Shown here: piece after piece, positions 1 to 64,000 of the stretch | Numbering within the stretch: the stretch's first letter is position 1 | Layout: each line of letters begins with the position of its first letter | DNA from: Paratrimastix pyriformis | Lineage: Eukaryota > Preaxostyla > Paratrimastigidae | Direction: 5' to 3' | DNA: 64,000 bases | NCBI GenBank assembly: GCA_027972325.1 | Contig: JAPMOS010000041.1 | Coordinates: forward strand, 228,407 to 292,406 | Translations under genes and position numbers: made by a program | Notes under the pieces: model-generated | Databases searched by the model: none | Told to the model about the DNA's origin: nothing | The model's input: only the letters and a program-made list of their open reading frames with translations

Positions 1-606
1 GGGGCAGCGCGGGATGGGTGGGAATGCGAAGGTGGGTGGGCGGGGGGCGGGGGATGGGAACGGGCTGTGCCTGTGGCGGATGGCGGTGGGGGCGAGACGG
101 CGGCGGGTGGTGGTGGAGGGGCAGGGGCGGGGGCGCGGCAGTCGCAGAAGATGCGGCGGGCGGGGGCTGATTGCGGGCAGGGAAATGCCCAGCCGTGAAT
201 TTCCGCTTGGGAAGATGGTCGCTCCCCTCGCGTGGATGGGGGCCGCGTGTGCCGATGGGAGTGCTGGTTGTGGTTATCGTGTGAGTGGTGCTGGTGGTGA
301 TTGGGGTGTTTGTGGTTGTGGTCGTGGGAGTGGCGGCGGCGGCGGCGGCAGGTTGCGGTGCCCCACTCGCAGCGACGGACACAGGGGGTGCAGTTTGCAC
401 TTGTGCAGGTTGCGGGACTGCTGTGGGTTTGGGGGAAGACGGAGAGGCGGGTCCCTGTTGGGACTCTCGCGATGCAGCTTCGGGGAGAGGGCGCTGGCGG
501 GCCCCGGGGGGCTGATAAATCTGGCGCTCTTGACGGCGGGCCACGTTCCTGCCGGTGACCTGCCAGAGAAGGTCAGGATCAGAGGAAGGTCAGGGTCGAA
601 GGTCGA
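1..606. other. G-rich stretch with no gene recognised
   Basis: The first 600 bases are strongly G-rich on the plus strand and hold several overlapping open frames of Gly/Arg/Val composition, none with a recognisable domain. The bias resembles the purine-rich coding strand of LINE-B elsewhere in the window, but I found no matching motif, so no call is made. Confidence 0.3.
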
Positions 607-1425
607 TCAAACCTCGATGGCAGGTCCCTTTGTCGGATCGATCAGGCCCCCGACGCTCCGCTGATGCTCCAAAATCCGGGCGAGGCGCTCCCGTTCGCGG
701 GGATCCACCAGGATCAGAGGCTCCGTGGTTGGGTCCGCGGGAGCCGACGAGGGAGGGGGAGGGCTGGCTGACTCGAGAGTCCGCACCTCAGTGGGCTCGA
801 GAGGTTGTCGGCAGGTGGGACAAGAGAGGGACGCCCTGGAGTCGGGAGAGGTTCAATGTGGGCGAGCAAACGGGAGACCGACCCAAAGGAGCGGTAGGCC
901 TCTTGCAGGCAAGAGGTGTGAAACACATGGGCGCACGAAAGCTTTGTGAGTGACTCTGGCGTGACAACAGAGTCTCTTTCGGCGAGAGGACAGAGACAAA
1001 TTGGGCAATCGCCCTCCGGTGCCGTATTTTCTGCTGTGACAAAATCTCGGGCCAACTCTATGAGGTCATAAAGAACCCCATCCGACTCGTGCTGAACCTG
1101 AACAAGCTGAGAAGGGTACTGGGTGCAACTCCGTGAAAAAGAGGGAACAGACCGCAGCAGCCCGCTCGCGGAGACGCGTGATGAGTAACGCCTCTTTGAC
1201 AGCTGAGAGTCCGCGGACTTGAGCAAGTTCAAACACGGGGAGAGTAGTCTCCGGAGAAAATGAAATGGTCAGCTGAAGGTGGACGAAGGCCACCCCGTCC
1301 TGCTCCCCAGTCTTTGGCATGATGTGAATTCTGAGTGAATGCTGCTCCGGCTGACATTGCAAAATCGACTCAGGAAATATTGTTTGAAGGACAAGAAGCT
1401 CTTGCGCTAGTTGGGTCGAGAGCAT
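607..1425 (-). CDS. RNF25: RNF25-like RWD-RING E3 ubiquitin ligase
   Basis: The translation starts at the ATG at 1425 and gives an RWD domain (ELLVLQTIFPES... ending VRGLSAVKEALL), then LYDLIELARDF, then a RING: CPICLCPL, CAHVFHTSCL and, after an intron, CPTCRQPLEPTEV. The order RWD, the short helix LYxLIE, and a RING split by a spacer is that of animal RNF25 (AO7), an E3 ligase. Two introns are needed: 1107-1152 (46 nt) restores the frame into LVQVQHESDG, and 836-882 (47 nt) joins RSFG to ASLSCPTC. The product ends GPAIEV with the stop at 607-609. The C-terminus is shorter than in vertebrate RNF25. The gene lies head to head with the PICH-like gene, with about 80 bp between start codons, so a shared bidirectional promoter is likely. 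Family assignment is from motif order; closest orthology is inferred. Confidence 0.8.
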
Positions 1426-1504
1426 CAACTCACAAAATCGTGTGCGCCAGATGGGAAAGAACCGGCACGACCCCGGGAATTGAAAGCTGTGCCCCGCAGG
1501 GGAA

Positions 1505-4500
1505 ATGCTTTCACGTGAACAGAAGCTTGAGTATAATCGGCTGATTTTAGCTGCCCGGGAAGCAGAAAAAGAGTCCCCTGGGAGCTCAAAGAAGGCCTTG
1601 CTATTATATCGGCGTGCTGCCGAAATCTTCCCATCTGACTCAAAGCTCCAGAAAAAAATTGAGTTTTTGGTCTGCTTTCGTCGTCTGAACAACCTGACAT
1701 TGCGGTCAGGAAAGCCAAAAGGTCTTAAACAGCGAAACAAAAGTCTCGGTCAGCGTTGAGGTGCCACGCGAAGACCTCGACGGACTCGCCCGCCTCCTTG
1801 ATGTCGGCGACTCCATTTCCGCCATCATGAACTGGAGCCCTCCCCAAGAGTTACCAAAAACATCAAGCCCCGGGATGCCCACTGCTCTCCCGACCGGACC
1901 CCCGCTGGAGATCAAAGCCGCCCGCTCGCCATCTGGGGACCTCCAACTCCCCGGCGGTTTGGTGGTTCCCCATGCGACAGCCTCTCGGTTGTATCCGTAC
2001 CAGTTGGAGGGACTCGCCTGGATGTGGCAAGTCTTTCGCCAAGAAGAAGCCGGCGGCATCCTGGCGGTCTGCCCTGGTTTGGCTCCCCCATCATGCGCTC
2101 CTTAGGACGACATGGGCCTCGGGAAAACCGTCCAGGTTGGCGCATTTTTGGAGAGCCTTGCCATACATCGAGCCCGAGAATGGAAACAAGAGACTCATCT
2201 TTCGTCCCCTTCTGGGCCGGCCCTCTCCGCTGCCCTGCGCGCCTGCGGGGCGCCGTTGTTCACTGTGCTTCTGGTCATGCCCGTCTCGCTGCTCGAGAAC
2301 TGGGCCACCGAACTTGCCCGCTGGTTTGCCCGCTGACTTTTCTCTCACGCCCACGCGTTCCAGGGCCCCTTCCCTCCGCCAGTACCCCCTCTACAAGATC
2401 AAGCCCCAAAAGCGCGAAGAGACTCTCGTGCGTCTCTTTCGAACTGGAGGGTGCTGTCTGACGACCTACGGGACAGTTGCCTGTGCCATTGAGCACCTCG
2501 AGAAAGCGGGTGTCTTTTCGGCGGTCTTCCTGGACGAGGGGCACAAGATCAAGAACACTCGGACCAAGGCCGCTCAGGCGCTCCGACGAATCCGAGCGGC
2601 CCATCGCTTTATTTTGACGGGAACGCCCGTCCAAAACAACCTGATGGTCAGCTCATCTTTCCGAGACTTTCCCATCTTCCTTCGCTTCTTCAGGAGCTCC
2701 ATTCCCTGGTGGACTTTGTCTCCCAGGGGACTCTCCTCGGGCCGGAAGCGACATTTAAGCGACTTGTCCAAGACCCCATTCTCAAGGTTCGGGACTTGGA
2801 TCTTTTCTCCGCAAGATCGCCTTCCGCAGGGGATGCATCGCGACGCAAGCCCATCAACACGCGCCCGTGGCGAAAAAACCGCCTCAGCCCTGCTGGAAGT
2901 GATTGCGCCCTTCTTCCTGCGCCGGGAGAAAGCCGGTCTGTCAGATCTCTTGGTACGCATTCGAGCTTTCATCCAGCGAGTCCATCTGCGGGGCCCCCGG
3001 GTGGCGATGCCTCCACACCCCCACCCTCCAAGGTCAGACCGTTCTCCTTCTCCGCCAGCCCTGACTCGGCCCTGGGTTATAGGAGTATTCGGTGGATGTC
3101 CTGACTTGCTGGGTTCCTTTGAGCTCCGCTCAGCAGCAGCTGTACAAAGGCTTTCTCCAATCAGACGCAGTCCGCCGGGCGCTGAACATCTCCGCGTATC
3201 CCCTGGCCGCGATTGTTGTCCTCCGGAAAATATGTTCGCATCCCTGGCTCATCCGGTCTGGCGTTTTGTTTGAGAGCTCCACCGACGACCGCCCACAGCG
3301 GGCCAACACCAACGGATCCCTTTATTCTGGACAATGCATTGACCGTCTCGTCGAAGTTGCGTGTTGCGGTTTCTCTTGTTTGCTCGCTCGCCGCGGTCTG
3401 GTTTCCGACGATCTCCCGCCGCAGCGCTTGCGTCTTTAGGGGAGTCACCGGATGCTGGTCTTCAGCGAAAGCCTGCAATTTTTGAACCTCCTCGCTCGTG
3501 CTCTGGAAGCCACTGAGATCAAGGTCTTTGGGTCGCCGTGTCTTTTTCCGAGGGGGAAAAATTGGCAAACAGGAATCCTCCTGGTCATGGGGTCCCTGTT
3601 CATCAACACAGTCGACAATTGGGGAGAAAGAAGACAAACAAAACAAACAAAAAAATCCGACATCCCATCAGACCACTCCGTCTCATTCCGTGCTTGTTCT
3701 TGTCCCAGCCATCCTTCGACGTCCTGCGTCTTGATGGCTCCCTGAGCAGCACCGAACGGCAAGAAGTCGTCACTCGTTTTCAGCTTTTCGCCGAAGAATC
3801 CCGCCCGGCACTTCTCCTGCTCACGACCCAAGTTGGCGGAGTGGGTCTCACCCTGACTGCTGCCGATCGTGTCATTCTTTGTCTGTTCCATTGTCATGGT
3901 CATTTTCACACGGTGTCGGTAGTGGACCCTTCGTGGAATCCTGCCAACGACGACCAAGCAATCGGTCGCGCCGATCGCATCGGTCAACACCAAAATATCA
4001 TCGTCTATCGCTTGGTGACGATCGGGACAGTCGAGGAAAAGATGTACCGACGCCAGATCTCGAAGAGTTCCCTTATCCGGTCCACGACTCGGGGAAAGAA
4101 AAACCAGTCGCGGTCCGTTCCTCTGGTGTTTGGCTGCGCTCATTCTCTGGTAGCTACTTCTCAAAGGCCGACGTTCGTGCCCTTTTCGAGATCGGCGACA
4201 TGGAGCAGCCGCTGACGGCTCGGATCGTCGAGACGGTTCACGAGGCTCAAGGGCGCCCGAGCAACACAACCTGGACTCCAACCCTCGCCAGCCATGTCGA
4301 GTGGCTCCAGTCCATCGGTCGGCCTCTTTGCTGCCAATTTCCACGCCCCCACGTCGTTCCTGCTTCCGAATAGGGATTCGTCAATGCACCGATCACAACA
4401 AACTCTTTTCCATGCCCGAGCGAGCAAGCCAGTGTTTCGACCTGAACGATGAGGTCTCTCTTGCCTTGTTTCCCGTCCTGTTGATCCCGACCAGCAAGCA

Positions 4501-5588
4501 TTGGAGCATCTGCTCTCCGTTGGCAGCGGGACCACCGAGGGTCCTCCCGTGACTCCAAAACGGCGGCTTCCTCCGCGCACCCCTAAGTCTGTCCACCTTT
4601 TGCTTTTCTCCTTCGAGAAGACAAATGCATGGCAGGAGAGTTCGCGCTGAGGAACAGCCGAATCACATTGCCCCAGATTTGGTCCGGTGTTGTCTGCACC
4701 TCCTCTTCTTGCGACCCCGAAATAGGATTCTGCATTGCTGGAGGAATTTGCAGCGCTGTGCATTTTGCCACCGGCTCCCTCTGATGCACATGAATTGGCA
4801 GGTGCTTTCCAAGAAGAGCATCCTGAAATGGATGCGAACGGGGCCCCCTCAGCAGACCCGGCCGCTCAACTGGAAGAAGCAGATGCGGGTCTGTGTCACA
4901 TTCGCATTGATGTCACTGTGTCGCAGTCAGAACTCCAGTCCGTCGCCGAAGGATGGTTGTGGATTCTGACGACGACGTTCCCCAATCTGGCGCGCTCCCC
5001 ATGGTGGTCGACCTGACCAACTCTCCACCTGACTTTCCGGAGCCTCCACCAGCCCTTATGTCTCGGGAGTCTTCACCAGATAGCACAATGGCGCGTTTTC
5101 GAAGAAGTCTTGGGATGTCATCGCGTCCCAGCGCCCCCGTCGGCGACCAAGAAGACTTTGAAGAGGACGACCAGGAAGAAGGAGAGGACGATGGCGGCAT
5201 CTCTGCAACCGACCCGATCCGAGACTCCCAGCCGGCCCCCTCCACATCCCCGCGAGAATCGGCCATCTCCACATCCCCAGAAGCTCCACCCGCGAGCCCC
5301 CCGGCGCCCCCAGTCGCAGCTCCCGTCACGTCATCCGTTTTTGTCCCCATGCGTCCTGTCGGCGCTCTGGCACGTGAAGAACGAGTCCGATACAATGAAT
5401 TGCTCCAGCAAGCCAAGTCTGTTCTGGGCCGCGAATGCCGCCTTTGATGTTTTGACAGGTCGCTCGAGCCCACGCACCCGGTTGAGGCCCTCCAGATATT
5501 GCGCGCAGCCCTCTCGATTTGCGATGCGGATCTCCGTCTCCATCAAAAGGTGACGCGCCTTGCTGCCCGACTTGGGCAAGCGCCATAA
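1505..5588 (+). CDS. ERCC6L: ERCC6L/PICH-like SNF2 DNA translocase
   Basis: Fragments in successive exons give a full SNF2 ATPase: YPYQLEGLAWMWQ, DDMGLGKT (Walker A), VLLVMPVSLLENWATEL, FLDEGHKIKN (DEGH box), FILTGTPVQNNL, then helicase C with LRLDGSLSSTERQEVV, LLTTQVGGVGLTLTAADRV, NDDQAIGRADRIGQ and VEEKMYRRQISKSSLIR. After the motor, YFSKADVRALFEI and HVEWLQSIG match the PICH-specific extension. TPR-like helices flank the motor: one at the N-terminus (EYNRLILAAREAEK... ALLLYRRAAEIFPSD) and one ending the protein (VEALQILRAALSICDAD), stop at 5586-5588. This TPR-SNF2-TPR layout is that of PICH, which acts on ultrafine anaphase DNA bridges. Introns are tiny: 2067-2105 (39 nt) joins GGILA to DDMGLGKT exactly. 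An acidic, low-complexity segment lies between motor and last TPR. Other exon borders were not fully resolved. Confidence 0.85.
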
Positions 5589-5589
5589 A

Positions 5590-6700
5590 CTCCCTTGAAA
5601 TATAGAAGGCCCTCCGAATCGTCAAGAAAAGGAAGGACAGATCTTCTGCCGCCTGACCTCCTCCCACATCTGCCAAATGCATCATCATCACAGCAGCAGA
5701 GACTGTTTCGAATGAGAAATTGCTTCTGCCGAGAGCGTCTCGGCTGTATCAAAGTTTATACACGCTCGCGCTTGCAGTCCTTCGAGGGCGGCAGTGATGA
5801 GCTGTTCGTCGGTGGGCCCGTGATGATGCTGGGAATCGGCCGCGTCCGGGGGGCGGATCCGCACGAGCTGCCTGGCGGTCGACAAAAAACGGATGGCACT
5901 CGACGTCAGGGCAGAAGGCAAAAAGCCCACAACGCAAGGAGTTTCGGGTTGGCAGAACAGGTCCATAAAGGGGAGCGAGAAAGGTGCCTCCGGGGGGCAC
6001 CAGGACACCCGGTAGCCGCATGTTTCGGCAGCGAGGCTTGAAGAAAGAGGAACCAATGCAAGAGAAAGAGGAGGGCGGCAGACCGAATCCAAAGGGCGCA
6101 ATACCACCGAAGAGGCTCGCGGGGAAGAGTGTTCGAGGATGTCAACCAGCAGTGAAAGACATGGGTCGCCCGCAGGAGGATTTCAGGTATCGTCTCGAGA
6201 GAAAACCGAGGGATAGCCTGCAGGGAATAGGAAAACGGGATATTCGACCCGAAAAGATGAGCAAACAGAGGGTGCATTTGGGGAGCCTTCTTGTTGTTGG
6301 ACGGCATTGCGAGTCTGAACAGGGGGGGGTTTCGTTGAAGGCTGCAAAAGAGATGCCTTCCAGAAGGGTGTGGCAATATCGGTGGGCGGGAGAAAGGATG
6401 GGACGCTCAGCGGCCCAAGGCCCAGCGAAGAACGAGGGGATGTCAACTGGGAACACGCCTGGAAGATGGCGACCAACCCTGCAGATGAGCGAAGTCAACT
6501 GAGCCAACTCAACGTCGCCACGGACCAGGACAAGGAGAATTGGCAGATTGCGTAAAGAATCGATAGAGAAGAAAGGGAAAATATCGGAGTGGAGAGGGCT
6601 CGGCTGTTGTCGCCGCCGTGACTGAGGCAAAAAAGTGCTGGGAGGCCGAGTCATCCTTTTCACCAAAATGAGGTGAAAAAATTTGCGCGCGCACACCGTC
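5590..6700 (-). CDS. Unassigned minus-strand gene (exon fragments)
   Basis: Between the PICH-like stop and the RING gene the minus strand carries several non-overlapping open pieces with ordinary amino-acid composition, for example VLVRGDVELAQLTSLICR, LPSALTSSAIRFLSTARQLV, TDEQLITAALEGLQA and GGGQAAEDLSFLFLTIRRAF. They lie in different frames in order along the strand, which fits short introns as in the neighbours. No domain was recognised and neither end is fixed. It would be convergent with the PICH-like gene. The plus-strand frames here look like shadows. Confidence 0.35.
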
Positions 6701-8335
6701 CACGTCCATCCGATTCAAAAGGTGAGGCTCTACGGCAACAACCCCACAGGTTATCCACACTCTTTCGGTCAGTGGCCATTTCAATCATTGGTGCTTCCCG
6801 AAAAACGGCCATTGTCGCCCACATGTGGGGACGGCACCACCAAAAAAGAGCGGCTGATAACGAGTGAATCACCTGCATCTTGTTGCATTTGCCTCGAACC
6901 TCTGGATACATCCAAACATCGGGCCGCCTCCCTCAAATGTGGCCATTTGGTCTGCCTTTTCCCGGTAGCCTGCGAACTCTATATGTTTCCCAAGTTTGGA
7001 CAATGCTGCATTACCCAATGGCTCTCCGATACGACCCATCGGCGGTGTCCGACTTGTCAAACCGCCGCCAAGCCGAGTGACATTCGAGTCATTTTTCTCT
7101 CGCCTTCTCTGCGCGTGGTTGATGACAGCGAGCTCGAGACCTATAAACGCCGTTTGGAAGAGGTCTCGCCGCCCGTCTCCGCCTCACCACCCAGCCTTTC
7201 GAATCAGGAGAAAGCGAAGCGCCTGGAGGCCGAGGCCGAGCACCGGCGCACACAGTTGGCCATGATGCAGCTCCAGCAGACAATTGTTGTCCTGCAGCAA
7301 CGGGCCTCATCGGTTGCTGTCCAACGGGCCTCATCGACGCTTCCGTCGTGCTCACCGCGACGTTCGGACCCCACTTCCACCCCGAGCCCCAGCTCCCTAC
7401 CTCTCCGGCGGATTCTCCTGCCTGATCAGGACCTCGTGTCAGTGCCCGTCCGCCCCGGCGAGGCGGTGACAAACTCCCGCATCCCGCCGCTGCCGCTCCC
7501 CTCTGAGGAAGGTGCGCCCACGGCAGCCTCGCGCTACGCACACATCAAGCTCGCCCGGGCGGTGCAGCTACAATCCCATCTCCTCACTGTACCCCCGCCA
7601 CCACCGGTCATCTCCCAAGCACCACCAGCACCAGCACCGGCGGCAGCACCGGCGGCAGCACCGGCGGCAGCACCGGCGGCAGCACCGGCGGCAGCACCGG
7701 CGGCAGCACCGGCGGCAGCACCGGCAGCAGCACCGGCAGCACGGATAGCACCGGCAGCACGGATAGCACCGGCAGCACGGATAGCACCGGCAGCACCGGA
7801 AGCAGCGATCTCCACCCCTCCGCCAGACTCTTCTGCGCCGTCATTTCCACCCCGCAACGACCTGGGGACGGACCACCTTCGCGGCATCGATCACAACTCC
7901 TCCCATGCGGTGGACTTTCCCCTGGCTCCGACTGTCTCGGGCTCTCCTCATGTCAGCGACCATCCGGCGGTATCGGCCGCCCCGCGGCAGCTCCGTTCGG
8001 AAGGCGGAACCCTGCGCCTTCTGCGGAAGGTCGCCCTGCGCACGACCCATGACCCACCGGCCACCCAGGATCAGCCGCCTGCCGCCCTGCTGGCCCCATC
8101 CTCCAGCGTCTCAGAGCTTCCACTGGTGAGTACTGCTCAGCCTCCCCCTCTCCCCGAGAGCCAGGCAGCACCGTCCACACACAGTCTTCCCCTGCTTCCT
8201 CGTGACCTCTTGGTCCCTGCACCCACTTTCCATGCCCAGACCGGCCTCCTCCGCCTTCGCGGGCCCCCCATTCACCACTCTGCCTCTGGACTGGCAAACG
8301 CCACACCCAGGGACCCACAGCCAGGCGCTCGATGA
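6683..8335 (+). CDS. RFWD3: RFWD3-like RING E3 ligase, WD40 part not seen
   Basis: A RING-HC domain reads CCICLEPLDTSKHRAAS, LKCGHLFGQCCITQWL, RRCPTC, followed by AAKPSDIRVIFLSPSLRVVDDSELE and a coiled coil rich in E, Q and L (EKAKRLEAEAEHRRTQLAMMQLQQTIVVLQQR). This is the arrangement of RFWD3, an E3 ligase acting on RPA and RAD51 in replication stress. The RING is continuous only if the 45-nt segment 6950-6994 is removed (GT...AG); it is a multiple of three without a stop, so retention would insert 15 residues into the RING. The rest is Pro/Ser-rich with an (Ala-Ala-Ala-Pro)n repeat. The WD40 propeller expected of RFWD3 was not found. The start codon is unresolved: the open frame begins without an ATG, so an upstream exon is likely. 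Confidence 0.65.
   Translation: MRAHTVHVHPIQKVRLYGNNPTGYPHSFGQWPFQSLVLPEKRPLSPTCGDGTTKKERLITSESPASCCICLEPLDTSKHRAASLKCGHLVCLFPVACELYMFPKFGQCCITQWLSDTTHRRCPTCQTAAKPSDIRVIFLSPSLRVVDDSELETYKRRLEEVSPPVSASPPSLSNQEKAKRLEAEAEHRRTQLAMMQLQQTIVVLQQRASSVAVQRASSTLPSCSPRRSDPTSTPSPSSLPLRRILLPDQDLVSVPVRPGEAVTNSRIPPLPLPSEEGAPTAASRYAHIKLARAVQLQSHLLTVPPPPPVISQAPPAPAPAAAPAAAPAAAPAAAPAAAPAAAPAAAPAAAPAARIAPAARIAPAARIAPAAPEAAISTPPPDSSAPSFPPRNDLGTDHLRGIDHNSSHAVDFPLAPTVSGSPHVSDHPAVSAAPRQLRSEGGTLRLLRKVALRTTHDPPATQDQPPAALLAPSSSVSELPLVSTAQPPPLPESQAAPSTHSLPLLPRDLLVPAPTFHAQTGLLRLRGPPIHHSASGLANATPRDPQPGAR
7617..7802 (+). repeat. 12-bp minisatellite coding (AAAP)n
   Basis: About ten near-identical copies of the unit CACCGGCGGCAG, then CACCGGCAGCACGGATAG variants, lie in frame inside the RFWD3-like ORF and encode Ala-Ala-Ala-Pro and Ala-Arg-Ile-Ala-Pro repeats. 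They form a low-complexity linker after the coiled coil. Confidence 0.85.
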
Positions 8336-9169
8336 CCGACCTCCAGAAAGATCGAGAAATCTCGACATGAAAATGTCAGACGGACGAGTGCGTCTTCTTC
8401 TCTTCGTCTCCAGCAACGAGAACGGGACATGGTGCGGCGTGAGAGTTGGGCCTCGAGGTTGTCCGGGCAACACGTCATGAAGACGGCTCGCGCGGCGCAG
8501 CGTTTGATGCGAGGGGTAGGGGAAGGTCGGCCGGTGGGGGAAGGTCGGCCGGTGGGGGAAGGTCGGCCGGGGCCGGTGGGGGAAGTTCGGCCGGGGCCGG
8601 TGGGGGAAGTTCGGCCGGGGCCGGTGGGGGAAGTTCGGCCGGGGCCGGTGGGGGAAGTTCGGCCGGGGCCGGTGGGGGAAGTTCGGCCGGTGGGGGAAGG
8701 TCGGCCGGGGCCGGTGGGGGAAGGTCGGCCGGGGCCGGTGGGGAAGGTCGGCCGGGGCCGGTGGGGGAAGGTCGCCCGGGGCCGGTGGGGGAAGTTCGGC
8801 CGGTGGGGGAAGGGGCAGGGGCGGTGGCGGTGGGGGGAGCTGAACATCCCCGAAGTCCGCCCCAGTTGCATCCTGTTGGAGATGATCGGAAGAGGGCAAA
8901 GCCAGAACGTTTCCCTCCTCCTCCTCCTCCTCCTCCTCATCGTCCTCCTCTTCGGCTTCATCTTCTTCCGCCTCCTCCGTTCCATGTTCAACCCACGCAG
9001 CCGGGCTGCCCCTCCCGCAGGGCGCCAAGGTTGCGGTGGTCAGATCGGGTGGCAGCAGCACTTCTTCATCCGGATTCCATCGGCCTGCCGGATAAGGGAC
9101 AGCGCGCAGCCCCAGCAGCACCTCGAGGGAGGAGACCCATTGCAGAGCAGTCTGGTGGGACCCCGCCAC
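8111..9169 (-). CDS. Possible minus-strand protein with acidic and HRPRP repeat tracts
   Basis: A 352-codon minus-strand frame starts MAGSHQTALQWVSSLEVLL, contains a long acidic run (near 8920-8990), a Pro-rich run, and then a repeat of the type FPHRPRPTFPHRP made by the minisatellite at 8515-8822. The plus strand is also open through the repeat, so the coding strand is not proven. The N-terminal 70 residues have normal composition, which slightly favours this strand. No domain was recognised. Confidence 0.3.
   Translation of the reverse strand: MAGSHQTALQWVSSLEVLLGLRAVPYPAGRWNPDEEVLLPPDLTTATLAPCGRGSPAAWVEHGTEEAEEDEAEEEDDEEEEEEEEGNVLALPSSDHLQQDATGADFGDVQLPPPPPPLPLPPPAELPPPAPGDLPPPAPADLPHRPRPTFPHRPRPTFPHRPNFPHRPRPNFPHRPRPNFPHRPRPNFPHRPRPNFPHRPRPTFPHRPTFPHRPTFPYPSHQTLRRASRLHDVLPGQPRGPTLTPHHVPFSLLETKRRRRTRPSDIFMSRFLDLSGGRSSSAWLWVPGCGVCQSRGRVVNGGPAKAEEAGLGMESGCRDQEVTRKQGKTVCGRCCLALGERGRLSSTHQWKL
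8515..8822. repeat. GC-rich minisatellite (18/24-bp units)
   Basis: Tandem units built from GGTCGGCCGGTGGGGGAA and GGCCGGTGGGGGAAGTTC repeat about fifteen times. Period changes are multiples of three (18 or 24 bp), so every frame without a stop stays open, as expected for a repeat kept in a coding sequence. Confidence 0.85.
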
Positions 9170-9231
9170 CAGGTCGACTGTCCGGTCGGCCGTGCGGAGC
9201 GAGAAGCTGAGAAAGAAGGGAAAACAAACGA

Positions 9232-9432
9232 ATGTGTGTGTGTGCGTGTGTGTGTGTGTGTCGTGTAAAGAAGGAACGAAGTAACGGGATAATAAAACAA
9301 AAACCAGAGAGGTAGAAGAGACAGCACGAATGTCACTGCACCCGTGGGCGAAGGAATCCCCTGTGGAGGGCGTTTGATAGGCTCGTTAGGGAGAGGACAG
9401 GGACCCCCACCAGGTGGTAGCAGCGAGTAGCG

Positions 9433-9434
<2 letters not shown>
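9232..9434 (+). repeat. Partial copy of TG-flanked unit B
   Basis: After a short (TG)n, the sequence TCGTGTAAAGAAGGAACGAA... up to the purine-rich stretch before 9435 matches the first part of unit B found at 10696-11261 and 12774-13316. It is truncated on its right by the next (TG)n tract. Confidence 0.75.

Positions 9435-9518
<84 letters not shown>
9435..9518 (+). repeat. (TG)42 microsatellite
   Basis: Uninterrupted TG dinucleotides for 84 bases. It directly precedes the tRNA-like sequence at 9522. Confidence 0.98.
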
Positions 9519-9521
<3 letters not shown>

Positions 9522-9523
<2 letters not shown>

Positions 9524-9600
9524 GGCGTGGCTCAGTGGTTAGAGCGCAACACTTGGAGCACCGGGGTCGCGGGTTCAATCCCGGTCAGACCCACACGCCG
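9522..9600 (+). ncRNA. tRNA-derived sequence, probable SINE head
   Basis: An A box (TGGCTCAGTGG) and a B box (GGTTCAATCC) are correctly spaced. A 7-bp acceptor stem pairs CGGCGTG (9523-9529) with CACGCCG (9594-9600), a D stem GCTC/GAGC is present, and the T stem closes as CGGG/CCCG. The anticodon stem does not form and there are extra bases between T arm and acceptor. This fits a tRNA-derived pol III promoter head of a SINE or a tRNA pseudogene, not a working tRNA. Confidence 0.7.
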
Positions 9601-9887
9601 TACCTGGGCTCTACATTCCGGAATATGGAGGATAAAAACCATCCGACCCTGCACTCGCGGGGACAGGACACCGGAGAGCCGCGCTCTGGCTCGGTTAGTC
9701 GGCCTTGAGCCGGCAAGACAGCTCAAATATCGGGAAGTCCTCATCCGAGGATGGGCCGACGCGCCAGAAATGGCGGCGTGAGAGATGAGAGCGGCTGTCG
9801 GTCGGGGTTCCCCCACCCCCGGCTTAAGGTTTCACCGAAAGTTCCCAAAGCTCAGGCGCCAGGAGGGCGACCTGGGCTTACTTTCGT
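9601..9887 (+). other. Central body between tRNA head and LINE-A tail
   Basis: This stretch follows the tRNA-like head and precedes the LINE-A-derived 3' part. It has no gene-like frame of its own. It would be the unrelated body of a tRNA/LINE chimeric SINE, or simply host DNA between two insertions. Confidence 0.4.

Positions 9888-10650
<763 letters not shown>

Positions 10651-10695
<45 letters not shown>
10651..10695 (+). repeat. (TG)n tract
   Basis: A 45-base TG tract links the LINE-A 3' UTR fragment to unit B. Confidence 0.97.
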
Positions 10696-10696
<1 letters not shown>

Positions 10697-11260
10697 GTGT
10701 GAAGGAACGAAGTAACGGGAAAATAAAACAAAACCAGAGAGGTAGAAGAGACAGCACGAATGTCACTGCACCCGTGGGCGAAGGAATCCCCTGTGGAGGG
10801 CGTTTGATAGGCTCGTTAGGGAGAGGACGGACCTGCCGTCGTGGCGTAATGCGGAGGGACCCCCACCAGGTGGTAGCAGCGAGTAGCGGCGCAAGGGGAT
10901 TTGCACAACCACCCACCACCAGATATAGTAGGAGAGCACGCACCCAACGAACGACCGGTCCATATGTCCAGTCCCTTCGGAGCGAATCGCACCCAACCAC
11001 CCCTTCACCACATCGGCCCGTCATGTGCATAAGTGAACATCGGCGCGCAACACCGAACCCGAAAAGCTTCGGGTGGGAACCCGGAGGCTCCCGTCCGCCG
11101 AAGCGGATAGCAGCCGAAGTAGGCCGCCAAGACCCGATGAGCATCGGGAGAGAGCCATGTGCACTCTCTGATCAAAGGACGCAGCCGGAGCTGCCTTGGT
11201 GTGCGATCCCCGAAATTCGGGGAGAGAGTCCGGAGACCCTCTATGTCCGACAGAACGGAC

Positions 11261-11261
<1 letters not shown>
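10696..11261 (+). repeat. Unit B: TG-flanked repeat with four hairpins
   Basis: About 565 bases bounded by (TG)n on both sides, nearly identical to 12774-13316. It holds four compact inverted repeats: 11058-11073 (CCCGAA/TTCGGG, loop AAGC), 11095-11106 (CCGC/GCGG, loop CGAA), 11133-11148 (CCCGAT/ATCGGG, loop GAGC) and 11208-11222 (CCCCGAA/TTCGGGG). No convincing ORF is seen. It always follows a LINE-A 3' end plus (TG)n, so it may be a 5' UTR of the LINE-A group or a separate element. Confidence 0.7.

Positions 11262-12437
<1,176 letters not shown>

Positions 12438-12530
<93 letters not shown>
12438..12530 (+). repeat. (TG)n microsatellite
   Basis: Ninety-odd bases of TG with one CG unit, between truncated unit C and a LINE-A 3' UTR. 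Confidence 0.97.
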
Positions 12531-12531
<1 letters not shown>

Positions 12532-12726
12532 CAGCACCCAGATCCACCGCCGGCCGCAGCCCCAAGTGGGTTTCTCCATCCCCCTACGACACCTTCACGG
12601 GTCGCCCTGATCCGCGCAGGGTGGGACGAGCCACGACAGCGCGATAGGAGAGGACGCCGCCAGTAAGATTTCGTGCGTGCGTTTTTTTCCTCTTAGCACT
12701 GTATACCCAACAGGCTCAAAGATCAT

Positions 12727-12728
<2 letters not shown>
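12531..12728 (+). mobile_element. LINE-A 3' UTR fragment
   Basis: A third short copy of the LINE-A 3' UTR (CCAGCACCCAGATCCACCG... AAAGATCATCA), followed by (TG)n at 12729-12773. Confidence 0.9.
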
Positions 12729-12773
<45 letters not shown>

Positions 12774-12774
<1 letters not shown>

Positions 12775-13315
12775 GTGTAAAAGAAGGAACGAAGTAACGG
12801 GAAAATAAAACAAAAACCAGAGGTGAAGAGACAGCACGAATGTCACTGCACCCGTGGGCGAAGGAATCCCCCTGTGGAGGGCGTTTGATAGGCTCGTTAG
12901 GGAGAGGACCTGCCGTCGTGGCGTAATGCGGAGGACCCCACCAGGTGGTAGCAGCGAGCGGCGCAGGATTTGCACAACCACCACCACCAGATATAACAGG
13001 AGAGCACACGCAACGAACGACCGGTCCATATGTCCAGTCCCTTCGGAGTCGCGCACCCAACCACCTTCACCACATCGGCCCGTCATGTGCATAAGTGAAC
13101 ATCGGCGCGCAACACCGAACCCGAAAAGCTTCGGGTGGGAACCCGGAGGCTCCCGTCCGCCGAAGCGGATAGCAGCCGAAGTAGGCCGCCAAGACCCGAT
13201 GAGCATCGGGAGAGCCATGCACTCTCTGATCAAAGGACGCAGCCGGAGCTGCCTTGGTGTGCGATCCCCGAAATTCGGGGAGAGTCCGAGACCCTCTATG
13301 TCCGACAGAACGGAC

Positions 13316-13316
<1 letters not shown>
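12774..13316 (+). repeat. Unit B, second long copy
   Basis: Near-identical to 10696-11261 with several small deletions; the four hairpins are kept (the first at 13120-13135). It is flanked by (TG)n and lies immediately upstream of LINE-A, separated by the (TG)n at 13317-13402. Confidence 0.75.

Positions 13317-13402
<86 letters not shown>
13317..13402 (+). repeat. (TG)43 microsatellite at the LINE-A 5' junction
   Basis: A pure TG tract of 86 bases that ends exactly where the LINE-A coding-like sequence starts. Confidence 0.97.
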
Positions 13403-13404
<2 letters not shown>

Positions 13405-13860
13405 GCTGCCGACCCCGTGATCGTCTACGCCAATCCCCCGCGCCCCGCGGCACGCCGTCCCCCCGGCGCCATCACTCCGCAACAGTGGGAGCCCCCTCGT
13501 CGTATACGCCCCCAGCATCCGGCAGCGCCTCGAGGGACAGCGGCGGGCGCCCCTCCCCCTTCGTCACACTGGCCGTCGGGGGCCAACAAGGGCCTACCTC
13601 CAACCCCAACCGGCATACTTTCAGCCTCAGCCCCAGCCCAGGGGCGGTGGAGGCCGCGCCTTTCGGGGCTAACCGCCCCGACAATCGGGAGGCCGGGGTC
13701 CCCCCCATGAGGGCCGCCACAACCAGGACCCCGCTGGAGGCAGCGGAAGGGGCGTGATCGAAAGTTCTCCGGCTTTCCCTCCTGCCCCGGGCGAGCCCCG
13801 CTTGTCTCCTGGCCTGTTCTCCCCTCCGCCGCAGGACCCACCACCCAACCCCCCCATTTA
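13403..13860 (+). CDS. LINE-A N-terminal low-complexity region
   Basis: Pro-rich coding-like sequence. In one frame near 13590-13665 it reads YLQPQPAYFQPQPQPRGGGG, typical of disordered, RNA-binding gag-like regions. The readable frame changes several times, so either ORF1 was a separate protein or the copy is frameshifted. No structured domain seen. Confidence 0.4.
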
Positions 13861-14013
13861 GCACTGGCGGGGTCGGGGCCCCTGGCGCCGGAGAGCCATG
13901 CCCCTATCCCCCCCGGCGACCCGGCCGCGGCCCGCGAGGACGACGATGCCCCGAGTGACGAGGCCCTCCAGCCCCGAGAGGCCGACGACCCGCGCGTCTG
14001 GGAAAGAGGCCCC

Positions 14014-14240
14014 TTCGTCTACATTCTGGTCGGGGCCCACGGACGGAGCTACGTGGGCGCTACCACAGACCAACGCGGCGCCTCGCCCAACACAACGGGG
14101 CTCGACCGGGGGGGCCCGGGCCACCCGACAGAATCGCCCTGGCGCCTGGTGGGACTGGCGGCCGGCCTCGCCTGCTGGCACGAGGCCATCGAGCTGGAGG
14201 CCGCTGTGAGGAACCCCCGCAGCCGGCCATGGGCAGCCGA
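14014..14240 (+). CDS. GIY-YIG endonuclease domain of LINE-A
   Basis: The main frame gives FVYILVGAHGRSYVGATTD, then PTESPWRLVGLAAGL and AIELEAAVR. In the neighbouring frame the middle reads DPTRRLAQHNGARPGG. Together this is the Slx1/Penelope-type GIY-YIG pattern: Y-I-L, S-Y-V-G-A-T-x-D-P, R-R-L-x-Q-H-N-G, GG, PW-L-V, and the catalytic Glu in IELE. Two compensating single-base shifts (near 14068 and in the G-run near 14108) separate the frames, so the domain is decayed but its parent is clear. It lies directly upstream of the RT, unlike canonical Penelope elements where it follows the RT. Confidence 0.75.
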
Positions 14241-14574
14241 CATTCACCGGGAGCTCTCGGCCACTGGCAGCCTCGAGGTTCTCCGACAACTCGCACCGAG
14301 ACGGGGAGCCCGCGCCTACCGCCACGACATCCGGGGGCCGCTGGACTGAGCTCACGCAGGGGACCCGAACCGCCCCGAGGACCCGCGCCGACAAGGAGGA
14401 GGCCCAGGCGCGCTTCATCTGGGTGATGGCCGCGACCGACCCTGACGAGGCATCCGCCCGGCTGGAGGCAGGCCTGCGGCCGGAGGAGCCACCGTGTGAA
14501 GGGCCACACCAGGGAAAGGCCACCCCACCCCGCCGCCCCAACGGGAGATCGCTCTCCGCCAGGTCAAGGAGGCC

Positions 14575-17500
14575 ATGACCCGGGACGGACTCAGCGTGCG
14601 CCGGCCCAGAGGCGACGCACCCGCCCTCTGGCGCGCGTGGGACAAGCTCCGCAAGGGGCGGGACGAGTCCCGCCGCGCAGCCGCCGCCTCGCAACTCCAC
14701 CTTTTCTTCACCGACCGACGTCGACTCCACCGCCTCCTCCTGGCCCCGACACGGTGCACCTGCCCGATCGCCCCGGCGGAACTGCGGCGCCACCATCTGG
14801 CAGAGGCGGCGGCGACCCCACCCAGCACCAACCCAATCTGGCCGGAGCTGGCCCCACCTCCCCCGCTCGCCGAGACCTCCACCCCGGCCGAGCAGCCCTT
14901 CTCGGCCACCGAAATCGCCGAGGCCATCCACAACGCCGACCCCCACTCAGCCCCGGCGCCAGCCGACGCGGCCACGATCCGGGACATCAGACGACTGCTG
15001 GACGAAGGCGAGGAGCTGCGTGCCCGGGACGGCCCCCCCTCCCCGTTCATGGCCGCCCTGCTCCACCTCTTCAACATGTGCCTGGCCGAAGGAACAGTCC
15101 CGCGCAGCTGGGCCCGGGCCGTGGCCGTCCTCATCCACAAGAAGGGGAAGCCGCCGGAGGAGATCCGGAGCTGGCGCCATGTGGTCCTCACGGCCCAACT
15201 CTCGCGAATCTACGGAGCCCTGCTCTCGCGCCGCCTCGAGGACTTCCTGCTCAGGGCCGGCCGGATCAGTGGGGCACAGGCGGGTTTCATCCGGGGCCAG
15301 GAGAGCCACTTCTCCGTGCTCCGCTTGCAGGCCTGGATCACCAGGGCCCGCCGTGAGCGCCCCCCTTTCGCGGGCGTACTTTTTCTCGATATCACCAATG
15401 CTTTCGGGACCCTGGGGCGGGACGCCCTGGAGGGCAGTCTCCGGTGGGGTGGGGTCCCACCGACACTGCGGCGCGCCATCATGGGCACTTACCGCGACAT
15501 TGAGATGTGCCTGCCCTTTGAAGGAGAAGCCGGCGCCCCCATCCCGCTGGGCCGTGGCACTCGGCAGGGGGACCCCTTGAGTCCAACTGTCTTCATTCTC
15601 GCGCTGGAGCCGCTACTACATGCGCTCTCCCGGATCGATGGCCTCCTCGTTTTGGCATTTGCCGATGACCTAGCCATGGCCGCGCGCGACAAGGAGGCCC
15701 TGACCCGAGCCTTGCGAGTGATCGCGGAGTTCGGGGCCTGGTCGGGCCTTCACCTGAACCTCCCCAAGTGCGCCGCCCTGGTGGCCAGCCAGGGCCGCCA
15801 GTGCCCACCTGCGGACGTGGACATCTGCGCGCCGGCCGGCCGGATCCCCCCACTGGCCCTGGGCGGGACGTTCCGTTACCTTGGGGTCGAGGTGGGCTGG
15901 GAGCTGGACTCGACGCCGGCGCTGGAGGCCGCCCGGATCGAATTCGAAGCTCGCCTCACCGCCATCGGCACATCCCACCTCCCCCCGCTGGCCAAGATCG
16001 ATACGCTGGCCTCCCTTGCCTTGCCCGTCCTGCAGCATGTCCTCGCTGTCTGCCCCGCCCCCCCAAGCTGGATGGCTGGGGTCCAACGGAGCATCCGGGA
16101 CTCGTGCAACAACTGGCTATTGAACCCCCGAGAGATGGCGCCCACCCGGAAACGCTGGTGCCTGCCGGGCATGCCGGAGCTCCTGCTCTTCACTCCTGCC
16201 GCGCATGGGGGGCTGGGGGCCCCCCGCTTGGACCGGCTCGAGGAGACCCTCAAACTCGGACTGATCGGCCGGATCCTGATACCACCGACCGACCCCGCGG
16301 CTCGCGAGCACTGGGCCGCGGCAGCAGTCCCCCTGGCAGAGGAGTTCCGGCACCGAGAGCACCACGGGGGACACGAGGCACCGGCCAACAACTGGGACCT
16401 GTGGACCTGGGTGGCCTGGTACGAAGACCGACGGAAGATCCGCATCGGTCGCATAGCTGGACGATGGGCGGTCCAGCAGCGGACCATCCGGGCATCCAAG
16501 CTCTTTTCCCGAAAGGCACCGGAGCGCCACCCGGCCCTCAACAAGCTGACGGAGCTCCAGACGTACCTCTGCTGGCTGAGCACGGTCCCGCGAAATGCGG
16601 CGCTCCTCTTCACGGACGGATCGTTCCAACAAGGACAGGGCGGCGGCGCCGCGGCAGTGCTCATGACCCGAGACCGGACGACCGCGGCCGCCGTGCGCCT
16701 CCCACAGGCGCGGGGGAACGGCGACGCGGAGCTAGCCGCGCTGGAGCTCGCCGCGGCCACCATCAAGTCCGCCCGGGCCGACGGGCGCCTCCTCCCACAC
16801 CAGCCGGTGGCCATCTGTGCGGACAGCCAGTATGCCCTGGGCGCTGCGGCGGGGTGGACGCGAATCCAGTTTGCGCACGCGCGGGTGCTGGCCCTCCGGG
16901 AGGCCCTCCAAGTGGCCAAGCCTGTGGTCCTCCGCTACGTCCCGGCGCACGTGGACCGGATCCCGGGGGCCCTGGTGATCCCCTCCATCCCTGGCAACCA
17001 GCTGGCCGACCGCCTGGCTGAGGCGGCGCGCCTCGGGGGACCACCAGACAGAGGGGGCATCCAGGCCACATTCCCAACACAAGAGCTTTGCGGCCCAATC
17101 GGCCCCGCCCAGTGGCCCTCAGGCCCAGCCGAGTCCCCATTGCCCTTCTCGCACAAATTCCTCACACGCTCACTGCTCACGACCCTGGCAAGGCTGGCCC
17201 ACGAGGAGGAGGAGGCACGCGACTGGCTGGCGTGTCCGTACGCCTACCACCCACTTGAACCCATCTCGGCCCGGGTCAGCAACACCTGGTGGACCAGGCG
17301 CGGCGAGCCACTCTCCACGGTGCGCAAGCTGTGTGCAGCCAAGTGCCAGGCCTTCTGGGGGGTCAATCAGGTCAAGGCCCGGCTCGGGGGGGGCCGGGGA
17401 TCCGCGCTCTGTCCATTCGGGTGCGGGACCGTGGAGACCCAGAGCCACCTCCTGGGGGGCTGCCGCCACTTCCGGCTATTCTATGTGAAGCGCCATGACC

Positions 17501-17925
17501 AGGTGCTCCGGGCCTTGGCCAGGGCCCTCACGGCCGCCGGCCTGAAGGTGGTCGTCCACGACTCGGCAGCCAACGCACGCAAGGCAACCCAGATCCCGGA
17601 GGAGCTCCAGGCGCGAATCCCGGCCCACCTGCGCCACCTCCGACCCGACCTGCTGGTGTGCCCCGGCGAGGGCCGGAGACCCCCACTGTCATCGAGCTGG
17701 CCGTCACCACTGCCGTGCGGGACGAGGACCTGGCAAAAGCGCGGGACGGGAAGCTCGCCCAGTATCGGGGCTACTGCCAGGCGGCGGGGTTCGACAACCG
17801 AGCCCTTCTCTTCGGGGCCACCGGGTGCATCCCGGGACAGTCGGTTCGGGACCTCCTCCAGCTCGTCCCTGGCACTGAACACAAGACGCTCTGCGAGGCC
17901 CTGCGGAGGATCAGCGGGGACTTGA
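14575..17925 (+). CDS. LINE-A polyprotein: RT, RNase H, zinc knuckle and RLE-like nuclease
   Basis: A single 1116-codon frame. The RT shows KKGKPPEEIRSWRHVVLTAQLSRIY, AQAGFIRGQ, LFLDITNAFGTL (motif A), GTRQGDPLSPTVF (motif B) and LVLAFADDLAMAA (motif C), all LINE-type. RNase H follows with LLFTDGSFQQG, DAELAALEL, ICADSQYAL and PAHV...GNQLADRLAEAA (D-E-D-H-D pattern). Then CPFGCGTVETQSHLLGGC (CCHC knuckle) and, about 60 residues later, LRPDLLV. After a one-base frame change near 17673 the next frame gives VIELAVTTAVRDEDLAKARD and KLAQYR. PD, acidic residue and K-x-x-x-Y spacing follow the R2 restriction-like endonuclease. The readable protein ends at 18062 in that second frame. Confidence 0.88.
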   Translation: MTRDGLSVRRPRGDAPALWRAWDKLRKGRDESRRAAAASQLHLFFTDRRRLHRLLLAPTRCTCPIAPAELRRHHLAEAAATPPSTNPIWPELAPPPPLAETSTPAEQPFSATEIAEAIHNADPHSAPAPADAATIRDIRRLLDEGEELRARDGPPSPFMAALLHLFNMCLAEGTVPRSWARAVAVLIHKKGKPPEEIRSWRHVVLTAQLSRIYGALLSRRLEDFLLRAGRISGAQAGFIRGQESHFSVLRLQAWITRARRERPPFAGVLFLDITNAFGTLGRDALEGSLRWGGVPPTLRRAIMGTYRDIEMCLPFEGEAGAPIPLGRGTRQGDPLSPTVFILALEPLLHALSRIDGLLVLAFADDLAMAARDKEALTRALRVIAEFGAWSGLHLNLPKCAALVASQGRQCPPADVDICAPAGRIPPLALGGTFRYLGVEVGWELDSTPALEAARIEFEARLTAIGTSHLPPLAKIDTLASLALPVLQHVLAVCPAPPSWMAGVQRSIRDSCNNWLLNPREMAPTRKRWCLPGMPELLLFTPAAHGGLGAPRLDRLEETLKLGLIGRILIPPTDPAAREHWAAAAVPLAEEFRHREHHGGHEAPANNWDLWTWVAWYEDRRKIRIGRIAGRWAVQQRTIRASKLFSRKAPERHPALNKLTELQTYLCWLSTVPRNAALLFTDGSFQQGQGGGAAAVLMTRDRTTAAAVRLPQARGNGDAELAALELAAATIKSARADGRLLPHQPVAICADSQYALGAAAGWTRIQFAHARVLALREALQVAKPVVLRYVPAHVDRIPGALVIPSIPGNQLADRLAEAARLGGPPDRGGIQATFPTQELCGPIGPAQWPSGPAESPLPFSHKFLTRSLLTTLARLAHEEEEARDWLACPYAYHPLEPISARVSNTWWTRRGEPLSTVRKLCAAKCQAFWGVNQVKARLGGGRGSALCPFGCGTVETQSHLLGGCRHFRLFYVKRHDQVLRALARALTAAGLKVVVHDSAANARKATQIPEELQARIPAHLRHLRPDLLVCPGEGRRPPLSSSWPSPLPCGTRTWQKRGTGSSPSIGATARRRGSTTEPFSSGPPGASRDSRFGTSSSSSLALNTRRSARPCGGSAGT

Positions 17926-18062
17926 CGCGGAGCATACTGGCACTGTTCCTCATGCGCGACAGTGACCGCAGGGACCGAGCCAGCACCCAGATCCACCGCC
18001 CGGCCGCAGCCCCAAGTGGATTTCTCCATCCCCCCCTACGACACCTTCACGGGTCGCCCTGA

Positions 18063-18181
18063 TCCGCGCAGGGGTGGGACGAGCCACGACAGCGCGATAG
18101 GAGGAGGACGCCGCCAGTAAGATTTCGTGCGTGCGTTTTTTTTCCTCTTAGCACTGTATACCCAACAGGCTCAAAGATCAT

Positions 18182-18182
<1 letters not shown>
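18063..18182 (+). other. LINE-A 3' UTR
   Basis: About 120 bases shared by all LINE-A 3' fragments, with GACGCCGCCAGTAAGATTTC, a short T-run, TTAGCACTGTATACCC and the terminal AAAGATCATCA before (TG)n at 18184-18240. Confidence 0.85.
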
Positions 18183-18240
<58 letters not shown>

Positions 18241-18241
<1 letters not shown>

Positions 18242-18370
18242 GAGTAAAGAAGGAACGAAGTAACGGGAAAATAAAACAAAAACCAGAGAGGTCGAAGAGA
18301 CAGCACGAATGTCACTGCACCCGTGGGCGAAGGAATCCCCTGTGGAGGGCGTTTGATAGGCTCGTTAGGG

Positions 18371-18404
<34 letters not shown>
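18241..18404 (+). repeat. Truncated unit B followed by (TG)n
   Basis: After the LINE-A (TG)n, the first about 130 bases of unit B recur and are cut by another (TG)n at 18373-18403. The first bases of unit B (TCGTGTAAAGAAGGA) then appear once more at 18404-18418. Confidence 0.8.
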
Positions 18405-18405
<1 letters not shown>

Positions 18406-18437
18406 GTGTAAAGAAGGAGTGTGTGTGTGAAGGGGGG

Positions 18438-18576
18438 TGGTGGTGGTGGTGGTGGTGGTGGTGGTGGTGGTGGTGGTGGTGGTGGTGGTGGTGGTGGTGG
18501 TGGTGGTGGTGGTGGTGGTGGTGGTGGTGGTGGTGGTGGTGGTGGTGGTGGTGGTGGTGGTGGTGGTGGTGGTGGT
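18438..18576 (+). repeat. (TGG)46 trinucleotide repeat
   Basis: Pure TGG for about 139 bases, immediately downstream of the TG-flanked block. Open in all frames without meaning. Confidence 0.97.
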
Positions 18577-18699
18577 CGGAGAGAAGTTCTCTTCGTCTGA
18601 GCGTCTTGCCCTCAGCGCTCTGTTGGCTTGACTGTCACAGCGCTCACACACGCCACTTTTCGCGTCTTCCTCTCTTCTTTCTGTGTGAAAATTCATGAG

Positions 18700-19281
18700 G
18701 TGCGCACAGACCTGCGACCGTTTTCTGTCGGGTCGACCAGGAGATAAGCGGCCGATCCTGCAGAGGGCCCCTCTGGCTTCACGCCCTTGGATCCTTTCCC
18801 GTGCCGCAAAAAGGTGAGAGTCTGTGTGTGTGTGTGTGTGTGTGCGTGTGTGTCATACGGGGGCATGAATCGTCAGTCTACGCCTTGAAAGAGAAGGAAG
18901 ACCTGCTGCCCGAGGAGAATGGCCGAGACTTTGGCCAGTTCGATCAGGCCGGAGGGCGCCCCCGTTCGGGAAGCGGCCCACCCGATGGCGAGGGAGCTGG
19001 CACTTCGGCGGAGACTCAGCCAGCGCTCGTGGGGACGTCCTTGCCGTCCGTGCTGCGATAATGGGAGTGGGTCTCAAGTTGTGACGGAGGTCCGAGAGCC
19101 AAATACATAGGTGTTTGAGGTCCGCCCACCAGGTGCCACTGCGTGGTGCCACCCATCTTGGACCGCATCACAGCTGCAAAGACATGAGACCTTGACCATG
19201 CACGCACTGCGAGTAAGGAGCCGTTCCGCCAGTCGCCGTTGAGCCTCCACCACAGCCACGTCCGTGACCGTCGTCATCTCG
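18700..19281 (-). CDS. Unassigned minus-strand gene fragments
   Basis: A frame starting near 19281 reads MTTVTDVAVVEAQRRLAERL then LTRSACMVK. A second piece in another frame reads WADLKHLCIWLSDLRHNLRP and ends in a basic, Arg/Pro-rich stretch near 18860. The switch is consistent with one short intron. No domain recognised. A (TG)n at 18824-18852 lies inside or just beyond its 3' part. Confidence 0.35.
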
Positions 19282-19409
19282 CTGAGAGTGAGTGGAATGT
19301 GTGTGTGTGTGGGGGGGGGGGGGGGGTGGAGATATGATGACGGCAACCCAACCGTCCCCCCCCCCCCCCCCCCCCAAACCGAGCTCTTCACCGACCCTGG
19401 CGCGGGCAG

Positions 19410-21730
19410 CCGCGGAAGGATATAATCGGAAAAGGAGCGCTGAGTGGCCTGAGCCGAGAAGAAAAGCTGGGTCTGAGTCGCATAGCAAGGTGCGGCGCCC
19501 TCTCCGCTGCTTGCGCCGGCACTCCGCTGGGTTTGGTGGGCATACGAGCGGGACATCATCGCGTGGAAGGCCCCTCCATCGAATGCGGCGCGGTCGCGAA
19601 GACCTTGAAGGGCTTGCACAAGGTCAGCCACAAGACTGCCGGAGCAAAACAGGTGGGTCTCGTCTCAGGCATGGAACGCCGGACCTCTGGACAAGCGGGT
19701 CCTGCACTGATGGAGACTGGCGAATGAGGCCGAGGGCATGATCTACCACTGCTCGCGCTTGCCCCAATTTGCCCGCGCGCCCATCGGCAGCTGCGGCCTC
19801 GAGGGCCCGGGCCGCCATCAGGCGGTTCAGGTGGGCGTCCACCTCGAGGTTCGGAGCCAGGACAACGGGTGGGCCGGGCCGTGTGACGAAGCAGGGGACT
19901 TCGAGCTCTCGCTGGGTGTGACCGAGCGCTTCTTCGTATCGTACACGAAAGGTGATGTAAACTTGAGGGGCGGGAGGGGGAAGAGGCAGGGCCGGCAGTA
20001 GAACACGAACGAGGAAGTTGCGTCTCTAAGACGATGATCAAACACAGAACAGGTCATCGTGTGAGTTGGATTCCGGAGGTCAGTTCAAAAGGCAGAAAAA
20101 ATCTGCGACAAGCGACCTCATCGGCATACATCTGGCCGAGAGGCATCCAGGTGATTCCGGCCGGTCCCAGGTGATGATGGAGAGGAGGTCTGGGGTCTCC
20201 AAGTGGAGCAGTCTGAATCAGGCCGACGGCCGGCTGGACGGAATCCGAGGCTCGTCGAGATGGATTGGCATCTGCAGGAGTCGCCAGCTGTGGGAGTTCG
20301 CATGGTTCTGGAGGCGGAACGGGGCTCATTGGAGATCCGATGACAGCGGGCGCGAGGGCGGCGGCGGCGGCGGCATTAGACTCCACGGCTAGGTGCGCGG
20401 CGCCGCTCGACCCGGAGGAAGGTCGCGAGAGGATCTCGAGGAGCTGCGCCCCATTGGCGGGCTGTCCCCAGGCGTGAGTGGTTGAGGGAAGGAAACAAGA
20501 AGAAACAGACAACGACAGCTAGTTCGACGCTCTGAGCCACGACGCTCAGAAGGCTGACCCGAGCGGGAAAAAAAAAAAAATAGAACGAGCCACGAGGGAA
20601 TACGGACCCGCCCATGCATTCTCCCAAAGCTGCCGGGATTGCTGCAGGGCCAAAAGGCGTGGCACGAGTGGATATTGAAGGCTCGCAGACCCTGCTCGTT
20701 CTGGACGTAGTAGAACATACCCCTTGCCTGCATGGCAATCGCCCTGCAAAGCAGAGGGTGGAGGAGAGTGCACAAACAGGGAGAGGCGAACCTGAGGAGC
20801 TCCGGTTGGTGGTCCGCCCCGAACCCAAAAGTGTGGATGGTAATGGAGGTACCCTTTTGACCCGCTTTTTCGAGGCGCGTCCCAAGGCGCGACACCAGGG
20901 CGGCCGTGTTGGTGATCCCGGCGTTGGCCTGACCGTCAGTCATCAAAAGAACCGAACCCAGGGTGTTCTTCCCCCGGAACACTTGCTCAAGACCCTTCCA
21001 CAGTCCTCCACTGAGATTCGTCGCATCGCACGGGACGATTTGTGCCAAGGATTCTTCAGCGGTCCGTTTCCCACTCGCGTCCATCGAAGTGAGAGGGAGA
21101 TTCACTGAGACGCTGGTCGCGTATGAAACGATTGCGAGAGAGTCACCTTCTCCCAGCTGAGAGATTATAAAGTGTAACGTTTTTTTGACAAGGGTAATTT
21201 TGTGCCCGGCCATGGACCCGGATCGATCGATCACAAGAACGAGATCAATGTGGGAGCGTGCTGCCAACTGACAGCGGGCGACAAGGTTTGCCATGAGAAC
21301 ATTCTCTCTGCTCGTCGAGGAATCTTGCTCCCCATAGAGTGCGGAAGCGGAAGCGACAAGGACCTCGCTCATGCAATTTTGCCAACAGTGCACAAAGGTT
21401 CCAGGCTCAAACAAGCAGGGAACGTTCACAAGGAGGCAAGAGTCGTCCAGAATCCTCAGATCAGATTTTTTTTGCCAAAACACAAGAAGATCGGTCGCTT
21501 AAAAAAAAAAAACAGGAGAATTGAGTTTAATCATGCAAATAACCCTGTGGAGTGAACTTGTACCCATCAGATCCTTGGGCACTATAAAGTGCGTGGTGGT
21601 GGTGGTGGTGGCACCGGCGGCGGCGGCGGCGGTGGTGGAGGAAGGTGGAGGAGAGAAATTAATCTCGATGAGCAAATCGCAGACCGAAGATGGGGGAAAG
21701 CCGACTGCGGTGAACCTAAAAAAATAGTCA
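19410..21730 (-). CDS. VWA-domain protein
   Basis: The main exon (21483 downward) contains a von Willebrand type A domain: HIDLVLVIDRSGSMAG (MIDAS DxSxS), a helix KKTLHFIISQLGEGDSLAIV, a Thr-bearing loop, VLLMTDGQANAG, and HTFGFGADHQPELL ending MFYYVQNEQGL. Past a T-rich intron (near 20547-20610), LLSVVAQSVELAV continues the domain edge. Later exons give VYITFRVRYEEALGHTQREL and a helical segment VDAHLNRLMAARALEAAAAD...GKLGQARAVVDHAL, as in VWA proteins with a helical C-terminal region in protists and plants (WAV3-like E3 ligases). The end is around RSFSDYILPRL near 19410. A first exon at 21560-21720 with FPPSSVCDLLIEINFSPPP is likely. No RING was seen. Confidence 0.7.
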
Positions 21731-22079
21731 GGAAATGAGAAATGAGGATTCGCAGAAAGAAGAGACCAGGAATAATTTTAGTTTTGACGAACTCCCTATT
21801 CAGGAAACGTCCGTTTTTGTCAACAAGAAAATCAGGAGTCACTTGGTCTTCTTTCGTGGGTCGGAGAGTCGGCCTGTGAACGTCATCCCTGGGCACCTGC
21901 CAGGAGCCGAGTGTGTGTGGCCGAAATGTCTCGTGGAGCTGGGTTTCCCAGTGAGGTGGGACCGAGCGTTTTTGATGGTGCTCTGCCCCTTGCGTTTTGC
22001 AGCTCGAATCCATGACTTTGAAAGGCTCAACGGTTGCTGTTCTCCACAGGGTTTGCTGCCGTGTCAAAATCAATTCATC

Positions 22080-25000
22080 ATGAAGAAAGATCGGGTCGCT
22101 CCAGATCCTGCGGGCGCTTCAGGGGTGCCTCCGCAACCACAGCCCACTCATTTCGCGACATTGGTGTTTCGTTTGGAGGCTATTCCCATCCCTGAAACGA
22201 TACCCGAGGTGCCACCTGATTCGTCTCGGGCGTCTTCTGTTGGCCCAAAACTCGCGAAAGGACCACAAAATGCTCCACCTCTTTCCCCAGGAAGAGGTCT
22301 GCTGTCACGACTTCCGATTACGATATTGATTACTTTTTTTCAGGCTATTTTTCGTACTTTCTCCCGAGGTGTATGCCCCTTCCGCCTCCTTCTCCGGTAC
22401 AAACTGTGAAAAAACCCGGAGGGCCGGTACCCGCCGCCCCGACGGCTCAGAGCGATTTTGACCTCGTGTTCAAGGTCTTCTTGGTTTGTTGGTCCTCAGT
22501 GCCATCCCTTTGTCGCAGACTCCGTCGGTTCAGGGCGCCGTTCCGTTTTTGTATGAACAGGAACACAGGATTCAAATCGATGAGGTTGTCCCCGCTCTTT
22601 GGCTCTGTCGACGACTGTTCCACTAGGAGTTCCTTCGGTCTTTCTTCTCCGAGCCGTTGGATGTTTCTCTCTGGCTTCCGTCTTTGGCGCTGCTATCTCC
22701 TGCGACCGAGAGGTCTGCGGTTCGTTGGATCGTTTGAACCATCCTCTTCTTCTCACAGTCCTTGCAAACCGGCGTCTGTCATTTTCTTCTTGATTCCGAC
22801 GGAATCACTTGCCAAGTCCGAGGGCTAGCAAGGCCGTTGGAAAGGAAGGCGAGCGGCCGCGGACCCCGACTACGCCAGTCCCCGCCACACCTCCTCGCTC
22901 ATGCATGAAGGACGGCAGTCTGTTGTGGATCTTCATTCCCCCTCATCTTCAGTTTTTTCGCGCACCCACACGTACACGCACACAGTTGAGCTGAATAGTC
23001 TCGGCGAGCGCCTTGGAGCGCGGATATCTCTCGACCCCCTCCCTCTTCTCTTTGGACAGACGGCAATCTCATGGACGTCTGACGCCCAACGCACTCTTCC
23101 CTCCTCGCCATCGCTGCCCATCGAACTGTTCATTGTCTCAGCACATCCGTCCCCGTTGCCACTGAATATGTTTGGACAGACTGACCCCCGAAAATGCTGC
23201 CGTCGGGGACTCCCTGCGGTGCCTTTTCGACCCAGCGAGCGTGCACATTGAACTGCGCCTGAACGAGCCCCTTCTCTCACCAGCGCTGCAGGAACGGTCA
23301 GCTCTTGTTTCCTGGCCACTGCCCGAACTTTGGCCAAATGATTTCTTTTCGCTGCACCCTAGTTTTAATCCTCTTGTTTTGACAGTCGTGGGCGCGTCCC
23401 ATTTGCCCTCGCACCCATCTCCGTCGGTTTTGGCAGAACGATGCCATCCGCCGTCTGTCGTGCCAGTTGATGTCAAGCCCACCTTTCGTTCCCTGTAGAT
23501 TTGCGACCATTCGCTTTCTGGACCTGCTCCCACCCGGGGCAGACGAGAGTTCAGCTGCTCGACGGCATCTCAGGGCCAACACCACCCACACCGGTCCTGG
23601 GGCGGTAGTATGGGGTCCCGATGGTGGTGATGTGCGATGGAACCACCGAATAATACTCATGGCGGGTCGGTGCGACCCGGCCGAACTTGTGGCCTGGCTG
23701 GATGAGCATCCACTCACGATTGAGGTCCGCGCGGATCGGAGAGGGAAGTGAAATACCAGGCTGGGAATCTCCGAGATCTCCTTGAAGTTTCTTGGGATTT
23801 CGCGCCACTGTATCCTTACATCCAGGATGACAGGGCACTCCCTGGCGATCAAGCGCGCCCTTCACACCTTCCTTTTTTCCCTTGTCAGCTGCACGATCGA
23901 GACCGAAAGGGAACCTTGTGTCCGGCCATTGTCTACCCGCTGTGCCCCGGGCCCCTCGGTCGCTCCTTTTGGCGGTTCCAAGACAGTCCGACCGTTCCCC
24001 AAAGTGGGCAGCCAGCGGAACGCCCGACACCAATTCTCCGCACGGACGAGCCCTTCGGGCTGGCGTGCATCGGTCTGACTCCAATCTTTGGGCCCTCTAC
24101 TACATCCATCATCAGATCTGCGCGACCTTTGCTGCGGCGGACTCAAGACGTTCACATGGAAAGCCCCGGTGATTCAGGGTCCCTTGCCTTCACAGCCAGA
24201 TGAAGAACGTCCGGCTTGAGACCCCCCTCTCCCGCCAGACGTCACCCCACTTCCCAGGAGTCTTTTCTTGGTAGGCAGTGGCACGGCGACTCATTTTCGG
24301 AATCCAACCGATCATTGCCCTTTCCACAGCCGATCGTGCGGTTCCCCGGCTCCCTGCGGGGCCTTACGTCGAGCGCGCAACAGTGCTGCGAGCGCGGGTG
24401 CAGCTAGTCAGGCCCCTCGATCGTCACGCCCTTCAACCCGGTGCGTACGGCCGTGCCGTGCTGTGCTTCCGGTCTGTGCTCCTCCCTCAAAGGCGCCCAA
24501 TGCAGCTTTTCACTGCGTCCTTCGTAGTCCACCGAATGCTAATCGGCAGGCTCGCTGCTTGCTCGACCACGTCTATGCGCACAACAGTCTGAATCCGAGG
24601 AAAGAGGTGCGGGTTGGGGGGGGGGGGGGGGGGGGGGGGGGAAGGGGTGGAGGGGGGGAGGGTGCTGTTTGGGCAGACCGCAAGGCTCAACGTGGCTCCC
24701 TTGCCCACTTCTGACAGTGCGCGCGCTGCAACTCGAAGGTCCTCTGCCCGCCACTCTGGCTAACTACCAGCTGCCTGTCGAAAAACGGAGCGACGCCGCC
24801 CTGGTCAGTACGATCTCCTCCGATCCAAAATGACTCGCGCGATGCCTCGCCGCACCTCCCCATCCCGCAGGACGTCCTGACAGGTGTCCAAGTGATCGAC
24901 CCAGTAGGCGCAGGCGACAGATCTCCGTCCCGGATCTTTGTCGTTGAGGGCCTTCGAGCGGGCGCCATGGGGCCTCTGGGCCCCTTCCTCAGCGGGCCCG

Positions 25001-28000
25001 ACTTTGAGTCAGCCACAGTGCTGTACGACCCTGCGGCCGCCTTTCACCATCGCCTCTTCCTCGGGCTCGCTCTCGACCTGGAGCGGTCCGTGTGCCCGCG
25101 TCATTGCCTCCTATCACTGCCCAACCCCCGTTGTGTCGTCGTCGATTGCTTTGATGGTGGGGCTTCGATGCGTTGTTCTGCAGGATTCGCCTTCGGCAGC
25201 CCCTCGCCACCATCGAGGGCTCCCATCACTTGGCTGTCCATGGCCACGCATCTTCTGCCTGCGTACGGGGGCTTCGCTGCCTCGCCCAGATGACTCGTGT
25301 CTCGCGGTTCCGCCATATCACGGAGTTGCACCTTTGGCCCCAGGCCAGCGAACTGGTGGCTGGTCTGTCGTCGCGCCCTGCCCCGAAAAGTGGTTGCTTT
25401 TCGCCCTCCTCTCATATATACACCGTGCCAGGGCCTGTCAAAGGGGAATCAAGAGAGAAAGAAAGTCACTTCTGGATGGCTCCACCCCACTCTGGCTCTC
25501 TTCTTCACGAGAAGGTTTGCATCGAACACCGCGCGCAAAAGGCAGGGGCACGGGCAGGTGGCGACCGGCTCATGAGCGCGAGGGCGCCTCAGAGGCGGCC
25601 TGACACCAGTAGGCTTCCAGTTTCGGACTCTCTCTCTCTCCTATTCTGGAAATTCGGGCCACGTAAGAGGGGACAAACAGAAAAAGAAAATCAACTGGTT
25701 GGCTCCATCCCAGTTCGGTGCTCACCCCCAGAGCTCGTTGAGCTCTCAGGTGCAACCAGGAACTTGTCGCAGTCGGCTTGGCAAATGGGTCACGAGTGGC
25801 CCATTTCTCTCGCGCTTTCAGATTCCGAAACCGAGCCACACTTGGGCCGTCAAAGGGGACTCTCTCTCTTCCGGAAAGCCGAGCCGTCAGCTCAAAAAAA
25901 GAAACTAGAAATACCGAGTTACACAAGGACACATGGTCAAAATTTGACGCGCGTTTCCGGAAACGGGTCAGTTTTTTTTTTTTTTTGACACGGGTGGGAC
26001 CTCATGTTTGATCAAACGCACTCAGAAGAAAAGGAGGAAATTGGATGGGGAAAAAAGAACATGAACGGAATCAGAAAAAACCCATCATACACCCAACACC
26101 CCACACCCACCCCCCACACAAAGGCCTTAGCCGGCAGCCACCCTCACCCGGGACTCGAGGAGAGTGGTGTCTTGCGGGGCCACCTTGGTCACGGCGCGGG
26201 TGATCCTCTCAGGCCTTTTTTTTTGTTTTTTTTTTTGACACGGGTGGGACCTCATGTTTGATCAAACGCACTCGGAAGAAAAGGAGGAAATTGGATGGGG
26301 AAAAAAGAACATTTTTTTGTTTTTTTTGACACGGGTGGGACCTCATGTTATAATCAAGCGCAATTACAATTGAGGGGAAAAAAGATTGGAAATTGGAAAC
26401 GAGAAAAAACCCCAAACCCACACAACCAACACATACCCACACATACCCCATCCCACCCCCTCAACCCACATCCCCAGCACCCGGGTCGGCAGGGCCCGGC
26501 TTCTCTCTGGCCACGTCAGCGGGCACCTCGGGCTTTGAACTGGCACGGGCGCGGGGCTTTGGAGGAGACATGAGGGCAAGAGTTGACATCGGCATGACGT
26601 CCACACGGTCCAGATCACCAACTGAGGGAGATTCGAGGTTCATAGCGGAAGTTTTCTGAGAAGATTTCCTGGCCTCGGGCGCAACAGAAGAGATCATGGG
26701 GGCGGACGCAACGGTAGTCGACGACGGCTCTTGCGACTCTTGCATCCCCTTGGCCCGACGCGAGCGTCGGTTGGTAGGCTTGGGGTGCTCGGTCGTAGCG
26801 GTGGGTGTAGCTGGGTTCATCAAGAAACGCTGAAAGAAATCAGGGAAGTGGATAAAGGGAGCATCGAAAGGATCACTGGCGGCTGCATCGGAAAATTTGG
26901 TCATGCAAGAAATGATGGGGGTAGCAATCAGGGAGTAATTCCCTCCGAGGCAAGGCAGGTGGTCCCTTGGAGGATGTTGGAAATGCTCGATGTCATCCTC
27001 TGATTCCGGGTCATCCAGATAATCATCAGGGACATCACCATCACCATCAAAAAAGGCACCATCATCGTCATCCTCATCCGCACCAGTCTCCATTGAAAGG
27101 TTTTTTTTTTTTTGACACGGGTGGGACCTCATGTTTGATCAAACGCACTCAGAAGAAAAGGAGGAAATTGGATGGGGAAAAAAGAACATGAACGGAATCA
27201 GAAAAAACCCATCATACACCCAAATTTTTTTTTTTTGAATAGCCTTTTTTTTTTTTTTTTTTTGACATTTTTGATCAGTTTTGTTTTTGGCGAAACCGTG
27301 AGTTACCCAAATGTATTCACCTGAACGAAACCCAAACAAAAACAACAAAGGAAGAGGCGAAGAGGAAGAAAGATGGAAGAAAGAAGCACACCAATAAAAA
27401 TCATCAAAATCGCAAAAAGCAAGCCAACTTCGAAAGAACAATTCCTTGACGTCCATCGGGGTCATTCTTGGACAGCATGGTGTGTGAGGAAACATGACGC
27501 AAGGTCAAAACATGGGTCTGCCTTGATGAAGGTGTAGTGGTAGAAAAGGAAATGGCACCAGATAGCCAAAAAGGGAGAAAGAAACTTGGGAGCGTCTCAA
27601 AAGTGACGCATCTTTCGTGGGGATTCCAATCCACTCTCTCTCTCTCTCTCCCTCCTCGGGGATGTTTGGGATTCAGTCGAGCGCCGCTTTGGCGACGCGG
27701 TGCGGCAGGAGGATATTGACCTCCCCCCCGAGGAGGTTTGCGAGCCCCCAAGTTGACTCTGACCCCTTCCCTTCCAGATTTCACCAGCCCCTTGTTCTGA
27801 GTCTCAACAGCCAGGACCTGCTTCAAATCTTCATGCCGTCGCCGGCAGCCCCCAGGAACCCATTCTTCAGGCGGCACCGCGCGATCTGTCGACAATTACC
27901 CCCCGTGTGGTTGCCCACAACGCGTCCTACGAAGCCCGCCTGGCCGCTTTCGAGGAGGCAGCCGCAACTGCGGCCGCATCGCAGCGGGCCGAGAGACCCC

Positions 28001-29138
28001 TGCTCCTCACGACGCTGAATCCAACGGGCCGCAATTTTGTTGCCGAAAACAAGGCCAACGCGGTCAGCCTGCGATCTGGAGCAGCCAGCCTCCAGGCCGA
28101 GGAGGCCCAGACGGGCGAGTTGCTCCGCGTCTTCGATCCAAGTCGTCTGTGTTTCCCCTACTTGCTGCCCCACATTTCATCGCCGCTTTAGTCGCCAAAA
28201 CGTCACCGCGGGCCCTTCGGGAGCGGCTCTGTGACGTCGTCAAGCAGGTCGGCCCTGTTTTCTTTTCGTCTCACTCCCTTTCCCCCGATTCTCGCGTACA
28301 CCCGATTCTCCGAACAGGACCCACACCATCACTGGACCTACTCGGAGGAGTTTCTGAGTCTCTCGGTGCCTCGTGGCGACCCGGAGCAGCTTCGCAGGGA
28401 GGAGGAAAAGTGTTCAAAAGAGCAGTGGCTGACAAAAGGTCTGGCTCACCTGGCGCCTTTGATGAATTCTATTCTGCCCACAAGAGGGTTTCCGCAACTT
28501 TCTTGGTCGCACGGCGGCCGAGTCACGGCGGCCGGTCAATGCGCCGTCTGAAGCGCGTCTTCAAGGTCGCACCCCGAGCTCACGGCTTCCCGCGCTCACA
28601 GCTTGCTAGAACTCCGTGAGCCTTTCGTGAAACCTGCAGAGCACCATTCTGGTTCAACAGTGCAGGATCCGCAGGCGTCCATGCAGAAGAAGCAGGTGCT
28701 TCCCCTGGCTGCAGATCTTCCGAAGGTCGACATAACACACACCATCGTTCATCCAGCTTTTTTCGCAGGCCACCCCCAGGGCCGAGGAGGCCGATAACAA
28801 GGCCCGCCGTGAGCGAGAACACGAGGAGTGGCGGAAGAAGCTTGTTGTCGACGACCCGGTTTTTCAAGTTGGAAGGTGTTTTGGCGTCCACCCGTTAGAT
28901 GTTGTCGGTCGCACACTTCTCCACGAACCCCCCAAGAAGGCTGCTCTGGCAAGGTCTGCTCAGCGGGTCGGTCCCTTTTCATCCTTTCGCAGCCGGCCCC
29001 TCGAGGGGACTCCCGTGAGCATTCTCACCTCTGAGAAGTTCGAGCCTGTCAAGGCAGCCCCAGGACTCGCAGAAAACTCCTTCTGGTCCGAACGCATCTT
29101 GAACGATTTCTCAGCGTTATCAGGAAATACCCCTTGAA
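22080..29138 (+). CDS. CFAP92-like protein, probable flagellar gene
   Basis: Many short exons on plus, starting at the ATG at 22080. Readable segments in order: HFATLVFRLEAIPIPETIPE; GYFSYFLPRCMPLPPP; FDLVFK joined by a 44-nt intron (22475-22518) to TPSVQGAVPFLYEQEHRIQI; a 42-nt intron (22585-22626); EFLRSFFSEPLDVSLWLPSL; NPLVLTVVGASHLP; LVAWLDEHPLTIEVR; DVLTGVQVIDP with RIFVVEGLRAGAMGPLGPFL; RQPLATI and CVRGLRCLAQMTRV; ending KARREREHEEWRKKLVVDDP and ERILNDFSALSGNTP, stop at 29138. The C2-like start, the WNHR/WLxxxPLxIEV region and the late TGLQVFD-type block are how I remember KIAA1257/CFAP92, a ciliary protein. The assignment is from memory of pattern and unproven. An intron around 25.9-27.3 kb is swollen by insertions. 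Confidence 0.5.
24617..24642 (+). repeat. Poly(G) run of about 26
   Basis: An uninterrupted G run lies in an intron of the CFAP92-like gene. Similar G or C runs occur at 19310-19326, 19357-19375 and 41553-41720. Confidence 0.9.
25968..27240 (-). mobile_element. Cluster of poly(A)-tailed insertions in minus orientation
   Basis: Four blocks start with a T-run followed by GACACGGGTGGGACCTCATG (near 25970, 26220, 26313 and 27100), most continuing TTTGATCAAACGCACTC and GAGGAAATTGGATGGGG. On the minus strand these are 3' ends with an A-tail, that is, short retrotransposed sequences inserted next to one another. The block between 26340 and 27100 carries an acidic ORF. They lie in an intron of the CFAP92-like gene. 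Confidence 0.65.
26461..27093 (-). CDS. Acidic ORF inside the poly(A)-tailed insertions
   Basis: About 210 codons starting METGADEDDDDGAFFDGDGD, with a middle segment FIHFPDFFQRFLMNPATPTA and a basic patch NRRSRRAKGM, ending in a Ser/Pro-rich tail. It is bracketed by the poly(T) repeat blocks and is open on the strand on which those blocks have their A-tails. It may be a retro-copied gene or an ORF1 of the element. No known domain was recognised. Confidence 0.4.
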   Translation of the reverse strand: METGADEDDDDGAFFDGDGDVPDDYLDDPESEDDIEHFQHPPRDHLPCLGGNYSLIATPIISCMTKFSDAAASDPFDAPFIHFPDFFQRFLMNPATPTATTEHPKPTNRRSRRAKGMQESQEPSSTTVASAPMISSVAPEARKSSQKTSAMNLESPSVGDLDRVDVMPMSTLALMSPPKPRARASSKPEVPADVAREKPGPADPGAGDVG

Positions 29139-29310
29139 TCCGGCCGCCACGAGGACCCGGTCGCCACATCGAGCGATTGCCCCGTTGACTGAAGCTGATC
29201 GAGAGGCGAAACCACTTTTGTTCCATTCTGGTTGAGCGCCACAGTTGACATTGTACTTTTTTTGGCTGGCCCCGGCACTATTCTCAGTTCAACACGATTT
29301 ACGCAGGGCT

Positions 29311-30596
29311 ATGGCCTGCGAAATCACTGCGGTGAATGATGATCTGGACGACGCAACCATTGCTTTTATTGAAAAACATGCTTCTATTCTTGATGAAGAA
29401 GATCCATTTCTGTGCTTTATTGACGAGCTCGACGATCATCGAGCTATCTTCCGGAGCATGGACCAGCTGAGCCGTCTTTCCTTCACTTCTACCATGATCC
29501 CTGAGTTTGGCAAACTTTTTGGGTATTTGGTGGCCTCTGAGAAGCGCATCCCGTCGACCAAGTTGCTTCAGCGCATCAGTTTGAGCATTCTACGGTCGGC
29601 GGGGGGCGATCAATCTCTGTGCTGCCAAAAGCTTGCGCAATTGATTCAATTCATTTGTGGTGCCACCATTTTCAATTTGGAGTCTTCCAGCAAGCCCGTT
29701 ACTGTATCGCGAGTATCGATGGCGACCCCGTTCCCGCCCGACCTGTGGCTTCGGTGAACCCGTCCACTGCTTCGCCGCAATCCGGCCTGTGTCCAAAGTC
29801 ACCGAGCACTGTCAAACAGCCTCCCGGAAAAGTGACCGCACATTGCATCGACCCCTCAGCTGCCCCGCTTCAGCTTGGAGGTGGTACGAGTCGGCCACGT
29901 CCGCCATCCCCTGAACCTTCGCCAGCAAAGAAGAAGGACAGGGTTGAGGAGAAGGCTGACAGCAATCCTTTGCTGTGCGCCCTGCTGTTGCCCACCAGCA
30001 GCCCGCGCCGGTCGGGAATCCGTTCGCCAGGGTGCCGCCCCAGCCCCACTGCATCTGCAGCAGCCCCACTGCATCTGCACCAGCCCCCACTGCATCTGCA
30101 CCAGCCCCCACTGCGACTCCCACTGTGGCCCCTGCCCATGCCCCTGCCCCTGCCCCTGCCCCTGCCCCTGCCCATGTTGCCCCTGCCCATGTTGCCCCTG
30201 CCCATGCTGCCCCTGCGCTTGTCCCTGCCCCAGCGCAAGGGCTTCTGCCACGCCGAAGGGAGCCTCGCTCTGCCCCACGGATCTGGGGTTGAAGGGGAGC
30301 GGGGCGGCTCGAGTGCCCGCGGGACCGGACGGGCCGCGGAGGCGGGACTTTGGATGGTGGATCCGCCAACAACACGCCCCGATGTTCGTGTTCCGCACCA
30401 GTACCAGATGGTACATGGGGACGCGGATGCCCAACGCCCAAGAAGTCCCAATGTAAGGGAATTGTGTTCCTTTCGGTTCAATCTTTTGTCCCGTTGTTCA
30501 GTCTTTTCCCTGATTTATCTCCTCGATCCACCCTATTCCTTGGTCCCCTCCCCGTTCTTTTCTACCTCTCCCTGTCACCATAGCCCCCGCCCCTAG
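29311..30596 (+). CDS. Unassigned protein with Pro/Ala-rich tail
   Basis: The first exon gives MACEITAVNDDLDDATIAFI, EKHASILDEEDPFLCFIDEL, a helical segment, and SILRSAGGDQSLCCQKLAQL. A donor after TTCATTTGTG and an acceptor TTCCAG (about 37 nt) lead to one of three frames; the frame reading QARYCIASIDGDPVPARPVA has the most protein-like composition. The tail holds PAPTASAPAPT and CCPCP-type repeats from a CCACTGCATCTGCAC minisatellite near 30050-30230. Function unknown. A LINE-B-type 3' end follows directly. Confidence 0.45.
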
Positions 30597-30599
30597 CCC

Positions 30600-30722
30600 T
30601 AGTTGCCCGCAGAATTGCGGGGGACATGGGAGGGACTGGGGGTCATGTTACCCCCCGGCTTCGGCCGGAATCGGGAGTTTTGCATCTCTATGTTGCAAAC
30701 ATGTATGACACACACACATACT
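30600..30722 (+). mobile_element. LINE-B-type 3' end with UUCG stem-loop and (CA)n
   Basis: CATGTTACC then CCGGC-TTCG-GCCGG (a UUCG tetraloop hairpin near 30655-30668), followed by GCATCTCTATGTTGC and GTATGACACACACA. The hairpin, the preceding ATGTTACC and the terminal GTATGA(CA)n are shared with the LINE-B 3' end at 54290-54379, although the spacer differs. No RT is seen upstream, so this is a heavily truncated relative. Confidence 0.55.
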
Positions 30723-31294
30723 TTTTTTGTCTGAAACGAATCCGCGGGCAGTTCGCGCTCCGTGCAGATCGTGTCTTTGCCATTCTGAAGGAAGGGTGCC
30801 GTCCCGCGCGTGGGGGGGAGTGGGGGGGATGAGAAGTTGGACGAGAACCTTGTTGTAAGACAAACCAATAGAGAAATAGACGTAGCGCAAGCAGCCACAC
30901 GCAAGGATAATCTCTTCATCGCTGGCATCATGGCTGGCGGACTCAGTCAGTCAGTCTCGTGTTAATGCAGCCTCGTGTGAGGCTAACTAAGGAAACCATG
31001 AGAAAGAGATCACCACAAAAGGTTTTATCCCCCAATTCCCGGCACCTCATCTCGCGTTCATGGCTCCCACGATCGTCAATAAGCTCGGTTTGAATTAGAG
31101 GAATGGACTGATTTTTTGGCCCGCGCTTTGTGTATGATGTCGTCTCGCTGCGCTTGTTGACGATGATGTGTTGGGTGCATTGTGTACAGTCGACCTTCCC
31201 CCTCCTCTACTCTCTCCCGACTTTCTATCCATCTCTCTCTCGTGTGCTGAAGAGATCGTGTTTGAACCAACAGTGATCACTGAAGAATACAAAC

Positions 31295-31573
31295 ATGTCT
31301 CAACGCGCAACTTCAACTTCAACCACCTCGAGTGCCGAGCCGAACCCCTCTGGCACTCCCTCTGATGTCCTGGCCGCGCTGGTCACAGCACTGCGCCAGG
31401 TTCCTGCAGCAATGGTAGCTCCAGTATTGCCTCGACTTGATCGTGTTGACTTTGACTCATTCCTTGCATTTCAAGAACAATTGATTGGGGCTCCCCCGGT
31501 TGAAGTCTCGGCGTTACACGTTCCCTTTGCTCCGCGTTCCGCCCGTTTTGGGTCGATACTTCCCAAAACTTAA
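31295..31573 (+). CDS. Short ORF cut by the DIRS element
   Basis: The ATG at 31295 opens a Ser/Thr-rich start followed by DVLAALVTALRQVPAAMVAP and DRVDFDSFLAFQEQL. The frame runs into the left inverted terminus of the DIRS element and stops at 31573. It resembles the start of a gag-like protein, so it may be an older retroelement hit by the DIRS insertion, or host DNA. No domain recognised. Confidence 0.35.
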   Translation: MSQRATSTSTTSSAEPNPSGTPSDVLAALVTALRQVPAAMVAPVLPRLDRVDFDSFLAFQEQLIGAPPVEVSALHVPFAPRSARFGSILPKT

Positions 31574-31740
31574 GTTACACTCTAGGGAACACTTTATTGT
31601 GTTCCTCGGAGTAGAGATATTCTCTACTCGTTTGAAGTGATGCGTTCGGCGCATCTTCCTACCTCGCGCAAAGAAGAAAAGAATCAACCGGATACCGGCA
31701 CGAATAGCCAGCTACACCCCGGTTCGCGCACGAATCTTCT
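31545..31740 (+). repeat. DIRS left inverted terminus
   Basis: It starts with a small palindrome GTTTTGGG/CCCAAAAC (31545-31569). The segments 31545-31640 and 31620-31740 both recur in reverse complement in the right end (40622-40716 and about 40805-40950). The palindrome GAGTAGAGATATTCTCTACTC lies at 31610-31630. Confidence 0.85.
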
Positions 31741-31949
31741 TTCTTCAGACGCAAAATGGAGCCCTCCGTCTCGAGGTCGGCTCCCTTGCTGTTTTTCGAC
31801 CAGTTTTCACGCGGTTCGACTTGTGAACCGTGTTGGATTGGTTTTGCGGTGATTCGGACTGACCGATCATCTGTTTTTCTCGCATAGTCCCTCTCCCGCT
31901 CCGCCGGTTTCGGCGAACGAGCCTTCGGTTTCTGTGCCTATGGAGACTA

Positions 31950-34330
31950 TGTGCGTGATGTCTGCTGCTCTTTCACGGTCTTCGATCATCTCATTCTTTC
32001 CCTGACCGTAGGAGCCCTACTTTGGCGCTCTTGCCTGTCGGGAAGCTTCTTTCGGCCAATTCGGTCGCGGTGGAGAAGTCTGTCGTTCTGTTTGGCACGA
32101 CTCACCTCCTTCACATCATCTCATCTGATCCCGGTCCGCTCGGTAGGGCCGACCTTTCTCTTGGCCAGTTTGCTGGGGCGAGGCTTTCGGCCGCGCCGGC
32201 GCCTCCGGTGCCCGACGTCCCGCGTCCCGCACCCCGCGGTTGTTTCCGCCACGGTGGCTTCCTCCCCGGTGGCTCCTGCCCCGGTGGCGGCGGCCGCCAC
32301 GCCATCGGCTCCGGCTCCGGCGGCTCTCTTGCCTGCGGCTGGCGTTGCGCCTCTCTTGCCTGCGGCGGGCGTGGCGCCTCTCTTGCCTGCGGCGGGCGTT
32401 GCGAGTGGTGCGGCGGCTCCCGCTCTCCCCTCGCCCTTCGTCCAATCCGGGGCTCCGGCCTCGGCCTCCGCGCGCGCCTCGTCTTCGACGCCTGGCGGGG
32501 CTGGGGTTGCTCTGGCGCCCCCACTCCCCGCCCTCGGCCTTGCCCTCGATGGCCCACGGCTGGCCCTCTTCGCCCGGGGGTCTTGCTTCTCTCCTCGAGG
32601 AGGGGCTCCACTTTCCGCGGATTCCTCCTCCGCCGGCCCCCTTGTCCCCGCCCCGGTCCGCCTGCCCGCGGACCTCGAGTCCCTGCCGCACCAGGCTTGT
32701 GGCCGCACTCGGCCGCGGGAACGCCCTCGGCCGACTCTTCTGACGAGGAGTCTTCGGCCTCTTCGGTTCCCTCTCTGGAATTCCTTGGGGAGTCTACCCC
32801 GGTCTACGAGTCGCCTCCGTCTTCGCCCCGGCCGCCGCCATCGCCTCGTCCTCCGCTTCGTTCGCCTCTGGCTTCTCAGGCCCCTAATGCTTTGACCCTG
32901 GCCGCCTACCTGGCCAGGAACCCTCTGCGCTCTTCGAGCGCGGGCCTTGTGTCCACTCCCCCCCTCGTCGGGGAGCCTGCGGCTGCGCCGCCTTCCCGTC
33001 TCGCGGGGGGCCCCCCAGCTGTGTCGGCCACGTGCACTCCGCTTCCGGCGGCCCCCCTCCTCGCTGGGGTGCCCCCGGTGGCCACGGCCACGTGTACCCC
33101 TGTACCTTCGGGTTGCGCCTTCGGCTTGCCCTCGTCCCAACTCGGGCAGGGTGGTGCCCTTTCCTCGGCCCCCGCTTGTGGGAGCTTGTCGTTGCCTCCG
33201 GGCACGTCGCCTGAGGTGGCTCTCCTCTTCCGGCTCATGGAGGAACGGTTCGCGGCCCTCGCGGCCCAAACCGGTGGGGCGGCGGTTGTACCGCCTGGCG
33301 TTCTCCCACCCGCTAAGGAGTCCTACAAGGACTACCTTCGGCGGGTGGGGGTGCCTGAAGACAGGGGGTCGCTGACCCCTTTGTCCCCCATTTTCCTTTG
33401 GCCGCGGCTGTTGACCTCGCCGAATTTGGTGGGGCTACCGTCAACTTGTCGACGGTGCCTCCGGATGTGGTTGCGCGGGCGCGGGAGCTGCTGGTGGCAG
33501 CGATCCCTGACCTCCGGTCCGAGTGGCCAGACGAAATCGCTGATAATATTCAGCGGAGCTGTCTGGCCGATATGTTACGACTTCCCTGCCCCAGGGGTTT
33601 TCCCCTGGGAGCGCCGTTGACTCCACCTGAGGAGTGCGCGCGGGGGGGTGAGACCGCGGACGCCCAACGTCGGCGCGAGGTGGACTCGCGCCGCATTCGT
33701 ACCCACGTACAGTTCTTGTTGCTTAAGGCGAGGGGCCTGGAGCTCACCCGCCTCGGCCTCAAGGGACTTGAGGCCGCTCTCCCTGGGGCGGTGGCTGAGG
33801 CGCTGGGACCCGACCTGCAGCCGGCTGCGCAACTTGTGGCCGGTCGGCTGCTGGAGCGCGTCCGTCCCCTCATCGGGGATTGCCTCTCCACGCTGAGGGG
33901 TGGTGGCGGCCCAGATCAACGCGGAAGCCTCCACGGAGACTAACAAGTTGAGGAAGATCTGGGCCGCCGTGGTTTCTTGGTCTAAGCTTAAAGCTTGGAT
34001 CGCCAAGAAACTCTCCGAGAGGTCCCTCTACGCGGACCAGCCGGCAGTCCAAGCCAAGCTGCCGGACCCTGCGCGGCTTCTCTGGGCCCCCGAGGTGGTG
34101 GCCGCTCAGCTGGACGGTCAAAAGGCCACTGTCGAGGGGGACAAGGTGGAGAGAGCCTCTCCCGCCGTGGCGAAGGGTCTCAGCGCCCCTTCCGGCCCCG
34201 CAATCGTCAGCAGAAGCGCCCGCGCCAGGAGCCCCGTCCGAAGGCCCCGAGTCTCGACCGGCTGCGCCTCCTCGCCCTCCGGCCCCGCACCCTCCTCAAC
34301 AGGCGGGCCGTGGACGGGGCGCTCCGTTCC
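31950..34330 (+). CDS. DIRS gag-like region
   Basis: Pro/Ala-rich frames that switch several times. The most protein-like parts are EVALLFRLMEERFAALAAQT, SYKDYLRRVGVPED, a helical block RTHVQFLLLKARGLELTRLG and then INAEASTETNKLRKIWAAVV, ending in an Arg-rich tail before 34330. The position before the RT and the basic C-terminus suit a gag-like protein. Frames are broken, so ends are approximate. Confidence 0.5.
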
Positions 34331-34859
34331 ATAAAAAGTAGATCGCCGCTCCCCTACCGCCCGAATATGATGGCGTCGTCCCTTCGATCGTCTCTGGGGC
34401 GGGGAGAGAACTTATGCCGACTTGCGTCGACATTTCGCGCCCGGGCGGGCTGGCCGTGTCGGAGTCTCTCTTCCTGGGGCCGTTTCGGTCTCCGGAGGAG
34501 CAGGCTCTCGCGGCTGGGTTGCCCCAGGTGACCTGACTCTGGAGTCGGTCCTCTCGACTTTCTCCGGAGGTCCCCTCACTGGAGGGCCCAGACTTTGCGG
34601 GGGCGCGTCCCCGGGGTCTTGGCCGAGAGGGTGTGGGCGCAGTCGGCGTCCTTGTCTCTGGACCAGGCCTTGGAGCTCAATCGAGTCTCGGCCGGCTCAT
34701 CTCCAGTGGGGGGCCGTCTCAACAGGTTTCAGGCGGCCTGGGACGGGCTGCGGTTCCAGTCGGATTGGAGCCGTGGGGTGATTGGGCGGGGTCTCGAGCT
34801 GGAGTGGCTCTCCTCTCCCCGGAACATTGCATCCGGTCCTCTCAGATTCCGCTTTCGGC

Positions 34860-35743
34860 CGAGGACTCGGCTGCCTTAGGGGAGGAAATCTCTGCCTTCA
34901 GGGAGGCAGGTGCCGTGAAGGAGGTGGCCCCTTCGTTCGCCAGGGCGGTCCTCCCTCTCTTCACGGTCCCCAAGAAGGACGGCGGGAGGAGGGGTGATCA
35001 ATGCCGCCCCACTGAACGAGTACGTCTCCTGCCCTCACTTCAGGGTGGAGGGCTTGTCAGTGGCGGCGGCCCTGATCCAGAAGGGCGAGTGGCTGATGAG
35101 CTTGGATTTTCCAAGGCCTATCTCCACGTCCCTTTGCCTCCCGCCACCTCGAGGTACCTTTGCTTCGAGTGGGAGGGAAGACCTGGGCGTTCGTGGCCAT
35201 GCCTTTTGGCCTCAACGTTGCCCTCGAGTCTTTACCAAGCTCATGAGGGTCCCAATTGCGGAGATCAGGTTTCGAGGTGTCAGGATTTCCATTTACCTCG
35301 ACGATATCATGATTGTCGGGTCCTCGAAGGAGGAGGCTCTTCGGCACACAGTTTTCGTTGTGCTGCTCCTGACCGAGTTGGGCTTCGTCTTCAATGTGAA
35401 GAAGTGCACGAAGTCCCCAACGACGTGCCTCGAACATTTGGGCATGTTAGTGGACTCGGTCAGGATGTCCTTCCGGGTTCCCCCTCACAAGGTGGTGGCG
35501 ACCTTGGAGTTGATCAAGGGAGCCTTGGGAAGGGGCCAGGACAGGCCTTTCTCGGTGAGGGAGCTCGCCAGACTGGCGGGTTCGCTCTCCTGTCTGCGGG
35601 ACGCGGTTCTCCCGACCCACCTTTACACTCACAACCTTCTCCGGTTGGCGTCCAGAACGAGACGTTCCCCCGGGGGGTGGGAGGCTCGCACGGTTCTCGA
35701 CGACTTGTCGCGTGCGGACCTCGAGTGGTGGAGGGACAATCTG
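34860..35743 (+). CDS. DIRS reverse transcriptase, broken by LINE-B
   Basis: Segments across two frames give VAPSFARAVLPLFTVPKKDG, INAAPLNEYV, the motif A region (LMSLDF then SKAYLHVPLP after a frame change), FTKLMRVPIAEIRFRGVRIS and IYLDDIMIVGSSKEEALRHT (YLDD motif C), then AGSLSCLRDAVLPTHLYTHN. This is the DIRS/Ty3 style of RT. The frame runs to WWRDNL at 35740, where the LINE-B copy interrupts it. It resumes after 38360 as KGFNGASFAL. Confidence 0.82.
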
Positions 35744-38350
35744 TGTGTGTGTGTGTGTGTGTGATACTTCCCGGCTTACGCCGAGTCCGTTATCGGGCCG
35801 AAGCCCGCGGGTAACATAGACCTCCCGGTCCGCCCTCCCCGCGAGACAAGCTCGCAAGAAGGAACGCCCCAAGTGGTCCATGGGTCGGCTCGCGCCCACA
35901 AGGGGCGGTCACCGCCGACACTCGAACTACGTCCCTTCGTCCATCCCTTCCTCGTTCTTCTCGTTCTTCTTCCGTTGCTTGATCGCTACCAGCATAGTTC
36001 TCCGCAGTCCACCCAGTTCGCTCCCAATCTCCTTCTGGGTCTCTTCATCCACAATCCCCAGCTCTGCTGCCAGTCTGCAGTCATTCGCGTAGATTTCCCT
36101 AAGCCCGCACCGTCTTCGCAGTCTCCCAGCAACTTTCTTCACCACACCTTCTGAAATCCCCCTCCAGTTATAGAGCACTTCGCCCTCCTTCGGACGCCCC
36201 TCATAGTCAGCCTCCACTCTTCGCGCTCCCGCCTCCTTTCGCAACATGTTCTCCAATGCCCACAAGGGGCTGGGTCCATCGGGAATCTCTCGGGCCCGCT
36301 GGTTCTCGAAGAGCAGAATGCCCACGTCAAACGGGGCCTTCCCGCACCTTTCTCCCCGTCCGCCAGAAGCTCGGCAGCCAGAAGCTGAAGCCCCTTCCTC
36401 AATGATAAACAGCTCCTTCAGTTGCATGTCCCCCTCAGCGCCAAACCGACTCCATGCTGCGCCTTCATTCCCTGCACCGGCCGCGTCCGGTTTGGCTTGC
36501 CCACTCCGTACGGGACTATCGCGATACATCGGAAGGCTCTCTTCCCAGCTCTACCAATTGGGCTCTCCGCCCAATCACCAATTGCCGTAAATAACCGGTC
36601 CATCTCCTCCTGTGGGTTGTATTCAGGGTTGGCAAAGATGAGGAGGTCGCGATTCTCCTTAAACAACCCGTAGCCATCCAGTCTTCCACCCAAAACCAGT
36701 CATCCTTGCTGGGCGTTCTGAATTCAGGGAAGCTCAAATCGGCATTCCCAGGATGCGAGAATGCCATCGTTGTCAAACTGCCTGCTTGTCTGAGCAGAGA
36801 GGACACCACGTGGGGGGTCGTCCACTGGTTTCGCAGGGTGCTCTTGTGGGTCTGCCCTTCTGCCATCTCCGTACTCATCCCATCCACATATCGATCGCAG
36901 AGGTTCGCCACTTCTGTGGTGAACATTTCCCAAGCTGTCCCAGGTTCGGGCGCGGTACCAGCGCCCCGCGATCGCTCGATGAGCTCCCAGAGTCTGTCCA
37001 TCGCTATTTGCTTACCTCTCACCTGCACACTTTGACCCATAGGCTCCACCCATTTTTCTTGGAGCAATTGTTCTGCATCTTCTGCTCCTTCCCCCTTGTC
37101 CAGCCACGCGATCAGTTTGATCGCATTGGCACCACTCCACCTTTCAGCGACACTGCCCATCAGAGCCGGGCATTCAAAACCAAATGGTTCGTATAGTCTC
37201 GCCCCACACCAACATTTCCCATCCCCTTCACCATTGATGTAGAATCTGATGTTGGCCGTGATGTACCGCTGCAAGATTGCCATCATGGCCAGTCTGCCCG
37301 ACATTTCGCATCGCATGGTCTGCGTATTTATTCCGCCATTTCCCGTCTGAGCATTGATGACCACCAGTGCGTTCTTGCGTTTCCGGGCCGCCCTGGAGAT
37401 GCGTCCGCGGCGGCTGAAGGACTGGAGGCTTGTGCGAAAGTCTCCTCCACCTCCTCCCCGTCGCATTGGTGAACCAACCGAAAACCCCAGGTCCGTTCCT
37501 GTTGCACCTTGCCTATGTCCTGTTTGATGCTTTGCCCGGCAATCTTGTCTGCCAATCTGTTCCCTCCGCATCCAGCGATGCCCCTGTCTCCTGGTGCCCC
37601 TTCACCCACACCAGCCGGACACCCCCTGTGCTCCTTCAGAATTCGCTGTCCCCTTCGAGGAGGCCCTCGGCCTTCGACTCGATCAGGTCCGTCGGTGTCC
37701 AGTCGTCCTTCATCAGCCTCTCCACCCATCCCTTTGCCACCTTACTGTCCGTGCGCACCTCCACGTTTGCATCCTGTCCCACTCTGATGGCTTCCAGGAT
37801 GGCTTCCAGCTCTGCCTCATTGTTTGTTTGCCCTTTCCCGTGCACCTTCTCCCGACCCGCACAGCCAGTGCCCCATTGGACAGCCGCTCCACCACCGCCA
37901 ATGCAGCTCGCCGGTCCTTCTTCTTCTTGGTCGCGCTACCATCTGTGTAAAAAGTCCGCCACTTCAGCTCGGGCTCCTCCACCCGCACCTCCACCTCCTC
38001 ACACTCCGCCCGCAGTGCCTCCCATCGCCTCCACATTGCCTCGTCCCACTTGCCCGCTCTCATCCGGCTCTTCTTGCTTTCCCCGTTCTGGTCCAGGTGC
38101 CTCTCCGCCCCCCTCTTCTTGTCGCTGGCTTCAACATGCATCCTCTCCGTTTCGCCATCCCCTTGCTCGTCGGGCTTCCCTTTCTTGGCGGCCTCCCACC
38201 CCGGCTCCCCGCTTCGGCGTTTCCTGTTCTTCGCCACGACCACCAGCTTTCCTCCTTGCCCCACCATCAGCTTGGCTTGTCTCATCTTCCTCTCCGGGTC
38301 TGGGATCCCGTGATCCTTCCCACCATCCTCCTCTCTCTTGCCCGTATCCC
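35744..38350 (-). mobile_element. 5'-truncated LINE-B copy inserted in the DIRS element
   Basis: On minus it matches LINE-B from about 51794 to 54379 nearly base for base, including RNase H and the whole C-terminal region, with the 3' (CA)n appearing here as (TG)n at 35744-35762. The 10-bp sequence GGACAATCTG at 35734-35743 is repeated at 38351-38360 as a target-site duplication, and removing the insert plus one copy restores the DIRS frame. The target was therefore not a TG repeat, and the dinucleotide tract came with the element. Its encoded protein has its own frameshifts. Confidence 0.92.
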
Positions 38351-38360
38351 GGACAATCTG

Positions 38361-39280
38361 AAGGGCTTCAACGGTGCGTCTTTCGCGCTGCCGCGCCCCC
38401 AGGTTGTCATCCAGACGGACGCGTCTTTCTTCGCGTGGGCGGGGATTCTTCGGACAAACCGTGGCCTATACCAGGAGACCAGGGGCATCTGGCCTCCGGA
38501 GCTGTGTCCCCATTCGATTTCCCCCCTCGAGTTGGAGGCGGGCATCCTGACGCTCAGGGCTCTGGCGCCCCTGGTGAGGGGCCAGCAGGTGCTTTGGCGC
38601 TGCGACAACAGTGCGGTGGTCTGGAGTGTGTCCAAGTGGAAGAGCATGTCCCCCGAAATGAATGCGGGGTTGCGACGGCTCTTTGCTCTGGTCACCGAGT
38701 TGGGGATCCGGTTGGTGACTCAACACGTGCCGGGTTGCGAGAACCGCCGCCCGGACTTCCTGTCGCGGTGGCTCGACCCGGAGGACTGGATGCTCCACCC
38801 GGAGGTGTTTCGGGTGGTCTCGTCGCTGTGGGGTCCGTTTCAGGTGGATGCCTTTGCCACGGCGGAAACCATTTGCTCCCCGGTGGTGGTCGCGCCTGTC
38901 GGAGGTGGGTTGCGAGGCGGTCGACGCTCTCAAGCAGGATTTTTCGAAGGTCCTGGCTTGGTGCAATCCTCCTTTCTCCCTTCTTTTGCCTCTCCTGCGG
39001 AGGCTGGCGTCCCAGCGAGCGACTGCGGTGGTTTGCGTCCCAGTGTGGCCATCGCAACCGTGGTGGCCCCTGCTTCTGCGCCTGCTGGTCCGGCCGCCCT
39101 TGCGGCTGCCAGTGTCGCCGGACCTGTTTCTGCCGCAGTCCACCCTCAACCGTGCTCCGTTGGGTGCTCCGTCTTGGCCAGTCTGGGTGGTGCGACTGTC
39201 GGGCCATCCTCGGGTACGGGAACAGGCCAGGCTGGCCTTCGGCCCGCGTCTGACCGTCCCGTCGGACGAACTGGTCTCCC
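38361..39280 (+). CDS. DIRS RNase H and methyltransferase-like domains
   Basis: RNase H: VVIQTDASFFAWAGILRT, SPLELEAGILTLRAL, VLWRCDNSAVVWSVSKW and HVPGCENRRPDFLSRWLDPE. Next, FQVDAFATAETIC and, in a neighbouring frame, FSKVLAWCNPPFSLLLPLLR and TAVVCVPVWPSQPWWPLLLR. The NPPF motif and following PVWPSQPWW are typical of the methyltransferase-like domain of DIRS elements. A frameshift lies between the two parts. Confidence 0.8.
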
Positions 39281-39402
39281 TCCTTCCCTCAGGGTGGGAG
39301 GGCGTCGAGCCGAGGAGCTCGAGTGCCCGGATTGCTGGGTAGATTGTTGCGACGAGGTCGGGATCGAGGCGGATTCCTCTGCTGAGGAGGAGGCTCTGCC
39401 TG

Positions 39403-40470
39403 ATGTGGGGAACCTCGGCTGCTCCCTTCCGCTCAAGGCTCCCTGACGGTTTGTCGGTCCGGGCGCAAAGCCTTATCGGTGGACGCCTGGAAATCTCGAC
39501 CCAGAGGGCCTATGCCGCCGCTTGGAAACGCTATTGTTCATGGTGCGAGCGGGGGGGTCGGGACCCGTGTGTACGGGACCGGACAGCCCTGGCCATTCAG
39601 ACGGCCAATTTCGTCGCTGACGAGCAGGCGGAGCTCCACCTGGGCTACTCAGCCTGCAAGACCCGTGTGGCTGCGATTTCGACGAGTCTGAAGCCGATTT
39701 TGGGCTTCGCTGTCGGGGAAGAGCCGACGGTTTCCGCTCTGATGACCGGAGTTCGGAAGGTTCGCCCTGAGGTTCCCCGGTACTCAGACCACCCAGATTT
39801 GGGTCTGATATGGTCCTTTTCGACCGCTGGGGCCAACGACGGGCTCGAGGATTGGCGTCTGGTGGCCAAGGTCTCTGCTCTTCTCTTGATTTTCGGGCTC
39901 CGCAAGGCGGACCAGGTGCGCATCGACCTGTCTCGGTCCGATGTTGGCAAGGATGCGCTGCGTTTTCGCGCGCTGACAAAGGAGTCTCGCGCGATGTTGT
40001 GGGTAACGCAGCCTATTCCCGCTTGCCCAGAGCACCCATGCCGTTGCGCGGTGGCAGCGGTGGAGGAGCTCCTGGAGAGGCGCCCGTTGGCGGCCCCGAA
40101 GGAGCCTCTGTTCGTGAGCTTCCGGTCGGGATCGCCGTGCACGGCGAAGTGGCTCGGCTCTTGCGTCAAGAAGCTCATGCTGGAAGCCGGGATTGATCCG
40201 GTGAAGTTCAAACCTCATTGTCTGAGAGGTATGGGTTCTTCTCGAGCGTTGGAGGCCGGGATTCCGGAAGCGCTCGTGCTTCTTCAGTTCCGTTGGTCCT
40301 CCCGCTCCGATACCTTCACAAGGTTCTATCTGCGCAGTCAAAGCTGCAGCAGCTGGGGCAGCAGTTTACGCCTGACTCCCTCGGGTTCTCCGCTGGCGTC
40401 GCCGGTCAGGGGTTGGGGTTGGTGGCGGCGCTTTCTTTCTTTCTCGGTCAGCGCCGGCTTGAGTAAGTAG
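39403..40470 (+). CDS. DIRS tyrosine recombinase
   Basis: A full 355-codon frame. N-terminal SAM-like region: LEISTQRAYAAAWKRYCSWC. Catalytic residues: Arg in LLIFGLRKADQVRI, His-x-x-Arg in FKPHCLRGMGSSRALEAGI and the Tyr in DTFTRFYLRS. A Cys pair (CPEHPCRC) lies between. This enzyme integrates the circular DNA form in DIRS/Ngaro elements. The frame is uninterrupted, unlike the rest of the element. Confidence 0.85.
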   Translation: MWGTSAAPFRSRLPDGLSVRAQSLIGGRLEISTQRAYAAAWKRYCSWCERGGRDPCVRDRTALAIQTANFVADEQAELHLGYSACKTRVAAISTSLKPILGFAVGEEPTVSALMTGVRKVRPEVPRYSDHPDLGLIWSFSTAGANDGLEDWRLVAKVSALLLIFGLRKADQVRIDLSRSDVGKDALRFRALTKESRAMLWVTQPIPACPEHPCRCAVAAVEELLERRPLAAPKEPLFVSFRSGSPCTAKWLGSCVKKLMLEAGIDPVKFKPHCLRGMGSSRALEAGIPEALVLLQFRWSSRSDTFTRFYLRSQSCSSWGSSLRLTPSGSPLASPVRGWGWWRRFLSFSVSAGLSK

Positions 40471-40621
40471 TAACCTGTTGTGGTTTTCCCAATAAGAGTG
40501 TGGTTTCTCCTTTTATTTTTCTTTGCGTCTGCTCCCCGCGCTCGGGCGGGGTTCCTCCGCTAGGCGACTCTCGCTGCGGGGTGTGGTGGTGCCTCGTTCG
40601 TGAGGCTTGTGATCTCTCCTG

Positions 40622-40970
40622 ACTTCAAACGAGTAGAGAATATCTCTACTCCGAGGAACACAATAAAGTGTTCCCTAGAGTGTAACTTAAGTTTTGGGAA
40701 GTATCGACCCAAAACAGAGAGTTACACGAATATAGGAGGAGTAGAGATATTCTCTACTCGGTCCCACCCATCCTCCCAGCGGGAGTTCCCGAACTAGAAG
40801 ATGGAATGGTGCGCCTTGTGCGCGAACCGGGGTGTAGCTGGCTATTCGTGCCGGTATCCGGTTGATTCTTTTCTTCTTTGCGCGAGGTAGGAAGATGCGC
40901 CGAACGCATCACTTCAAACGAGTAGAGAATATCTCTACTCCTCCTATATTCGTGTAACTCTCTGTTTCTG
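40622..40970 (+). repeat. DIRS right terminus with internal complementary region
   Basis: 40622-40716 is the reverse complement of the left end. It is followed by AGAGAGTTACACGAATATAG (40717 on), which pairs with its complement at about 40940-40966, and by the reverse complement of 31640-31740. The right end can therefore fold on itself and pair with the left end, as DIRS internal complementary regions do. Confidence 0.8.
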
Positions 40971-41110
40971 GCCATGTGTGTGTGTGTGTGTGTCATACTA
41001 TTTCGACTGCCAGTAACTGCGCGCAAACACAGAAAACTGAAACAGAGGAAAATCCGTTAATCCGGTCGAAACCGGCGGGTAACATGCCGACCTAAACCCC
41101 TTCAGGGGTA
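40971..41110 (-). mobile_element. LINE-B-type 3' end, minus orientation
   Basis: Read on minus: ATGTTACCCG, CCGGT-TTCG-ACCGG, and further on GTATGACACACA, ending (CA)n at 40975-40993. It is the same ending module as at 30600-30722 and 54290-54379. It abuts the DIRS right end. Upstream on minus (41110-41750) only a poorly readable frame remains. Confidence 0.55.
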
Positions 41111-41820
41111 GGCGTACAGACGGCATGGCGGGAAAGAGAGAGACTGGAATATCGCCGGGAAACAGAATCGTTCAAACACTTGACAGCAATCAAAAGGAAC
41201 ACCAAAAGAAAGAACGGGGCCAGTAGGGGGACAAAGGGATCCAACACTGAGACACGGGACAAGAAGAACAAAAAAAGGGGGGGGCGAAGGATGCAAAAGA
41301 GACAGTTAGAACGAAAAATATTCCCGAACCCAGCCTGTGGGGGTGTGCGTGTTAGGCGTTTGGAATAGGATAGTTCTCCTGGGTAATATACTCGTGCAGG
41401 CACCCTCTCTGCACCCACCCTGCCCACAGTATCGATACTGGGCACTTCTCCTTTTTTCTTGATTTCAACTAGTGCCTGGTAACCGTTTGTTTCCGGTTTT
41501 GTATGTACTGGGCGTCGACAAAAACCCAGAGTGCACAGGGCATTCATGAACGGGGGGGGGGGGGTTGGGGGTTGGGGGGTGGGGTGGGGGGGGGGGTGCT
41601 GCGTGGACGTGCACGCATTCACATTTTCTCCTCTTACGACCCCATCCCCCACCACCCCCCCCCCCCCCACCCCCTGTCTTTTGGTTGATGTAATAGCGAC
41701 CCTCCATCGCTCTCCCCCCCCCCCCCCCCACGTGCGTTGCCAGATCATTTTTGTTTTTGCAGAAAACCGGACCGGAAAACTGCGTGACGGGGACGGGGGG
41801 CGGGGGAGGGGTTTGGGGGT
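41110..41820. other. Homopolymer-rich stretch, no gene supported
   Basis: Contains long G and C runs (41553-41600 and 41655-41735). Minus-strand frames such as NGYQALVEIKKKGEVPSIDT have ordinary composition and could be the body of the truncated LINE at 40971-41110, but no domain is recognisable. Confidence 0.3.
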
Positions 41821-43194
41821 TTATTCGGCGGGGTGGCGCCGACGATCAACAACGGGGACCAGAGCGCCTCCCGCAGCAGGGAGTGGGGCATCGAAGGTGG
41901 CATCGTAAGGCCGCAGCTTGTTGCGCGCGTAGACCTTGGGAATGCCCGCCTTGACCCGGTCGTCAAATTCGATGACGTAGGTTCCGTTGCGCCGGCGTTC
42001 CGCCACCCTCCCGGCCCAGCAGAACTTGCCCATGCCGGGCCGGCGCCATTTGACGGGCGGGTTGACCATGACGGGAGTCCCTCCTCGATCGTCTCTTGGT
42101 CCTTGTTGCGGCGCCGCTCAATGTAGCCGTACTCGCGGTGCCGGTAGAACGCCACGGCCTCCTTGATTTGGCGCACCTCCGGGGCCGTCAGGTTGGCGAA
42201 CTTGTCCGGCAGCTGGGCCATGTCGCCCAGTTGTTCGTACTCGGGGAGGTAGAGCGCCATCATCACGACCGGACGTTGCTGGAAGACCGAAGACACCGTG
42301 GCCGTGTTGTACAGGTTGACGGCGGGCTGCAGGAAGGGCTGCCACGGCAGCTCGCGGTTGGTGGCCGGCACGGCGCATCTTCATCACCCGATTCTTGATC
42401 TTCTTGACGGCGTTCTCGGCCTTCCCATGAGACTGGGGGTAGTACGGCCTCGACCGGTGGTGCTCGATGTGGACCCCGGGCAGCAGGTTCTTGTTCCTGA
42501 GCGGGCGGGTGAGGTGGTGGAATGATGACTGTGAAGAGCAAATCCGAAAGGCATGGGACAGACGCGATCCACTCGGCCACGCGCTGGTTGACGAACTCGG
42601 TCCCATTGTCGGTCACGATCCGGGTGGGCAGCAGATTGGGCTCGTCGCTGGTGAACAACTGAGAAGGTCGGTCACCTCCTGCCCGGTGGCCTTCGTCTCC
42701 CATGTCGCGGCGGCCCACATGTAGCTCGTGAAGTGGTCCACCAGGACGCAGAACGCGCGAGGCGGCTGACAGCTGATCTCGAAGCCGCCACAGTCGAGCT
42801 CGACCACCTCGAGGGGCCGGTTGACCACCAAGGCGTGGTACTTGGGATGCTCGTAGGTGGGCCGGACGGTCTGGCACTGGCCACACGTCCCGATGATGTC
42901 CCGCGCAAGGTGATCCAGGCCAATGATGTAGTAGAGGCCTTTCGCGTAGGCAATCAGAGCATCTCGGTTGAGGTGCCCCTGCTGGACATGCAAGCGCCGC
43001 ACCAGACGCACACGGTTGGCAAGCGGGTAGATCACGGGCACCCAGATGGTCCGGTCGCGGATCTCGTGGTCGTAGCGGAGCCGCTGCAGAACTCCTCCAA
43101 CGGCGCGGTAGAACCCTTCACGGGCATGTTTGCGGCAGTTCGACCGATAACTGCGTGTTCCTTCCCGGACTGAAAAATGAGACAAACGGGGCAT
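41821..43194 (-). CDS. Ty3-like (or Ginger-like) integrase, degenerate
   Basis: Minus-strand segments give a zinc-binding HHCC region (HVQQGHLNRDALIAYAKGL and IGTCGQCQTVRPTYEHP), the catalytic core VVELDCGGFEISCQPPRAFC, VLVDHFTSYMWAAATWETKA, TRIVTDNGTEFVNQRVAEWI and YYPQSHGKAENAVKKIKNRV (D-D-E pattern), then LYNTATVSSVFQQRPVVMMA and a tail PVMVNPPVKW, GMGKFCWAGRVAERRRNGTY and VIEFDDRVKAGIPKVYARNK. At least two frameshifts are present. No RT or protease was seen beside it, so it is a remnant of a Ty3-type element or a Ginger-type DNA transposon. Confidence 0.8.
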
Positions 43195-43529
43195 TGGTCA
43201 TGACATGGAAAACCAAAACAGACGTTCCACACCGTTCAGGATCATGTGGATCCCCCGCGCCGTCCGGTCGTAGCTTCCCAATCAGCCACATCAACTTCGG
43301 CGTCTGCGACATCAACCACGACATCGACGTCAATCTCGGCCGCTTCTGCGGGAGGCAGTTCTCCGAGGGCTGGCTCATGCTCTGCCTCATGCGCTGCCTC
43401 GTCACCGCCACCACCTCCGAAAATAGCTCCTCCTCAGGAAGCGGTGGAGGGAGGTCGTCATCAACCAGCTCCTCAGGAAGAGGTGGAGGAGGTCGACCAG
43501 TTCCTCAGGAAGCGGTGGAGGGAGGTCGT

Positions 43530-44253
43530 CTCCAACCAGTTCTTCTTCGAATGGTTCCATATCAGTGGCGCCACTCGAGTGGCTATCACCCAGGCCATCC
43601 TCCCTCCCAACCCCGGTGGTGGTGGCGTGTTGTTCAATCAAGACAATTTCTCGGTGTCAACATTTTTGCAGAAAAACCGGACCGGAAAACTGCGGGGCAG
43701 ACGGAGGAAGGTTGAGGGAGGGGTGGGGGTGTTGGGTTGGGCTGGTTTAGCCTGCCACGTTACACTGCGGGCGGGTGACGCCGCAGATCAACCACGGGGA
43801 CCAGAGCACCTCCCGCTGCTGGGAGTGGGGCATCGAAGGTCTCGACGTAAGTCAGCAGCTTGTTGCGCGGGTAGACCTTGGGAATGCCTGCCTCGACCCG
43901 ATCGTCGAAATCGACGACATAGGTCCCGTTGCGCCGGCGTTCTGCAACTGTCCCGCAAGCAGAACTTGCCCATGCCGGGCCGGTGCCATTTGACGGGCGG
44001 GTTGACCATGACGGGAGTCCCCACCTCGAGCTTCTTGCGGCGCCGCTCAATGTCGCCGTACTTGCGGTGCCGGTAGAACGCAACGGCCTCCTTGATTTGG
44101 CGGACCTCCGCGGCCGTCAGATGGTCAAGAACCAGTTCTTCTTCGATTGGTTCCATATCAGTGGCGCCACTCGAGTGGCTATCACCCAGGCCATCCTCCC
44201 TATCCCACCCCGGTAGCTTGTTGTTCAGTCAAGACAATTTCTCGGTGTCATTG
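43530..44253. repeat. Direct duplication within the integrase element
   Basis: A block of about 125 bases at 43530-43657 (containing CCATATCAGTGGCGCCACTC and ending at CTCGGTGTCA) recurs at 44128-44253. Between them, 43780-44120 repeats the integrase tail (PVMVNPPVKWHRPGMGKFC, KVYPRNK) with extra frameshifts. Confidence 0.75.
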
Positions 44254-44327
44254 CTGTCGTGTTTCTTCGTCTAAAAACACAAAGCAGAATTGAAAAGAGG
44301 GGTTGAGGGGTTGGACGGTATTACGAG

Positions 44328-47300
44328 TTACTGGAAGTCCGCGCGTTCCTCTGGCAGAAGGCCCTTGCCCAAAGCTTCCGGGTCCACCCGTGGGTTGAAC
44401 TCGTCGGAAGGAGGAAGCCGCTGATAAGGCTGATCATCTGGGTCAGGGATCAGGGGCCCTCTTGGTCGTCTTGAAGCTCGAAGGCCTGCTCTTGTTGTTG
44501 TTGCTCGGCGGTGGTGGTCTGCTCGGCGGCCTGCTCTTCTTGTAGAGCCGGGGCAGGTTCTTCTTGAGGGGGAGCAGAGGAAGATGCAGGTCCCATCCGT
44601 CGACCGGGGTGCAACGACGTTGCAAAGCTCCGTCTCGTGGGCTTCGAGGGCAGGTATGCTTCGCCATGCCGGTGCACCAGCACCGGAGGCACGTGGCCGA
44701 TCATGAGGCTCTCCACTGCAGGCGCCCGGTCAATCAGATCAACGCGCGTTCCGGTGGCCTCTGCCGCCAGGAGGGCCGGCCCACAGCCGCAGTAGCAGTC
44801 CAACACAGGGCCCGGCCCTCCGTAGCGGCGGAAGAGGTAGACGTAAAGATCGGCCGGCTTGGCGAAGCGGGCCTGCCCCGCCTGGTGCCGCAGGTAGACC
44901 GCGTTGGTGCGCGGGTTGGCCCGGGCGTTCATCTCGGCCAACTTCGCACTCGGAGAAGGGCACAGTACATCCCAGCGCCAGTTGACGGGCCGCTCGTGGC
45001 CTCGCTGGAAAACCTCGATGGGCAGCTCCACCTCCTCAGGGCGGGGGGCTCCCGGTGAGAGCGACGGCCGGGGGTTGGCCTCCTCGAGGTAATCTGCGCG
45101 AAGAAGTGATGAAGAAGGACAAGTTAAAAACCAATTGTCTCGTGAAGGGAATGAATCACGGACTCTCCCCGGGGTCGAGTTGACCTTCAACGTTTGAATT
45201 TCTCCGCAGAAGATGGCTGATTCTGAATCGGTGACTATGTCTGATGCTGAGAAGGAGGCGGCTGCGCAAGAGGCTGCCCGTGTGCAACAACACAAGCGTG
45301 CGGCCGAGAAGAGTGCGGCGGAGGCGGCGGCTCCTGCAAGGATGAGGGAGAGCCCATGTTGGGATCAGGTCTGTTTGATTGAGTGCCGCAAACGAAGCGC
45401 CCTGAGTTGGGGCCGGCGGCTTGGAGTGATCCTGACGATCTTTTTTGTGCTGCAGGCTATTGGGGCTACGCTCTTGTTCCCTGATGGGAATCCTCTGTCC
45501 TATGCTGAAATTCAGGCGTCTTTTGCGGGCGCCGCGGTGGAGGGGTCGTTCCCCGAATTCTCAATTCTATTCGATCGTCCGACGGCCGAGCAGTTCACAA
45601 GGGTTGAGGAACTTGGCCAGAAGTTTCATGCTACTGTGAGGCCTATTGTGGCTGTGGCGACTGAATTCCAGCCGGACATTATCACGACAACGCTCTTCAA
45701 GGCGACGCTTGCTGGCTTTCCGACGGAGGCCAGTGAAGAGGATGTGGCGACTTGGTTGGGAAGGAAAGGTTTGTGTTGTGCTATGGAGAAGGGGTGTTAT
45801 GGTTTTGGTAGATTCTCTGAGGGTGTTCAAGTTAATGCCTGCGATCTTTCAAGTCAGCTTCTTTGCGGAGGGAGAAGAAGAAATGCCGAAGTGGTTCCCG
45901 CGCCGGGATGCCAACCCGAGATGGCCCATTACCGTGGTGCCTCCCGAAGTGCGGGTCGAGGTGCCGCCCAACAAGAAGCTGGCGATGCTGCGCCGTCGGG
46001 ATCTGGCGACTGTGCCGGCTGTCGAGGCCTGGTTGGCGAGCCTGACGCCTCAATCCGCCCAGCGACCATTGCCAGGAAGGGACAAGCCTTCCTGACTGGT
46101 CGCTGGGACGGTACGTGGTTATTGGTGGTCGATCCCGAGGAACGAGACCGGCTGGCGAGGGAGAAGCAGCAGCAATATGGGGGCCGCGGACTATTGTTCG
46201 GCGGACTGTGGTGCGTGTGGCGGCCAAGGGGTTGCTGTGATTTGGTTTGAGGTGTTGTGTTTTCAATCTGAATCTCTTTTGAAAACATGCCTTGAGCAAC
46301 CATTATATATTCATAAAGGGAACGGGATGGTTACGACTGGATTCAGTCCTTACGTACGGATGGTACGTATTGAGCTGGACAAAAACGCAGTATCGTCGTT
46401 GGGCCACTCGCATGGGGGCACGATCGATCTTATTGAAGGAAAATGGTGGGTGAAGTGGTGGTTTGTTACACAGACTGGAGAAAATGGGTGTGAACTTGGG
46501 CAACATGATCAGGGGCCGGCCTGCGGGTGGGGACGGCTGCTGTATCAGAAATGGAGGAGCTGTGATAATAGAATAATGTTGGGGACGGACCAAAAGGAAG
46601 AAGGAGGCGTGGCAAAGGAAACGTGGCGATCGGTGGGGAATCGGCCAGCCGGAGAGGGCAGCGTAGGAGGAAGAAGAACGAGCGGATGGGGATCTGATTT
46701 GGTAAAAAAAAAGACCGGGGAATTGAAAGAGAGGAATGGGGTAGAGCGGACGGTGGAGGAAACTGATGGGGCAGCTTGCTACTGCCAGGTTGAGCACCCC
46801 CGGGGAGGGAATCTTCGGCCGGAGTTGGGCGGACGGGTCTCTGCATGAGTTGGCAGGGAATGATGGCGGTTTGGTGGATATCCTTTTGACGATTTTGATA
46901 GGTAGTGTTGGTAGGTTGTGCGTGTTCATGCAGGGGGCTTTGTTTTTGGAAGATGGCCCTGATCGACTTGATCCAAGCGAGGGGGCGGGGAATACCACAG
47001 GCTCTGGGCTCCAGATGAAGGGGGGAGTGAGAACATCGTTATTGGACCAAACGAAATCTATTTGGGGGGAATCGATGGGTGGGAATCTGTTTACTGGTGG
47101 CGATGGCTCAATGGGGAGGTGCGGGCGTGAATCGGAGAGCGTGGGAACTCGACGCGGTTCTAAAAGCGAGGCGGAGTGGAAGGAGAGTGTGGATGATGGA
47201 GCGGCGGAGGTTTGGGCTTTGGGGTGGGGCAGGATCCCAGCTGGCGGACTGGGAGGGGGGGCAGGCAAAGAGACTGGCCCGAAGAGGCGGACGAGGACGA

Positions 47301-50300
47301 GGTACGGGAGGAGAAGGAGGCTCTGATGGAAGGGGAGGGGACGACAGTGAGAGATTGACGGATGGAGGGATGATCGAGCGACCGGGCGAGTTGTTTGGCG
47401 GTGGTGGCGAGCTGGAGGAAGTTGATGGGGTTGGCTTGTCGCAGGGGGCGGGGGTCGGGAGGTACAGAGGCGTGTGTAATAAGTCGGGCCACCGTTGTTG
47501 GGTGGCAACAGCCTCCAGGTGGTGGAAGCGGTGGGGGGGCCGGGCAGTTGTTCGATGTTGTGAGAGGGGGTGATTGGGGGAGACCCGGGTATGGAGCAGG
47601 CAATCTGGGAGAAGGGGATTGATGGGCTGGATGAGCTTCATGATGGGGATGCAGGGGATGCGGTGGCGGACCTGCTGAGGAAAGCTCGGATCCCGACAGG
47701 AGCGCGGATGAGGGTGGTGCACGTCTGTCAGGAATGCGGAAGGGTGAGCGAGGGCCGCGAGAGGGAGCGGGACTGCCTGATGGTGCGCCTGGAGAGGGAT
47801 GGTGACAGAATGAGTGAAGCGGTCCGGAAGGTGGTGATGGCGGACGGACGGGTGCCGAAGAGGTGCCCAGAGTGTGGTGCCGATCGGTGGCACGCGCAGG
47901 AGGAACGGGCGGTGGGCATGGAGGATGTCATGGTGGTCCAGGTGGTTCGCGATCGGCGGGACGGCAGGGTGGACCAGTCGCAGTGGCGGGTGCAGCCGGA
48001 CCCCGTGGAAGTTCTTGGCACGAATTACCGCCTGGAGGCGGCGGCGGAGTTCTGCGAAAGGAGAGGAGGGGGGCGACATTGGGTGGCGGTGAAGAGGATT
48101 GAAGGGGCATGGTGGCGCTTCGATGACAGCGTGGTGAGGGAGGTGGGCGAGGAAGAGACGAAGCATGGCGACATCTTTCTTTATGTGGCGGGGGCAGGGA
48201 TGGGGTCGAGAATGCAGCGTTCGATGTGGGGACCGGCTTTTGGAGGGGGAGCAAAGAAGGGGGCAGACGGGAGGCACAAGGGGGACGAAGAGGGAGACGG
48301 GTAAGGCGGGGAGAGGTGAAGACCTGGAGGAGCATGAGGTGGGGCAGTCCGGGGTGCGCCCGGTAACGGGGACTCTACCGGGGGTGCCCAGGTATCCTGG
48401 GGACGGGATGAGCAGAAAGGCCAGGAAGAAGCGCGGGAAGAAGGACGCGACAAGGAAGAAGAGGTGGCAAAGATGAGGGATATCGAGAAGACATATGACG
48501 AGAAGGCGGAGGAGGAATTCCAGGGGTGGAGAAGTGGTGCCAGGGCAAGAAGGAGGCCAACCTGAGGGCGGGGCTGCCGGCGAGGGAGGAGGGAAGGATG
48601 AGGGTCGGGTGGAACGTGCGTGGGTTGGGGTCAGACTGGAAGAAGAGCAATGTGGCGGACCTGCGAGTTGGGGGTCAACATTGCCCTCCTGCAAGAGACG
48701 AAAGGTACGAAAGACAACAAGCAACAGTTGGAGGAGAAGTGGATGAAGGGTGGTGCTGGAGGAGCTCGGTGGTGGAGGACGCAGATGCGGCACCCCAAGG
48801 GAGGGGTGATGATTGGGTAGGCGGACCTTACAGATAGCAGTGCGCAAGGTCAGGAGGTGATCCCTGGCTACTTGATGTTTCTCGATTGGTCGGAGGAAGA
48901 CCAACCTGAGGCTCATAAATCTGTACTACCCAACTGGGGAGGGAGAGGACAAGGTGAGGGTAAGGAATGTCATTATCAGGAGGTTGGAAGAGTGCATGGC
49001 GGAGGGAGCAGCTGAGGCGTGGTGGTGTACACGGACGCGAATAGCTGGGCCAAGGAGGTTGGTGAGCAGGAGATGCTGGGTCTGTATGACACGGCGAAGA
49101 TGGTGGGTAAGCAGAACGAGATCACATTCGTGCGCAACAAGAAGAAAGGAGGGAAGGGGAGGTGGAGGAGGGCAAGCAAGGGGGAAGAAAGGGGAGGCCA
49201 GGCTGGACCTTTGCTTGGCAACGCAGGGGACGATGGCACGATTGCTGGACAATATGTGGGTGTGGAGAAATGAGGAGGTTCAATGGCAGGAAGTCACAGA
49301 CCATCACATGGTAGTCACTGACTTGAGGAACATGTTGCCGGCATGGGCGGGAACGCTGCGGAGGAAGGTGGCCATCTGCCCGTCCAAGTCGGACCTGGAT
49401 GCGTTGCTGCGGGAGAAGAGGAAGGATGAGTATGAAGGGATGGTGGGGAAGATGCGCACGTACCGGGAGAAAGTGGCGGAATTGCTTCGGAAGGCGATGG
49501 AGAAGGGGCGGACCCATCGTTCGAGCAGATGAGTGGGATCCTGCGGGAGACGGCGGGGAAGGTGTTTGGGTTCCGGGACGTGGCCAACACAGACAGGGAT
49601 TATGAGCCCCATCGCATGAAGAAGCTGAGACGGATGGCGATGGCGGAGCGGGACCCGAGCCTGAGGAGGGAAATGCAGAAGCAGTTGGCCAAAATGAGAG
49701 GCGTGCACTACAGGAAGAGGGATCGGGCGTTGGAAGGAAGCGCAAGCGCATATATAAGGGCATCATGACAGACGGGGTGGCGCCGGTCATGCAACTAAGA
49801 ATGTGGAGGGAAAGGTGGACAAAGTGGTCACAGATCCGGAGTCGGTGAAGAATGGATGGAGGAACTTCATGGCGGACCTGGCAAGGAGGGTGTTGCCGGT
49901 GGGCCCGAGGGTGGGGCGGGTGCCAGAAGGAAGGCCGCAGGAAGAAGGAGGGTGATCATGGCCCCTCACAACGCATGATGTTGAGACAATCCTGGGGGCG
50001 CTCCCCGATGGTAAGGCAGGCCCGGATGGAGTGACGGCAGAGATGATCCATGCCTGTGGGGAAGAGATCAAAGAGTGGTTGGGGAGATACAATGAGATGT
50101 TGGAGCGGAGTGAAGTGCCGCAGGAGCTCAAGGTCAGTTCGGTGTTCATGGCCACGAAGTCGCAGACAGAACACCCTGGTGACCCTGCAGGCAGAAGGCC
50201 AATCACTTTGATACAGGTCTTTTTGAAGGGATTGCAGGTGGTGATGGCGTCGCGGTTCCAAGAATGGTGCGTGCAAAGGAATGTGTTTGGGGAGGAGCAG

Positions 50301-53300
50301 TTTGGGTTTCTGAGAGGGAGAAGGAGACCCCAATTGCAGAAATTATGGGAGTGCTCACTGACTCGAAAATTATGGGAGGCAGGGAATTCCACATGTGCTC
50401 GTTAGATATCAAAAGGCCTATGATACAGTGGACATGGACGCACTGAGGAGGGGTTGAGACGGATGGGGGTTGAGGAGGCATTCATCAGGTATGTGGAGAG
50501 TCTGTACGAGGGAGGAAGGCCAAAGTCATTACGGGTTTCGGGCTGACGGAGAGCTATGAGATAGAGAGGGCATTAGTCAGGGGACCCGCTTTCATGTCTG
50601 CTATTTATCTCATTCATGGAGGAAGTGCTGGCAGAGGTGCGAAAGCAGGAAGGTGGGTATATCCTGGATAGTGGAAGGAAGGTGAAAGTCCTTGCCTTTG
50701 CTGACGATGTGATGCTGGTCACTCGAACCAAGGAGCAGATGGTACGGTTGGTCAACACAGTGAGACGGAAGGTGGAGGAGGCGGGTATGCAGCTGTCGTG
50801 GACCAAGTGTGACTACCTGTGTGGGGGTGAAGAGCAAGACGGACCTGGACCTGGGTGAGGGTCGAGTCATCAAGGTCCAGCAGAAGGGTGGGGCCATCCG
50901 GTACCTGGGAATTTGGATAGACGAGGAGATGAACATGAAGATCAACACGGAGAAGGTCATCCAGAAAATGTGTGGGAGGTTGCACAGGCTGATGGACAAG
51001 AAGGTCCCACCGAGGTTGATGGTGCAGATGATCAACGAGTGCGTGTCGACGTGCCTACAATATACGGCGAGGCAGTGCCCCATGCCGCAGAAGGACCTTG
51101 AGATTCTTCAACAGCGCTATGCGCGAGTATTTCGGGAGATTGGTGGGTGCTTGGGGAGATGCGACCCGGCGGAGGTGCTCTTCTTCCCGGAGGATGAGGG
51201 TGGGATGGGTCTCAAGGACCCGGTGGATGTGCACGACATGATGGTGCTCACGCAACTGCTGGGCAGGGTGGCAGACCAACAAGGGTGCGGCGTGATGCTC
51301 CGTGAAGAGATAGCCCTGCTGCAAAAGTTGTGGACGACGAGCGAGCCGCTGCTGGACAACCCCGGGAAGTGGGTCAGACTGCACGCGAAGGAGAAGATGC
51401 CGGGGTGGTGTCGGGGATGTTGAGGATCTTGCACAAGAAGGGGTTGGCCATCGTGAGGGATGGGGAAGTATTGAAAAGGAAGCGGAATGGGGAATGCCGA
51501 CAACACTGGAGGAGCTGGCAGAGCCATGCAAAATCACCAAGCGGCATAGGCAGACACTCATGAAGAGGGGCATCAGGAGTGTGGCTGACCTGATTGTGGG
51601 CGGTAGGTTTCAGTGGAAGGGCACGATGCCGCAGTACGTGGAGGCCATCAAGGAGCGGGTGTGTGTGTGGGGGAACAAAGTGGAGACGGAATATGTTGGT
51701 TGGCGAGGAGGATCCGAGAGGAAGAAGTGGCAGAAAGAGATCGAAAGAGGGCAAGGACGGAACAGGAAAAGGAGAGCCGAGAGGGCGGGACGGGATACGG
51801 GCAAGAGAGAGGGATGGAAGGATCACGGGATCCCAGACCCGGAGGAAGATGAGACAAGCCAAGCTGATGGTGGGGCAAGGAGGAAAGCTGGTGGTCGTGG
51901 CGAAGAACAGGAAACGCCGAAGCGGGGAGCCGGGGTGGAGGCCGCCAAGAAAGGAAGCCCGACGAGCAAGGGGATGGCGAAACGGAGAGGATGCATGTTG
52001 AAGCCAGCGACAAGAAGAGGGGGCGGAGAGGCACCTGGACCAGAACGGGAAAGCAAGAGCCGGATGAGCGGGCAAGTGGGACGAGGCAATGTGGAGGCGA
52101 TGGGAGGCACTGCGGGCGGAGTGAGGAGGTGGAGGTGCGGAGGAGCCCGAGCTGAAGTGGCGGACTTTTACAGATGGCAGCGCGACCAAGAAGAAGGACC
52201 GGCGAGCGGCATTGGCGGTGGTGGAGCGGCTGTCCAATGGGGCACTGGCTGTGCGGGTCGGGAGAAGGTGCACGGGAAAGGGCAAACAAACAATGAGGCA
52301 GAGCTGGAAGCCATCCTGGAAGCCATCAGAGTGGGACAGGATGCAAACGTGGAGGTGCGCACGGACAGTAAGGTGGCAAAGGGATGGGTGGAGAGGCTGA
52401 TGAAGGACGACTGGACACCGACGGACCTGATCGAGTCGAAGGCCGAGGGCCTCCTCCGAAGGGGACAGCGAATTCTGAAGGAGCACAGGGGGGCTGTCCG
52501 GCTGGTGTGGGTGAAGGGGCACCAGGAGACAGGGGCATCGCTGGATGCGGAGGGGAACAGATTGGCAGACAAGATTGCCGGGCAAAGCATCAAACAGGAC
52601 ATAGGCAAGGGGCAACAGGAACGGACCTGGGGTTTTCGGTTGGTTCACCAATGCGACGGGGAGGAGGTGGAGGGAGACTTTCGCACAAGCCTCCAGTCCT
52701 TCAGCCGCCGCGGACGCATCTCCAGGGCGGCCCGGAAACGCAAGAACGCACTGGTGGTCATCAATGCTCAGACGGAAATGGCGGAATAAATACGCAGACC
52801 ATGCGATGCGAAATGTCGGGCAGACTGGCCATGATGGCAATCTTGCAGCGTTACATCACGGCCAACATCAGATTCTACATCAATGGTGAAGGGATGGGAA
52901 ATGTTGGTGTGGGGCGAGAGACTATACGAACCATTTGGTTTTGAATGCCCGGCTATGATGGGCAGTGTCGCTGAAAGGTGGAGTGGTGCCAATGCGATCA
53001 AACTGATCGCGTGGCTGGACAAGGGGAAGGAGCAGAAGATGCAGAACAATTGCTCCAAGAAAAATGGGTGGAGCCTATGGGTCAAAGTGTGCAGGTGAGA
53101 GGTAAGCAAATAGCGATGGACAGACTCTGGGAGCTCATCGAGCGATCGCGGGGCGCTGGTACCGCGCCCGAACCTGGGACAGCTTGGGAAATGTTCACCA
53201 CAGAAGTGGCGAACCTCTGCGATCGATATGTGGATGGGATGAGTACGGAGATGGCAGAAGGGCAGACCCACAAGAGCACCCTGCGAAACCAGTGGACGAC

Positions 53301-54347
53301 CCCACGTGGTGTCCTCTGCTCAGACAAGCAGGCAGTTTGACAACGATGGCATTCTCGCATCCTCGGAATGCCGATCTGAGCTTCCCGAATTCAGAACGCC
53401 CAGCAAGGATGACTGGTTTTGGGTGGAAGACTGGATGGCTACGGGTTGTTTAAGGAGAATCGCGACCTCCTCATCTTTGCCAACCCTGAATACAACCCAC
53501 AGGAGGAGATGGACCGGTTATTTACGGCAATTGGCGATTGGGCGGAGAGCCCAATTGGTAGAGCTGGGAAGAGAGCCTTCCGATGTATCGCGATAGTCCC
53601 GTACGGAGTGGGTAAGCCAAACCGGACGCGGCCGGTGCAGGGAATGAAGGCGCAGCATGGAGTCGGTTTGGCGCTGAGGGGGACATGCAACTGAAGGAGC
53701 TGTTTATCATTGAGGAAGGGGCTTCAGCTTCTGGCTGCCGAGCTTCTGGCGGACGGGGAGAAAGGTGCGGGAAGGCCCCGTTTGACGTGGGCATTCTGCT
53801 CTTCGAGAACCAGCGGGCCCGAGAGATTCCCGATGGACCCAGCCCCTTGTGGGCATTGGAGAACATGTTGCGAAAGGAGGCGGGAGCGCGAAGAGTGGAG
53901 GCTGACTATGAGGGGCGTCCGAAGGAGGGCGAAGTGCTCTATAACTGGAGGGGGATTTCAGAAGGTGTGGTGAAGAAAGTTGCTGGGAGACTGCGAAGAC
54001 GGTGCGGGCTTAGGGAAATCTACGCGAATGACTGCAGACTGGCAGCAGAGCTGGGGATTGTGGATGAAGAGACCCAGAAGGAGATTGGGAGCGAACTGGG
54101 TGGACTGCGGAGAACTATGCTGGTAGCGATCAAGCAACGGAAGAAGAACGAGAAGAACGAGGAAGGGATGGACGAAGGGACGTAGTCCGAGTGTCGGCGG
54201 TGACCGCCCCTTGTGGGCGCGAGCTGACCCATGGACCACTTGGGGCGTTCCTTCTTGCGAGCTTGTCTCGCGGGGAGGGCGGACCGGGAGGTCTATGTTA
54301 CCCGCGGGCTTCGGCCCGATAACGGACTCGGCGTAAGCCGGGAAGTA

Positions 54348-54383
<36 letters not shown>

Positions 54384-57300
54384 ACGGACTTCCCCAGATG
54401 GCACGAATTCGGTGATCGCTCACGAAATTGAAGCACTCGAGAGCCGGCGTCCATTGCTGGGACAGGTTGGCCTCGGTATCCATCACAATGATGGTACCAT
54501 TGGGGGCAATGAACGAGTCGAGGTACTGGACCAGGGATCCGTAGTCCGGGGTGGGTCTGTCTCGAGGGTCGTCGGTAATGCCCCAGGGAGCATCCAACAC
54601 GGCCAAGGTATAGAGTGTCTATCGAAAGAAACGAGGATGTTAGTGGGGATCCAACAAGTTGGAAACTGCAGACACGGCCGGGATTATCCTTCGCGCGAAA
54701 CAAGATCTCTTCGGCATCCCCGCAGTAGAACCGGGCCAAGGTTTCCCCATGAGGGATCGTGGCCCTCCGCGGGTGCGGAAAGCAGCTGGGGGCCGGAACG
54801 AGGCGCAGCGGACGCGGGCTTGGTGGTGACCTGGGCGACTGACGCTGCTGCGGTGGCTTGGAGTGGTGTTGCTGGGCCTGGGCCGGGGTCTGGGGTTGAG
54901 GCTGAGCCGGCTGGGGCTGAGGCGACGGCTTGGCCTGGGGGGCGGGCTGCGGCGGCTTGGCCTGGGGGGCGGGCTGTGGCGGCTTGGCCTGGGGGGCGGG
55001 CTGCGGCGGCTTGGCCTGGCTGGCTTGGGGCTTGGCTTTGGGCTCGGGCTCGGGCATCGGCTTTGCCGAAGGCTGGGCTTCCTCAGGTGGCCGACTCGGC
55101 TCCGGTGGGAGTGCGCAGGCCTTGACCTCATAGTCGTCTTCAGCCTCCGCCGCCTTGGCCTCAGCTTCGGAGGTCGGCTCGGCTTGGGAAAGAAGCGCCT
55201 TCAGGGTGGCCCGCTTGGCCGGCTCTGACTTCGGCGGCTCCGGGTGCTCGGAGGCTTCCTCCCGGAGTGCCCGCTTTTCCTCACGTAGTTCCCGGTCGAC
55301 GGTCTTCAGCGTGCGCTTGCTTGCCCGGGGGATGTCGTGGTGGCCCGTCTCCTCCCAGAGCTGGGCGTACTTGCAGTGCTCGGGCCTCAGGTAGTCCTGC
55401 ATTGCCGGTGGCAGTTGTGCCGCGCACCACCCCAGCCAGTAGCCGAGGACCAAGTCGAAGTCGGTGAGAGGCCGGCCGTCGATGCGGATGCAGGTGATCT
55501 CTAGGGGCAGGTTGCGCACGTCCGTCTCGTTCAGGCGCTCGAACGGGCAGCCCAGTTCGCCCAGCATCTCGGTGAAGGCCGGGAGTCGCACCTTGCCCTT
55601 GCGGATTTGGAACGGCCGCACGTTGAGGCAATTCATGAAGGCGAAGGTCTCGGTCCGGACGAGATGGCACCGTAGGACCTCCCGGGCGGCCTCGTCGGGG
55701 GCAGGTAGAGGACGGGCTGGCGGTTTCCGTCGGCCACCTCGGCAGCATCGTGGGCCTCCAGCAGCAGGAAGGTCTGCTCGGCCTGTCGAATGGGCTTCTT
55801 CATTTCGGGCGCAACAACAGAATTGGCCTCGGAGCCGCTGAACGACCCCTGCAGCAGGGCGCGTGCAACCCAGCAATTCATCTCCAAATCTCTGGCCTAG
55901 CGGGCACGGGCACGAACAACGTGTGAGCGCCAGCGTGGAAATGGTTGTTCCGAGCAGACCTCAAAGATGCGCCAGAGGTTCGTGGGTGATGGCTGTCGCT
56001 CGACCGGGAGCCGGGAGAGCTCACACAGCAGGTCCAGGGAGAAGCTCGCCAGCATCTTCAGGAGTCTAGTCATCGACAAAGGCATGTGGGGAGAGTGCAA
56101 GGAGAGTGAGTGGACAGACTTGGAAGGGGCGTCCACGCTCTTCGGGAAGTGCAGCTCACTGAGGGCGGGAGCCAACAGTGTGTCCCAGTCCGGATGGTCA
56201 AGGGAGTAGAGCTTGGGGGCCTGATAAGAGGAGGTGAGGTGATGATGCGAGAAAAATCGGAGAGACAACAGACTTGGAGGGAGGCACGCTTGAGGTTCAG
56301 CAGGACATCGAAGGTGCTGCTTCCAAACCTCGCGTCGTGGGTGAGCAGGTTGACCCGATGTTGCAGTTCGAGCATGGCCTCTGGCTCGAGCGTGTTGTAA
56401 ACGGCCACGTCGATGTAGTCCTCCTTCAGGTGCTGTGCAGGGGGAGAAGATGGTTCGTTGTTGATGGCTGCGACACCGTACCGCAGACCTTCCTGACGTT
56501 GAGCTTCTCCACCCTTTCACGAAGCGCGTCCCGCTGTTCCGCGGTGATCCCGGTCGGCAACTCGGAGACCCGGCGCGGGTCTACGATGATGCGTGCCACT
56601 TGGAACCTAGAGACACATTAGAGGCCGAGCCCCAAAAAAACGAGCGCTGTGCAGACCGGTGCGAGCCATCGACCACCTGGTATCGAGCCTCAACCTGGGG
56701 CGACTTCTGAACGATGATGCTGAACAGGACCGAGGCACCCAGTTTGTTGAACCACTCGATAATTGCGGCCAAACGCTCGTAGGACAGGGGCCGGGCGAGG
56801 CTCGGGCAGGGGTCGATGGAGCTCAGGAGGACCTGTGCCCTTTTGGCGATGCTTTTCCCCGGCAAGGATACATTGAAGAGGCCCCCCCTACCCACCAACC
56901 CGAACAAAGCAAAAGGAAGTCAGTCACTTGTTGGTCAAAAACAAGGAACGATAAAAAGAGGTCACGACTTGGAGGAGGAGGAGGAGGGAGGGTAGTTTTC
57001 AAGAACGCAGTGCACAGAGCAATAACGGACTGAATTAATTGCCGGGCCTCCGGGGCGATCTCAGGCGAGTTGGGACGGCCCCGCTTGCGCTCGGCCTTCG
57101 CCTTGGGTTCGGGGGCTGGGCCGTCCTCGTCCGACGAGGAGCTGATCTCCACGGGGCCTGGTGCTTGGTGCCCCGGTGACGCGGCGGGGCGTCCTTCTCG
57201 GCCGCCTGATCCTCCGCCTCCGAGGCCTCCGAGGCCTCCTTGTTGGCCTCGTGATGCCCCGGCTTCCGTCGGCGGGCCGGGGGCGGGGGACCGGGGCGGC

Positions 57301-58059
57301 GTCCTTCTTGGGCTTGGTGGGCGCCACCGGGGCCTTCTTGTTCGCTTCGGGGCCGTCCTTCTTGGGCTTGGGCTTGTTCTTGACCTCCTCTTCGGGGGCC
57401 TTCTTGGGGGGCTTGGGCTTGGCCTTCTCCTTTGGCTTTGGGCTCGGGGAGGCATCGTCGTCATCCAAGATCCTAAAAAACAGAGATCAGGTGTGAAAGG
57501 CAAGAAACCACTGCGACAGACGCCACGCGAGCTGCACCGGTTGCCTTGTCCTTGTGCTCGATCGGGAGGGCCTGCGTCGGGAGGGGCGCGGTCGGGGCGG
57601 TCGGCGCAGGGGGCGCTCCTTCGGCGGTATGGGTGGCGGCGGGGGCGGGAGACCTAACGAAGAAGGAATTAAACCGAGCTTGAGGTGAGATGAAAACACA
57701 GACAAGGGCGCGGGTTGGGGCTGCTCGGTCAGCGGCTCGTCACCGCCAATGTCGACGCGCTCGTCGTCAGCGGCGAAAGCAGGGGAGGAGGGCCTCCCAA
57801 TGCTCTCGAAGGCGTCTTGAATCACCATCAAATGCAGGGGCGCAGCGAGCGTCCCCCCCACAAGCTTCGAGGCGGCATTGATGCGGCGACGGAAGCTATG
57901 ACAAGATGTTGTGGGAAAACAGAAGGGGCGAGGACAAACAAACCAATTGATCGCCACGTGTGGTGCCTCGGCCCAACCCGGGGTTGAAGCGAGTGTGCCC
58001 TCACACCAAGCAATGGCATCTTCGGGGGTCCTGAACTGATTCCAATCGATAGAGTTCAT
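44328..58059 (-). CDS. ParB-like domain plus N4/N6 DNA methyltransferase, multi-exon
   Basis: Minus-strand gene from the ATG at 58059 ([20 protein letters not shown]) to TAA at 44328. In order: a basic Pro/Lys-rich linker (57050-57480), a ParB-like part ([33 protein letters not shown]), [20 protein letters not shown], a helical region, [20 protein letters not shown] (55440-55520), a QAKPPQPAP repeat linker, [18 protein letters not shown], and [19 protein letters not shown] (DAPW in place of DPPW/Y). The exon ending AIWG at 54390 joins, through a 9.3-kb intron, to [11 protein letters not shown] at 45093. The last exon has [19 protein letters not shown] and [20 protein letters not shown] (motif I, changed from DPFxGxGT). 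ParB-methylase fusions are known from phages and mobile elements. Target and activity unknown. Confidence 0.62.
45213..46095 (+). CDS. LINE-B ORF1 (gag-like)
   Basis: It starts [20 protein letters not shown] 48 nt after the element's 5' end, with an Ala/Glu/Lys-rich helical N-terminus. Then [34 protein letters not shown] and, after a frame change near 45770-45830, [20 protein letters not shown] and [20 protein letters not shown], with a stop at 46095. The last part, with alternating beta-like and basic stretches, could be an RRM-like nucleic-acid binding fold; this is only a guess. Confidence 0.55.
46300..47390 (+). other. LINE-B, purine-rich coding-like stretch
   Basis: Between ORF1 and the protease region the plus strand is purine-rich and open in long but shifting frames, for example [20 protein letters not shown] and [20 protein letters not shown]. 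It is probably the N-terminal part of ORF2, degraded by frameshifts. No domain recognised. Confidence 0.35.
47470..48304 (+). CDS. LINE-B ubiquitin-specific-protease-like domain
   Basis: A Cys-box-like sequence [15 protein letters not shown] (about 47469-47513) continues after a one-base shift as [11 protein letters not shown], matching the USP pattern NxGxxCYxNxxLQ. Downstream, in one frame, come two zinc-binding Cys pairs ([10 protein letters not shown] and [14 protein letters not shown]), [13 protein letters not shown], then [20 protein letters not shown] and [20 protein letters not shown] with GDIFLYVA. The last part is the USP His box (GHW-V..., WxxFDDS, ending FLY) of peptidase family C19. 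Length and spacing are shorter than in cellular USPs. A related copy lies at 63480-63842. Role inferred: protein processing or deubiquitination for the element. Confidence 0.68.
48598..49340 (+). CDS. LINE-B APE-type endonuclease
   Basis: Reads [18 protein letters not shown], then in the next frame [20 protein letters not shown] (catalytic Glu in QETK), [47 protein letters not shown] and [11 protein letters not shown] (the SDH-type catalytic His). At least three frame changes. This is the nicking nuclease of APE-class non-LTR elements. Confidence 0.75.
49960..51420 (+). CDS. LINE-B reverse transcriptase
   Basis: Segments give [57 protein letters not shown]...[11 protein letters not shown] (motif A across frames), then [20 protein letters not shown] (motif C), [20 protein letters not shown] and [24 protein letters not shown]-type RT with thumb region. 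Broken into four or more frames here. Confidence 0.85.
52160..52600 (+). CDS. LINE-B RNase H
   Basis: [20 protein letters not shown]-like start (DGS), then in frame [32 protein letters not shown] and [20 protein letters not shown] with ADKIA. The D-E-D-H-D residues are all present. The same domain is present in the inverted copy at 37640-37980. Confidence 0.85.
52800..54185 (+). CDS. LINE-B C-terminal domain, possibly methyltransferase-like
   Basis: About 450 residues after RNase H. Readable parts: [80 protein letters not shown] with [40 protein letters not shown](A)FSFWLPSFW-like, [20 protein letters not shown], ending [14 protein letters not shown] at 54185. The NPEYN motif, a following helix, the IVPYG strand and FDVGILLF resemble the NPPY/F layout of adenine methyltransferases, with one Pro changed. 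The copy in the DIRS element has the same NPEYN, so it is not a recent error. Not recognised with certainty; it could be an unrelated fold. Confidence 0.4.
54186..54379 (+). other. LINE-B 3' UTR with UUCG stem-loop and (CA)n tail
   Basis: ATGTTACCCGC, then GGGC-TTCG-GCCC (about 54307-54318), ATAACGGACTCGGC and GTAAGCCGGGAAGTATCA followed by CA repeats to 54379. The same ending lies in minus orientation at 35744-35830, and related endings at 30600-30722 and 40971-41110. It is probably the RT recognition stem-loop. Confidence 0.75.
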
Positions 58060-58120
58060 CTGAAAACGGCAAAAAGGCGCGTGAACAAGGAAGAGAACCC
58101 GGGGTAATGTCCACCCCGCT

Positions 58121-59090
58121 GAGTTTCACCGAAAAAACCCTTTGGGACATGTCGGAACACCGATCCGAAAAATTCGATTTCCATTGAAATTCCATACGAG
58201 TCGTATGGATTTTAGTACCCCCGACTAACTTCGGGATAGTGGTTCTGATGACGGAAAACGTCGAGTTTCACCGAAAAAACCCTTTGGGACATGTCGGAAC
58301 ACCGATCCGAAAAATACGATTTCCATTGAAATTCCATACGAGTCGTATGGATTTTAGTACCCCCGACTAACTTCGGGATAGTGGTTCTGATGACGGAAAA
58401 CGTCGAGTTTCACCGAAAAAACCCTTTGGGACATGTCGGAACACCGATCCGAAAAATACGATTTCCATTGAAATTCCATACGAGTCGTATGGATTTTAGT
58501 ACCCCCGACTAACTTCGGGATAGTGGTTCTGATGACGGAAAACGTCGAGTTTCACCGAAAAAACCCTTTGGGACATGTCGGAACACCGATCCGAAAAATA
58601 CGATTTCCATTGAAATTCCATACGAGTCGTATGGATTTTAGTACCCCCGACTAACTTCGGGATAGTGGTTCTGATGACGGAAAACGTCGAGTTTCACCGA
58701 AAAAACCCTTTGGGACATGTCGGAACACCGATCCGAAAAATACGATTTCCATTGAAATTCCATACGAGTCGTATGGATTTTAGTACCCCCGACTAACTTC
58801 GGGATAGTGGTTCTGATGACGAAAAACGTCGAGTTTCACCGAAAAAACCCTTTGGGACATGTCCCGATCCGAAAAATACGATTTCCATTGAAATTCCATA
58901 CGAGTCGTATGGATTTTAGTACCCCCGACTAACTTCGGGATAGTGGTTCTGATGACGGAAAACGTCGAGTTTTTCACCGAAAAAACCCTTTGGGACATGT
59001 CGGAACACCGATCCGAAAAATTCGATTTCCATTGAAATTCCATACGAGTCGTATGGATTTTAGTACCCCCGACTAACTTCGGGATAGTGG
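58121..59090 (+). repeat. 142-bp tandem satellite, seven copies
   Basis: The unit starting GAGTTTCACCGAAAAAACCC begins at 58121, 58263, 58405, 58547, 58689, 58831 and 58967. The first six steps are 142 bp except the last, which is shortened by a small deletion. Each unit carries the palindrome CCATACGAGTCGTATGG. Copies are almost identical. AT content is clearly above that of the surroundings. The array starts just upstream of the methyltransferase gene's start. Confidence 0.95.
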
Positions 59091-59385
59091 GCGAAAAGAA
59101 AAAATTTAACACGCATCGGAAGGGGTGAGATTCGGGGTTAACGGCCCGAGATTCGGCAAATCTCCGATCTCCGAAAACCGTTAAGGTAATTGCGGGCCAA
59201 CGGTCCATGATCGAACCGTGAAGTGACCCCGATTTGGGCTCCGGAAGGGGTCCCAAGAGAGGGTAAAAAAGCACGGATGTCGAAATCACAACAGGGCAAA
59301 AGTTGAAAAATGAGATCTGAAATTTCCCGCCCAATTCCAGGACTTAAGGGGGCGCCCCGGACCAGCACAGTGCCTTCGTTTTTTC
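59091..59385. other. Spacer before the gag-like ORF
   Basis: AT-richer sequence following the satellite. It holds GGTTAACGGCCCGAGATTCG and AAACCGTTAAGGTAATTGCG but no ORF or RNA gene that I can support. It may contain the promoter of the downstream ORF. Confidence 0.3.
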
Positions 59386-61018
59386 GTGGTGAACACCCGT
59401 TTTTTCAAGGACTACCGACCGAACAACAACGAAACTCTACTCCAATGGCCTCTACTCATCGACTTCAAGACCCTCCGATGCCCAAGATCAACATCAAGGT
59501 TCCAACTCCTGGGACACCCAATCCGACCCCAACGGCTCTTCGAGTGGCTCTTCGAGTGCCGTTTCGGCGGGAAGGGGCACTCGCGGCCCGGGCTCGACCT
59601 TCTTGGACCGGCTGATGGTTACGGATGCCCGCGTGTCAGGGGCGGCTCCCGGTGGCCCGGCAAGCCCGGCGCAGGCCCTACAGGCGGCTGCGGCTGTCCA
59701 CAAGGCTGCTTCCGCTGCGCAGGCCGCGTCCGGCCTGGCCACCGCGACCGCTCCGCTACCATCCCAGGACCTCGACGACGACGGTGCCGCCCAGAGCGGG
59801 CCCGAGGGGACCGTCCCGCTGCCCCCCGCGCCCCCCTGTGCCCACCCCGGCCCTGCAGATTCACTCTGCCGTCACCCCCAGCCCCAGGAAGGCCTCGACC
59901 TCTACATCCGGCGCGTGATGGAGGCCTCGCTGGGGACTTTCTCGAGCAGCAGCGGGCCTTGCTCGTGGCCGCAGCTGCTGCCTCCGCTTGCCTCCCGCCC
60001 AGGAGGCCGGCCTTGCTGCCCGCGGTGCTGCTGGTGCCCCCGGGTGCCGGTGGTGCCGCCGCCGTGCCGGCCGCGGATGAGCCTGCTCCGCTCTCGTTTT
60101 TTCGGCCCGACCAGGCCACTGCAACCAACGTCCCGTCCAACCAAGTTCCAGCCGCCGCAGCCTTCCGGCGGCTCGCCCGGGCTGCTCCCGGTCCCTTTCC
60201 GGGGAGGCCGACCCGCCCAGCGGCGACGATGATGCCGCCGGTGCCGAGGGCGAATTTGCGGACGAGGACGACGCTGCCGCCGCCGGCGACGAGGATGAGC
60301 TCCGGCACGCAGCCGACCCGCAGCAGCAGCCTGGCGACCGCGAGGCCTCTGACAGGCTCGCACTGGAGCGCGCCCGGGCATTTGTCCGGGGCGTTGCCGT
60401 GCCCAGCGACTTTCCCCAGCTCGGCTCCGTCACGGGCCTTGCCCGCGAGTCCAGGGCTGAATTCCGCTTTCTCCAGCGCCTTCACCGGGAATCGCTCAAC
60501 CTTGAGCGGCTGGCGCGCCTGCCCTGCACCGAGGAGGACTTGCGCGCCGCCCTCTCTTGCTTTGCTCGCTCCATTGCCTCCGCCATCGTGGACCGCAAGC
60601 GGCTCGCCTGGGTGCACACAGCACTTGCCCCGACGTGGCCCGCATGTACGAGTATGTCCGCACCGCTCCCGAGGTCGCCACGGGCCAGAACCTCCAGCAG
60701 CTCGACTTCGCCATCCGCCTCGCTCAGGGCATGCGCGCCCTGCCCGGCCAGCAGCAGCAGCAACGCGGCGGCCAGGCTGGCGGGCGTCGCATGGGCGGGG
60801 GCCGGGATCGCGACTTCCGCTCGTCGGGTGGCCGCGGCAGCTTCGGCGGGCGCAGCTATGGCGGCGGGTTTGGCCGAGGCGGCGACCGGTTCAACGACTT
60901 TGCCCAGCGCCAGCAGCGCAGCTTCCCGCAGCGGCGCCGCTTCGACAATGGTGGCGGCAACAACGGCTCCGCCGGCGGGCGCCAGCAGGCGCAGTCGGGC
61001 GGCGCCGGCGAGCAGTAA
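59386..61018 (+). CDS. Gag-like protein with RGG tail
   Basis: Shifting frames give an Ala/Pro-rich first half (DRLMVTDARVSGAAPGGPAS), GLDLYIRRVMEASLGTFLEQQ-like, an acidic linker (EGEFADEDDAAAAGDEDELR-like), then a helical block ALERARAFVRGVAVPSDFPQ, EFRFLQRLHRESLNLERLAR, LRAALSCFARSIASAIVDRK and MYEYVRTAPEVATGQNLQQL. The C-terminus is Gly/Arg-rich (QAGGRRMGGGRDRDFRSSGG...) with a stop at 61018. A helical core with an RGG nucleic-acid-binding tail suggests a retroelement gag or an RNA-binding host protein. No RT follows within the window. Frames switch at least three times. Confidence 0.45.
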
Positions 61019-61439
61019 CGGCGCGCAGAGCCCGCGCGCCGCGGCAGCAACGGGGTCCGCCTTCACCACCGCTCTCTCGGGCCCTCCACCCCCCCACCAC
61101 CCCACACTTGCGAGCGATCCTCGCCACCGCCTCCACTCGTCACCTGCCTCTCTGCTCTTGCAGTCCCCCGTTGGCCAGCCGTGGGGCCAGCCTGTCACCG
61201 TCCCTGTGGGCGGGCGCCAAGCCAGTCCCGTCAAGGTCCAAGGTTTGCCCCACGTCCCTCCGCTCTCCGCCCATTTTTCCTCTCAACGCTCCTCGTCCCT
61301 CACCCATCTCTCGCTCTCCGTCCTTCCTCCCTCTGTGCCCCTCGTCTCGATCTCCGCTGAGATGCACCCTTTTCTCCACCCCTCATTCCTTCCACCCCTC
61401 CCCTTCACCTCTGGTGAAGACCCTGGGCGCCGAGGGGGC

Positions 61440-62330
61440 CTCCGCCAACGAAATGGAGATGCTCAAGACCAAGATACGCAGTGGCTGCGCGAGGACTTCG
61501 ACCCCCACAAGGCCACAGGCCGCTCTGGCTTCCGCCGCCGCCCCGGACGCAAGGAAGAAGCCCGCCAAGATTCCACCAGGAGCTCCAGGTCCGTTCGACC
61601 GGGGTGCGCGCGGTCGGGCTTGCCTTTTCGTGTCTGTTTCCGTCCGATCTCACCTTGCAGTCTGGGGGTGGCCTCTTTGGGTGCTGCGCCTCGTACCAGA
61701 CGAACACTCCGGGGCCGAGGAAGTGGGTGGTGCACGAGCCACACGAGGACTCCGGGCCGAGGTGGAGTACGATGACGATGCGGAGCACACTGAGAAGGCC
61801 TCCGTCTCGGCCGCCCCCGAGTCGGCCGAAGGTGCGGAACAGGAGGAGCAGGAGGAGAATGGCATCAACATGGCCGCCGCCGCCGACGGCAGCCTGATTA
61901 CCTTCATGTCCCAGCCATGCCCCTGCTCTGCACACGGCGCCATGCGCAAGGTCCTGCGTGTCGCCCAGTCGACGGCAGCCGCCGCGGCCACCCACAAGAA
62001 AAGCGGCATGCCCGCCGCGAGGAGTCCAACCACACGTCCGATAGCCTGGTCCGTTGCTCGGAGCGACGCCATCCTGGACGTCAATCCCCCCGCTCACTCC
62101 CCCGCTGTCCACAGCCCTCTGCGGGACTACCGTTGCCGGTGTCCGCAGGCTGCGGGTCATGACCGACAAGCCGTCAAGCTCGAGGCCCCCAGCGGTCTGC
62201 CCTGCCCCCGCCCTGCCCTGGCAGCGGCCTCGCTTCCTCGCAATTCGCACCTGGCTCATCCCTCCATCCCTGCAGCGCCCTCGTCCGAGCGGAACTTTGC
62301 TTCCTGCCGATGCGCCCGGAGTTCGTGACC
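61440..62330 (+). CDS. Unassigned coding stretch
   Basis: One exon reads QWLREDFDPHKATGRSGFRR and is joined through a likely intron (donor after GGAGCTCCAG near 61587, acceptor CACCTTGCAG at about 61660) to a frame containing LVPDEHSGAEEV, VEYDDDAEHTEKASVSAAPE, EENGINMAAAADGSLITFMS and CPCSAHGAMRKVLRVAQSTA. No family recognised. It may be the downstream part of the element that supplies the gag-like ORF. Confidence 0.3.
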
Positions 62331-63479
62331 CTGTCAAGCGGGACTTTGTCAAGCAGCTTTCTGACAGCATGTGTGGCTCCGACCGAGCTGGACGGGGCCC
62401 CACTACACTTCCCAAATGTCCTCTGGGTGGGGTTCCGTGATGACGCCCACCACACCCGCCCCTCGGCCACCAGCACCCCCGCCCCGGCCGCCTCGCCCTT
62501 TGCCCTCGGCCTTGGTCAACATGCTCCCAGCAGCCCTCCGTCCGAGGGCGCCCCCGCCCCAGCGCCCCAGCCGCTTCCGACGATGCAGCCCCCCCCCCCC
62601 CCCCCTGCCCCTCCTGTCCGGAACCTGTCGCGCTGGCCATCAAAGGTCGCTGCGACCGGGGGGCTGGCCGCCGCCTTGTCCTCTGGCAATGGTTTGTCCC
62701 CGAGGGACGGGCCAACGCCCTGGGTCTTTCCACGCCACGGAACTCTTCCAGAGTCCGAGCGGTATTCGAATAATCCGCAGAGGCCGCCCGCCAGGTTGTG
62801 CATTTCGTTCGATCATCTCCCGCTCGACCGCATCCCTGCCGCTCCTCTTCCTCCCTCCTCCCTCCTCACCCCCCCCCGCCCCCACCTCCCACCCCACCCC
62901 CACTCCCCCCCCCCCCCCGCCTCCCCGCCCATACAAGCGCATGGACACACGCGCACGGCCTGTTTTCCCGTCACGCAGCAATATAGTGATTGAGCGTTGA
63001 GTCCGGTCAACAGGCATTCTGACCAGCCTCAAGATAGAAAAAGATGTTGCGGCGGGACGATGATGATCGAAAGACCTGAGAACGTGGGCAGGAAGCAACA
63101 TTATTCGATTCCAGAACCCGATCGTTACGCTCGATCATACGCTCGATCATACGCTCGATCCGCTCGAGCGTAGACCTGACCCGAAAATTCAAAATTTGAA
63201 TTTTGGAAATTCGAAGATCGGGACCCCGAGGGGCCCCAAATACAAGCCTTTCTCGCTGCTGGGTCCGATCATCTGACGTGGAATCCGGTGGCGGGGCTCT
63301 GTTTCATTCCGATCGAGCGTAGCAATATCGTGCGGCTATCACCCCGGCCGATCGGCTTGGACACCAGGGCGCGGAGTGAAGGGGCCCTGTCTGGCAACAT
63401 ATTCAAAGGGTTTCAGATCTTGAAAACGCATTTTGTCGCTGCGCTCGATGATACGCCCGACGTCGGATCGAGCTTACCC
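62331..63479. other. Pro-rich and repeat-rich stretch, no gene supported
   Basis: Both strands are open over 62500-62990 because of C-runs. At 63110-63175 the short motif CGATCATACG repeats and inverted CGCTCGAGCG-type words cluster. I see no domain. Confidence 0.3.
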
Positions 63480-63842
63480 GACGTGCTATGGGATGTGGTG
63501 GAAGTGGGCGGTAAGGTGTATCACATGGTAGCGGTGGCGAGGTTTGTGGGAGAAGGGGGGGTGGGCGACACTGGGTGGCGGTCAAGAAGATTGGAGGCCA
63601 ATGGTGGAGGTTTAATGACAGCAAGGTCGGAGAAGTTGGGGAAGAGGAAGCAGATCATGGAGATGTGTTCATATATGTGGAGGGGCAGGAAAAGGCTTCG
63701 AAGATGAGGAAGTCGGCCCTGGGACCGGCGTTCGGAGGTGTGAAGATGCAGATGGGAGGTGGGAAGGCTGGGGAGCGGGGATGGGCTGGGGTGGAGCAGT
63801 GCATGGGGGTGGGTGTGGGAAGCCAATCTGCAGTGGGGGATA
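63480..63842 (+). CDS. LINE-B relative: USP-like His-box fragment
   Basis: Frames give VYHMVAVARFVG, then after a G-run shift VAVKKIGGQWWRFNDSKVGE, VGEEEADHGDVFIYVEGQEK and MRKSALGPAFGG. This matches the LINE-B protease end ([20 protein letters not shown] ... GPAFGG) in order and spacing but with clear divergence, so it is a separate copy or subfamily. The window ends before any APE or RT. Confidence 0.65.
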
Positions 63843-63894
63843 GTTAGCCGGAAGTCAGGGTGCCTGCGGGGGAGGGGAAGGGAGTGAAGGCGCG

Positions 63895-64000
63895 GAGAAG
63901 GAGGAGGAGGAGGGAGGAGGAGGAGGGAGGAGGAGGAGGAGGAGGAGGAGGAGGAGGAGGAGGAGGAGGAGGAGGAGGAGGAGGATGGTGGTGGTGGTGG
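63895..64000 (+). repeat. (AGG)n/(TGG)n tract at window end
   Basis: Imperfect then pure AGG units, changing to TGG in the last bases. Confidence 0.95.

Follow-up and report, generated by a model that had tools for sequence, protein, structure and literature searches.

Whether a GIY-YIG endonuclease, a LINE-type reverse transcriptase (RT) and a restriction-like endonuclease (RLE) can be joined in a single retrotransposon protein, and which step each nuclease would serve, is the question raised by a locus in the window, i.e. the whole stretch of 64,000 nucleotides that was analysed (C344:228407-292406). The window is part of a eukaryote assembly that totals 56 Mb in 495 contigs, and it has a G+C content of 0.55-0.70 in 29 of its 32 2-kb bins. 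The notion that the host is a plain photosynthetic alga was rejected, as a genome search for chlorophyll a/b-binding proteins gave 0 matches (introns could conceal some). A sequence-only reading of the window had listed motifs for all of the above domains, each of which was found on the + strand of a retrotransposon copy bounded by (TG)n on both sides. The features concerned are as follows:

9519..10217, + strand: derivative composed of a 5' head and the last ~330 nt of family A, within (TG)n
10455..10650, + strand: 5'-truncated family A 3' end, flanked by (TG)n tracts
12530..12728, + strand: 5'-truncated family A 3' end, flanked by (TG)n tracts
13317..13402, + strand: (TG)43 tract on the 5' side of the insertion
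13403..18183, + strand: frame-broken copy of the family A non-LTR retrotransposon
14014..14217, + strand: GIY-YIG domain (SLX1-type), with a frame shift mid-domain in the window copy
14500..17922, + strand: extended open frame covering the RT, RNase H, the zinc knuckle and the initial half of the RLE
15133..15891, + strand: reverse transcriptase (PF00078 match)
16594..17028, + strand: RNase H (PF00075 match)
17410..17463, + strand: CPFGC...H...C zinc knuckle
17641..17768, + strand: RLE core PD...E...K..Y, in two frames in the window copy
17959..18183, + strand: ORF 3' end and 3' UTR, terminating ...AAAGATCATCA
18184..18240, + strand: (TG)28 tract abutting the 3' end

One + frame of the window copy contains FVYILVG (14014-14034), YVGATTD (14050-14070), IELEAAVRNP (14188-14217), TRQGDPLSP (15559), FADD (15658), TDGS (16609), CPFGCG (17410) and RPDLLV (17641), and a different + frame contains RRLAQHNG (14076) and VIELAV...KLAQYR (17688-17768). 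This distribution of motifs over two frames indicates that the copy is broken within the GIY-YIG domain and within the RLE, the core of which switches frame between 17658 and 17688 (at C441, also of family A, it lies in a single frame). Additionally, stops are present between GIY-YIG and RT, and the copy is 5'-truncated relative to that at C311, which extends farther upstream. Pfam analysis of the separate frames identified RVT_1 (4.9e-23) and RNase H (3.2e-11) and returned no match for the GIY-YIG piece; had the window copy been the only one, motifs matched by eye would have been the sole basis of the GIY-YIG claim.

The element was also sought in the genome as a whole, where all match counts are lower bounds. 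A protein search gave at least 77 matches (43 of 729 candidates scored), among them close copies (family A) and relatives that cover nearly the whole query and share 34-37% identity with it. These relatives comprise families B and C together with C333, whose DNA is 96% identical to that of C476 over 4.2 kb, which places it in family D. Aligned proteins of family B share 31-33% identity with those of families A, C and D; between families C and D the identity amounts to 57-58%. Queries spanning GIY-YIG to RT from families B, C and A produced at least 56, 57 and 67 matches, respectively (55 of 656, 33 of 3018 and 50 of 433 candidates scored). The entire order of GIY-YIG, RT (RQGxxLSP, ADD), RNase H (TDGS), CCHC knuckle and RLE is contained in a single frame of 1744 aa at C484 (family B) and of 1519 aa at C179 (family C), and RNase H, the knuckle and both RLE halves share one 753-aa frame at C441. 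The GIY-YIG profile match that the window copy fails to give was obtained with other copies of each family: C1 and C266 of family A (4.2e-9 and 1.7e-9, in the ORF with RVT_1); C484 of family B (6.7e-11, in one ORF with RVT_1 at 2.4e-27; RNase H at 1.5e-5 and 25.6 bits falls just below the cut-off of 25.8); C179 of family C (3e-4, at 21.4 bits below the cut-off of 22.6, in an ORF also matching RVT_1 at 1.6e-20 and RNase H at 4.2e-6); and C476 of family D (4e-6, in one 983-aa ORF with RVT_1 at 2.7e-21).

Collinearity of the GIY-YIG and RT frames in other copies, on which the sequence-only reading had staked its claim, is retained: among the matches listed, a stop-free match runs from GIY-YIG into RT at at least 11 loci in four families, namely C1, C311 and C266 (family A), C484 and C458 (family B, C458 without the first GIY-YIG strand), C179, C172, C132, C369 and C307 (family C) and C476 (family D). 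An equal order interrupted by stops occurs, for example, at C344 (the window), C245, C222, C73, C463, C481 and C418. Chance or an assembly chimera is ruled out by these loci, and the proposed union of GIY-YIG (N-terminal), LINE-type RT and RLE (C-terminal) within one protein is borne out in four families. Among viral contigs, 115 pattern matches included 0 relatives, while 69 pattern matches in prokaryote genome contigs included one (L068, an RLE element), in which a GIY-YIG domain was not seen by eye.

The affiliation of the element with LINEs is indicated by RVT_1 matches in all four families and by the 5' truncation and common 3' end of family A copies. When compared with PDB chains, the family B RT matched R2 best (1.7e-29), followed by L1 ORF2 (4.6e-19). 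Downstream of the RT, six aligned rows drawn from families A-D all keep the D, E, D and H of RNase H and the P, D, K and Y of the RLE. The acidic RLE residue is E in families A and B and D in families C and D; with a C-terminal CCHC and a PD-E/D-K-Y nuclease, the families fall into the RLE group. A profile of the C-terminus matched RNase H structures (2hb5, 8.8e-6) and residues 884-1075 of R2Bm (8gh6, 1.6e-4). Its AF2 model is poor overall (pLDDT 51) and better in the RLE part, and the structures that match its fold best are R2Tg (5.9e-4), followed by R2 of Platysternon (4.2e-3). By profile and predicted fold, the C-terminus matches the RLE of R2.

Family A terminates in ...AAAGATCATCA and then continues into (TG)n. 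Eighteen unique exact 3' ends were examined: 17 are followed by (TG)4 or longer within the next 40 nt and the remaining one by a decayed TG-rich run, whereas elsewhere in the window such a tract follows 0.36% of + strand positions. The window itself contains four exact 3' ends, one of them counted among the 18, and each is likewise followed by such a tract. Genome-wide, at least 79 such ends were detected, 37 of them directly followed by a perfect (TG)5; among the other 42, those examined (C266, C8:51846, C124 and C476) display a (TG)n that is slightly offset or decayed. These counts refer to the exact 21-mer, variant ends lying outside them. At the opposite end, truncated copies lacking the head begin in (CA)n in the case of L013 and otherwise in TG-rich DNA (L003, L019 and two window copies), while three further truncated 5' ends are located at a locus edge and are uninformative. 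The remaining families end differently: (TGA)n follows L033 (family C) and L057 (family D) but not L034 (family D), and short (CT)n is found at the end of four family B copies; the claim of (TG)n-flanked, (TG)n-specific insertion is thus limited to family A. The (TG)n target had not been mentioned in the sequence-only reading.

The N-terminal nuclease was implied by the sequence-only reading to be linked to Penelope-like elements; profile, fold and alignment scores point instead to the type of SLX1, a cellular endonuclease that acts on branched DNA. A phmmer search of PDB with the family B domain returned seven sequences up to E 10: two are UPF0213 (4.5e-7 and 0.22) and the other five SLX1 proteins, of which 7wme (At-HIGLE) scores best at 2.6e-12. 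A profile of eight rows (families A-D and one further locus, L066 on C135) matched SLX1 at 9.5e-19, and the 11 best PDB matches of an AF2 model of the region (163 residues, pLDDT 73) are all SLX1/HIGLE, at a probability of 1.00. Invariant in all eight rows are the first Tyr, the Gly of YxG, Arg35, QHNG (with its His), Thr50, Trp56, Glu75, Pro81 and GGA, while the second Tyr is kept in seven (the exception being L066). Smith-Waterman scores of families A-D are 83-146 against five SLX1 proteins (including that of the host) and 29-38 against one Penelope-like GIY-YIG from the same genome, and become 75-146 and 24-38, respectively, when the C135 domain is added. The Penelope-like domain is likewise distant from SLX1 (34-48). 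A Penelope origin was ruled out by these scores, for the one such domain compared. By sequence and predicted fold, the GIY-YIG domain of families A-D is assigned to the SLX1 lineage. The element protein itself is not an SLX1: in one copy of each family, the 236-296 aa separating GIY-YIG from RT contain no CxxC pair, which indicates that the SLX1 RING finger is absent. In a GIY-YIG tree of 74 columns, families A-D did not form one clade and no branch was well supported; a single capture of the domain is likely, judging from the common architecture.

Domain order, the single frame, conserved catalytic residues of nucleases and polymerase, and (TG)n insertion by family A are established at the level of sequence. 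On balance, we lean towards regarding the element as a microsatellite-targeted RLE non-LTR retrotransposon that gained a cellular SLX1-type GIY-YIG domain at the N-terminus of its polymerase protein. Following transcription and translation into one protein, this protein would bind (TG)n, and its RLE would nick one strand, the freed 3' end of which would prime reverse transcription (TPRT, as in R2); this part of the scheme, with the RLE as first nuclease, is carried over from R2 based on the common RLE and RT type. RNase H would remove the RNA template, and the SLX1-like domain would cut either the second strand or a branched intermediate of 4-way or flapped form, allowing second-strand synthesis to start. 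According to passages of PMC6895275, cleavage of a 4-way branched intermediate primes second-strand synthesis in R2, and passages of PMC9071465 describe plant HIGLE, of the SLX1 lineage, as cutting branched DNA without SLX4; the branched-DNA or second-strand cut is therefore the most likely task of the SLX1-like domain. Families A-D may represent an undescribed non-LTR group with its own SLX1-like resolvase, in which the RLE makes the first-strand nick and GIY-YIG performs resolution or the second-strand cut within one protein, a proposal that we put forward tentatively. Several points count against the preferred reading: in R2 both cuts are reported, in the same passages of PMC6895275, to be made by the RLE alone, so that a second nuclease is dispensable in principle; the RING of SLX1 is lacking, and families C and D carry D for E in their RLE; and, in passages of PMC10584689, LINE-1 movement is affected only negligibly by loss of human SLX1.

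On this evidence, the element represents a new domain architecture within non-LTR retrotransposons, being neither a Dualen (no APE) nor a Penelope-like element, and it would work like an RLE LINE furnished with a second nuclease of another lineage. It resembles R2 in that R2 is the best PDB match of the family B RT and in its C-terminal CCHC knuckle and RLE, and insertion of family A into one kind of repeat is reminiscent of R2, NeSL, HERO, CRE and R4. Unlike R2, which is not known to have either, families A-D carry an N-terminal GIY-YIG and RNase H, and RT trees do not group them with R2. GIY-YIG and RT are also combined in one protein in Penelope-like elements, the type with an N-terminal GIY-YIG being named Chlamys; however, families A-D possess an RT of the LINE type (R2 and L1 matches), not of the Penelope/telomerase type, together with RNase H and RLE, and their SLX1-like GIY-YIG is far from the one Penelope-like domain compared. 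With SLX1 and HIGLE they share the sequence and fold of GIY-YIG, but the RING is missing and the domain is fused to a retroelement polymerase. Insertion of an element of RLE kinship in (TG)n recalls Togen of fish, described in passages of PMC4640811 as (TG)n-specific; Togen differs in its hosts, and its description there names no GIY-YIG. Passages of PMC1564403 place GIY-YIG among retroelements in Penelope (PMC5753468 is cited beside it, likewise for passages, on whether the architecture is known or new), and the GIY-YIG and LINE portions of a construct reported from shrimp proved, according to its authors in passages of PMC3849965, not to be linked. The term 'GIY' is absent from the text of PMC5348765 and PMC12503042. 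No LINE with GIY-YIG and RLE, or with SLX1, was found among the titles and abstracts listed in the literature searched.

As to ancestry, the sequence-only reading had proposed a Dualen-like ancestor in which GIY-YIG replaced APE, as opposed to GIY-YIG joining an RLE element of the R2/NeSL/HERO kind. Dualen combines APE and RLE, with RNase H reported (passages of PMC4640811), and families A-D do follow the Dualen (RandI) plan in having RNase H, RLE and a second nuclease in one element, although, compared by description only, that second nuclease is an SLX1-type GIY-YIG and not an APE. We nevertheless consider this ancestry doubtful, since no Exo_endo_phos (APE) match up to E 1 was detected in the ORFs scanned, no element with APE and RLE was seen by eye in two APE-element stretches (7.5 and 6.5 kb), and the placement of families A-D was unstable in small RT trees that contained no Dualen reference. 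In the first of these, families A-D all lay to the same side of a branch with weak support (60/98); with L068 included, they did not form one clade and two changes were needed; and with one long row removed, R2 joined in-genome L1 rows rather than families A-D (98/96). Having few references, long branches and unlike compositions, these three trees are unfit to choose between Dualen, R2 and other clades. They also lend no backing to R2 kinship, with R2 joining L1 rows in one of them, which counts against our preferred reading of an RLE element that acquired an SLX1-type domain.

A different division of labour, with GIY-YIG nicking (TG)n first, in the manner of Penelope-like elements, and the RLE responsible for the second cut, appears rather unlikely. 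The N-terminal position is the same as that of APE, the first-nick nuclease of APE LINEs, the catalytic residues of GIY-YIG are intact, and the D in place of E in the RLE of families C and D would fit such an arrangement; however, the nearest relatives found are structure-specific SLX1 proteins and not homing or Penelope nucleases, and RLE elements are already known to target microsatellites (passages of PMC4640811).

It is also improbable that GIY-YIG is kept solely as a DNA-binding or regulatory module. The domain is broken in many copies, like the other domains, yet constraint upon it is visible in two families: pN/pS in family A is 0.18 (10 copies, 45 non-independent pairs; 0.09 for the RT), and family C has 0 non-synonymous versus 10 synonymous differences (1 pair). 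No constraint is visible in family B, whose pN/pS of 1.02 comes from summed differences of 15 and 5, numbers too small for a verdict, or in family D, which has no differences (3 copies); the lack of visible constraint in these two families would fit a non-nuclease role and counts against the preferred reading. Conversely, the catalytic Y, R, H and E are invariant even though the GIY-YIG stretch of family B is only 28-34% identical to those of families A, C and D. Finally, the suggestion that a GIY-YIG element merely adjoins a LINE, which the stops parting GIY-YIG from RT in the window copy might evoke, deserves virtually no credence, as order and frame are kept at the loci listed above in all four families and the single ORFs of C484 and C179 already refute it.

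Returning to the reading of an RLE retrotransposon with an added SLX1-type nuclease, the element bears on LINE integration after the first nick, which is an open question: R2 employs one nuclease for both cuts, and the protein part that binds the 4-way junction is not known (passages of PMC6895275). An extra, recognisable branched-DNA nuclease would render two integration steps separable by single active-site mutants. If true, this reading would provide a further case, beside APE, of a cellular repair-type nuclease captured by a LINE, in the same N-terminal place. More speculatively, proteins inserting into (TG)n could find use as tools. Concerning the derivative at 9519..10217, the idea that head joins all sit at a TCC triplet was abandoned, and the eight Rfam matches obtained for window positions 9400-14100 were all below the gathering score, none of them credible. 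Inspection by eye revealed tRNA-like A and B boxes in the 5' head of this derivative.

At least six insertions lie stacked in (TG)n between positions 9233 and 18435 of the window, and these comprise pieces of family A together with another unit of approximately 540 nt. The recurrent units considered here are as follows:

9519-9883 (window): 5' head, approximately 350 nt, with tRNA-like A and B boxes recognised by eye; also present at loci L002, L006, L007, L010, L029, L033 and L034
10701-11261 and 12779-13316 (window): approximately 540-nt unit, distinct from family A, with the 3' end ...ACAGAACGGACT followed by (TG)n

The approximately 540-nt unit is probably a non-autonomous element that targets (TG)n. 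The 5' head was found upstream of a family A copy (L002, contig C311) and of a family C copy (L033, contig C179). Six copies, five from family A and one from family D, have the fixed edge of this head, ...TTACTTTCG, fused to the element, each at a different point, as if the reverse transcriptase had jumped from a truncated cDNA onto one short RNA. Elsewhere in the window, a 142-nt unit is repeated in tandem (58121-59090; about seven copies, 97% matches).

In family B, the polymerase frame is preceded by a long open frame containing a (CAG)n run (L031:2-2866), which may represent the ORF1 of this family; its matches to Pfam were weak and of low complexity only.

GIY-YIG domains were also encountered outside families A-D. 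Locus L059 (C457:61800-67500) is a Penelope-like element, presumably of the Chlamys type, in which the GIY-YIG domain is N-terminal to an RT assigned by eye; this domain reached only 0.0074 against Pfam GIY-YIG. A further SLX1-like GIY-YIG domain at L066 (C135:484700-485200) perhaps represents a fifth family. Additionally, another GIY-YIG protein, whose frame is often 254 aa, is encoded on contigs C118 and C242 and at some 30 further places, with about 30 places in all scoring nearly alike. The three such loci that were measured (L040, L041 and L044) have a G+C content of 0.36 in a GC-rich genome, and loci of this type are perhaps integrated virus-like elements.

Finally, contig L068 (PIVK01000096.1), which is listed under a Rhodospirillales bacterium, may be eukaryotic contamination, since it carries an apparent RLE non-LTR retrotransposon.
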